Origin: a virus
IMG/VR virus record: IMGVR_UViG_3300034691_000038
Span: 1-25,762 of that record
Direction: 5' to 3' (one strand)
DNA: 25,762 nucleotides
Shown here: positions 1 through 25,762 of the stretch, piece by piece
How the letters are laid out: every line of letters begins with the position of its first letter
Position numbering within the stretch: position 1 is the first letter of the stretch
Notes under the pieces: generated by a model
What the model was told of the DNA's origin: nothing
Seen by the model: the letters and a program-made list of their open reading frames with translations, nothing else
Database searches by the model: none
Position numbers and translations under genes: made by a program

Positions 1-106
1 TCTTGCCCCAGCGTCGGCCAGCTACAACCACGCGGAAACGATGGTGGTCTTGGTAGACCTCCATCTGCTTCGGGTGCAGCGTGAGGGAAACTTTTGGCGC
101 ACTCAT
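1..106 (-). CDS. Terminase large subunit, N-terminal fragment
   Basis: Only the first 35 codons lie in the window; the gene runs off the left edge. The visible sequence begins MSAPKVSLTLHPKQMEVYQ and reaches VVVAGRRWGK. The pattern of HPxQ, then a short basic stretch, then GRRWGK is the N-terminal adenine-binding and Walker A region typical of phage large terminases, the ATPase/nuclease that packages DNA into the prohead. Its ATG overlaps the stop of the small terminase gene by ATGA, the usual TerS-TerL arrangement. The call rests on this short stretch plus context. Confidence 0.82.
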   Translation of the reverse strand, partial: MSAPKVSLTLHPKQMEVYQDHHRFRVVVAGRRWGK

Positions 107-759
107 GAGGTTTCCACCACTTCGTTTTCATCCCCTTCGTTGTCATCGTCCAGCTCTTCTGGCGTTTGCACGGCTGCGCCTACTGACAGACCAAGGTCGG
201 CTTCGTCCCGGTTGCGCAGCGCTTCGAGCTGTTCGGCCGTCAACTCCATGATAGTCAGCTCTGGCAGGCCGTCTTCGTCGATGAAGTCCGCTTTGTCCAG
301 ACCAAGAACTGCCCAGCGCTCTTCACGAACTTTCTTCAGTGTGGTGGCGGCGATGTCGAGCGCTTTGAGGTTGGCAGTTGCCACGGACACTGGGTTACCG
401 CCCTGTTTGGCAGTAAGGATTTCAGACCATACAAGCTTGCCCAGACCGGCAGCCATCTTGTAGTGGTCTTCCTTGGTTTCGCGGATGCGCGCAGCGGTCA
501 CGGACACTTCGTCGATGGCTGCCGCAGTCACAGCCTTGGCGACCTCGCGCTTGTGCGCTTCAGCTTTGGAGCCACGCTTGATCGACAGCTTGTCGAAGTG
601 GCGGCTGAAATTCGATTTGTGCTTGCCGAACTTGGCGGCAAGGTCTTCCAATGTGACTTCGCCGGATTCCCAGAGCGCTTCGGCTTCGGCCCACTGCTTC
701 GGGGTCAGTCTTGCGCCGGGCTTGCCGACTGCTTTGGTTACTGGCTTCTTTGCGGTCAT
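103..759 (-). CDS. Terminase small subunit (DNA-packaging recognition protein)
   Basis: This is a 218-residue protein placed directly before the TerL start. Residues about 35-56 (TLEDLAAKFGKHKSNFSRHF) form a helix-turn-helix like those that let small terminases bind the packaging site. A long helical, Lys/Ala/Glu-rich middle follows, which would suit ring oligomerisation. The C-terminal tail is very acidic (DDDNEGDENE). The ATG at 759 has GAAGG about 7 nt upstream. The role is inferred from position, the HTH and the size, which is normal for the family. An ordinary HTH regulator is the main alternative, but the TerL neighbour makes TerS much more likely. Confidence 0.75.
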   Translation of the reverse strand: MTAKKPVTKAVGKPGARLTPKQWAEAEALWESGEVTLEDLAAKFGKHKSNFSRHFDKLSIKRGSKAEAHKREVAKAVTAAAIDEVSVTAARIRETKEDHYKMAAGLGKLVWSEILTAKQGGNPVSVATANLKALDIAATTLKKVREERWAVLGLDKADFIDEDGLPELTIMELTAEQLEALRNRDEADLGLSVGAAVQTPEELDDDNEGDENEVVETS

Positions 760-808
760 ACGAAACCTTCAGGCAAAAGGTGGGATGTCAGTTATGGACG
801 TCCATATA

Positions 809-1138
809 TCAAACTTCACGCACTTTAGCACGCTCTTCGAGACTACAGAGCAATGCAGATGCCAAAGCGTGTGATAGGGAAGCCCCTGTAGCGATGCACA
901 AGCCGTCCAAATGGGTGAAGACGACCGTTGACGCCCCTGAAGCGTTTGGCAGCGTTAAAACCGTGTCACAGCGGCTTCTGAGTAGGTCAATGGTCGCCCC
1001 GGGCGTGTCGCAATACCTCAGAACCTCATTTTCGACCGGGATGCCCAGAAGGTCAGCGATTCGCCGGTCACAGTCCCAACCCGGGGTGAACCCTTCACTC
1101 GTGACCCTGACTTTCACTTCTGAATCTGCTTTAGCCAT
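809..1138 (-). CDS. Hypothetical protein, 109 aa
   Basis: The gene begins with ATG at 1138 behind a good AGAAGAGGA ribosome site. The protein is soluble, of mixed charge, with no membrane segment and no motif I recognise. It contains two separated cysteines (WDCDRR and YCDTPG) and a short Cys-rich Ala/Leu stretch near the end (ALASALLCS). It sits between the inverted-repeat region at 1155-1295 and the terminase small subunit gene, with 49 nt to the latter. It could therefore be the first gene of a packaging transcript started within that region. Function is unknown. Confidence 0.65.
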   Translation of the reverse strand: MAKADSEVKVRVTSEGFTPGWDCDRRIADLLGIPVENEVLRYCDTPGATIDLLRSRCDTVLTLPNASGASTVVFTHLDGLCIATGASLSHALASALLCSLEERAKVREV

Positions 1139-1154
1139 TCCGGTGTCCTCTTCT

Positions 1155-1295
1155 CTTGGGGTTTTGAAAAGCTCTTGGGGTTTTGGTGGTCCGCCTATAA
1201 GTATTTAATTACTTGTATTTAAGTAAGTGGTTTTAAGTAATTAAAAGACTTATAGACGAGGGGTCAAAACCCCAAGAGGTTTCCAAAGCCCCAAG
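1155..1295. repeat. Large imperfect inverted repeat: G-rich arms around an AT-rich centre (candidate control region or origin)
   Basis: The left arm (1155-1212) and the reverse complement of the right arm (1237-1295) are two copies of one element of about 59 bp. Each has two CTTGGGG boxes 19 bp apart, then TTTT, then a G/C patch, then CTATAAGT and TTTAATTAC. The centre (1213-1236) is very AT-rich and holds AAGTAA/TTACTT repeats. A third copy stands at 24251-24309. The right arm begins just after the stop of the 98-aa gene. Read on the minus strand, the left arm ends just before the ribosome site of the 109-aa gene. A divergent promoter with activator sites, or an unwinding origin, both fit; I cannot decide which. 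Confidence 0.6.
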
Positions 1296-1592
1296 TCATT
1301 CGATTTCATCACCGGGAGAGGTAAGAATCGAAGCCAATGAACGTCGAGGGAAATACCCAAGCCCCAACGGTGTCGGTGTAATGGTTTGACGCTCCCGACC
1401 CCGGCGCGTCACACGCGGTCCTTTCACTACCAAACCCTTGTTAACCAACGCCCGGAGCGAGAATTGGAAGCTCTGTTTCGTTGGGGTGTAGTTCATGCGG
1501 TCAATAATCTGGTCCAAGTCCAAATCGGTGCCGTCAGAGTTCCCGGGGCAGATCACCCGGAGTTGTTCAATCTGCTTTTCTGTCAGCCTCAT
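1296..1592 (-). CDS. Small winged-helix-like DNA-binding protein (putative)
   Basis: This 98-residue protein starts at an ATGA overlap with the preceding gene. The middle (residues about 27-68) reads helix, helix, then LRALVNKGLVVKGPRVTRRGR, the layout of a winged helix in which a recognition helix is followed by a basic beta wing. The first 25 residues (EKQIEQLRVI) are helical. A transcriptional or replication-linked regulator is plausible. It is the last gene before the inverted repeat at 1155-1295, so autoregulation at that element is possible. The fold call is by eye and only moderately sure. Confidence 0.55.
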   Translation of the reverse strand: MRLTEKQIEQLRVICPGNSDGTDLDLDQIIDRMNYTPTKQSFQFSLRALVNKGLVVKGPRVTRRGRERQTITPTPLGLGYFPRRSLASILTSPGDEIE

Positions 1593-2488
1593 TCCCAGTC
1601 CTCGTCCAAAATCATGGGCTGGTCAACCGGTTGACGGTCAAACGCCGAGATAGGGATGCGTTTTGGCAGCACGTTTTCATGGTCCGGGTTCTCGTAGACC
1701 CCGTAAAGCGGGCTCGCCAACACCAATTGCTGCAACGATTTGAGCAAATAGCCAACCTCCATACCGTCCACGCGGCTGGTGCCGTTGAAGCGGTTGTCGC
1801 CGGACTTCTCCATCGAGCTGAAGGTGAAGTAGTGGTGGCGCATTTCCGCGACAACCTTGGCCTTAACCTTATCTGGCATTGCGTTCAGCTCTGCCATCAC
1901 CCCAACGTAATCGCTTGGGTTGCAGTCGAACCAACGCCGGAACCACTGAAGGCCAACCTTGTAGTTCGACGAGCGCTTTGGCTCGGTGAAGCGGATACCA
2001 GCCTTGGCAGCGAACGGGTTGAACTTCGACATGGAGGACTGGAACTCAACCAGACGCTTCCCGGTCATCCGCATCATGATGTTCTGCATGCGATACGCGA
2101 TAGACGCCCCGCGATACATGGTGTCGAGGACAAGACGGCTGTTGGTGCAACTGTGCTGGTTGATCCACTGTGCGCGGTAGCGATTCATCAGCGGGGTGTC
2201 GCGCCCGCCCTGATTGGGCCGCAGATGCTCGAACAGGCCGTTACGACCGGACGACAACATCTTCGGCACGGTCATCACGCCAACGCCAATGGTTTGCCCG
2301 TCCAGCACGCAGCGGTAGATGCTCGGGCCAATGCCCAAGTTCTCAGCCTTGTAGTGCAGCTCGTGAAGCAGGTTCCAATCAGCGATTGTCCCGCGCTCAA
2401 CGTAAATATTCGGGAGTAGGGAAAGGGAATGCCCTTCCGGGCACTCCCTGCGCTCGATCAGCATGTCTGGGCTGTCAAGAACGATCAC
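1589..2488 (-). CDS. GNAT-fold acyltransferase-like protein, possible Mom-type DNA modification/antirestriction enzyme
   Basis: I chose the GTG at 2488 (299 aa). It has GGGGG five bases upstream and overlaps the stop of the HEVGH gene. An in-frame extension to 2581 would lie wholly inside that gene. Residues about 108-158 look like the acyl-CoA-binding core and last strands of a GNAT fold: SRLVLDTMYRGASIAYRM, then VEFQ, then FNPFAAKAGIRF. Phage Mu Mom, which makes a carbamoylmethyl-type adenine modification, is a GNAT relative. Related phage proteins often sit next to an ABC ATPase and ParB-like proteins, as here. The Mom link is inference from fold pattern and neighbourhood; a different acyltransferase is possible. 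Confidence 0.55.
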   Translation of the reverse strand: MIVLDSPDMLIERRECPEGHSLSLLPNIYVERGTIADWNLLHELHYKAENLGIGPSIYRCVLDGQTIGVGVMTVPKMLSSGRNGLFEHLRPNQGGRDTPLMNRYRAQWINQHSCTNSRLVLDTMYRGASIAYRMQNIMMRMTGKRLVEFQSSMSKFNPFAAKAGIRFTEPKRSSNYKVGLQWFRRWFDCNPSDYVGVMAELNAMPDKVKAKVVAEMRHHYFTFSSMEKSGDNRFNGTSRVDGMEVGYLLKSLQQLVLASPLYGVYENPDHENVLPKRIPISAFDRQPVDQPMILDEDWE

Positions 2489-3020
2489 GTTTGCCCCCTT
2501 TGTCTTTGGACGGCTTAGACGGCTTCTCAGGGGCTTTGACAGCTTCGACCAATGCGGCGGCTTTCTCGTCGACCGGCTCACCTTTCTCAGCGGCCGCTGC
2601 CAACTCTTCTTCAGCCGTCTTCAGGTTTGCTTCGTCGATGATTGGCTGACAGACGTCGAACAGGTGTCCTTGTAGGTAGCAGAACGCTTCACTGTTCTCA
2701 GCGTCAACCGGAACCCCGGCGCGATCCAGAATGAACAGAGCCAAATGGCCGACTTCGTGACAGAGCGTGCCGTAGTCGCCGTCGAAGATGCCAATCAGAT
2801 AGACCGCACCACCGGCTTCGTTCGTCAGTGGCGTGACGCAACCCAAGCAGCCGTCGATGAACTCAGTGCCTTCCTTGGTGGTCGTGAGGAAGTCAAAAAT
2901 CTGCTTGTATTCCTCGCGCTCGGTGCAGACGTAGAACGCCCCGCCGTAAAGTGGGATTTCGAGGTGGCGTTTCTTGTTCGGCCACTTGAACTTCAGGACT
3001 TTCACATTGATGGATTTCAT
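2475..3020 (-). CDS. HEVGH zinc-metalloprotein (putative peptidase-like)
   Basis: This 181-residue protein carries the zinc motif HEVGH at residues 88-92 and a downstream acidic residue in ENSEAFCYLQGH (E111), a gluzincin-like HExxH...E layout. Such small HExxH domains in phages are hydrolase-like or zinc-binding proteins; the substrate is unknown. The last 50 residues are a low-complexity helical, Glu/Ala- and then Lys/Pro-rich tail (KAPEKPSKPSKDKGGKR). The gene overlaps the ABC ATPase stop by ATGA and overlaps the next gene's GTG start, so it is translated as part of the modification cassette. Motif confidence is high, functional confidence low. Confidence 0.65.
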   Translation of the reverse strand: MKSINVKVLKFKWPNKKRHLEIPLYGGAFYVCTEREEYKQIFDFLTTTKEGTEFIDGCLGCVTPLTNEAGGAVYLIGIFDGDYGTLCHEVGHLALFILDRAGVPVDAENSEAFCYLQGHLFDVCQPIIDEANLKTAEEELAAAAEKGEPVDEKAAALVEAVKAPEKPSKPSKDKGGKRDRS

Positions 3021-3670
3021 TGCTTGTAACCCTCTTCTGATTGAACGATGGCGATCTTCTCGCGATAACGCTTGTCGATAAAAAGATTCGGCGCCAGATC
3101 GTTCACCATGTCGGTGTGCGTCGTGGCGACAATCAGCGTGGCGCCCATTTTGCGAGCCATCTTCTGAAGGTTGAAGGCGATTACCTTGGCGGTGGTCCGG
3201 TCCAGCACGGCGAGAAACTCATCCGCGGACCAAACCGCGGCGCCAGACTCGATGATCTTTGCAAGCCGGAATCGGTAGCGCTGGCCGTCAGAGAGTTCCT
3301 TGGGCCGGCGAATGAACAAGTAGGCGTCGTTCAAGCCCGCAATGGACAGATAGCCCAGCGCTTCGCTTGTGGTTTTGCCGATTTGGTCGATCAGTGGCTT
3401 GTCGAGCAGCTCCACTTGGTCGATGTCGGCGACCTGAAGACCTGCCGCGGACATTTGATCGCACAGCTCACGCAGAACGGTGGACTTACCGGAACCCGAC
3501 TGCCCGGTGACGTAGACGATGTCACCCTGCTTGATTTCCAGCTTCTGCTGGTCGAAGACGACAAACTCTTTGTCATCCAGGCCAAGGCCAAATGCCTCGG
3601 CGATTTCCAGCACGCGGTCGCTTCGGTCAATGTTGGACTTGAAACGCTTGTCGATCAGGTATTCGGTCAT
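3017..3670 (-). CDS. ABC-type ATPase (cytosolic, no membrane domain)
   Basis: From the ATG at 3670 the protein has 217 residues and all ABC ATPase motifs. Walker A is GQSGSGKST (56-64), the signature is LSDGQ (126-130), Walker B is AAVWSADEF (144-152), the D-loop LAVLD follows, and the switch histidine is in TTHTD (H185). A longer open frame to 3901 exists but would run through two upstream genes; the chosen ATG overlaps the membrane peptide's stop by ATGA. There is no permease partner, so this is not a transporter. In phages such lone ABC ATPases travel with ParB-like and GNAT/Mom-like proteins, suggesting a role in DNA modification or DNA-end handling. Confidence 0.85.
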   Translation of the reverse strand: MTEYLIDKRFKSNIDRSDRVLEIAEAFGLGLDDKEFVVFDQQKLEIKQGDIVYVTGQSGSGKSTVLRELCDQMSAAGLQVADIDQVELLDKPLIDQIGKTTSEALGYLSIAGLNDAYLFIRRPKELSDGQRYRFRLAKIIESGAAVWSADEFLAVLDRTTAKVIAFNLQKMARKMGATLIVATTHTDMVNDLAPNLFIDKRYREKIAIVQSEEGYKQ

Positions 3671-3846
3671 TTGTCGGACTCGAAAAAGGCGTCGTAGACG
3701 CAAATGATGAACGCGGCGGCAAACACCAGCGTGGCGATCAGAAACAGGCCAAACAGAATGCACGCGCTCTTGACGCACACAACCACCGGCTTCCAGAACA
3801 CCATGACGAACGCGACAGCGATGAGGGCTAGCAGCCAGTCGATCAC
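3667..3846 (-). CDS. Small two-helix membrane protein, 59 aa
   Basis: The gene starts with GTG at 3846, overlapping the ParB-like stop as GTGA, behind a strong GGGGAGG. The protein is mostly two hydrophobic helices (about residues 3-18 and 27-51) with a short basic link (WKP...CVKS) and ends YDAFFESDK. Its stop overlaps the ATPase ATG. The overlap pattern, the ribosome site and the clean transmembrane composition make it a real gene. Function is unknown; it could anchor a cassette component at the membrane, or act in superinfection or lysis control. Confidence 0.7.
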   Translation of the reverse strand: MIDWLLALIAVAFVMVFWKPVVVCVKSACILFGLFLIATLVFAAAFIICVYDAFFESDK

Positions 3847-4505
3847 TGGGCACCTCCCCGGGCGTAATAGTCCTTCGAGAACTGAACCAGCGCTTCGGCA
3901 CCGGTCAGGCTGGTCTCGGACTCGAACATGGCGATGAACCGGGCGACGTGGCGTTCATCAGAGCCGGTGATGGTTTTGAAGCCGAACACCTTGTCCAGTT
4001 TCACCTGACGTTCGTCGACCTCTTTCACCTGACGGGTGGATTCAGCCTGTTGGCTGTCGACGGCCACGTTGATGTCTGGCACGAAGGCGTCGAGGTCCAG
4101 TTTGCCCAGATCGACTTCGAGGAAGTCCAACTCCTTCTTGTCGAAGATGCCTTCGAGGTCGAAGTCGAGCGTTGCCAGTTCTTGCTTGAGCAGGTCGCTG
4201 TCAATGCCGCTGATGGCGACCCGGTTGTCTGCGAGCCGCGCCGCCCGCACCTGTTCAGGGCTCAGGTCACGGCGAACCAACACCGGCACCTGCTTCTGGC
4301 CCAGACGAATAGCGGCAAGCCGGCGACCGTGACCCTTGATGATGGAGCCGTGTTCGTCGACGACGATTGGTTGATCCCAGCCAGTGGCTTGAATGGCGTT
4401 GGCGATCTTCTCAACCTGCGCCGGGTCGTGAGTCTTCGAGTTCAGATCATATGGAATGAGCTTCTCGATGTCCCAGACTTCGATTTGCATGGATGGTTTG
4501 CTCAT
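3843..4505 (-). CDS. ParB-like nuclease-domain protein (first of two)
   Basis: This 220-residue protein has an N-terminal ParB/sulfiredoxin-like domain. WDIEKLIPYDLNSKTH is followed by IVVDEHGSIIKGHGRRLAAIRLG, where GHGRRLAA (58-65) is the phosphate-binding motif and ARLADNRVA (89-97) follows as in phage ParB-like proteins. The C-terminal half is acidic, helical and unassigned. ParB-like domains bind or hydrolyse nucleotides, and in phages they often accompany DNA methylases or hypermodification enzymes; no methylase is seen here. It is preceded by a 49-aa gene (ATGA overlap) and another ParB-like gene, suggesting duplication and divergence. Confidence 0.82.
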   Translation of the reverse strand: MSKPSMQIEVWDIEKLIPYDLNSKTHDPAQVEKIANAIQATGWDQPIVVDEHGSIIKGHGRRLAAIRLGQKQVPVLVRRDLSPEQVRAARLADNRVAISGIDSDLLKQELATLDFDLEGIFDKKELDFLEVDLGKLDLDAFVPDINVAVDSQQAESTRQVKEVDERQVKLDKVFGFKTITGSDERHVARFIAMFESETSLTGAEALVQFSKDYYARGGAQ

Positions 4506-4651
4506 TGCACTTTACCGTCGAGAAAGGTGAGGAATTCGTGAAGAGTCATGGATTGAGCCTCTTCGTCGGGGATGGTTTCGAGGGCGCGATAGTCAACCTC
4601 GTCGTCCACATACGGGAAGTCGTCCAGATCAGTGCTGTCATCCATACTCAT
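4502..4651 (-). CDS. Small acidic protein, 49 aa
   Basis: This gene fills the gap between the two ParB-like genes. Its ATG at 4651 overlaps the upstream stop (ATGA), and a second in-frame ATG six bases on is better spaced from GGAAG, so the start could be 4645. Its stop overlaps the next ATG (ATGA). The protein is strongly acidic (STDLDDFPYVDDEVDYR), then helical (MTLHEFLTFLDGKVQ). The overlaps on both sides make it a convincing coding gene. The acidic, DNA-mimic-like start could bind a partner of the cassette, but the function is unknown. Confidence 0.7.
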   Translation of the reverse strand: MSMDDSTDLDDFPYVDDEVDYRALETIPDEEAQSMTLHEFLTFLDGKVQ

Positions 4652-5301
4652 ACTTCCGTGCGATTGAGTAGCCAGACCAGAGCGTCACCGGCGTTGATCA
4701 GTGAGTCTTTTTCGTCGAAGCCCTGAAGACGCATGACCCTTTCCAGCTTGTCGCTCAAGCCTTGAACGTCTTCAGTTGGAACGCGAAAGCGCATGGTCTG
4801 GTGAGTTTGCACAGCCGGCGCCGATTCTTTCGGTTTGCCCGCCAGCATATCTTCCTCAGACATATCCAACAGGTCGAGGTCAATACTGACTGAAGCAAAG
4901 ATGTTCGAGACTTCGCTATCGCTGAAAGGCAAGAACGACGTCAGGTCTTCCACGCTACCCAGCTCTTCCAGCAGTCGGGCCAGCGCCAGAGTGTCGTCAC
5001 TGCCGTAACGGGCATTGTCCACAAGACCAATCTCTTTGGCCTTCTTGTCGGTGATTTTGCCCAAGTTGAAAATGGGCACCGAGGCGAGACCAACACGAAC
5101 GGCAGACTGTGCCCGGTGTTCGCCGCCCAGAATTTGCAGAGTGCCGTCAGCGAGTTCGCGGACAACGATCGGTTTGAACATATCCAGCTTCGAGACGGAC
5201 GCGTCGAGTTTCTTTTCGAGTTCCGGCGAGCAGGAGTTGGTGTTCCATGGGTTCGGCGCAAGACTCTTGGGGTCGGCCGAAGGATATGCAGATTGGGTCA
5301 C
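4648..5301 (-). CDS. ParB-like nuclease-domain protein (second, promoter-proximal)
   Basis: The first gene of the minus-strand operon begins with GTG at 5301 behind AAGGA. The 217-residue protein has a ParB-like domain: SLAPNPWNTNS, IVVRELADGTLQILGGEHRAQSAVRVG (GGEHRAQSA at 59-67 replaces the usual GExR motif) and GLVDNARYG (92-100). The second half is acidic and helical, and its last 60 residues are unassigned. It resembles the 3843-4505 protein in layout but not closely in sequence, so the two probably act as distinct subunits. A role in phage DNA modification or nucleotide hydrolysis is inferred from family and context. Confidence 0.8.
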   Translation of the reverse strand: MTQSAYPSADPKSLAPNPWNTNSCSPELEKKLDASVSKLDMFKPIVVRELADGTLQILGGEHRAQSAVRVGLASVPIFNLGKITDKKAKEIGLVDNARYGSDDTLALARLLEELGSVEDLTSFLPFSDSEVSNIFASVSIDLDLLDMSEEDMLAGKPKESAPAVQTHQTMRFRVPTEDVQGLSDKLERVMRLQGFDEKDSLINAGDALVWLLNRTEV

Positions 5302-5381
5302 GGGTTGGTTCCTTTCGAATGGTGGAACTGTAGGAGAAACGTGCCTTATACTAGCGCCACTTACATTTCAAGGCAATTGAC
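5302..5381. promoter_or_regulatory. Divergent promoter region between the modification/packaging operon and the helicase gene
   Basis: The 80-bp gap separates two divergent genes. On the plus strand TGGAAC and TATACT stand 18 bp apart as a sigma70-like promoter. On the minus strand TTGAAA and TATAAG are 15 bp apart, sharing the same core (CTTATACTAG read from both sides). The shared core suggests that the two directions compete or are jointly controlled. Promoter calls are by eye. Confidence 0.45.
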
Positions 5382-7109
5382 ATGATCACAGTCACCATCG
5401 CCCATGCCGCTGTCAACGCCAGACTTCACCAAGCCTCCCGCGAAGTGAAGCTGGAAGTGCAGCAAATTCTGTCGTATGACGTGCCCGGGGCCGAACAGAG
5501 CGCCGCTTTCAAGTCCCGTGGATGGGATGGTCGAAGCTCGTTCCTGAACTTCCGCGACGGCACCTTCCCTGCCGGCTTCGTTCATCTGGTGCAAGCGCAC
5601 CTGACCCGACGCGGCTACAAGGTCAACATCGTCAAGAAGCCCCTTCCTGAGCTGCTGGGGCCAGAGAAGCCCGTGGTCGATGCCTTCGGCGACGATCCCG
5701 ACTATGACTATCAGGATGACACCGTAGAGCGTCTGTGCCGTCACGGGAAAATCATCGCCCAGATCGCAACCGGTGGCGGCAAGTCCCGCATCGCGAAGAA
5801 AGCGTTTGCCCGCGTCGGCCGGCCGACTCTGTTTCTCACGACCCGGTCGCTCCTGATGTATCAGATGAAAGCCGCCTTCGAAAACGACATGGGCATTGAA
5901 GTGTCTGTTCTTGGCGACGGCCAGTTTGGCTCAGTCAGCGTGGACGCAGAAGGGCGCGAAACCCGCTCTATCAAGCGCATGACGGTCGGCATGGTGCAAA
6001 CCCTGAACGCCCGGTTGGAAGTCATGACCCTGCAAGGCGAGTTCGAGAAGGTCTATGACGTCATCATCAAGAAGGAGCAGGCAGAGTTCACCGCGAAGAA
6101 AACCGCGCTGAAGCTGATGAAGGTCAGCTCTGCCGATCAAGCGCGCATCTTGAAAGAGTTCGCCGAAGAACAAGAGGGCAACCGGGTCGACGCCGAAGGC
6201 ATCAAGCGCACCGCAGCGGCCAAGGTGAAGAAGCAAGATGCGATCCGCGCCCAGACTGTCGCCCTGTTGGGCAAGTTCGAGCTGGTGATTCTGGAAGAGG
6301 CTCACGAGGCATCTGGCGCCGGGTTCTACGGGATCATGAGTCACTGCGTCAACGCCCACTACCGTTTAGCCCTGACTGCAACGCCGTTCATGAAAGACGA
6401 CCAAGAAGCCAACATGAAGCTGATGGCCGTGGCCGGCCCAGTTGGGATCAAGGTTTCTGAGGAAATGCTGATCGACCGCGGCATCCTCGCGAAGCCATTC
6501 TTCAAATACGTCAAAATGCCGACACCGGCCGCGAAGTTGTTCCGGGGCACCGCATGGGCCAGCGCTTACCGTCTTGGCGTGGTTGAGTATGAATCACGCA
6601 ACGATGCAATCGTGGCAGAAGCAGTGATGGGTAAATCCTACGGCTTGACGACCATGTGTTTGATCCAGCACAAGGCTCACGGCGAAGCGCTGGCGCGCAA
6701 AATGACGGCTGCGGGTCTGCGGGTCGAATTCATTTACGGCGAGAGCGATCACGACACCCGAAAGCGCCAACTGCGGAAACTGGCTGATGGGATGCTGGAC
6801 GTTCTGATCGGGTCGACAATTCTCGATGTCGGCGTGGATGTGCCGGCCGTGGGCATGATCATTCTGGCCGGTGGCGGTAAAGCCGAAGTCGCCCTGCGTC
6901 AACGTATTGGCCGTGGGCTGCGCAAGAAGAAGCTTGGCCCGAACGTCGCTTTCGTCATCGACTTCATGGATGTTGGCAACGATCACCTGCGCGGGCACTA
7001 CTTGCAACGTCGGGCAATTGTCGAAGGAACAAAGGGCTTTGGTGAGAACGTTATCCCTGACGGGTCAGAGTTTTGGTATGAGGCGCTAGGGTTCAAGAAA
7101 GTCGCGTAA
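5382..7109 (+). CDS. UvsW-like superfamily 2 DNA helicase
   Basis: This 575-residue SF2 helicase has Walker A ATGGGKS (129-135), a DEAH-type box EEAH (305-308), motif III TATP (332-335) and the motif VI arginine finger QRIGRGLR (507-514). The first 110 residues form a small N-terminal domain as in T4 UvsW and RadD-like helicases. Between motifs Ib and II lies a charged, coiled-coil-like insertion (about 215-300) rich in Lys, Glu and Ala. UvsW-type helicases remodel branched DNA during recombination-dependent replication; that role is inferred. The gene has its own promoter and terminator and is not overlapped by neighbours. Confidence 0.9.
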   Translation: MITVTIAHAAVNARLHQASREVKLEVQQILSYDVPGAEQSAAFKSRGWDGRSSFLNFRDGTFPAGFVHLVQAHLTRRGYKVNIVKKPLPELLGPEKPVVDAFGDDPDYDYQDDTVERLCRHGKIIAQIATGGGKSRIAKKAFARVGRPTLFLTTRSLLMYQMKAAFENDMGIEVSVLGDGQFGSVSVDAEGRETRSIKRMTVGMVQTLNARLEVMTLQGEFEKVYDVIIKKEQAEFTAKKTALKLMKVSSADQARILKEFAEEQEGNRVDAEGIKRTAAAKVKKQDAIRAQTVALLGKFELVILEEAHEASGAGFYGIMSHCVNAHYRLALTATPFMKDDQEANMKLMAVAGPVGIKVSEEMLIDRGILAKPFFKYVKMPTPAAKLFRGTAWASAYRLGVVEYESRNDAIVAEAVMGKSYGLTTMCLIQHKAHGEALARKMTAAGLRVEFIYGESDHDTRKRQLRKLADGMLDVLIGSTILDVGVDVPAVGMIILAGGGKAEVALRQRIGRGLRKKKLGPNVAFVIDFMDVGNDHLRGHYLQRRAIVEGTKGFGENVIPDGSEFWYEALGFKKVA

Positions 7110-7124
7110 ATACAGGGCTTTACC

Positions 7125-7149
7125 AAGGGCGCTACGGCGCCCTTTTTGT
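7125..7149 (+). terminator. Intrinsic terminator after the helicase gene
   Basis: AAGGGCGC, loop TACG and GCGCCCTT form an eight-pair stem followed by TTTGTT, 16 nt after the helicase stop. Confidence 0.9.
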
Positions 7150-7237
7150 TGGCAGATTCACTGGAAGGTTACAGATAAGCAAAAATGTCATACTTTTTCG
7201 TCTATACTGATCACATCAACTTTAGAAGGGCTTCAAC

Positions 7238-7513
7238 ATGAGCAAAGACAGCGAAAAGCGGGCGACGATCACGTTCACCGATGAAAAATATCTCGGGAAG
7301 ATTGCAGAGTGGGCAAAGGCTCACAAGCTGACCCAAGGTGAAGTCATCGAAGTGCTTCTGGACAACGTCTATGACGTTGACGAAATGGCCGTTCGCATGG
7401 ACGAACGTCGTGAAGCGAAGATCGCTGGCCGCACCAGTATCCGGGCAATGATCCAAAAGACCAAGGGCATGTCGCCCGACGAACGCAAACAACTGATGGA
7501 GCAGAAACGATGA
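7238..7513 (+). CDS. Hypothetical protein, 91 aa, possibly ribbon-helix-helix-like
   Basis: This is the first gene of the 7.2-11.7 kb operon. The ATG at 7238 follows AAGGG at good spacing, and a TATACT box at 7203-7208 could be the promoter -10. The start RATITFTDEKYLGKIAEWAKAHKLTQGEVIEVLLDNVYD reads as a short strand followed by two helices, the pattern of a ribbon-helix-helix DNA-binding domain. A basic helical tail (RMDERREAKIAGR) follows. As the leading gene it might autoregulate the operon. The fold is suggested only by pattern. Confidence 0.65.
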   Translation: MSKDSEKRATITFTDEKYLGKIAEWAKAHKLTQGEVIEVLLDNVYDVDEMAVRMDERREAKIAGRTSIRAMIQKTKGMSPDERKQLMEQKR

Positions 7514-7692
7514 GCAGAACAATTCGTGGCACCAAAGCGGCCGGTTTCGACTTCTGGTCACGCCGCCCTAATTCCGGCAATGGCTTTGGCCCGATCACCA
7601 AACGTCTCTGCCATCGCGCAGAGCGTCTGCAAGGTCGCGTTGAAGTTCGGCGACAAATGGAAGAACTGGAGGTGTGCGATGCCCAAAGCTGA
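7510..7692 (+). CDS. Small basic protein, 60 aa
   Basis: The start overlaps the previous stop as ATGA. The N-terminal half has a compact motif (AGFDFWSRRPNSGNGFG) and the second half is a basic helix (LCHRAERLQGRVEVRRQMEELE). The gene extends 14 nt past the next gene's ATG, so it is translationally coupled. The family is not recognised. Coding status is supported by overlaps and ribosome-site order rather than homology. Confidence 0.6.
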   Translation: MSRTIRGTKAAGFDFWSRRPNSGNGFGPITKRLCHRAERLQGRVEVRRQMEELEVCDAQS

Positions 7693-7864
7693 AATTGAAA
7701 AGCGCTTCTATCTGACCATCGTCACCAAAAGCGACACCCCGCACCACAAGACGTTCTGGTTTGGCCGCGCTGACATGAAAGACAACCTGCGCCCGATCAA
7801 AGTTGAAGCGAAGAGCGGCAAGGAAGCTTGGGAGCGGCTGGCGGAGTGGGAGAAGTCCAAATGA
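7679..7864 (+). CDS. Hypothetical protein, 61 aa
   Basis: The start at 7679 has a perfect GGAGGT six bases upstream; a longer frame from 7526 has no such site. The protein opens with a strand-rich half (KRFYLTIVTKSDTPHHKTFWFG) and ends in a helix (GKEAWERLAEWEKSK). This is the size and shape of the small single-domain accessory proteins common in phage early operons. Its stop overlaps the following ATG. No function is assigned. Confidence 0.68.
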   Translation: MPKAEIEKRFYLTIVTKSDTPHHKTFWFGRADMKDNLRPIKVEAKSGKEAWERLAEWEKSK

Positions 7865-8028
7865 TCACCCTGATGGCTCTGTTGGTTCTGCTGTGGTTCG
7901 CGTCGAGCGGTTCACGGTTCTGGCCGTGGATGGCAAGCCGGACGTTGTGGCAATTATTTCTAATGACCGTGGTTCTCACTCTGTTGGTGTGGGCGGTGTT
8001 GCAGGTAGCGGGGCTCGGTCCGAAATGA
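7861..8028 (+). CDS. Small membrane protein, 55 aa
   Basis: Starting at the ATGA overlap at 7861, the protein is almost entirely two hydrophobic segments (MITLMALLVLLWFA and LFLMTVVLTLLVWAVLQVAG) separated by SSGSRFWPWMASRTLW. Both ends overlap neighbouring genes (ATGA at each side). It probably spans the inner membrane twice. Small hairpin membrane proteins in phages include superinfection-exclusion and lysis-accessory factors; nothing here decides between them. Confidence 0.65.
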   Translation: MITLMALLVLLWFASSGSRFWPWMASRTLWQLFLMTVVLTLLVWAVLQVAGLGPK

Positions 8029-8441
8029 GAGTTCTGATTACTGGAGGTCGTGACTTCGTCAACGCCGAACTGATTTATCGCTGTCTCGACCAAGCCCGGG
8101 AAGCTCTGGGTATCACCGAGATAATCCACGGTGACGCCCGGGGTGTCGACAGCATCGCCGGGGCTTGGGCTCTTGACCGTGGCATCACACAGCACAAAGA
8201 GCCAGTGCCACCAGAAGACTGGCAAAGACTTGGCGGAAGGGCGGGCAACGCTCGCAATTCCCTTATGCTGCGAAAATGGGAACCTGACGTGGTAATCGGG
8301 TTCCCGGGCGGCACCGGGACTACAGACATGGTGCTGAAGGCTCGAAAGGCCAAAATACCTACTTACATGACTTGGTCGGCCCGCTGGGCAGAGCTTGTCG
8401 AGACCGCCCACAAGCCCGCTGAAGGTGTTTTAGCTGTTTAG
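8025..8441 (+). CDS. SLOG-domain (DUF2493-type) nucleotide-binding protein
   Basis: From the ATGA-coupled ATG at 8025 the protein has 138 residues and the marks of the DUF2493/SLOG family: MRVLITGGRDF (1-11), HGDARGVD (35-42), AGNARN (73-78) and the PGGTGTTDM loop (94-102). SLOG domains use this Rossmann-like fold to bind or process nucleotide-derived ligands and are found in several signalling and conflict systems. A SpoT/MESH1-like hydrolase gene lies 70 nt downstream, which suggests that both act on nucleotide second messengers. The ligand is unknown; family assignment is strong. Confidence 0.85.
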   Translation: MRVLITGGRDFVNAELIYRCLDQAREALGITEIIHGDARGVDSIAGAWALDRGITQHKEPVPPEDWQRLGGRAGNARNSLMLRKWEPDVVIGFPGGTGTTDMVLKARKAKIPTYMTWSARWAELVETAHKPAEGVLAV

Positions 8442-8480
8442 CGCTGTCGTCGTCGGGATCAACTGTCAAAACGTCATCAC

Positions 8481-8498
8481 GGGCGCACCGTAGCGCCC
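8481..8498 (+). other. Hairpin before the HD-hydrolase gene
   Basis: GGGCGC, loop ACCGTA and GCGCCC form a six-pair GC stem ending 12 nt before the ATG of the next gene. There is no T-tract, so it may affect translation or RNA stability rather than terminate. Confidence 0.4.
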
Positions 8499-8510
8499 AT
8501 CTGGGGAATT

Positions 8511-9074
8511 ATGAACGCAACAGCAAAAGCGCTGATCTTGAAAGCCCGGGGCTTCGCTCTGGGCGCCCATGCCGGCATGGGTCAGGTTCGCAAGTTCACC
8601 GGCGAGCCGTATCACAACCATCCTTTCCGTGCCGCCGAAATGGCTGAAGCCCACTACTGCGATTGGGAAGTGATTTGCGGCTGCTACCTGCACGACACCG
8701 TCGAGGATACTTGGGTCACCATCAAGCTGATTCATCAGGAGTTCGGCCCGGTGGTTCGCCGAATCGTGGAAGGGGTCACCAATCCTGCAACCTTGGGGAA
8801 CAGTCCGGACCTGAACCGGGCTCAACGCTTCGCCCTGAACCTTGCTCACCTGAAAGAGCAAGACCACGGCTCCAAAGAGGTTCGGCTGTTCGACGTGTTC
8901 GACAACCTGCGGGACGCCGAAGTCTGTGACGCCAAGTTCGTGAACATGTTGTTGGACGAGAAGCCAATTGTGCTGGAGGTTTGCCGCGAAGCGAATTATG
9001 CGGCCTACGGACTGTGCATGCGCCGGATCGACGAAATCACCGCCCACCTGAAAGCCCGGGGCGAACTGAAATGA
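8511..9074 (+). CDS. SpoT/MESH1-like HD-domain hydrolase (putative alarmone hydrolase)
   Basis: This 187-residue protein matches the RelA/SpoT hydrolase domain without a synthetase domain. It has HAG...QVRKFTGEPYHNHP (substrate-binding R/K and metal ligand H37), YLHDTVEDT (H61, D62, E65, D66), then EFGPVVRRIVEGVTN, and DVFDNLRD (D128-N132) as the last ligand block. Stand-alone enzymes of this size (MESH1, small alarmone hydrolases) remove pyrophosphate from (p)ppGpp; activity here is inferred from complete motifs. A phage could use it to reverse the stringent response or alarmone-triggered defence. It follows a SLOG gene and overlaps the next start by ATGA. Confidence 0.85.
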   Translation: MNATAKALILKARGFALGAHAGMGQVRKFTGEPYHNHPFRAAEMAEAHYCDWEVICGCYLHDTVEDTWVTIKLIHQEFGPVVRRIVEGVTNPATLGNSPDLNRAQRFALNLAHLKEQDHGSKEVRLFDVFDNLRDAEVCDAKFVNMLLDEKPIVLEVCREANYAAYGLCMRRIDEITAHLKARGELK

Positions 9075-9481
9075 GCCTGAGCAGCATTCCTGAAGCCTGC
9101 CGGCTGGCGCCGATCACCGTTTGCACCTTCTGCGAAGGTGAGGTGGACTTCATCGACGACTCGGTGATTTACGGGCGCAGCTACGGCAAGAAGGTATATC
9201 GCTGCAACGGCTGCGGGGCGTTCGTTGGTGCCCACCCGGGAACAATCGTCCCTTTGGGCACACTCGCAGACGGCAAACTGCGGGAAGCCCGCAAACGGGC
9301 TCACAGCGCGTTTGACCATATCTGGAAGGGCGGCAAGAAGAGTCGGGGCGCTGCATACCGGTGGCTGTCCGAGAAACTGGGCGTTCAGCGACACGTCTGT
9401 CACATCGCATGGTTCGACGCAGCGACTTGCGCCCGTGTCGTGGAATTCTCAACCCAATACCTGAAGGCGCATGGACTATGA
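9071..9481 (+). CDS. Zinc-ribbon protein of the DUF3268 type
   Basis: From ATG 9071 (ATGA overlap) the 136-residue protein has a four-cysteine zinc ribbon: CTFC near residue 18-21 and CNGC about 25 residues later. It is followed by GAFVGAHPGT, PLGTLADGKLREARKRAHSAFDHIWK and a helical end. This whole pattern is that of the small zinc-finger-containing phage/prophage family annotated as DUF3268, whose function is unknown. The Arg/Lys-rich helix after the ribbon suggests nucleic-acid binding. The assignment is from recognised sequence pattern. Confidence 0.75.
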   Translation: MSLSSIPEACRLAPITVCTFCEGEVDFIDDSVIYGRSYGKKVYRCNGCGAFVGAHPGTIVPLGTLADGKLREARKRAHSAFDHIWKGGKKSRGAAYRWLSEKLGVQRHVCHIAWFDAATCARVVEFSTQYLKAHGL

Positions 9482-9660
9482 AAATCGCCATATATCTTGC
9501 GATCTTGTTGTCTATCGGGCTAATCGGCAGAGCTTGCAATGGCGCATTTGTCAGCGACAAGTTCAAGCCGGTGACCCGGTCTGAAAACCTCGACCGTCTC
9601 CTGAAAGAGTGCGGGCCGACCTGCCTTTCCAAATTCACCAAAACGGAGCGCCCGCAATGA
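9478..9660 (+). CDS. Small membrane-anchored protein, 60 aa
   Basis: The start at 9478 overlaps the zinc-ribbon stop (ATGA) and the stop overlaps the next ATG. Residues 3-20 (IAIYLAILLSIGLIGRAC) form one hydrophobic segment acting as a signal anchor, followed by a hydrophilic, periplasm-facing or cytosolic tail with two more cysteines (KECGPTC). The sequence before the first cysteine does not make a good lipobox. No family is recognised. Confidence 0.62.
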   Translation: MKIAIYLAILLSIGLIGRACNGAFVSDKFKPVTRSENLDRLLKECGPTCLSKFTKTERPQ

Positions 9661-10043
9661 ACGTTCTCGACATGATCAGAAGCAAGATTAGCGGAAGAAA
9701 CGCTGGCAGCATCAGCATCAACGGGCGCAGCTACTCGGGCAACAACATCACGATCAGTGCCGGTGGCATTGTGACCGTGGATGGCATTGTTCAAAGCGGC
9801 GCCGCTTTGGTCGGCCCGATCACCGTGAACATCACCGGCGACATGGAACACGTCAGCAACACCAGCGGCGACATCAACATCACTGGCGATGCGAACATTG
9901 TCATGACCACGTCCGGCGATGTTCGTGTAAAGGGTGACGTCAAAAAGGACGCTTCGTCCACGTCCGGCGACATCACTTGCAGCGAGATTCACGGTGACGC
10001 TTCGACCGTCTCTGGAGACATTTCGAAGAAGTTCTTCAAGTGA
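9657..10043 (+). CDS. Beta-helix/DUF4097-like repeat protein
   Basis: This 128-residue protein (ATG 9657, ATGA overlap) is built from short glycine-aspartate repeats: NITGDMEHVSNTSGDINITGDAN, then TSGDVRVKGDVK, TSGDITCSEIHGD, VSGDIS. The alternation of hydrophobic strand residues with SGD/TGD turns is the pattern of right- or left-handed beta-solenoids such as bactofilins and DUF4097 proteins. The first 14 residues form a short amphipathic helix (NVLDMIRSKIS). A scaffold or polymer-forming role is possible; the target is unknown. It is the gene just before the first DFGSW-tailed protein. Confidence 0.65.
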   Translation: MNVLDMIRSKISGRNAGSISINGRSYSGNNITISAGGIVTVDGIVQSGAALVGPITVNITGDMEHVSNTSGDINITGDANIVMTTSGDVRVKGDVKKDASSTSGDITCSEIHGDASTVSGDISKKFFK

Positions 10044-10384
10044 CCGACTATTACCCGATACCGGGCTATCTCAGGACTGAAGACCTGTCGAACGCCCCGA
10101 CGCTCATGACTGACGGCTGCCCAACCGAATATCCAAGCTGGTATTACGTCGCGCTGCCGGTCGACCACCCAGACGCCCGTGTCTATCCGAACAACATGAC
10201 CTCCTACTGTAAAGGGACTGAAGCGCATGTCGCGCTCAAGCTCTACAAGGAGTTGATCAAAGCTGGGCTGCCAGTGCTGGGTATTGTTCGAGTAAGCGAA
10301 CACGGCGGCGCGGTTGAAGTGCGCAACGAGAACGGCAAAACAAACGGGACAGCGCACCATAACGAGGACTTTGGATCATGGTAA
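10040..10384 (+). CDS. DFGSW-tailed protein 1, 114 aa
   Basis: The start is GTG 10040, overlapping the previous stop as GTGA. The middle (WYYVALPVDHP ... GTEAHVALKLYKELIKAG ... VLGIVRVSEHGGAVEV) resembles a module seen in the 13798, 14555 and 11382 proteins: a strand beginning with an aromatic-rich YxxA motif, a helix, then a strand I-x-x-V with a Gly turn. The last residues are NEDFGSW, here encoded GAC TTT GGA TCA TGG. Four other proteins end DFGSW but use GGG and AGC or AGT for Gly-Ser. The next gene starts inside these tail codons. Function is unknown. Confidence 0.72.
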   Translation: MTDYYPIPGYLRTEDLSNAPTLMTDGCPTEYPSWYYVALPVDHPDARVYPNNMTSYCKGTEAHVALKLYKELIKAGLPVLGIVRVSEHGGAVEVRNENGKTNGTAHHNEDFGSW

Positions 10385-10641
10385 GCATAAACGACGACGA
10401 CCGCTTCGGTGACGACGCGATGGGCCGAGCCATCAAGGCAGACTTCTACGAGAAAGAGGCGAAGGGTCGGGCCGCCCGCGTTCGGGTTATGGCTCAAGAT
10501 ATGCTGGCCGCGCGCTTTGGCGGTTACAAAGAGTCCGGCAGCTTGACGCCGCGCATGGTTGACGAAGCAATGGAAACAGCGATTCGCATCGCTGCGCGGA
10601 TTTACGATGCGTCCATGAAAGCAGAGGTGCGCGATGTCTAA
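10378..10641 (+). CDS. Hypothetical helical protein, 87 aa, without the tail
   Basis: ATG 10378 lies within the last codons of the previous gene (7-nt overlap), with GAGG ten bases upstream. The protein is charged and largely helical (NDDDRFGDDAMGRAIKADFYEKEAKGRAARVRVMAQDML, then MVDEAMETAIRIAARIYDA) and ends EVRDV, so it lacks the GSW tail of its neighbours. It overlaps the next ATG by 8 nt. No family is recognised. Confidence 0.65.
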   Translation: MVSINDDDRFGDDAMGRAIKADFYEKEAKGRAARVRVMAQDMLAARFGGYKESGSLTPRMVDEAMETAIRIAARIYDASMKAEVRDV

Positions 10642-10984
10642 AATCACGACCGAAGATTGCCGCACAGCGATCAGCGACTGGCTGTTGCAGAACGCCGCCC
10701 TTGAAGAGTGGAAAAAGGCTGGTCTGGGTTATCTGGCGATGCGGGAGAATTGGAAACGCCGCTCGAAGGAAATGCGCAACGGCGAAGTGGTGCGGTCGTT
10801 CACTAACACCGAAACGGGATTGGCGTCAATGGACGCGAGCGTCGAGTGCGTCGAGACCAAGTCCGGCAACCTGATCGTGCGCGTGGATGCCGTATCCCAG
10901 CCGCCCGGGTTTCTGCAAACGCTGGCGATCAAGATGGCGCCCGAGCCCGAACCAGACCGCGGCCAAGACTTTGGGAGCTGGTAA
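10634..10984 (+). CDS. DFGSW-tailed protein 2, 116 aa
   Basis: The ATG at 10634 has AGAGGT upstream. It has an N-terminal helical half (EDCRTAISDWLLQNAALEEWKKAG) and a strand-rich second half (ASVECVETKSGNLIVRVDAV). A proline-rich linker (APEPEPDRG) then leads to the tail QDFGSW. The order, two helices then strands with a central G-turn, resembles the 10985 and 14163 proteins more than the module of protein 1, so the tail is attached to more than one fold. GGGAG inside its Gly-Ser codons is the ribosome site for the next gene. Confidence 0.72.
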   Translation: MSKITTEDCRTAISDWLLQNAALEEWKKAGLGYLAMRENWKRRSKEMRNGEVVRSFTNTETGLASMDASVECVETKSGNLIVRVDAVSQPPGFLQTLAIKMAPEPEPDRGQDFGSW

Positions 10985-11380
10985 ATGACCCTCGACGACT
11001 TGAAACGCGCCATTGTCGATCACCTGAAAACCATGTCGCCGGCCCAGCGCTGGATCAACAATGGAATGGATGTCTATCTGGAATCTCTTCGTTGGTCCGT
11101 TCTCGACTACTCACAGGACGATTGCGGCCCGGACGGTGATACGAACATTCGCACTTACGGGATCAAGGGCGCTTCGACCGATGGCAAGCTCTCTGGTCGG
11201 GTTCGAGTCGTCACCACTCACGACGACGAGGAAATCAAGAAGATTGAGGCGGTCATGCCTGAAGGGGAGAAACTAACCGGCTCACAGCACGACTTCATTG
11301 CGCTCGCCCGGGGCGAAGCTGTTTGGCTTATGAAGCAAGCGCCCGATCCGAAAAACCATCCTGACTTTGGGAGCTGGTGA
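10985..11380 (+). CDS. DFGSW-tailed protein 3, 131 aa
   Basis: The gene starts at the base after the previous stop and uses the GGGAG within the previous tail codons as ribosome site (7-nt spacing). Residues 1-40 are helical (LDDLKRAIVDHLKTMSPAQRWINNGMDVYLESL), then strands (IRTYGIKGAS, GRVRVVTTHDDEE) and a second helix. It ends PKNHPDFGSW. The HPD before the tail recurs in the 14163 and 14555 proteins. No function is known. It is probably a distant paralog of the 10634 and 14163 proteins, judged by layout rather than clear identity. Confidence 0.72.
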   Translation: MTLDDLKRAIVDHLKTMSPAQRWINNGMDVYLESLRWSVLDYSQDDCGPDGDTNIRTYGIKGASTDGKLSGRVRVVTTHDDEEIKKIEAVMPEGEKLTGSQHDFIALARGEAVWLMKQAPDPKNHPDFGSW

Positions 11381-11381
11381 C

Positions 11382-11702
11382 ATGTTGAGAGTTTTCGAGC
11401 TTCACGAATACAAACCCGCGAGAAACAGCCCGTTGCCACACTTCGCCATTGCCGAGAGAAAGGGCGCCAGCGGCCTGTTTGAAGGCGTCACCACGGGCGA
11501 CGATCAGCATGTCTGGGCGAACGCTGACGACGCAGCGGCGGTGCGTAACGTCATTGAAAAGAAACACGGGCTCGACCTCTACGTTCTTAAATTGTATGCG
11601 AACGGCGCTATTGAGGAAATCTCTTGGCCGAAAGGCACACCGGGGAAATCCCGGCTCGAACCTGAGCCGAAAGTGCATACGCCCGGTGCCGGGACGTGGT
11701 AA
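11382..11702 (+). CDS. GTW-tailed protein 4, last gene of the first operon, 106 aa
   Basis: I place the start at ATG 11382, eight bases after GGGAG in the preceding tail; a TTG start 15 nt earlier would lie inside it. The body (PHFAIAERKGASGLFEGVTTG ... ADDAAAVRNVIEKKHG ... YVLKLYANGAIEEISW) matches the aromatic/helix/IxxV module of the 13798 and 14555 proteins. It ends HTPGAGTW, a variant of the tail. Because no gene follows, the codons are GGG ACG TGG and the GGGAG ribosome site is lost while Gly-x-Trp is kept. A terminator follows at once. Confidence 0.72.
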   Translation: MLRVFELHEYKPARNSPLPHFAIAERKGASGLFEGVTTGDDQHVWANADDAAAVRNVIEKKHGLDLYVLKLYANGAIEEISWPKGTPGKSRLEPEPKVHTPGAGTW

Positions 11703-11704
11703 CG

Positions 11705-11730
11705 AAAAAGCCCGCGAAAGCGGGCTTTGT
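11705..11730. terminator. Bidirectional intrinsic terminator
   Basis: AAAGCCCGC, loop GAAA and GCGGGCTTT form a nine-pair stem. It ends the plus-strand operon 4 nt after its last stop. On the minus strand it is followed by five T, so it also serves leftward transcription from the 11.7-12.7 kb island. Confidence 0.9.
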
Positions 11731-11747
11731 TGTGGATGGTGGTTGGT

Positions 11748-11936
11748 TCACGCCCTTACCTGCGCCTTGAAGGTCGGCCTTCCCGTTTCCGGGCGCTCCT
11801 GAACTTCACCGCGACTTACTGGGTTTCTCCCGGCACTCAAAGCCAGACTCCATTTACAGCGAAACAGTGGCCGCAGTCCGAAGAGACGCATCATTAAGCC
11901 ATTCGCCGCACCATCATTCTGTATTGCCAGCGGCAT
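11748..11936 (-). CDS. Possible small basic protein, 62 aa (weak)
   Basis: An open frame on the minus strand runs toward the terminator at 11705-11730, whose T-run suits that direction. From ATG 11936 it would encode a basic, soluble protein (MRLFGLRPLFRCKWSLALSAGRN ... RGEVQERPETGRPTFKAQVRA). A GTG start at 11957 is also possible. There is no good ribosome site and no family resemblance, so it may be chance; I include it because the stretch 11731-12085 is otherwise unexplained. The rest of that stretch shows no other plausible gene. Confidence 0.28.
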   Translation of the reverse strand: MPLAIQNDGAANGLMMRLFGLRPLFRCKWSLALSAGRNPVSRGEVQERPETGRPTFKAQVRA

Positions 11937-12063
11937 CTTAAACGGCTGACCCTGCACACACTACACAGGCTTGGACAGGCCCAGATGCGCAGCTTATTGA
12001 TAAGACCCGGTGACCGCGAGGCTCCCCGCAACAACACGTCCATGTTGGTTCATCGGTGCTTGC

Positions 12064-12101
12064 GCCGAGGATACCCAAATCACGGGCAAAAGAAAACCCG
12101 C
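12064..12101. repeat. 38-bp direct repeat, copy 1 (second copy 12361-12398)
   Basis: The unit runs from GCCGAGGATACCCAAATC to AAAAGAAAACCCGC. The two copies differ at one base (A versus G) and lie 297 bp apart. Each leads into a minus-strand terminator hairpin, so the repeat includes the T-run and one stem arm of both terminators. A gene-plus-terminator duplication or a recombination hotspot around the 66-aa gene would explain it. Confidence 0.85.
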
Positions 12102-12112
12102 CGAAGCGGGTT
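12086..12112 (-). terminator. Intrinsic terminator of the 66-aa membrane-protein gene
   Basis: Read on the minus strand, AACCCGC, loop TTCG and GCGGGTT form the stem, followed by TTCTTTT. It lies about 20 nt after the stop of the 12132-12332 gene. Confidence 0.88.
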
Positions 12113-12131
12113 GTCTAATCAGGCTCGCGGC

Positions 12132-12332
12132 TTATTGACCGGTGAGCTTGTCCTTGATGTCTTGAACCTGTTCAGGCGTCAGCTCTGGATAAACCTTTGC
12201 TTCCTCTTCTTTCTTGGAGGCTTCGCGCCCCTTCTTTCGCTTCTGGGCGCGAACATACGCAACTACCGCGAATACGACTGCGCCGGCAACTGCCGCGCCG
12301 ATCAGAATCAAATCAGTATTGGACAAGATCAT
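12132..12332 (-). CDS. Single-pass membrane protein with charged cytosolic tail, 66 aa
   Basis: I start at ATG 12332 because GGAG sits at proper spacing; a frame to 12386 is open but unsupported. Residues about 7-29 (LILIGAAVAGAVVFAVVAYVR) are one transmembrane helix. It is followed by a positive stretch (AQKRKKGREASKK) that should stay in the cytosol, then an acidic, amphipathic end (EEEAKVYPELTPEQVQDIKDKLTGQ). The gene is a separate unit with terminators on both sides. No family is recognised; a Lys-rich single-pass peptide like this could be a holin-like or membrane-remodelling factor, but nothing shows it. Confidence 0.72.
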   Translation of the reverse strand: MILSNTDLILIGAAVAGAVVFAVVAYVRAQKRKKGREASKKEEEAKVYPELTPEQVQDIKDKLTGQ

Positions 12333-12360
12333 TTTTACCACTCCTGCAATGTTTAGAAGT

Positions 12361-12398
12361 GCCGAGGATACCCAAATCGCGGGCAAAAGAAAACCCGC
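12361..12398. repeat. 38-bp direct repeat, copy 2 (first copy 12064-12101)
   Basis: This matches 12064-12101 at 37 of 38 positions. It sits between the 66-aa gene's ribosome site and the terminator that ends the tRNA transcript. Confidence 0.85.
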
Positions 12399-12411
12399 AC
12401 TGGGCGGGCTA
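12385..12411 (-). terminator. Intrinsic terminator of the tRNA transcript
   Basis: On the minus strand AGCCCGC, loop CCAGT and GCGGGTT form about seven pairs, followed by TTCTTTT. It begins one or two bases after the stop of the possible 32-aa peptide. Confidence 0.82.
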
Positions 12412-12412
12412 T

Positions 12413-12511
12413 CTAATTCAGGTTTCTATATGACCCATCGCCACCTGTAACCATTGAGACCGTTTCCAGTCTATTTGCTCTGGCGAGAACAGAAGTTTTT
12501 ACCTTCCGCAT
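12413..12511 (-). CDS. Possible 32-aa basic peptide downstream of tRNA-Met
   Basis: An open frame between tRNA-Met and the terminator reads MRKVKTSVLARANRLETVS and ends GGDGSYRNLN. In-frame residues before the ATG (RLDRINDR) continue the same helical, basic character, so a non-ATG start further up is possible. Its TAG stop lies right against the terminator hairpin, the normal position for a gene. No strong Shine-Dalgarno is visible. It may be coding or may be part of the tRNA precursor's trailer. Confidence 0.38.
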   Translation of the reverse strand: MRKVKTSVLARANRLETVSMVTGGDGSYRNLN

Positions 12512-12569
12512 CCGGTCGTTTATGCGATCCAGACGGTAGCGTTAAGGTTACGTTCCCATTGAAGCTGGT

Positions 12570-12642
12570 TGCGAGAGCAGGATTTGAACCTGCGACATGG
12601 TGGTTATGAGCCACCTGTTCTAACCGGGCTGAACTATCTCGC
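12570..12642 (-). tRNA. tRNA-Met (anticodon CAT)
   Basis: The cloverleaf is complete: acceptor GCGAGAT paired with TCTCGC, D arm TTCAGCCCGGTTAGAA, anticodon stem GGTGG/CCACC with loop CTCATAA, and T arm GCAGG/CCTGC with loop TTCAAAT. The discriminator is A and CCA is not encoded. The anticodon CAT could also mark an isoleucine tRNA whose C34 becomes lysidine; sequence alone does not settle this. It lies 6 nt after tRNA-Asn. Confidence 0.93.
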
Positions 12643-12648
12643 AATGTG

Positions 12649-12725
12649 TGGCTGGCAAGCTTGGATTCGAACCAAGGACCTATCGGTTAACAGCCGATTG
12701 CATCTACCAACTGTGCTACTCGCCA
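12649..12725 (-). tRNA. tRNA-Asn (anticodon GTT), CCA encoded
   Basis: Acceptor TGGCGAG pairs with CTTGCCA, the D arm contains AGTTGGTAGA, the anticodon stem ATCGG/CCGAT encloses CTGTTAA, and the T arm is CTTGG/CCAAG around TTCGAAT. A G discriminator is followed by encoded CCA. It is first in the two-tRNA transcript and ends just before tRNA-Met. Confidence 0.94.
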
Positions 12726-12737
12726 AATTCTAGTGCA

Positions 12738-12774
12738 ACCGGCGTTCCTCGTGGGGAGCGGGCAGAACGCCGGT
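12738..12774 (-). other. Ten-pair perfect stem-loop upstream of the tRNA pair
   Basis: ACCGGCGTTC and GAACGCCGGT are exact inverted repeats around a 17-nt loop, with no T-run. It begins 12 nt before the 5' end of tRNA-Asn on the minus strand, so it may guide processing of the tRNA precursor or protect its 5' end. The remaining 12775-12907 holds the start signals for the next plus-strand operon; a TTGAAT/GATAAA pair (18-bp spacer) on the minus strand near 12850-12880 could drive the tRNAs. Confidence 0.5.
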
Positions 12775-12907
12775 CTGATCAACAAGCGGTAGGAGTGGAC
12801 CACTTGTTAACGTGAAGCGATTCTGCCAGCGCTTTTCCACACTGGCAAGCGTTTTTATCCTAAAAGTTTCACTTATCATTCAAATACACCAAAACAGGGC
12901 TTTCCCA

Positions 12908-13306
12908 ATGTCTACAGACAGCGAGCGCGACCTTTACGTCGTCACCAAGCATTTGAACGGTGACAAGGACGTTGAACGCCATTTTGTTCAGTTGCCGCAC
13001 TACAACGAAAAAGGCTGGTATACGAACGGCATCAGCATGAACGCTTTCCGTCACCGCATGCAGAAACGCCACATCAAGTCGCGCAAGATGGACGGCGACT
13101 GGGTTGCGCAAGCATTCCGGGTCAGCTTCTTCTTCACCGTCAAGTTCAAGTCGGACTTCGACAGCGACCAGAAAATCTGGGACGAATGCGGCGTGCCGGA
13201 TTGCCCAATACTGGAGTTTCATCACGCTTCGCTGAAGGCGTTCTACGAACACATTGGCTACGACCCGAAGAAAAACAAACTTGCAGTGGAGCCCGTATTG
13301 CTATGA
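12908..13306 (+). CDS. Hypothetical protein, 132 aa, first gene of second plus-strand operon
   Basis: The start is at ATG 12908 with CAGGG upstream; an open extension to 12812 is upstream leader. The protein is soluble, basic and aromatic (KHLNGDKDVERHFVQLPHYNEKGWY, FRHRMQKRHIKSRKMDGDW, FRVSFFFTVKFKS) with a helical end (HHASLKAFYEHIGYD). It contains one C...C pair (DECGVPDCP). I do not recognise the family. It overlaps the M23-like gene by ATGA. Confidence 0.68.
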   Translation: MSTDSERDLYVVTKHLNGDKDVERHFVQLPHYNEKGWYTNGISMNAFRHRMQKRHIKSRKMDGDWVAQAFRVSFFFTVKFKSDFDSDQKIWDECGVPDCPILEFHHASLKAFYEHIGYDPKKNKLAVEPVLL

Positions 13307-13794
13307 AAAGCCCATTTTCCCTACCTGTTCAAATCCCGTGCGGCGACCACGCCGGTGCGTTCGGCGCCGTGCGCAAGCATGACATCCACACCGGTGTCGA
13401 CCTCTACGCGCCGCATGGCACGCCAGTCTTCGCGATGGAACCCGGCGTGGTCGTGGCGCTCATTTACGACTTCACCGGCGAGTGGGCCGGCAGCCCGTGG
13501 TGGAACTCCACCGGTGCCGTGATGGTCGAGGACGGCTCGGGTGTCTGGCTCTACGGTGAGATTCAGCCAAGTGAAGCGCTGAAGGTCGGCATGAAGGTCG
13601 ACTGCGCCGACACGCTGGGTTACGTTCAGACCGTGCTGAAGGTCGATAAGGGCGCGCCAATGAGCATGCTGCATGTCGAGCGCTACACGCGGGGCTCTAG
13701 CGCCCCTATCAACGTCTGGTCACTCGGCATGCTGAAGCCTGAAAAGCTGATTGACCCAACCGGCATGCTGGCCGGCATCGACTACGGGCTCTAA
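13303..13794 (+). CDS. M23-like (lysostaphin-fold) protein, possibly inactive
   Basis: This 163-residue protein (ATG 13303) has the first M23 zinc motif, HxxxD, in RKHDIHTGVDLYAPHGTPVFA, followed by the typical G-x-V-x-A strand (EPGVVVAL). The second motif, normally HxH, appears as SMLHVERY, so its first histidine is replaced by Met. That may leave a fold with reduced or no peptidase activity. M23 domains cut peptidoglycan cross-links, but there is no signal peptide and the gene sits among small cytosolic proteins, not lysis or tail genes. The family call is good; the activity is doubtful. Confidence 0.72.
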   Translation: MKSPFSLPVQIPCGDHAGAFGAVRKHDIHTGVDLYAPHGTPVFAMEPGVVVALIYDFTGEWAGSPWWNSTGAVMVEDGSGVWLYGEIQPSEALKVGMKVDCADTLGYVQTVLKVDKGAPMSMLHVERYTRGSSAPINVWSLGMLKPEKLIDPTGMLAGIDYGL

Positions 13795-13797
13795 ATC

Positions 13798-14163
13798 ATG
13801 GGCTTCAACCTGTCCAAAATCCCAGAGCGTCTGCGATCCGGTGCCGCTGGTTTGTATTACGCCGCGCACAAGTCACCAGCCGGCGAGTGGGTTGCCGTTT
13901 CTGACGACGATCCGAAGGACGACGTTCGCAACTGGTCAAACTTTGCGTCCGCGCTGAGTTCAGCTAAGACATGGTCGAAGTGGTGCCGGATTGACGCGAT
14001 CATTTTCGTTCATAGTGGCGGGCGGCAGTATTTGGACATGGATGGGACAGTGATGGAGCCATCGTCAACGCTTGAACCAGATGGCTGGACCGGCGAAGAC
14101 ATTCTTGTCTCGCCAGATGGCTTGCCGACCCCGCCACGCTATGCAGACTTTGGGAGCTGGTAA
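13798..14163 (+). CDS. DFGSW-tailed protein 5, 121 aa
   Basis: It starts three bases after the M23-like stop and ends RYADFGSW. Residues about 15-85 (GLYYAAHKSPAGEWVAVSDDD ... NWSNFASALSSAKTWSKWCRIDAIIFVHSGGRQYLDM) closely follow the first module of the 14555 protein. Both have an aromatic plus xxA start, GEWV, an Ala/Ser helix, then DAII-x-V and a Gly turn. The two are clearly paralogs. The tail codons contain GGGAG, which is the ribosome site for the overlapping next gene (TAATG). Function is unknown. Confidence 0.75.
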   Translation: MGFNLSKIPERLRSGAAGLYYAAHKSPAGEWVAVSDDDPKDDVRNWSNFASALSSAKTWSKWCRIDAIIFVHSGGRQYLDMDGTVMEPSSTLEPDGWTGEDILVSPDGLPTPPRYADFGSW

Positions 14164-14555
14164 TGGACGAGACAATGGAAAGGGCGATCAGAGAGCTTTG
14201 CGCGTTTCTGCCGCAGTGCAACGGGCGTGAGGTCTGGAGCGAGTTCAACGTGCGTGAATACCTGTCGGTGACATCGTGGCGGGTTGTCAGGTCAGAACAG
14301 GAAGCCGGCGACGGCTTCGCTGACTTCTGGATCGAAAGCACGCTTGGCAGCATGCCCGGGGAGTTCCAAGTGCGTATCGACCTGACAACCGGGCGGCGGC
14401 TGGGTGTTTACTGGTCTGCGCAGAGTTTGACAGACCCCGAACTGATCAAGACGGCCGCCACGCTGCTTGACCTGACATTCACGCCGTTCATGGTTGATCG
14501 GTTGAGAAAGCAACAGCAGAGCCATATCGACCATCCTGACGCGGGGAGCTGGTAA
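14163..14555 (+). CDS. DAGSW-tailed protein 6, 130 aa
   Basis: It begins on the last base of the previous stop (TAATG). The body starts with a helix (ETMERAIRELCAFLPQC), then strands (YLSVTSWRVVRSEQ, GDGFADFWIEST, GEFQVRIDLTTGRRLGVYW) and a final helix (TDPELIKTAATLLDLTFTPFMVDRLRKQQQ). It ends HIDHPDAGSW, where Ala replaces the Phe of other tails. The helix-strand order resembles the 10634 and 10985 proteins. GGGAG in the tail codons serves the next gene, again joined by TAATG. Confidence 0.74.
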   Translation: MDETMERAIRELCAFLPQCNGREVWSEFNVREYLSVTSWRVVRSEQEAGDGFADFWIESTLGSMPGEFQVRIDLTTGRRLGVYWSAQSLTDPELIKTAATLLDLTFTPFMVDRLRKQQQSHIDHPDAGSW

Positions 14556-15079
14556 TGGGCCACAGATTTGTCAGCATTCCAAAGTCCTCTGAAAAGCCGC
14601 GCTTCTACCCGGCGCAGGAGGATGACGTTGGCGAGTGGGTTGGCGTCACGGGCATTAAAGACGTCGATTATCGCGACAACGTGAAGGCGGCCCGGGCCGC
14701 TGCCGCAGGGTTGAGTGACGCTGGCGCCCGGATTGACGCCATCATTATGGTTGACCGCACCGGTTCAGCGGCGCTGAAAGTGGAGGTCGACTCGGTGGAA
14801 ACGCACAAGACGTTTCTTATTCCAGACAAAATCTTCGAAAACGAAGCCCGGTTCTACATCGCCGCACCAAACGACAACTTTGACAGCGCATGGACCGGTG
14901 TCGGCAAAGCAGAGGGTTATTGGCGCAGTTTGATGGAAGCGAGGTCTCAGGCTGAGCGTTTTATCAGGGAAGGTGTAAATGCGAGCAGGGTCATCAAAGT
15001 GACGAAGTCCGGTCGGGAATACTTCAACGTCACCGAAACATCCATCAAAAACACACATCCAGACTTTGGGAGTTGGTAA
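14555..15079 (+). CDS. DFGSW-tailed protein 7 with a tandem internal duplication, 174 aa
   Basis: This protein contains the module twice. The first (about 16-86) runs RFYPAQEDDVGEWVGVTG, then an Ala-rich helix, then DAIIMVDRTGSAALKVEVDSVET. The second (about 97-165) runs RFYIAAPNDNFDSAWTGVG, then ARSQAERFIREG, then SRVIKVTKSGREYFNVTETS. Start (RFYxA), middle (W-x-GV) and end (IxxV...G...xVxxxxT) line up in both halves and with the 13798 protein. The tail is NTHPDFGSW; its GGGAG lies 9 nt before the next ATG. This is the strongest internal evidence that the tailed proteins arose by duplication. Confidence 0.77.
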   Translation: MGHRFVSIPKSSEKPRFYPAQEDDVGEWVGVTGIKDVDYRDNVKAARAAAAGLSDAGARIDAIIMVDRTGSAALKVEVDSVETHKTFLIPDKIFENEARFYIAAPNDNFDSAWTGVGKAEGYWRSLMEARSQAERFIREGVNASRVIKVTKSGREYFNVTETSIKNTHPDFGSW

Positions 15080-15081
15080 CC

Positions 15082-15366
15082 ATGATCACATCCGCAGCAG
15101 ACTTTGAATTTGCCTTTGTCAGAACAGGCGAGGGTGAAATTGTCATTGAAATGAGCCCGAAGCATTACCCGGAATACGATCAGCATATTGGCGAGTTCGT
15201 AGCGCCGTTCTGGCCGAAAGACATCGTGATGGATGAAGTGGCAGAGCTGTCGTTCGTCATCAGTGAAGAGCTGACCGAAGAGCAGGTCAAGGAAAAGCTG
15301 GTCGCTGCCGGCTTTGAATACTCGCAGGCATATCAAGACTTAGTCGACGAGCATATGGGGCTTTGA
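15082..15366 (+). CDS. Hypothetical acidic protein, 94 aa, without the tail
   Basis: The start is ATG 15082, nine bases after GGGAG in the previous gene's tail codons; an in-frame TTG at 15073 lies inside that gene. The protein is acidic, with a strand-rich first half (FEFAFVRTGEGEIVIEMS) and a helical end (LTEEQVKEKLVAAGFEYSQAYQDLVDEHMGL). It has no GSW tail, and no coupled gene follows directly. The family is not recognised. Confidence 0.68.
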   Translation: MITSAADFEFAFVRTGEGEIVIEMSPKHYPEYDQHIGEFVAPFWPKDIVMDEVAELSFVISEELTEEQVKEKLVAAGFEYSQAYQDLVDEHMGL

Positions 15367-15437
15367 ACATCCAGTGGCAGTCCAGCAACCCGGTGACCGG
15401 CGCGAGCTATCATCGGGTTTTCTGTTTGAGGTGCATC

Positions 15438-15959
15438 ATGAGCGAAGTATGGAAAGCGCTACCGGGTCACGTCGGTGTTTACGAAGTGTCAGACCTTGGG
15501 CGGGTGAAGCGCGTTGAGCGCATTCAGCCAGATGGTCGGAGAGTGTCCGAGAAAATTTTGCGCCAGACTCCGAACGGCGACGGGCATTTGCAAGTGAGCA
15601 TCTGCCAGAGGCTTCAGACGGTGCATTCGCTGGTGTTGCTGACCTTCGTCGGGCCACGGCCGTTTGACGGCGCTCACGGGCGGCACCTTGACGACGACCC
15701 GTCAAACAATGCACTGGGCAACCTTGCATGGGGCACGCCCGTCCAGAACGCTCAGGATCGTGATCGGCACGGCTATCGGGCCAAAGACCCTGCACGAGCG
15801 GCGAGGATCGCCGCGAAGTTGAGGGCTCTTCTGCTCCTTGGCAAAGTGACCTACAAGGACATGGCTCAGGTGGCTTCTGAGTTTGGCGTTTGTCCGAAAA
15901 CTGTCAGGCGGATAATGGTGAAATTGGGCGATTTTCCAATTGATAACTTGGACATGTAA
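15438..15959 (+). CDS. NUMOD4/HNH homing-type endonuclease
   Basis: From ATG 15438 (GAGG upstream) the 173-residue protein begins with a NUMOD4 segment (EVWKALPGHVGVYEVSDLGRVKR). It continues with the HNH core: VHSLVLLTFVGPRP (H63), GRHLDDDPSNNALGNLAWGT (H83, N90/N91, N95) and QNAQDRDRHG. The C-terminal part (YKDMAQVASEFGVCPKTVRRIM) is a helix-turn-helix. This is the standard make-up of free-standing phage homing endonucleases, which nick DNA and spread by copying themselves. It sits at the 3' end of the operon with its own ribosome site, as an inserted gene would. Confidence 0.9.
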   Translation: MSEVWKALPGHVGVYEVSDLGRVKRVERIQPDGRRVSEKILRQTPNGDGHLQVSICQRLQTVHSLVLLTFVGPRPFDGAHGRHLDDDPSNNALGNLAWGTPVQNAQDRDRHGYRAKDPARAARIAAKLRALLLLGKVTYKDMAQVASEFGVCPKTVRRIMVKLGDFPIDNLDM

Positions 15960-16113
15960 GGAGCCGGGTTGCTGAATTCCTATCTGGTATAAGGACGACG
16001 TTAAAACCTTGGCAGAAGAGGAAGGCAGGGCCTTGAGGGGTCGCTGGAATCTCTAGGAGGTGACCGTTTATTGACGACACACCGGGGCGCACCGTCAATC
16101 AACTGTCAGTGGT
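15960..16113. other. Gap between convergent operons, with a stem-loop
   Basis: No gene is evident. ATTGACG and CGTCAAT (about 16072-16096) form a seven-pair stem around a GC-rich loop, between the ends of the plus-strand HNH gene and the minus-strand 155-aa gene. It could serve as a weak two-way terminator. A strong AGGAGGTGACC at 16056-16066 has no convincing ORF behind it. Confidence 0.35.
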
Positions 16114-16581
16114 CTAGTCTAGTGAGACCGAACCACTGTTGTGATAGTAGCAACGTTGACCCGGTGTGATGGTAACACCTGCACCGATATCTAACTCTTC
16201 GAGGTCACTATAGAAGGTAGTTTGACCATAGGTCTCGCTGTTATCTAACAGAGTGCTACCCCCTTGCAGGTAGTCTCTGAGCGATGCAAGCCCTTCGCGC
16301 ACGGCATACGCTTGTGAGAAGTGCAGGTCTAGCGCTTGAACAACCAACGGGTTGACAGCGCTGTCATAGGTCGTCACAAGGGCGCCCGTGACAAGATCAA
16401 CAGATCGGGTAAAGAACGGCTTTTCAGCGATGTCACCCGCTACCAGTGAGACGTCACGCAAGTGAATAACAAAGGTGAATATCACACTGCTAGCAGACGC
16501 TTGCGCATAGTGGTATTGAAAGAAGTTCACAGTGCTGCAAGCTTCTGCAATATGATAGTTATTAACAGTTACTTTAGACAT
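16114..16581 (-). CDS. Hypothetical strand-rich protein, 155 aa
   Basis: The start is ATG 16581 with GAGG upstream. The protein is rich in beta-type, aromatic and Ser/Thr residues (VIFTFVIHLRDVSLVAGDIAEKPFFTRSVDLVTGALVTTYDS) and ends in a turn-rich segment (DIGAGVTITPGQRCYYHNSGSVS), like a small virion or secreted beta-sandwich. There is no signal peptide. It is the third gene of a three-gene unit after two small hydrophobic genes. Base composition is lower in GC than the operons to the left. Function is unknown. Confidence 0.68.
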   Translation of the reverse strand: MSKVTVNNYHIAEACSTVNFFQYHYAQASASSVIFTFVIHLRDVSLVAGDIAEKPFFTRSVDLVTGALVTTYDSAVNPLVVQALDLHFSQAYAVREGLASLRDYLQGGSTLLDNSETYGQTTFYSDLEELDIGAGVTITPGQRCYYHNSGSVSLD

Positions 16582-16585
16582 TTGA

Positions 16586-16825
16586 TTAAACCTCAAGATC
16601 AACAGGTGGGGAAACATACATAATATCGCGCTTTATATGCGCGTCTAATACCCAACCTACACTAACAGCAGAGAAACCAGCAAAGTGCGGGTTTAGTGCA
16701 ATAACTTCGTTTGCACTATCAATACCGCTATCACACTCTACCAATTGACCAGCGAAGATACCGCAACCAACTTTAACAGCAGCACCCGCTAACACTAGAA
16801 TGGGGTTGATTGAATTAACGCGCAT
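16586..16825 (-). CDS. Hypothetical small protein with hydrophobic N-terminus, 79 aa
   Basis: ATG 16825 has AAGGGG upstream and lies inside the end of the lipoprotein gene (11-nt overlap); a longer frame to 16957 lies within that gene and is not used. Residues about 7-30 (NPILVLAGAAVKVGCGIFAGQLV) are hydrophobic, maybe membrane-associated. The remainder is soluble and aromatic (PHFAGFSAVSVGWVLDAHIKRDIMYVSPPVD). The family is unknown. Confidence 0.63.
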   Translation of the reverse strand: MRVNSINPILVLAGAAVKVGCGIFAGQLVECDSGIDSANEVIALNPHFAGFSAVSVGWVLDAHIKRDIMYVSPPVDLEV

Positions 16826-17042
16826 CGCAATCAACCCCTTTATAGAACAGCACAACACCAGTTTGACCAGCCGCACACGCAGCTTGCAAGCGGGTATCAC
16901 GTTTAGCTTCTTGCTGCGCGTAGCGGTCTGCATTCGCAGTGACGCGCTGTTTTTCAAGCATCACACGAGCAACATCACAACCGACAACCACAAGAGCGAA
17001 CAAAGCGAGCATTGTGATAAGTGGGAAAGTTGAGCTTTTCAT
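16815..17042 (-). CDS. Small lipoprotein, 75 aa
   Basis: From ATG 17042 (AAGGGG upstream) the protein has a lysine, a hydrophobic stretch (TFPLITMLALFALVVVGC) and a lipobox-like VVGC with Cys22. This predicts lipidation and export. Asp follows the cysteine, which in enterics favours retention in the inner membrane. The mature part is a charged helix (MLEKQRVTANADRYAQQEAKRDTRLQAA) and ends with a second cysteine region. A spanin-like or superinfection role is possible but unproved. It is the first gene of its unit. Confidence 0.68.
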   Translation of the reverse strand: MKSSTFPLITMLALFALVVVGCDVARVMLEKQRVTANADRYAQQEAKRDTRLQAACAAGQTGVVLFYKGVDCDAR

Positions 17043-17063
17043 GTGAAACCCCTTGTAGGTAGT

Positions 17064-17079
17064 CGGGCAAGCTTGCCCG
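17064..17079. promoter_or_regulatory. 16-bp perfect palindrome in the leader of the lipoprotein gene
   Basis: CGGGCAAGCTTGCCCG lies between promoter P1 and the ATG at 17042. It could be an operator for a dimeric protein or a leader-RNA hairpin. Confidence 0.55.
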
Positions 17080-17089
17080 GTGAGTCTGC

Positions 17090-17142
17090 ATTCTACGGCT
17101 AAACCGCACGCGCAGACAAGCGCTTTTCGCATGCTTTTTTGC
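17090..17142 (-). promoter_or_regulatory. Promoter P1 for the 16.1-17.0 kb unit
   Basis: On the minus strand TTGTCT (17119-17114) and TAGAAT (17095-17090) are 18 bp apart, preceded by GCAAAAAAGCATGCGAAAA, an A-rich upstream element. The same upstream block is found before the 301-aa gene (P2). Confidence 0.6.
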
Positions 17143-17156
17143 TTGCTTGCGAAAGG

Positions 17157-17180
17157 GTAAAACAGGGGGCTTTCGCCCCC
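17157..17180 (-). terminator. Intrinsic terminator of the 301-aa gene
   Basis: GGGGGC, loop GAAA and GCCCCC form the stem on the minus strand, followed by TGTTTTA, about 12 nt after the stop of the 17193 gene. Confidence 0.9.
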
Positions 17181-17192
17181 GAAGGTTGGGTC

Positions 17193-18098
17193 TTACTTTT
17201 TAGCTGGTTTCTTCGCAGCGGGCTTTACAGTCTCTTTAGCGGGCTTTGCTGGTTTAGCCGCTACTGGTTTAGCCGCTTCTACCTTCTTTGCAGCAGCGGG
17301 CTTCACAGCCGCTTTCACGGGGGCTTTTGCAGCGACCTTTGCAGGTTCTTTCACAGCCGCTTTCGGGGCTTCTTTGATCGGGGCAACTTTTGCAGCCGCT
17401 TTACCAGTGGTCGGGGCTTTCGCTACCGGGGCAACTTTTGCAGCGGTGGTCGGGGCTTTCGCTTTTGCAGCGGTGGTCGGGGCTTTTTCAGCTTTCACTG
17501 GTTCGAGCGGGAGCGCTTTTGCTTTACCGTTGAACAGCTCGACCAACAACTGAGCGCGGGCGTTATCTTTCAGAGTCAGCGTATCACCGCGTTTGCTTTT
17601 CAACACTTCGCAAATGTCGAGACTACGCAACATCATACGGGTTGAACTTGCTTGTGTGCCCGCTGTGCCCGCGCTGCAATTATACTTGTTGGTCAGCTTT
17701 TGTTTTTGGTCATCGTCGGTGAAGACGATTGCGTTAGAGAGCGACACGAGCGCGCTTTTGTTAGTGACCGATTGAAGACGAATCAGGTTCTCAATGATGG
17801 TGCGGCTATACGGGTCAAGAAGGGATTTTTCACCTTTAGCGAGACCGTTTGCAGTGTTGATAATCTTGACCGCAACTTTCACCGCTACAAAGTCTTCACG
17901 GTTCTGTTTCGCGTCGGTAATGGTCAGCGAAGCGAGAAGCTTTTTAGCTACCGGGTTGAAAGCGACCGAGCCGAACAAAGCGTCAAGGGCCCGGGCGTGG
18001 GATTTTGCATTGTTGATCGAAGTTACCAGATCAGCAGACGGGGCAACTGCGTTGCGGTCGGTCAAGGTGGTGATCAGCGCTTGCGAGAAGTTTTTCAT
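17193..18098 (-). CDS. Protein with histone H1/AlgP-like Ala-Lys-Pro tail, 301 aa
   Basis: I prefer ATG 18098, with GGGT upstream, over the ATG at 18110. Residues about 1-195 are a helical globular domain with one DDDQKQK loop and cysteines at NKYNCS and DICEV. Residues about 196-301 are low complexity, made almost only of Ala, Lys, Pro, Val and Thr (KAPTTAAK repeated, then AKPAKPAKETVKPAAKKPAKK). Such tails occur in histone H1 and Pseudomonas AlgP and bind DNA without sequence preference. Its own promoter (P2) and terminator make it a single-gene unit. Host nucleoid remodelling or DNA protection is inferred; the globular part is unrecognised. Confidence 0.78.
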   Translation of the reverse strand: MKNFSQALITTLTDRNAVAPSADLVTSINNAKSHARALDALFGSVAFNPVAKKLLASLTITDAKQNREDFVAVKVAVKIINTANGLAKGEKSLLDPYSRTIIENLIRLQSVTNKSALVSLSNAIVFTDDDQKQKLTNKYNCSAGTAGTQASSTRMMLRSLDICEVLKSKRGDTLTLKDNARAQLLVELFNGKAKALPLEPVKAEKAPTTAAKAKAPTTAAKVAPVAKAPTTGKAAAKVAPIKEAPKAAVKEPAKVAAKAPVKAAVKPAAAKKVEAAKPVAAKPAKPAKETVKPAAKKPAKK

Positions 18099-18149
18099 TT
18101 TAAGACCCATTCAGTTAGTTGGTGAAGCAATCTGTGTTGCTTCTGGTGT

Positions 18150-18225
18150 CAATACTAGACCTTCTGTGTGCCATTACAAGCGGTTTTCGCATTCTTTTTT
18201 GCTTATCTTTTTCGCATGCTTTTCT
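18150..18225 (-). promoter_or_regulatory. Promoter P2 for the 301-aa gene, with duplicated A-rich upstream element
   Basis: On the minus strand TTGTAA (18179-18174) is followed at 16 bp by TAGTAT (18157-18152). Upstream stand two copies of AAAAxATGCGAAAA (around 18183-18225), one nearly identical to the P1 block. It is a candidate strong early promoter. The exact -10 is uncertain. Confidence 0.5.
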
Positions 18226-18271
18226 TGACAGGGTGACCGCGTTGGTCTACTCGCGTGCGCTCCCGGTTCAT

Positions 18272-18529
18272 CTAATTGTGCGGGCACTCGCTGGCACCAT
18301 GCATGCGATACGAGCGCATGTGATTCAATCGGGCTTGATTCCCTCGTATACGATCTAATCGGGCTTGACTCAATCGCACCTGATTCAATCGGGCTCGATC
18401 TGATCGCACTCGATTTTCTCGCACGCGCACATTTCCTAGGACGTGACCAAAACTGGAGCCGGGCTGGAAGTCCGCGGAGCCGACAACACACAAACAATTC
18501 TGTGAAAAACATACGTTTCCGAGGCTCAC
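18272..18529 (-). CDS. Pentapeptide-repeat-like protein, 85 aa (possibly a decaying gene)
   Basis: GTG 18529 has AGGAG eight bases upstream. Residues about 35-75 are a run of five-residue units: RVREN RVRSD RARLN QVRLS, then QARLD RIRGN QARLN HMRSY. In register this is A/V-R-L-N/S/D-Q/R, close to the A(D/N)LxX pattern of pentapeptide proteins that mimic DNA, but with Arg in place of Asp/Asn. The DNA repeats every 15 bp (consensus GCCCGATTGAATCAA). The N-terminus (SLGNVCFS) is shared with the 23367 ORF. It could be a real protein, a remnant, or noncoding iterons that happen to be open. Confidence 0.45.
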   Translation of the reverse strand: MSLGNVCFSQNCLCVVGSADFQPGSSFGHVLGNVRVRENRVRSDRARLNQVRLSQARLDRIRGNQARLNHMRSYRMHGASECPHN

Positions 18530-18565
18530 GTTTGGAACTCCTAGGCACAGTAGGCCCGAAGCCCG

Positions 18566-18751
18566 TTAGGCAAACGGGTAGGCTGGGGTTAAGCAAGGAT
18601 TCTTCTTGGTGATCGCGTTGCGTATCAGGCGGCGACCGTCTTCACACTGCACAGGGAGAACTTCAGGATATGGGAGCGGCTTAACCACACCGGGCGAACC
18701 ACACCCGGTGAGAGTCAGTGCAACCAACAACATAATGGTTGCGCGTTGCAT
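18566..18751 (-). CDS. Small lipoprotein, 61 aa
   Basis: The ATG overlaps the upstream stop (TAATG). The signal sequence MQRATIMLLVALTLTGCG has a consensus lipobox, LTGC, with Cys17 as the lipidated residue and Gly next, so outer-membrane sorting is expected. The short mature part (SPGVVKPLPYPEVLPVQCEDGRRLI) is proline-rich. Size, lipobox and prolines resemble the outer-membrane spanin subunit (Rz1-like), but no inner-membrane partner gene is evident, so I keep the call general. Confidence 0.72.
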   Translation of the reverse strand: MQRATIMLLVALTLTGCGSPGVVKPLPYPEVLPVQCEDGRRLIRNAITKKNPCLTPAYPFA

Positions 18752-18975
18752 TACAGACCGCCCAATGCTTCGAGGGCTTTGTTAACGGCTGGACCCTGCA
18801 AGCGGTCGGCTGCGACCACAGTAGCAGACCCATACACCGCGCCCGGGCAGGAAGCATCATAGACAACCCACTGTTCGCCCTGTTCGGTCGGCACCTTTTC
18901 AACGGTGTAGCCGGCCGCTTCCAATGCTTTCTTCTTGGCGAACCCGGATACCTGAACTACGTCGTTGTTGCTCAT
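18751..18975 (-). CDS. Hypothetical protein, 74 aa
   Basis: The start at 18975 has GAAGGAG at seven bases, one of the best ribosome sites in the region, and overlaps the previous gene's stop (ATGA). The protein reads helix, strand, helix: FAKKKALEAAGYTVEKVPTEQGEQWVVYDA, then VVAADRLQGPAVNKALEALGGL. This is a compact small alpha/beta domain with one cysteine. No family is recognised. It is followed by a lipoprotein gene in the same transcript. Confidence 0.68.
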   Translation of the reverse strand: MSNNDVVQVSGFAKKKALEAAGYTVEKVPTEQGEQWVVYDASCPGAVYGSATVVAADRLQGPAVNKALEALGGL

Positions 18976-19253
18976 TGTGTAACTCCTTCGAAGAAGCGCC
19001 CTGCGATAATGCGAGCGCGAAGTTTGTCAGTGCCAGACGCTTGGTTGTCAGGCTTGAATTCGTGTGCAACAGCTTCGGTTGGACTTGAGAACACGACCAC
19101 GTAAGGGTCACCGTTGATCGGCTCATACAGCGAAGCACCGGGCTTGTGAGTGACCGCGTAGCAATCGTTGAACGTTGCACCGCTCTTGTTCACGCCGTGC
19201 AGTAGTTGCGTGCGAATGGGTGTCACGACGTTGGTGTTGTGCTGAATGTTCAC
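18972..19253 (-). CDS. Hypothetical protein, 93 aa
   Basis: I prefer GTG 19253, which overlaps the upstream stop as GTGA, a pattern used several times in this window. The ATG at 19289 would overlap the previous gene by 40 bp. The protein is soluble, with a strand-rich middle (FNDCYAVTHKPGASLYEPINGDPYVVVFSSP) and a helical-basic end (TDKLRARIIAGRFFEGVTQ). The family is unknown. It is the third gene of the unit that starts at promoter element E (19923-19955). Confidence 0.62.
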   Translation of the reverse strand: MNIQHNTNVVTPIRTQLLHGVNKSGATFNDCYAVTHKPGASLYEPINGDPYVVVFSSPTEAVAHEFKPDNQASGTDKLRARIIAGRFFEGVTQ

Positions 19254-19615
19254 GACTTCACCAGCTTGGTTGATTTGGTGCCCGCCCATACAAAGCCTAG
19301 CTCTTTCAGTTTGCCTATCGCCTGCACTTCTGCCTGTGTTTCTGACATTACGCCTACGATTGTAACTTTCAGTTCAACTGCGAGTTCACCAACCCACGCA
19401 CCCTTCGGCCTAACGAACAGGGAAACCTCGACCGTATAGCGAATGGGCGCATCGGGCTGAAACATTTGACCCCGGGCCTTCTTCATTGCCTTGACTTGCT
19501 TGGTTGCGCGCTTCAGGTCTGCTTTCGCAATATCCTGTGCGTGTTCCCATTCAATCTGCGCCGCTTTCAACTCTTGTTCGAAGCGCAGAGCGCTTTCCCA
19601 TTTCTTAAAGGACAT
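19250..19615 (-). CDS. Hypothetical protein with N-terminal coiled coil, 121 aa
   Basis: The start is ATG 19615, overlapping the previous stop as TGATG; the open extension to 19705 lies inside that gene. Residues about 1-50 (FKKWESALRFEQELKAAQIEWEHAQDIAKADLKRATKQVKAMKKA) form a long charged helix or coiled coil. It is followed by a strand-rich half (RYTVEVSLFVRPKGAWVGELAVELKVTIVGV) and a final helix ending WAGTKSTKLVKS. No family is recognised. Confidence 0.66.
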   Translation of the reverse strand: MSFKKWESALRFEQELKAAQIEWEHAQDIAKADLKRATKQVKAMKKARGQMFQPDAPIRYTVEVSLFVRPKGAWVGELAVELKVTIVGVMSETQAEVQAIGKLKELGFVWAGTKSTKLVKS

Positions 19616-19872
19616 CAGAAGAAACTCACTATCAGTTTGTCTTTCCCGTCCGGGATGTAGTAAGTCGCAACGTTGCTGAAGCAGATTGCGTAAACGCGTC
19701 TCCAACGACCGTTGAAGTGAACGCGGTAGCGAGTTGGGAGCTTGGAACCATAGCCGGTGCGGCTTGGGTTCTTAGGCGCTTCGGTGATGTCGAAGGGCAC
19801 TTTTTCGTCACGGCATGAAGCCGGCGCGGTGCCGTGCTTCACATACGCTTTCATGATTTCACTGTCTTGCAT
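19615..19872 (-). CDS. Hypothetical protein, 85 aa
   Basis: The ATG at 19872 lies 51 nt from promoter element E, the same distance as in four other units, whereas the ATG at 19911 would leave only 12 nt. CCGGGG precedes it. The protein has a basic strand-rich end (RTGYGSKLPTRYRVHFNGRWRRVYAICFSNVATYYIPDGKDKLIVSFF) that looks like a small beta-barrel or nucleic-acid-binding domain. Its function is not known. It is the first gene of a four- to five-gene transcript. Confidence 0.68.
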   Translation of the reverse strand: MQDSEIMKAYVKHGTAPASCRDEKVPFDITEAPKNPSRTGYGSKLPTRYRVHFNGRWRRVYAICFSNVATYYIPDGKDKLIVSFF

Positions 19873-19922
19873 GATCTTTGCCCCGGTGTGTTTCGAGGTG
19901 CCCATTGTCACAATACAGGGGT

Positions 19923-19955
19923 GGACATAAAAGCGTTTCGCTTGGCTGAATTGCG
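19923..19955 (-). promoter_or_regulatory. Shared promoter-like element E
   Basis: On the minus strand, AATTCAGCCAAGCGAAACGC is followed by TTTTATGTCC, 51 nt before the ATG at 19872. It matches element D (20546-20578) almost throughout and elements A-C at the ends (GCC...TGTCC). Confidence 0.65.
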
Positions 19956-19987
19956 TTCGTCCGGGCTCATCCTAGGCATCACAACGA

Positions 19988-20007
19988 CGCTAGGCTTTCG
20001 CCTAACG
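19988..20007 (-). other. GAAA-loop hairpin spanning the stop codon of the 81-aa gene
   Basis: On the minus strand CGTTAGGC, loop GAAA and GCCTAGCG form eight pairs (one G-T). The TAG stop of the 20002-20247 gene is inside the stem. No T-run follows. Confidence 0.6.
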
Positions 20008-20247
20008 TGGGATTGGAAAGGAACCCTTCCAGTCACGTTCCATGCGGTCGAGTATCCTGTCGAGTGCCGCCTTCTTCCCGGTGATCAGGTAACCAGCCTG
20101 CACACCACCTACGCCCTGCGGCCAATCGCCCTCTGGGTAAATCACGACGTAATAAGCCCCGTCGTCTTTGATGCGGGCGCACATGCAATGCCCTTTCACC
20201 GCATCGTAGGATTTCTGCATTGCGATGATATTCGCTTGAACGCTCAT
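20002..20247 (-). CDS. Hypothetical protein, 81 aa
   Basis: ATG 20247 overlaps the previous stop (ATGA). The order helix (ANIIAMQKSYDAVKGH), strands (CMCARIKDDGAYYVVIYPEGDW), turn, helix (GKKAALDRILDRMERDWKG) suggests a compact alpha/beta domain. No family is recognised. It is the second gene of a two-gene unit driven from element D. Confidence 0.66.
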   Translation of the reverse strand: MSVQANIIAMQKSYDAVKGHCMCARIKDDGAYYVVIYPEGDWPQGVGGVQAGYLITGKKAALDRILDRMERDWKGSFPIPR

Positions 20248-20498
20248 TCTTGCCCCCGTGCAGCCTTTTCAGCGATGATTTGTTTCATCAGGTCTTCAAT
20301 GCAGGCAATGAAGACATCATGCTTTGCACGGGGCTTCAGACCCAACCGAGCGGCAATGCGCGGGCGAATTGCACCACCCGACGACTTGAGCCCGACCTTT
20401 TCGAGCTTCAGCGCGCCCTTCCAAGAAGCGAGACAGAAATAGTTCACTTCTTCGGTTGCGCCCGGTGCAACAACGTTTGCGTCTGCTGGTCTGGTCAT
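20244..20498 (-). CDS. Hypothetical protein, 84 aa
   Basis: ATG 20498 has AGGGAG upstream and lies 48 nt from element D; the open extension to 20594 crosses that element. The protein is basic and helical in its second half (GGAIRPRIAARLGLKPRAKHDVFIACIEDLMKQIIAEKAARGQE), possibly nucleic-acid binding. Function is unknown. Confidence 0.67.
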   Translation of the reverse strand: MTRPADANVVAPGATEEVNYFCLASWKGALKLEKVGLKSSGGAIRPRIAARLGLKPRAKHDVFIACIEDLMKQIIAEKAARGQE

Positions 20499-20545
20499 GT
20501 CGGTGACTCCCTGTTGGTGTGACTGCATTATGTCGCCCGGGAGGT

Positions 20546-20578
20546 GGACAACATAGCGTTTCGCTTGGCCGAATTTAC
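20546..20578 (-). promoter_or_regulatory. Shared promoter-like element D
   Basis: On the minus strand AATTCGGCCAAGCGAAACGC is followed by TATGTTGTCC, 48 nt before the ATG at 20498. TATGTT could be a -10 box. There is no standard -35. Confidence 0.68.
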
Positions 20579-20620
20579 TTCGTCCTGACAACACCGGGAC
20601 TCATCCTAGGCCCGCGGCAA

Positions 20621-20634
20621 AAGCCCGAAGGCTC
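20621..20634 (-). other. UUCG-loop hairpin after the 147-aa gene
   Basis: On the minus strand GAGCC, loop TTCG and GGCTT follow the stop at 20639 within a few bases. It is followed by TTGCC only, so it is not a clear intrinsic terminator. Confidence 0.6.
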
Positions 20635-20638
20635 CTGC

Positions 20639-21082
20639 TTAGTCGTAATCGTATTGGAGGCTGTGACTTCCAAACTCCAAGTAGGTGACCTTGATGATGT
20701 CGCGAACATCGGAACCGAACGACTCCAGCCCAACGCCTGTGCCCATTGCCTGCATTGCGCAGTAGTGCCCGAACATTTCCGGGGTCAGCTCCCGGTCTGC
20801 ATCCTTACGGTCATACAGCTCCTGTGCGTGGGCATAGATGCTCTGAATGGTGCAGCACCCGGTGTTGTCCAAGCACTTGGGAACCGAGCGATTCGCGGTC
20901 TGCATGTCCATGATCAGCACCTTTGCTGCGTTCACGGCTGCCGGGTCGGTGATATGCGGGAGCTGGTCCATGATTTCCCCGCGCATCGGGTTCCCTTCGT
21001 CTTCACGCAAGTCAGCATAAGCCGAAGCGAAGAACGCGAGTTCCATGCCGTGTTTGATTTGCTCAAAGGTGGTAGTCAGCAT
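20639..21082 (-). CDS. Hypothetical protein, 147 aa
   Basis: The ATG joins the previous stop by TAATG. The protein is helical and acidic. It has FEQIKHGMELAFFASAYADLRED, a stretch with paired cysteines (VPKCLDNTGCCTIQSIYAHAQELYDRKDADRELTPEMFGHYCAMQAMG), and a strand-rich end (DIIKVTYLEFGSHSLQYDYD). Four cysteines within about 40 residues could bind metal, but their spacing fits no known finger. It belongs to the two-gene unit started from element C. Confidence 0.7.
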   Translation of the reverse strand: MLTTTFEQIKHGMELAFFASAYADLREDEGNPMRGEIMDQLPHITDPAAVNAAKVLIMDMQTANRSVPKCLDNTGCCTIQSIYAHAQELYDRKDADRELTPEMFGHYCAMQAMGTGVGLESFGSDVRDIIKVTYLEFGSHSLQYDYD

Positions 21083-21441
21083 TATTTGTCGCTCCCGATT
21101 TTGATGTGACGAAGGTTCGCGGTGTTGAGCGGCACACAGTCTGCGGGCATTTCTTGCGGGCGCAAGGTGATGCGCGTCGGGGCGCTATAGCTGCGCGCAG
21201 TGTGACCGATCAGGTCAGTAGGACACTCGACCCAATATTCAGTGTGGGTCATAGCGAGCAGCATTTCTTCGGTCGACATTTGCCCGGGCTTAGAATGCGG
21301 CAGGGAGACCGACAGCTCATTCAGAGCATCACCGGTGATGGTTTGCCCGTAACGGGTCAGCAGCGCGCTGTCAGGGCCGCCCAGCACGTCATAGGTGAAG
21401 GTGTCGGTGCTTTCGTCATAGCCGGTGATGGTCAGTTTCAT
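21082..21441 (-). CDS. Hypothetical protein, 119 aa
   Basis: The ATG at 21441 follows GGGAG and is 47 nt from element C. The start is strand-rich (KLTITGYDESTDTFTYDVLGG), followed by turns and short strands (YWVECPTDLIGH, TRITLRPQEMPADCVPLNTANLRHIKIG). It reads as a small beta protein without a recognised family and is the first gene of its unit. Confidence 0.7.
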   Translation of the reverse strand: MKLTITGYDESTDTFTYDVLGGPDSALLTRYGQTITGDALNELSVSLPHSKPGQMSTEEMLLAMTHTEYWVECPTDLIGHTARSYSAPTRITLRPQEMPADCVPLNTANLRHIKIGSDK

Positions 21442-21487
21442 TTTGCCGCTCCCTTTGTTGAGGTGCCCAGTCTCTCAAGCCGGGGTT

Positions 21488-21520
21488 GGACAACATAGAG
21501 TTCTGCTAGGCAGATGTGCA
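21488..21520 (-). promoter_or_regulatory. Shared promoter-like element C
   Basis: TGCACATCTGCCTAGCAG ... TATGTTGTCC on the minus strand, 47 nt before ATG 21441. The first 13 bases equal those of A and B, and the last ten equal those of D. Confidence 0.68.
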
Positions 21521-21559
21521 TTTGACCCTCAAGGTGTGGGGAGTAGGCGAAAATACTTT

Positions 21560-21638
21560 GTTGCGTTAAAACGCAACATCGCCCTAACGCAACAAGAAAA
21601 TAGCGTTTGGGTATGGAAACGCAACATGGAAACGCAAC
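21560..21638. repeat. Cluster of five AACGCAAC/GTTGCGTT boxes
   Basis: Boxes begin at 21560 (inverted), 21570, 21586, 21618 and 21631. The first two form the palindrome GTTGCGTTaaAACGCAAC. Further boxes lie at 24241 and at 25031-25154. This is a candidate array for a phage DNA-binding protein, upstream of element C. Confidence 0.8.
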
Positions 21639-21687
21639 ATAACTTAATCGGCCTAGGCGGTCCTGGGCAATCCTAGGCACGCTAGAC

Positions 21688-21701
21688 AACCCCGAAGGGC
21701 T
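21688..21701 (-). other. UUCG-loop hairpin after the 42-aa gene
   Basis: On the minus strand AGCCC, loop TTCG and GGGTT begin 1 nt after the TAG stop at 21703. There is no T-run. Confidence 0.62.
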
Positions 21702-21702
21702 C

Positions 21703-21831
21703 CTACTCAGATTCTTCAGGAAGTGTAGGAAACATCGCCGCTTGTTCGGCGAGGTAGTTCAGATCATCCCGGGTAGGAAGATCGTCGTCGCAACCGTCTT
21801 CACGGTCGTCAATATCAAATGGGTCTTTCAC
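21703..21831 (-). CDS. Small acidic protein, 42 aa (GTG start)
   Basis: GTG 21831 overlaps the previous stop as GTGA, behind GGGGTGA. The peptide is strikingly acidic (KDPFDIDDREDGCDDDLPTRDDLNYLAEQ) and ends PTLPEESE. The overlap, start and hairpin right after the stop support a real gene. Acidic phage peptides of this size can mimic DNA and inhibit host enzymes; that is conjecture here. Confidence 0.62.
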   Translation of the reverse strand: MKDPFDIDDREDGCDDDLPTRDDLNYLAEQAAMFPTLPEESE

Positions 21832-22052
21832 CGTTCACCCCAAAAGCGGCCGTTGTAGGAGAAATGCCCGACGCGCTTACCGTTGCGCAACACGGCACCG
21901 TCGTCTTTCAGGAACTCACTGCTACCCAACCCTTTCAAGCTGCGCCCGTGGGTTGATTCATCCCGGTAGCAGACAAGAGCGGCGCGACACTCTTTCAGCG
22001 ACCGAACGTCAAAGAACCCGCGCCCGATCTTAATCGCCCATTGCGCTTTCAT
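21828..22052 (-). CDS. Hypothetical protein, 74 aa
   Basis: ATG 22052, one base after the upstream stop (TGACATG) with CGGGA before it, is preferred to an overlapping frame to 22085. The protein is basic: KAQWAIKIGRGFFDVRSLKECRAALVCYRDEST, then strands (DGAVLRNGKRVGHFSYNGRFWGER). The second half has a repeated G-x-F/W strand character. The family is unknown. Confidence 0.66.
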   Translation of the reverse strand: MKAQWAIKIGRGFFDVRSLKECRAALVCYRDESTHGRSLKGLGSSEFLKDDGAVLRNGKRVGHFSYNGRFWGER

Positions 22053-22053
22053 G

Positions 22054-22428
22054 TCAAAAGTCCCGATAGAGTTTGGTTGTGTCAATCCCGATGTTGAACA
22101 GGTCGACTTCGTCGTGATTGTCCCGGTTAGTGATACGAGAGGTCAGGTGAAAGCGTAGGAACTCGTTCGCTTCTTCGAGGGTGTCGAACGCATACGCGCC
22201 CAGAAACGCCGCTTCGCTTGTGTAGTCGGCGTGACCCTCTGCGATGTTGCAGCAGTCAAGCGCATTGAAGAACGCGACCACGAACGTGTTGCCGGTGTCT
22301 GTCCCGGTGAGGTAGCAGGTTCGATCAATCAACAGTTGGTCGATCACAGAGAAACAGTTGTCCCGAAACTCACAGCAGAGCTTGTCATTGAACAGGTTGT
22401 TCGCTTCGTCGTAAGAGACCTTTTTCAC
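22054..22428 (-). CDS. Hypothetical protein, 124 aa
   Basis: GTG 22428 has GGGAG six bases upstream and is 52 nt from element B. The protein has a helical start (YDEANNLFNDKLCCEFRDNCFSVIDQLLID), four cysteines in the first half, a central strand (NTFVVAFFNALDCCNIA), and a helix (DTLEEANEFLRFHL). It is the first gene of a three-gene unit. No family is recognised. Confidence 0.7.
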   Translation of the reverse strand: MKKVSYDEANNLFNDKLCCEFRDNCFSVIDQLLIDRTCYLTGTDTGNTFVVAFFNALDCCNIAEGHADYTSEAAFLGAYAFDTLEEANEFLRFHLTSRITNRDNHDEVDLFNIGIDTTKLYRDF

Positions 22429-22479
22429 AGTCTGCTCCCGGTGTCGTTTAAGAGGTGCCCAGCTTGAGGGTCAAAAGGT

Positions 22480-22513
22480 GGACAAAACAGGGCTTTTTCA
22501 GGCAGATGTGCAT
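22480..22513 (-). promoter_or_regulatory. Shared promoter-like element B
   Basis: The core is identical to element A, together a 37-bp exact direct repeat with 23277-23313. Read on the minus strand TGCACATCTGCCT ... TGTTTTGTCC, 52 nt before the GTG at 22428. Confidence 0.75.
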
Positions 22514-22583
22514 TTTGCTCGAAGGCTCTAGGACGCGGGTTTGTTATCTTTTGGCTGTAGGGAGAAGACTGATCCTAGGCCAT

Positions 22584-22619
22584 CCTTGGAATGCTCTGGA
22601 ATGTCTAGGCATTCCAAGG
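22584..22619. repeat. Ten-bp perfect inverted repeat CCTTGGAATG/CATTCCAAGG
   Basis: The arms are separated by 16 bp that repeat GGAATG and contain TCTAGG. A CCTAGG lies just outside (22574). It could be an operator or an RNA hairpin in the gap 22429-22649, which holds no gene. Confidence 0.6.
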
Positions 22620-22629
22620 ACGTAACCAC

Positions 22630-22645
22630 GAACCCCGAAGGGCTC
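22630..22645 (-). other. UUCG-loop hairpin after the 90-aa gene
   Basis: On the minus strand GAGCCC, loop TTCG and GGGTTC, starting 4 nt after the stop at 22650. It is almost the same sequence as 21688-21701. Confidence 0.65.
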
Positions 22646-22649
22646 CTGC

Positions 22650-22922
22650 TTATCCTGCTGCGGCTATTGCCTGCGCTTTCTCTTCGTCGCTGATGTAAAC
22701 GCCCTTGTAGGAGCCGTGGTCATACATGTGCATCACCGCACGCTCTGACAGCTCAGTCACTCCTACCTCACCAGAGACCATACGGGACAGGTCAATGAAG
22801 CGAACTGTCAGGAAGGTCATGCCGAACTCTTCGTCGTGATCGGGCTCGCCCACTTGGTAGGCAATGACGATTTGACCTTCGGGCGTATAGGTGCGCCCGG
22901 TGTTGAACTTGATCGCTTTCAT
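22650..22922 (-). CDS. Hypothetical protein, 90 aa
   Basis: ATG 22922 overlaps the previous stop (ATGA). A strand-rich start (AIKFNTGRTYTPEGQIVIAYQVGEPD, MTFLTVRFIDLSRM) is followed by a helical end (ELSERAVMHMYDHGSYKGVYISDEEKAQAIAAA). The family is unknown. It is the second gene of the unit from element A. Confidence 0.68.
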   Translation of the reverse strand: MKAIKFNTGRTYTPEGQIVIAYQVGEPDHDEEFGMTFLTVRFIDLSRMVSGEVGVTELSERAVMHMYDHGSYKGVYISDEEKAQAIAAAG

Positions 22923-23224
22923 TGGTCATAACCCCGTTCTTCTTCAGCGGCTTGCTTACACAGATACTGCGATGCAACGAACTGGTTATCGAAAAACCCG
23001 TATTCACTGACAAAGTGAGACGAGTTGGGCTTAGAGCAGAGCAGCAGCTTCACATAGATGAACGAGTTTTCTTGAAGGTGGGAGGGCAACACGGCATAGA
23101 TGTCGTCGCCCGATACCGCATAGAAGGTCACACCCTGCGGGCGGTGCGTGCATTCAACGATGTCGCCCAGCGCTTGAAGCTGGGTTTCAGTCAGCTCGAT
23201 AACGCTGTTTTTGTTGTGCTTCAT
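22919..23224 (-). CDS. Hypothetical protein, 101 aa
   Basis: ATG 23224 has CGGGAG upstream and lies 53 nt from element A. The start is helical (NSVIELTETQLQALGDIVECTHRP), the middle is strands (VTFYAVSGDDIYAVLPS, SFIYVKLLLCSKP), and the end is helical (NQFVASQYLCKQAAEEE). A compact alpha/beta accessory protein with no recognised family. Confidence 0.7.
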   Translation of the reverse strand: MKHNKNSVIELTETQLQALGDIVECTHRPQGVTFYAVSGDDIYAVLPSHLQENSFIYVKLLLCSKPNSSHFVSEYGFFDNQFVASQYLCKQAAEEERGYDQ

Positions 23225-23276
23225 GGTGGTTGCTCCCGGTGTTCGTTAAGAGTGCCCATTTTCGACAGTTTTTGAA

Positions 23277-23310
23277 GGACAAAACAGGGCTTTTTCAGGC
23301 AGATGTGCAT
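23277..23310 (-). promoter_or_regulatory. Shared promoter-like element A
   Basis: Its core is the same as element B. On the minus strand TGCACATCTGCCT ... TGTTTTGTCC, 53 nt before ATG 23224. The leader then has TGGGCACTC and ACACCGGGAG, as in B. Confidence 0.75.
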
Positions 23311-23366
23311 TTTTCGAAACCCAGCATTTATAGGGTCCGATTCACTTTTTCCCCTAGGCGGAAGAT

Positions 23367-23546
23367 TCAAATTGGACCCCTCCTAGGCACCCTAGGAAAT
23401 GACACGTTTTTGGCCCTCCTAGGCTGTCCTTGGCCTGCCCCTAGGATGATGCCTAGGATTGAGCAAACCCAATGAAACCGGGCACTTCCAAGGATTTGTC
23501 CTCGCGAGCTGCATTCTTTGGAAAAATCAACGTTTCCGAGGCTCAT
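23367..23546 (-). pseudogene. Doubtful ORF starting MSLGNVDFS, related to the start of the 18272 ORF
   Basis: From ATG 23546 the 59-residue frame begins MSLGNVDFSKECS, like MSLGNVCFSQNC of the 18272 ORF, and the DNA before and after both starts is alike (GCCTAGG, TCCAA, then GAGCCTCGGAAACGT). After about 20 residues it runs into a CCTAGG-rich stretch coding repeated ILG and then into basic low-complexity sequence. It may be a remnant of a duplicated gene or simply a noncoding repeat copy. AAGGA lies 11 bases upstream. Confidence 0.3.
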
Positions 23547-23662
23547 GTCCGTGTCGGTCCTTGGAGCCCCTAGGCCGTGAATAGGCAATCGCGTTTTGAC
23601 CACTTGTATAGCCAGTGAACGGGGCGAAAGCTGATGGTGTCAGCAGGTGATTTGGGCTGGCC

Positions 23663-23674
23663 CGCTCTTTAACA
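23663..23674 (+). promoter_or_regulatory. boxA-like antitermination sequence
   Basis: CGCTCTTTAACA matches the bacterial rRNA boxA (TGCTCTTTAACA) at 11 of 12 positions. It is on the plus strand, where no clear gene follows, so it may be chance or belong to an untranslated RNA. Confidence 0.3.
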
Positions 23675-24250
23675 ACTAGGCGATGGACGCGTTGGAAGCC
23701 CAATGAATCCGGGGCTTGGCGACGATTTTGGATAGGAGGAAATAGGCATAGGACAGGCGCCGAAGGAAGGGGTAGGAAGAAGACAAACACAATAGGCTGG
23801 CGCCCCTACCCTCTTTGGTATTTCTCTACAGTGTTTCCCTATACGCGGGAGCATTCGAGGAGTGGGGTGTTGGTGTTGTTGCTGATGTTCCCGGTGGTCT
23901 TTTCTTCTACGTTCTGTGATTCGATTCTGGGCGTTTTGTGGTCGTTCGGGCTGTGACTCCCGGGCGTTCATTCTCTTACGTCATGAGCGGGCTTATAGAG
24001 AGTTTGAGCTTGTGGTTATTGGTTCAGGGCTCATTCTCCCCGGGGTTCTCTTCTTGCTGCTTTCTCTTACGTTTGGTGGAATTTGTCATCCCGGTGTTGG
24101 TTTCCGTGGAAAGACTTTCTCTTACGTTTGGCTCTTCAAAGTCTTCTGCTTCCCGGTTGAATTTCCCTCCCGGTGTTCAGCTCTTACGTTTAGGGTTGGC
24201 CGCAACGTTTAGCTGCGTTCTGTTGCGAATACCGGGATTTGTTGCGTTCA

Positions 24251-24309
24251 CTTGGGGCTTTTGCATTTCACTTGGGGTTTTAGACCCTCGTCTATAAGTC
24301 TTTAAATAC
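24251..24309 (+). repeat. Third copy of the 59-bp CTTGGGG/CTATAAGT element
   Basis: Two CTTGGGG boxes 20 bp apart, then TTTT, CCCTCGTCTATAAGTCTTTAAATAC, matching the arms of the inverted repeat at 1155-1295 (the right arm most closely). An AT-rich stretch follows to about 24345. One AACGCAAC box (24241) touches its left end. Confidence 0.7.
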
Positions 24310-24390
24310 ATCTACAAGCCTAATAATTAATCAATTGCTCGCGCCTGAACCTTTGGGCCTACGTTTGTGCCTCGGATAACCTCAAATCAT

Positions 24391-24417
24391 AAAGAAAGGC
24401 CGGATTGCCCGACCTTT
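24391..24417 (-). terminator. Intrinsic terminator of the 82-aa gene
   Basis: AAAGGTCGG, loop GCAAT and CCGGCCTTT (one T-G pair) on the minus strand, followed by CTTTAT, a few bases after the stop at 24423. Confidence 0.85.
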
Positions 24418-24422
24418 CAGTT

Positions 24423-24671
24423 TTAGAACGCGACCACGAAATCCTGTAGGTCAATGCGCTCGCTCTTGCCATTCTCATCCTTCCAAGTGAAATAGTGACT
24501 TCCGTTATCCCTTACGCGCATTGCGAGCCTACGGGGTCGGTCTGCCTTACGCCCTTTGCGAGTCTCGACGTAATGCGCGACTTCAACGTATGGCTTGGCG
24601 ACCTTGTCGTTTGCATCTGTCAGCAGCAGCCCTTCGGATGGTGTGAACTGTTTGAATGCGGTCAGTGACAT
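24423..24671 (-). CDS. Hypothetical protein, 82 aa
   Basis: I start at ATG 24671 with GAGGA at seven bases. The frame stays open to 24854 with plausible sequence (GVSVEFDAIDGENTLRPTATTQ), so a longer form cannot be excluded. The protein is basic and strand-rich: LTDANDKVAKPYVEVAHYVETRKGRKADRPRRLAMRVRDNGSHYFTWKDENGKSERIDLQDFVVAF. This alternation of strands and charged turns would suit a small beta-barrel or nucleic-acid-binding domain. It is a single-gene unit with its own terminator. The family is unknown. Confidence 0.68.
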   Translation of the reverse strand: MSLTAFKQFTPSEGLLLTDANDKVAKPYVEVAHYVETRKGRKADRPRRLAMRVRDNGSHYFTWKDENGKSERIDLQDFVVAF

Positions 24672-25030
24672 ATTTGTATCCTCATAACGTAAATATGGTG
24701 GGCACTGCTCAAGTTCGCCCGTTATCCCTGTCTGTGTTGTTGCCGTTGGTCTTAGTGTGTTCTCCCCGTCGATTGCATCAAACTCAACCGACACACCGAT
24801 TAAACCCTGTGGCGCTTGGCTAATAAAGGGTTTGGGTTGGCAAGAACCGTGCATCTGGTCGGGTAGCTTCAGGTAGTGACGGGCTCGTATAGCGCTCTGT
24901 GGGCTGCGTTCTCGGGTTTCTGCTACCGGTATGAGGGTGAACCCGGGAAAACGTCTTAAATCGCGTCTGGGAGCCCTTCCCGGGTCGGCCGCTGTGCCCG
25001 CGCTGGGCGTTCTGGTTAGCTTCTGACTAC

Positions 25031-25154
25031 GTTGCGTTTAACGCAACAGGGTTGCAGGCGAAAAACCCTTATGCGTCAACAACTTAGGACGTGTTCTCGG
25101 GCGGGCTGTTGCGGGCAACGCAACAGGGGTCATTCTTGTTGCGTTTCAACGCAA
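25031..25154. repeat. Second AACGCAAC/GTTGCGTT cluster
   Basis: GTTGCGTTtAACGCAAC (25031-25047) and a near-palindrome GTTGCGTTtcAACGCAA (25138-25154) flank a single AACGCAAC at 25117. The last one abuts the terminator hairpin. Confidence 0.75.
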
Positions 25155-25176
25155 AAAGCCCCTTTCGGGGCTTTTT
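25153..25176. terminator. Strong bidirectional intrinsic terminator
   Basis: AAAAAGCCCC, loop TTTC and GGGGCTTTTT form ten pairs with T-runs in both directions. It closes the partial gene at the right edge, 16 nt after its stop. Confidence 0.92.
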
Positions 25177-25191
25177 GACTATCGGGTCAAC

Positions 25192-25762
25192 TTAGTGCTT
25201 GGTCGGCTCTTTCTTGTCGCCGAACAGGGTGTCGAGCAAGGACGCTAAAGCTGGGTCAGTTTCGGCGTTAAACGGGACAATCCCACGAACTGCACCCGGG
25301 CCGCTACGTTCACGCAGCAGGGCAAGCAGGGCTTGACCTTCTGGGCTATCACCTTGAATCAGCAGCGGCTGACCCGGTGAACTGCCTACTACCTTTGCAA
25401 GCAGGTCAGACAGACGACGGCCCGACATACTGCCGCTGAAGGACTTGATGCTCTCAGGCAGTTCAGCTTGAGCCTCGCGGTCGGTGCTGATGTTCTTGGC
25501 GACATTCAGCATATGGTTCAGGTGCGAAAGCTTTGCTTCCAGAGACGAGCGATCAGCCGGCGACATACCGGTGTGGCTTTCGAGTTCCTTCTGCAACCCG
25601 GTCAGCAGATGACTGGTCAGCTTCAACCAGTCAGCGAAGCCGTGAGTCATTACGGCCGGGATCAGCATTGGATTCTCGATCAGGTCACGCAGACAGGTCA
25701 CGCCCTTGCTTTGCAGGTCGGCGAGAATAGCCGGGCTGATGTCGGCGAAGCTGTCGATTGGC
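25192..25762 (-). CDS. Hypothetical protein, C-terminal 189 residues (runs off the right edge)
   Basis: The frame is open to the window end, so the true start is outside. The visible part begins PIDSFADISPAILADLQSKG and is helical throughout: LRDLIENPMLIPAVMTHGFADWLKLTSHLLTGLQKELESH, a central SPADRSSLEAKLSHLNHMLNVAKNIS, then SGRRLSDLLAKVV. Near the end is a Gln/Gly/Pro-rich linker and DPALASLLDTLFGDKKEPTKH. It resembles a scaffold or large helical adaptor and fits no family I recognise. An internal GTG at 25701 is not needed as a start. Confidence 0.7.
   Translation of the reverse strand, partial: PIDSFADISPAILADLQSKGVTCLRDLIENPMLIPAVMTHGFADWLKLTSHLLTGLQKELESHTGMSPADRSSLEAKLSHLNHMLNVAKNISTDREAQAELPESIKSFSGSMSGRRLSDLLAKVVGSSPGQPLLIQGDSPEGQALLALLRERSGPGAVRGIVPFNAETDPALASLLDTLFGDKKEPTKH

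Follow-up and report, generated by a model that had tools for sequence, protein, structure and literature searches.

Seven small proteins encoded in a 25,762-nucleotide stretch of viral DNA, here called the window, share one kind of C-terminal tail, and otherwise unrelated proteins of related phages carry their own versions of it, up to a dozen per genome. Very probably the tail acts at the protein level, as some kind of linear binding signal. Our main reading, at a probability of roughly 0.45, is that it serves as a docking motif of unrelated non-structural proteins for one replication-type hub. We give about even odds to the proposal that it forms a private, evolvable C-terminal address code, by which the unrelated accessory proteins of the lineage are recruited to one putative receptor.

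The tailed proteins of the window are spread over two adjacent operons, and all features given here lie on the plus strand. DFGSW ends the proteins that stop at 10384, 10984, 11380, 14163 and 15079, DAGSW the one that stops at 14555 and GAGTW the one that stops at 11702. HPD precedes GSW or AGSW in three of them (11380, 14555 and 15079). These endings are exactly those listed in an earlier, sequence-only reading.

The first operon contains tailed genes at 10040..10384 (114 aa, GTG start, end HNEDFGSW, with the tail DNA recoded as GGA TCA TGG), 10634..10984 (116 aa, GQDFGSW), 10985..11380 (131 aa, NHPDFGSW) and 11382..11702 (106 aa, HTPGAGTW). For the latter, which is the final gene of this operon, the most likely start is the ATG at 11382, preferred to the TTG at 11367 of the ORF list. 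Immediately 3' of its stop we read a terminator-like hairpin, AAAGCCCGC-GAAA-GCGGGCTTT (11707..11728), which is absent from the terminator-scan output. The second operon has tailed genes at 13798..14163 (121 aa, YADFGSW), 14163..14555 (130 aa, DHPDAGSW) and 14555..15079 (174 aa, THPDFGSW). This last protein is a longer relative of the 13798 protein, and a weak structure model suggests that it possibly contains a duplicated unit.

Tail-less genes were said to sit between the tailed ones. The genes so listed are those at 10378..10641 (87 aa), whose ATG sits within the Trp codon of the tail upstream, that of the 10384 protein, at 13303..13794 (M23-type peptidase domain) and at 15082..15366 (94 aa, 3' of the last tailed gene). 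The list was incomplete, as a further tail-less gene at 12908..13306 (PHROG 9342, function unknown), which separates the two groups of tailed genes, was missing from it.

Chance is excluded as the source of the window tails, since C-terminal [FY]G.[FW] was observed 5 times against 0.015 expected from the internal frequency of the motif (P about 5e-12). The same motif stood out when C-terminal residue triples were searched without supervision, xDFGxx occurring 5 times against a shuffled maximum of 3.

The window groups with Salmonella phage SSU5, the Nickieviruses and phages of Rhizobium and Stenotrophomonas, a lineage with genomes of ~103-120 kb. Across 11 genomes, 82 proteins were scored as tailed, and they fall into 47 body families. 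The tail is enriched over its internal frequency in 8 relatives and the window, with P values for the broader motif between 4e-9 (RHph_X66, third pattern) and 9e-20 (BUCTxx99), and the unsupervised triple test recovers it in seven genomes. The control phages T4, T5, N4 and PR1 show no enrichment, with one isolated match in N4. As for the relative G002 (43% identical), tail enrichment is not significant. This genome was considered as a tail-less relative and rejected as such, since its proteins at the same two positions have the core close to their C-terminal ends (NPNWGALAGLGSLS and NPHFGILKL).

Each tail-rich phage group has one coherent version of the tail. These are [HN]PN[FY]GRF in Rhizobium phages, [ND]YGxW in Stenotrophomonas phages, FGx[WF][AS] in Pseudomonas phages and W[GA][ST]W in SSU5-like phages, and the pooled consensus is P-x-[N/D]-[F/Y]-G-x-[W/F]-(A/S)-end. 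The shared C-terminal end described earlier stands. What is conserved is not DFGSW as such but a core of an aromatic residue, Gly, any residue and Trp or Phe. Enrichment in related phages had been proposed as a check, and its absence, or tails found only in duplicated nucleotides, as the contrary outcome. The opposite was found, with relatives enriched in tails whose codons and version differ from those of the window. The idea of a protein-level C-terminal signal on unlike proteins is strongly supported.

Scans of IMG/VR for DFGSW followed by a stop needed 14 fixed bases and covered few codon choices. Their matches were mostly out of frame (for the exact HPDFGSW-stop, 3 of 3), although they reached two contigs within the lineage (L019 and L053) and an unrelated-looking family ending in WPHNDFGSW (L018, L051, L058 and L071).

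The DNA of the tails was also found to overlap with Shine-Dalgarno-like sites, which the earlier reading had missed. In five of the seven window tails, the tail DNA GACTTTGGGAGCTGGTAATG has GGGAG lying 6-9 bases 5' of the next start codon. The site at 10973..10977 is Shine-Dalgarno-like for the gene at 10985, and equivalent sites within tail codons are found at 11369-11373, 14152-14156, 14544-14548 and 15068-15072. The tail nucleotides are doubly constrained there, since GGGAG serves the next gene and codes for the tail. There is a likeness to the start-associated sequences of mycobacteriophages, where repeated DNA with a Shine-Dalgarno core stands before several genes. The window repeat differs from these and from ribosome-binding repeats in holding the upstream frame and in being kept as peptide, not as DNA.

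These sites, together with ATGA overlaps in several Pseudomonas-phage tails, would fit repeated DNA that acts as a ribosome-binding or coupling element, or as a recombination boundary, with the peptide as a by-product. We find this scarcely credible, because the tail register is fixed to the upstream stop and not to the downstream start, and the window has no out-of-frame copies. Nor do the tails follow a fixed-distance, frame-independent DNA pattern, as the spacing ranges from 6 to 9, one start lies inside a tail and the codons vary. Furthermore, the link between tail and GGGAG is broken in two tails. That of the 10384 protein differs from the consensus at 4 nucleotides and at no amino acid (about 2e-4 under random changes), and that of the 11702 protein ends the last gene before the hairpin, after which there is no gene in need of a ribosome-binding site. 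In relatives, the fixed Gly is encoded by all four codons (GGA, GGC, GGG and GGT), FGRF tails use four Arg codons, and many tails have no such site. From the recoded 10384 tail, the operon-ending 11702 tail and the four Gly codons, we conclude that the nucleotide effect is real, yet not the cause of the tail.

Clear homology between tailed bodies of the window is limited to one pair, the 13798 and 14555 proteins (E about 6e-8), and the others show weak matches at best outside the tail. The window tailed proteins have no convincing Pfam or PHROG family, and neither a pattern scan nor tblastn, with three proteins tried, returned close homologues. Paralogous bodies are also seen in RHEph10 (83201 and 83767). 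Such pairs would be expected if all tailed proteins went back to a single ancestor and had diverged so fast as paralogues that just the tail stayed alike. We judge this very improbable in view of the number of body families (47), whose recognisable domains differ (WGR and BRCT), and a retained tail would still need a function of its own.

The distribution of the tailed genes points to non-structural roles. None of 161 genes in structural or lysis modules was scored as tailed, against 44 of 596 elsewhere. Tails recur at two conserved replication/recombination positions, after the primase and before RuvC. In nickie, RHph_N1_15 and SSU5, a tailed gene is flanked by SbcC-like and RuvC genes. Orthologues of the WGR protein retain the tail despite strongly diverged bodies, and SSU5 and Cyrano have an unrelated-looking tailed protein at the position of the WGR gene. 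ANB28 has a run of eight consecutive tailed genes, two of them with BRCT domains. For most of the tailed proteins, no function is known.

Virion packaging, one of the earlier suggestions, is made less likely by the near absence of tailed genes from the structural modules. This near absence is still compatible with packaged non-structural cargo, in which the tail would bind capsid, scaffold or portal during assembly and accessory proteins would be delivered with the DNA. Encapsulins load cargo by this logic, a single terminal peptide being attached through a linker to many unlike proteins. The lineage tails likewise sit at the C-terminus of different proteins that, by gene position, are not themselves virion components. 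A look for proteomic data returned none. As the two best-conserved tailed positions lie among replication genes, intracellular action is simpler, and we consider packaging unlikely.

Somewhat less improbable is that the target of the tail is a conserved host protein outside replication (RNA polymerase, a chaperone, a protease adaptor or a membrane component), which early phage proteins would redirect, with the tail version tracking the host group. All 28 Rhizobium-phage tails end in F and all 20 Stenotrophomonas-phage tails in W, and every Pseudomonas-phage tail has an extra A/S or G. Many tailed genes are small, of unknown function and outside the core, and no phage gene is limited to tail-rich phages. 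Since the versions follow host groups, a host partner is as compatible with the data as a phage partner. Host and phage phylogeny are confounded, so the trend is not independent evidence, and the best-conserved tailed positions are in the replication/recombination block.

The tail could also be a degron, by which a protease or its adaptor would determine how long early proteins persist, as its C-terminal placement on many unlike early-type proteins and the HslV-like gene annotated in Nican01 and RHph_N1_15 would allow. This is quite unlikely, as the Pfam proteasome/HslV model stays below cut-off in the lineage genomes and the motif is, to our knowledge, unlike known ClpXP C-terminal tags.

Short terminal peptides with an aromatic last residue, like those of the lineage, recruit partners in SSB-type acidic tips (E. 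coli SSB-Ct and the tails of T7 gp2.5 and gp4). With SSB-Ct the hub protein bears the tail, whereas in these phages many clients do. Their gp32-like SSB lacks the tail, and its C-terminal end is acidic (e.g. VLADLDSI and LLAELDAL).

A closer parallel is phage T4, where gp43, gp55 and gp33 have interchangeable C-termini that bind the sliding clamp gp45 (PMC2988020). In both cases a short, highly similar C-terminal motif is found on unlike proteins behind a variable linker. Three proteins bear the motif in T4, compared with as many as a dozen in a lineage genome, and the aromatic-G-x-W/F motif differs in sequence. The T4 polymerase gp43 carries the clamp motif, whereas lineage polymerases lack the tail (ends such as QVADIFSV and ASVVDLLD). 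The gp45 family (PF02916) matched T4 only and the DnaN family (PF00712) none of 11.

We infer docking, a single partner and the nature of that partner from these patterns. The best reading is still that, as first suggested, the tails share a partner with a groove that binds peptides, although the search by gene-presence profile returned no candidate. Under the docking reading, the tail would be a short linear motif on a polar linker; the segment before it has a hydrophobicity of 0.35, against 0.44 in the matching segment of untailed proteins. Within a phage, the tailed proteins would all bind a single pocket of one hub and compete for it, gathering accessory proteins of differing activity (WGR, BRCT and many unknown domains) at one place. 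The hub would most likely be part of the phage-directed replication/recombination machinery, favoured by the two conserved positions. Alternatively, a component of the host, for instance its sliding clamp, might play this role, since none of the lineage phages yielded a recognisable clamp gene. Weighing against this reading as a whole, the polymerase, helicase, primase, SSB and RecA of these phages lack the tail, several tail-rich operons are not adjacent to replication genes and the free C-terminal carboxylate varies in position (extra A/S in Pseudomonas phages). AlphaFold models (mean pLDDT 40 for the window 14555 protein and 50 for the L019 WGR protein) are too weak for fold searches or to show tail exposure.

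Lastly, the tail has the look of an address label directed at one putative partner, a tag for which we found no described counterpart. As the sequence-only reading had held, no phage tag of this sequence was found in open-licence papers, where a search for shared phage C-terminal motifs gave no match and the string DFGSW one irrelevant match. As many as a dozen small proteins without known function in a genome seem to share one partner, and a single partner identification could place dozens of protein families at once. A new gene would enter the network by acquiring a handful of residues, and the version would shift coherently within each phage group. If true, a short tail that can be exchanged between proteins is how accessory genes plug into the phage machinery, and the system would show a peptide code changing in step with its receptor across hosts.

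The seven C-terminal tails listed in the sequence-only reading are all exact in open frames of the window. DFGSW closes the frames ending at 10384, 10984, 11380, 14163 and 15079, DAGSW the one ending at 14555 and GAGTW the one ending at 11702. Among the window's predicted genes, five C-termini match [FY]G.[FW], against 0.015 expected from the internal frequency, and the tail was also recovered by a motif-blind search of every residue triple within the final six positions. The bodies of genes 13798..14163 and 14555..15079 are clearly homologous; homology among the other tailed bodies could not be demonstrated. None of the window's tailed proteins matched a Pfam or PHROG family convincingly, and pattern scans and tblastn, run for three of them, found no direct homologues.

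Other features lie around these genes. An M23-type peptidase gene (13303-13794) sits amid the tailed genes, not in a lysis module. Immediately 5' of the first tailed gene is a PHROG 3163 gene with repeated TSGDI-type units (9660-10043), with a homologue at L010:18690-19037 in G002, a 43%-identical relative. Between the two tailed operons, almost identical 38-base copies (12064-12101 and 12361-12398; GCCGAGGATACCCAAATC[A/G]CGGGCAAAAGAAAACCCGC) with minus-strand terminator-like hairpins lie on either side of a small minus-strand gene (12132-12386).

The window is a fragment, a virus record of 25.8 kb. Its ParB, ABC-ATPase-like and helicase block is common to Salmonella phage SSU5 and the Nickieviruses, and is also present in Rhizobium phages RHph_N1_15, RHEph10, V1VFA-S and X66 and in Stenotrophomonas phages ANB28 and BUCTxx99. 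The closest relative contig, at about 82-87% nucleotide identity, stops just short of the tail region. The tRNA-Met and tRNA-Asn genes at 12566-12725 resemble the tRNA cluster of Nickievirus-type Pseudomonas phages.

In genome-wide scans, each tail-rich relative has a recurring tail of its own. RHph_N1_15 has 8 (FGRF/YGRF), RHEph10 and V1VFA-S 7 each, RHph_X66 6, ANB28 and BUCTxx99 10 each (mostly YGxW), nickie and hairong 12 each (FGx[WF][AS] and similar), SSU5 2 (WATW) and Cyrano 1 (WGSW). Many of these genes are GenBank CDS, and ANB28 has eight annotated small genes in a row, each with an aromatic YGxW tail. Relatives' genes came from a simple codon-usage caller that missed some short ones (e.g. 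ANB28 100370 and 102375), so the tail counts are minimum values. The enrichment that the sequence-only reading proposed to look for is present: terminal [FYWAMI]G.[FW][AS]?, a generalised motif defined after the relatives were seen, gives P ~8e-9 to 9e-20 in tail-rich genomes. Of the four control phages, T5 and PR1 lack the motif altogether, and T4 and N4 show a single isolated match apiece, with no significance beyond P 0.05. ANB28/BUCTxx99, RHph_N1_15/RHEph10, V1VFA-S/X66 and nickie/hairong are close, non-independent pairs, so the lineage amounts to about six independent observations.

The full set comprises 82 tailed proteins of 11 phages, and their bodies group into 47 similarity families; four further matches were judged spurious and excluded. 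A dCMP-deaminase-like protein with a doubtful tail (KGDW) was also kept out. The pooled core starts with F/Y (W) and G (78/82) and, after one free position, closes with W or F. Relative to the aromatic residue, N, D or G is frequent at position -1 and P or E at -2 or -3. Tail versions are coherent within host groups: the terminal residue is F in 28/28 Rhizobium-phage tails and W in 20/20 Stenotrophomonas-phage tails, and all Pseudomonas-phage tails have an extra A/S (or G). In seven genomes the motif-blind test also recovers the tail; in V1VFA-S and X66 it is dominated by Ala-rich ends. Many proteins of the Rhizobium phages (L090-L107, L153-L158) end in AA or EAA, with AA in 18 to 24 of ~160 in three phages; V1VFA-S and X66 reach or exceed the maximum seen after shuffling. 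These ends may reflect composition or a separate C-terminal signal.

The sequence-only reading was right about peptide ends and overlooked a nucleotide layer. The tail DNA has GACTTTGGGAGCTGGTAATG in common, and in five window cases its GGGAG lies 6-9 bases 5' of the next start codon. A ribosome-binding element with the peptide as its by-product was therefore put to the test. Three facts from the window argue against it, and the relatives settle the matter. The register of the tail-DNA copies is fixed to the upstream stop, while the downstream start varies. The 10384 tail has four nucleotides changed and no amino acid changed (random chance about 2e-4). The 11702 tail, as read from the sequence, ends the last gene ahead of a terminator-like hairpin. 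In the pooled tails, the fixed glycine is encoded by GGG (28), GGA (19), GGC (17) and GGT (14), and the FGRF arginine of the relatives by CGC, CGG, AGA and AGG. With such codon variety at fixed places, conservation is at the protein level. In nickie (L108-L113) and hairong (L171-L176), the extra terminal Ala/Ser and the stop often read GCA-TGA or TCA-TGA, so that the following gene overlaps through ATGA; the residue is retained also without this overlap.

IMG/VR DNA scans for DFGSW-stop yielded contigs L019 and L053, whose helicase-primase order matches that of the lineage; the L019 primase, for which the comparison was run, is most like those of the window's lineage. The WGR-domain protein right after the primase is tailed in both (EDFGSW; GETWGSW), and the next small protein in L053 ends GEDFGSW. 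Rhizobium phage RHph_N1_10 has a WGR protein at the equivalent place too, with the ending NANFGRF, next to a protein that ends HNNFGRF. This matching arrangement with another tail shows that what is conserved is not the literal string. A ~142-aa family in other phage contigs (L018:9211-9639, L051, L058, L071) ends WPHNDFGSW in all four, next to structural-looking genes; this resemblance may be coincidental or reflect a related use.

As for location, two positions recur. The gene after the primase encodes a tailed WGR protein in most phages. In SSU5 and Cyrano the tailed protein there shows no detected similarity to the WGR protein, and in G002 NPNWGAL stands close to the end. The second position, between an SbcC-like gene and RuvC, is tailed in nickie, RHph_N1_15 and SSU5; before RuvC, G002 has a degenerate tail and V1VFA-S a tailed gene. 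Structural and lysis modules have 0/161 tailed genes versus 44/596 elsewhere (P 3e-5), leaving out two ANB28 structural-region pattern matches, a 1135-aa tail-type protein (RIGIW) and an overlapping short frame; with both counted, P = 0.002. The recognised domains of tailed proteins are WGR and BRCT (BRCT twice in ANB28). Structure models of tailed proteins were of poor quality.

We propose that the tail acts as a docking peptide for a single receptor, because the bodies are unlike, the linker is polar, the terminal motif is small and its version is coherent per phage group. The logic is close to that of T4, where gp43, gp55 and gp33 have highly similar C-terminal ends that can replace one another and bind gp45, the gp55 motif being preceded by a divergent linker (PMC2988020). 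Unlike in T4, the phages searched yielded no gene of the gp45 or DnaN family, and the polymerase and gp32-like SSB are without the tail, so the tail system is not a member of the T4 clamp system. In the gene-presence profile no phage gene was confined to the tail-rich phages, so the partner would be either a core protein common to all these phages or a host protein. The two conserved positions, together with the WGR/BRCT domains, lead us to favour a hub in the replication/recombination machinery.
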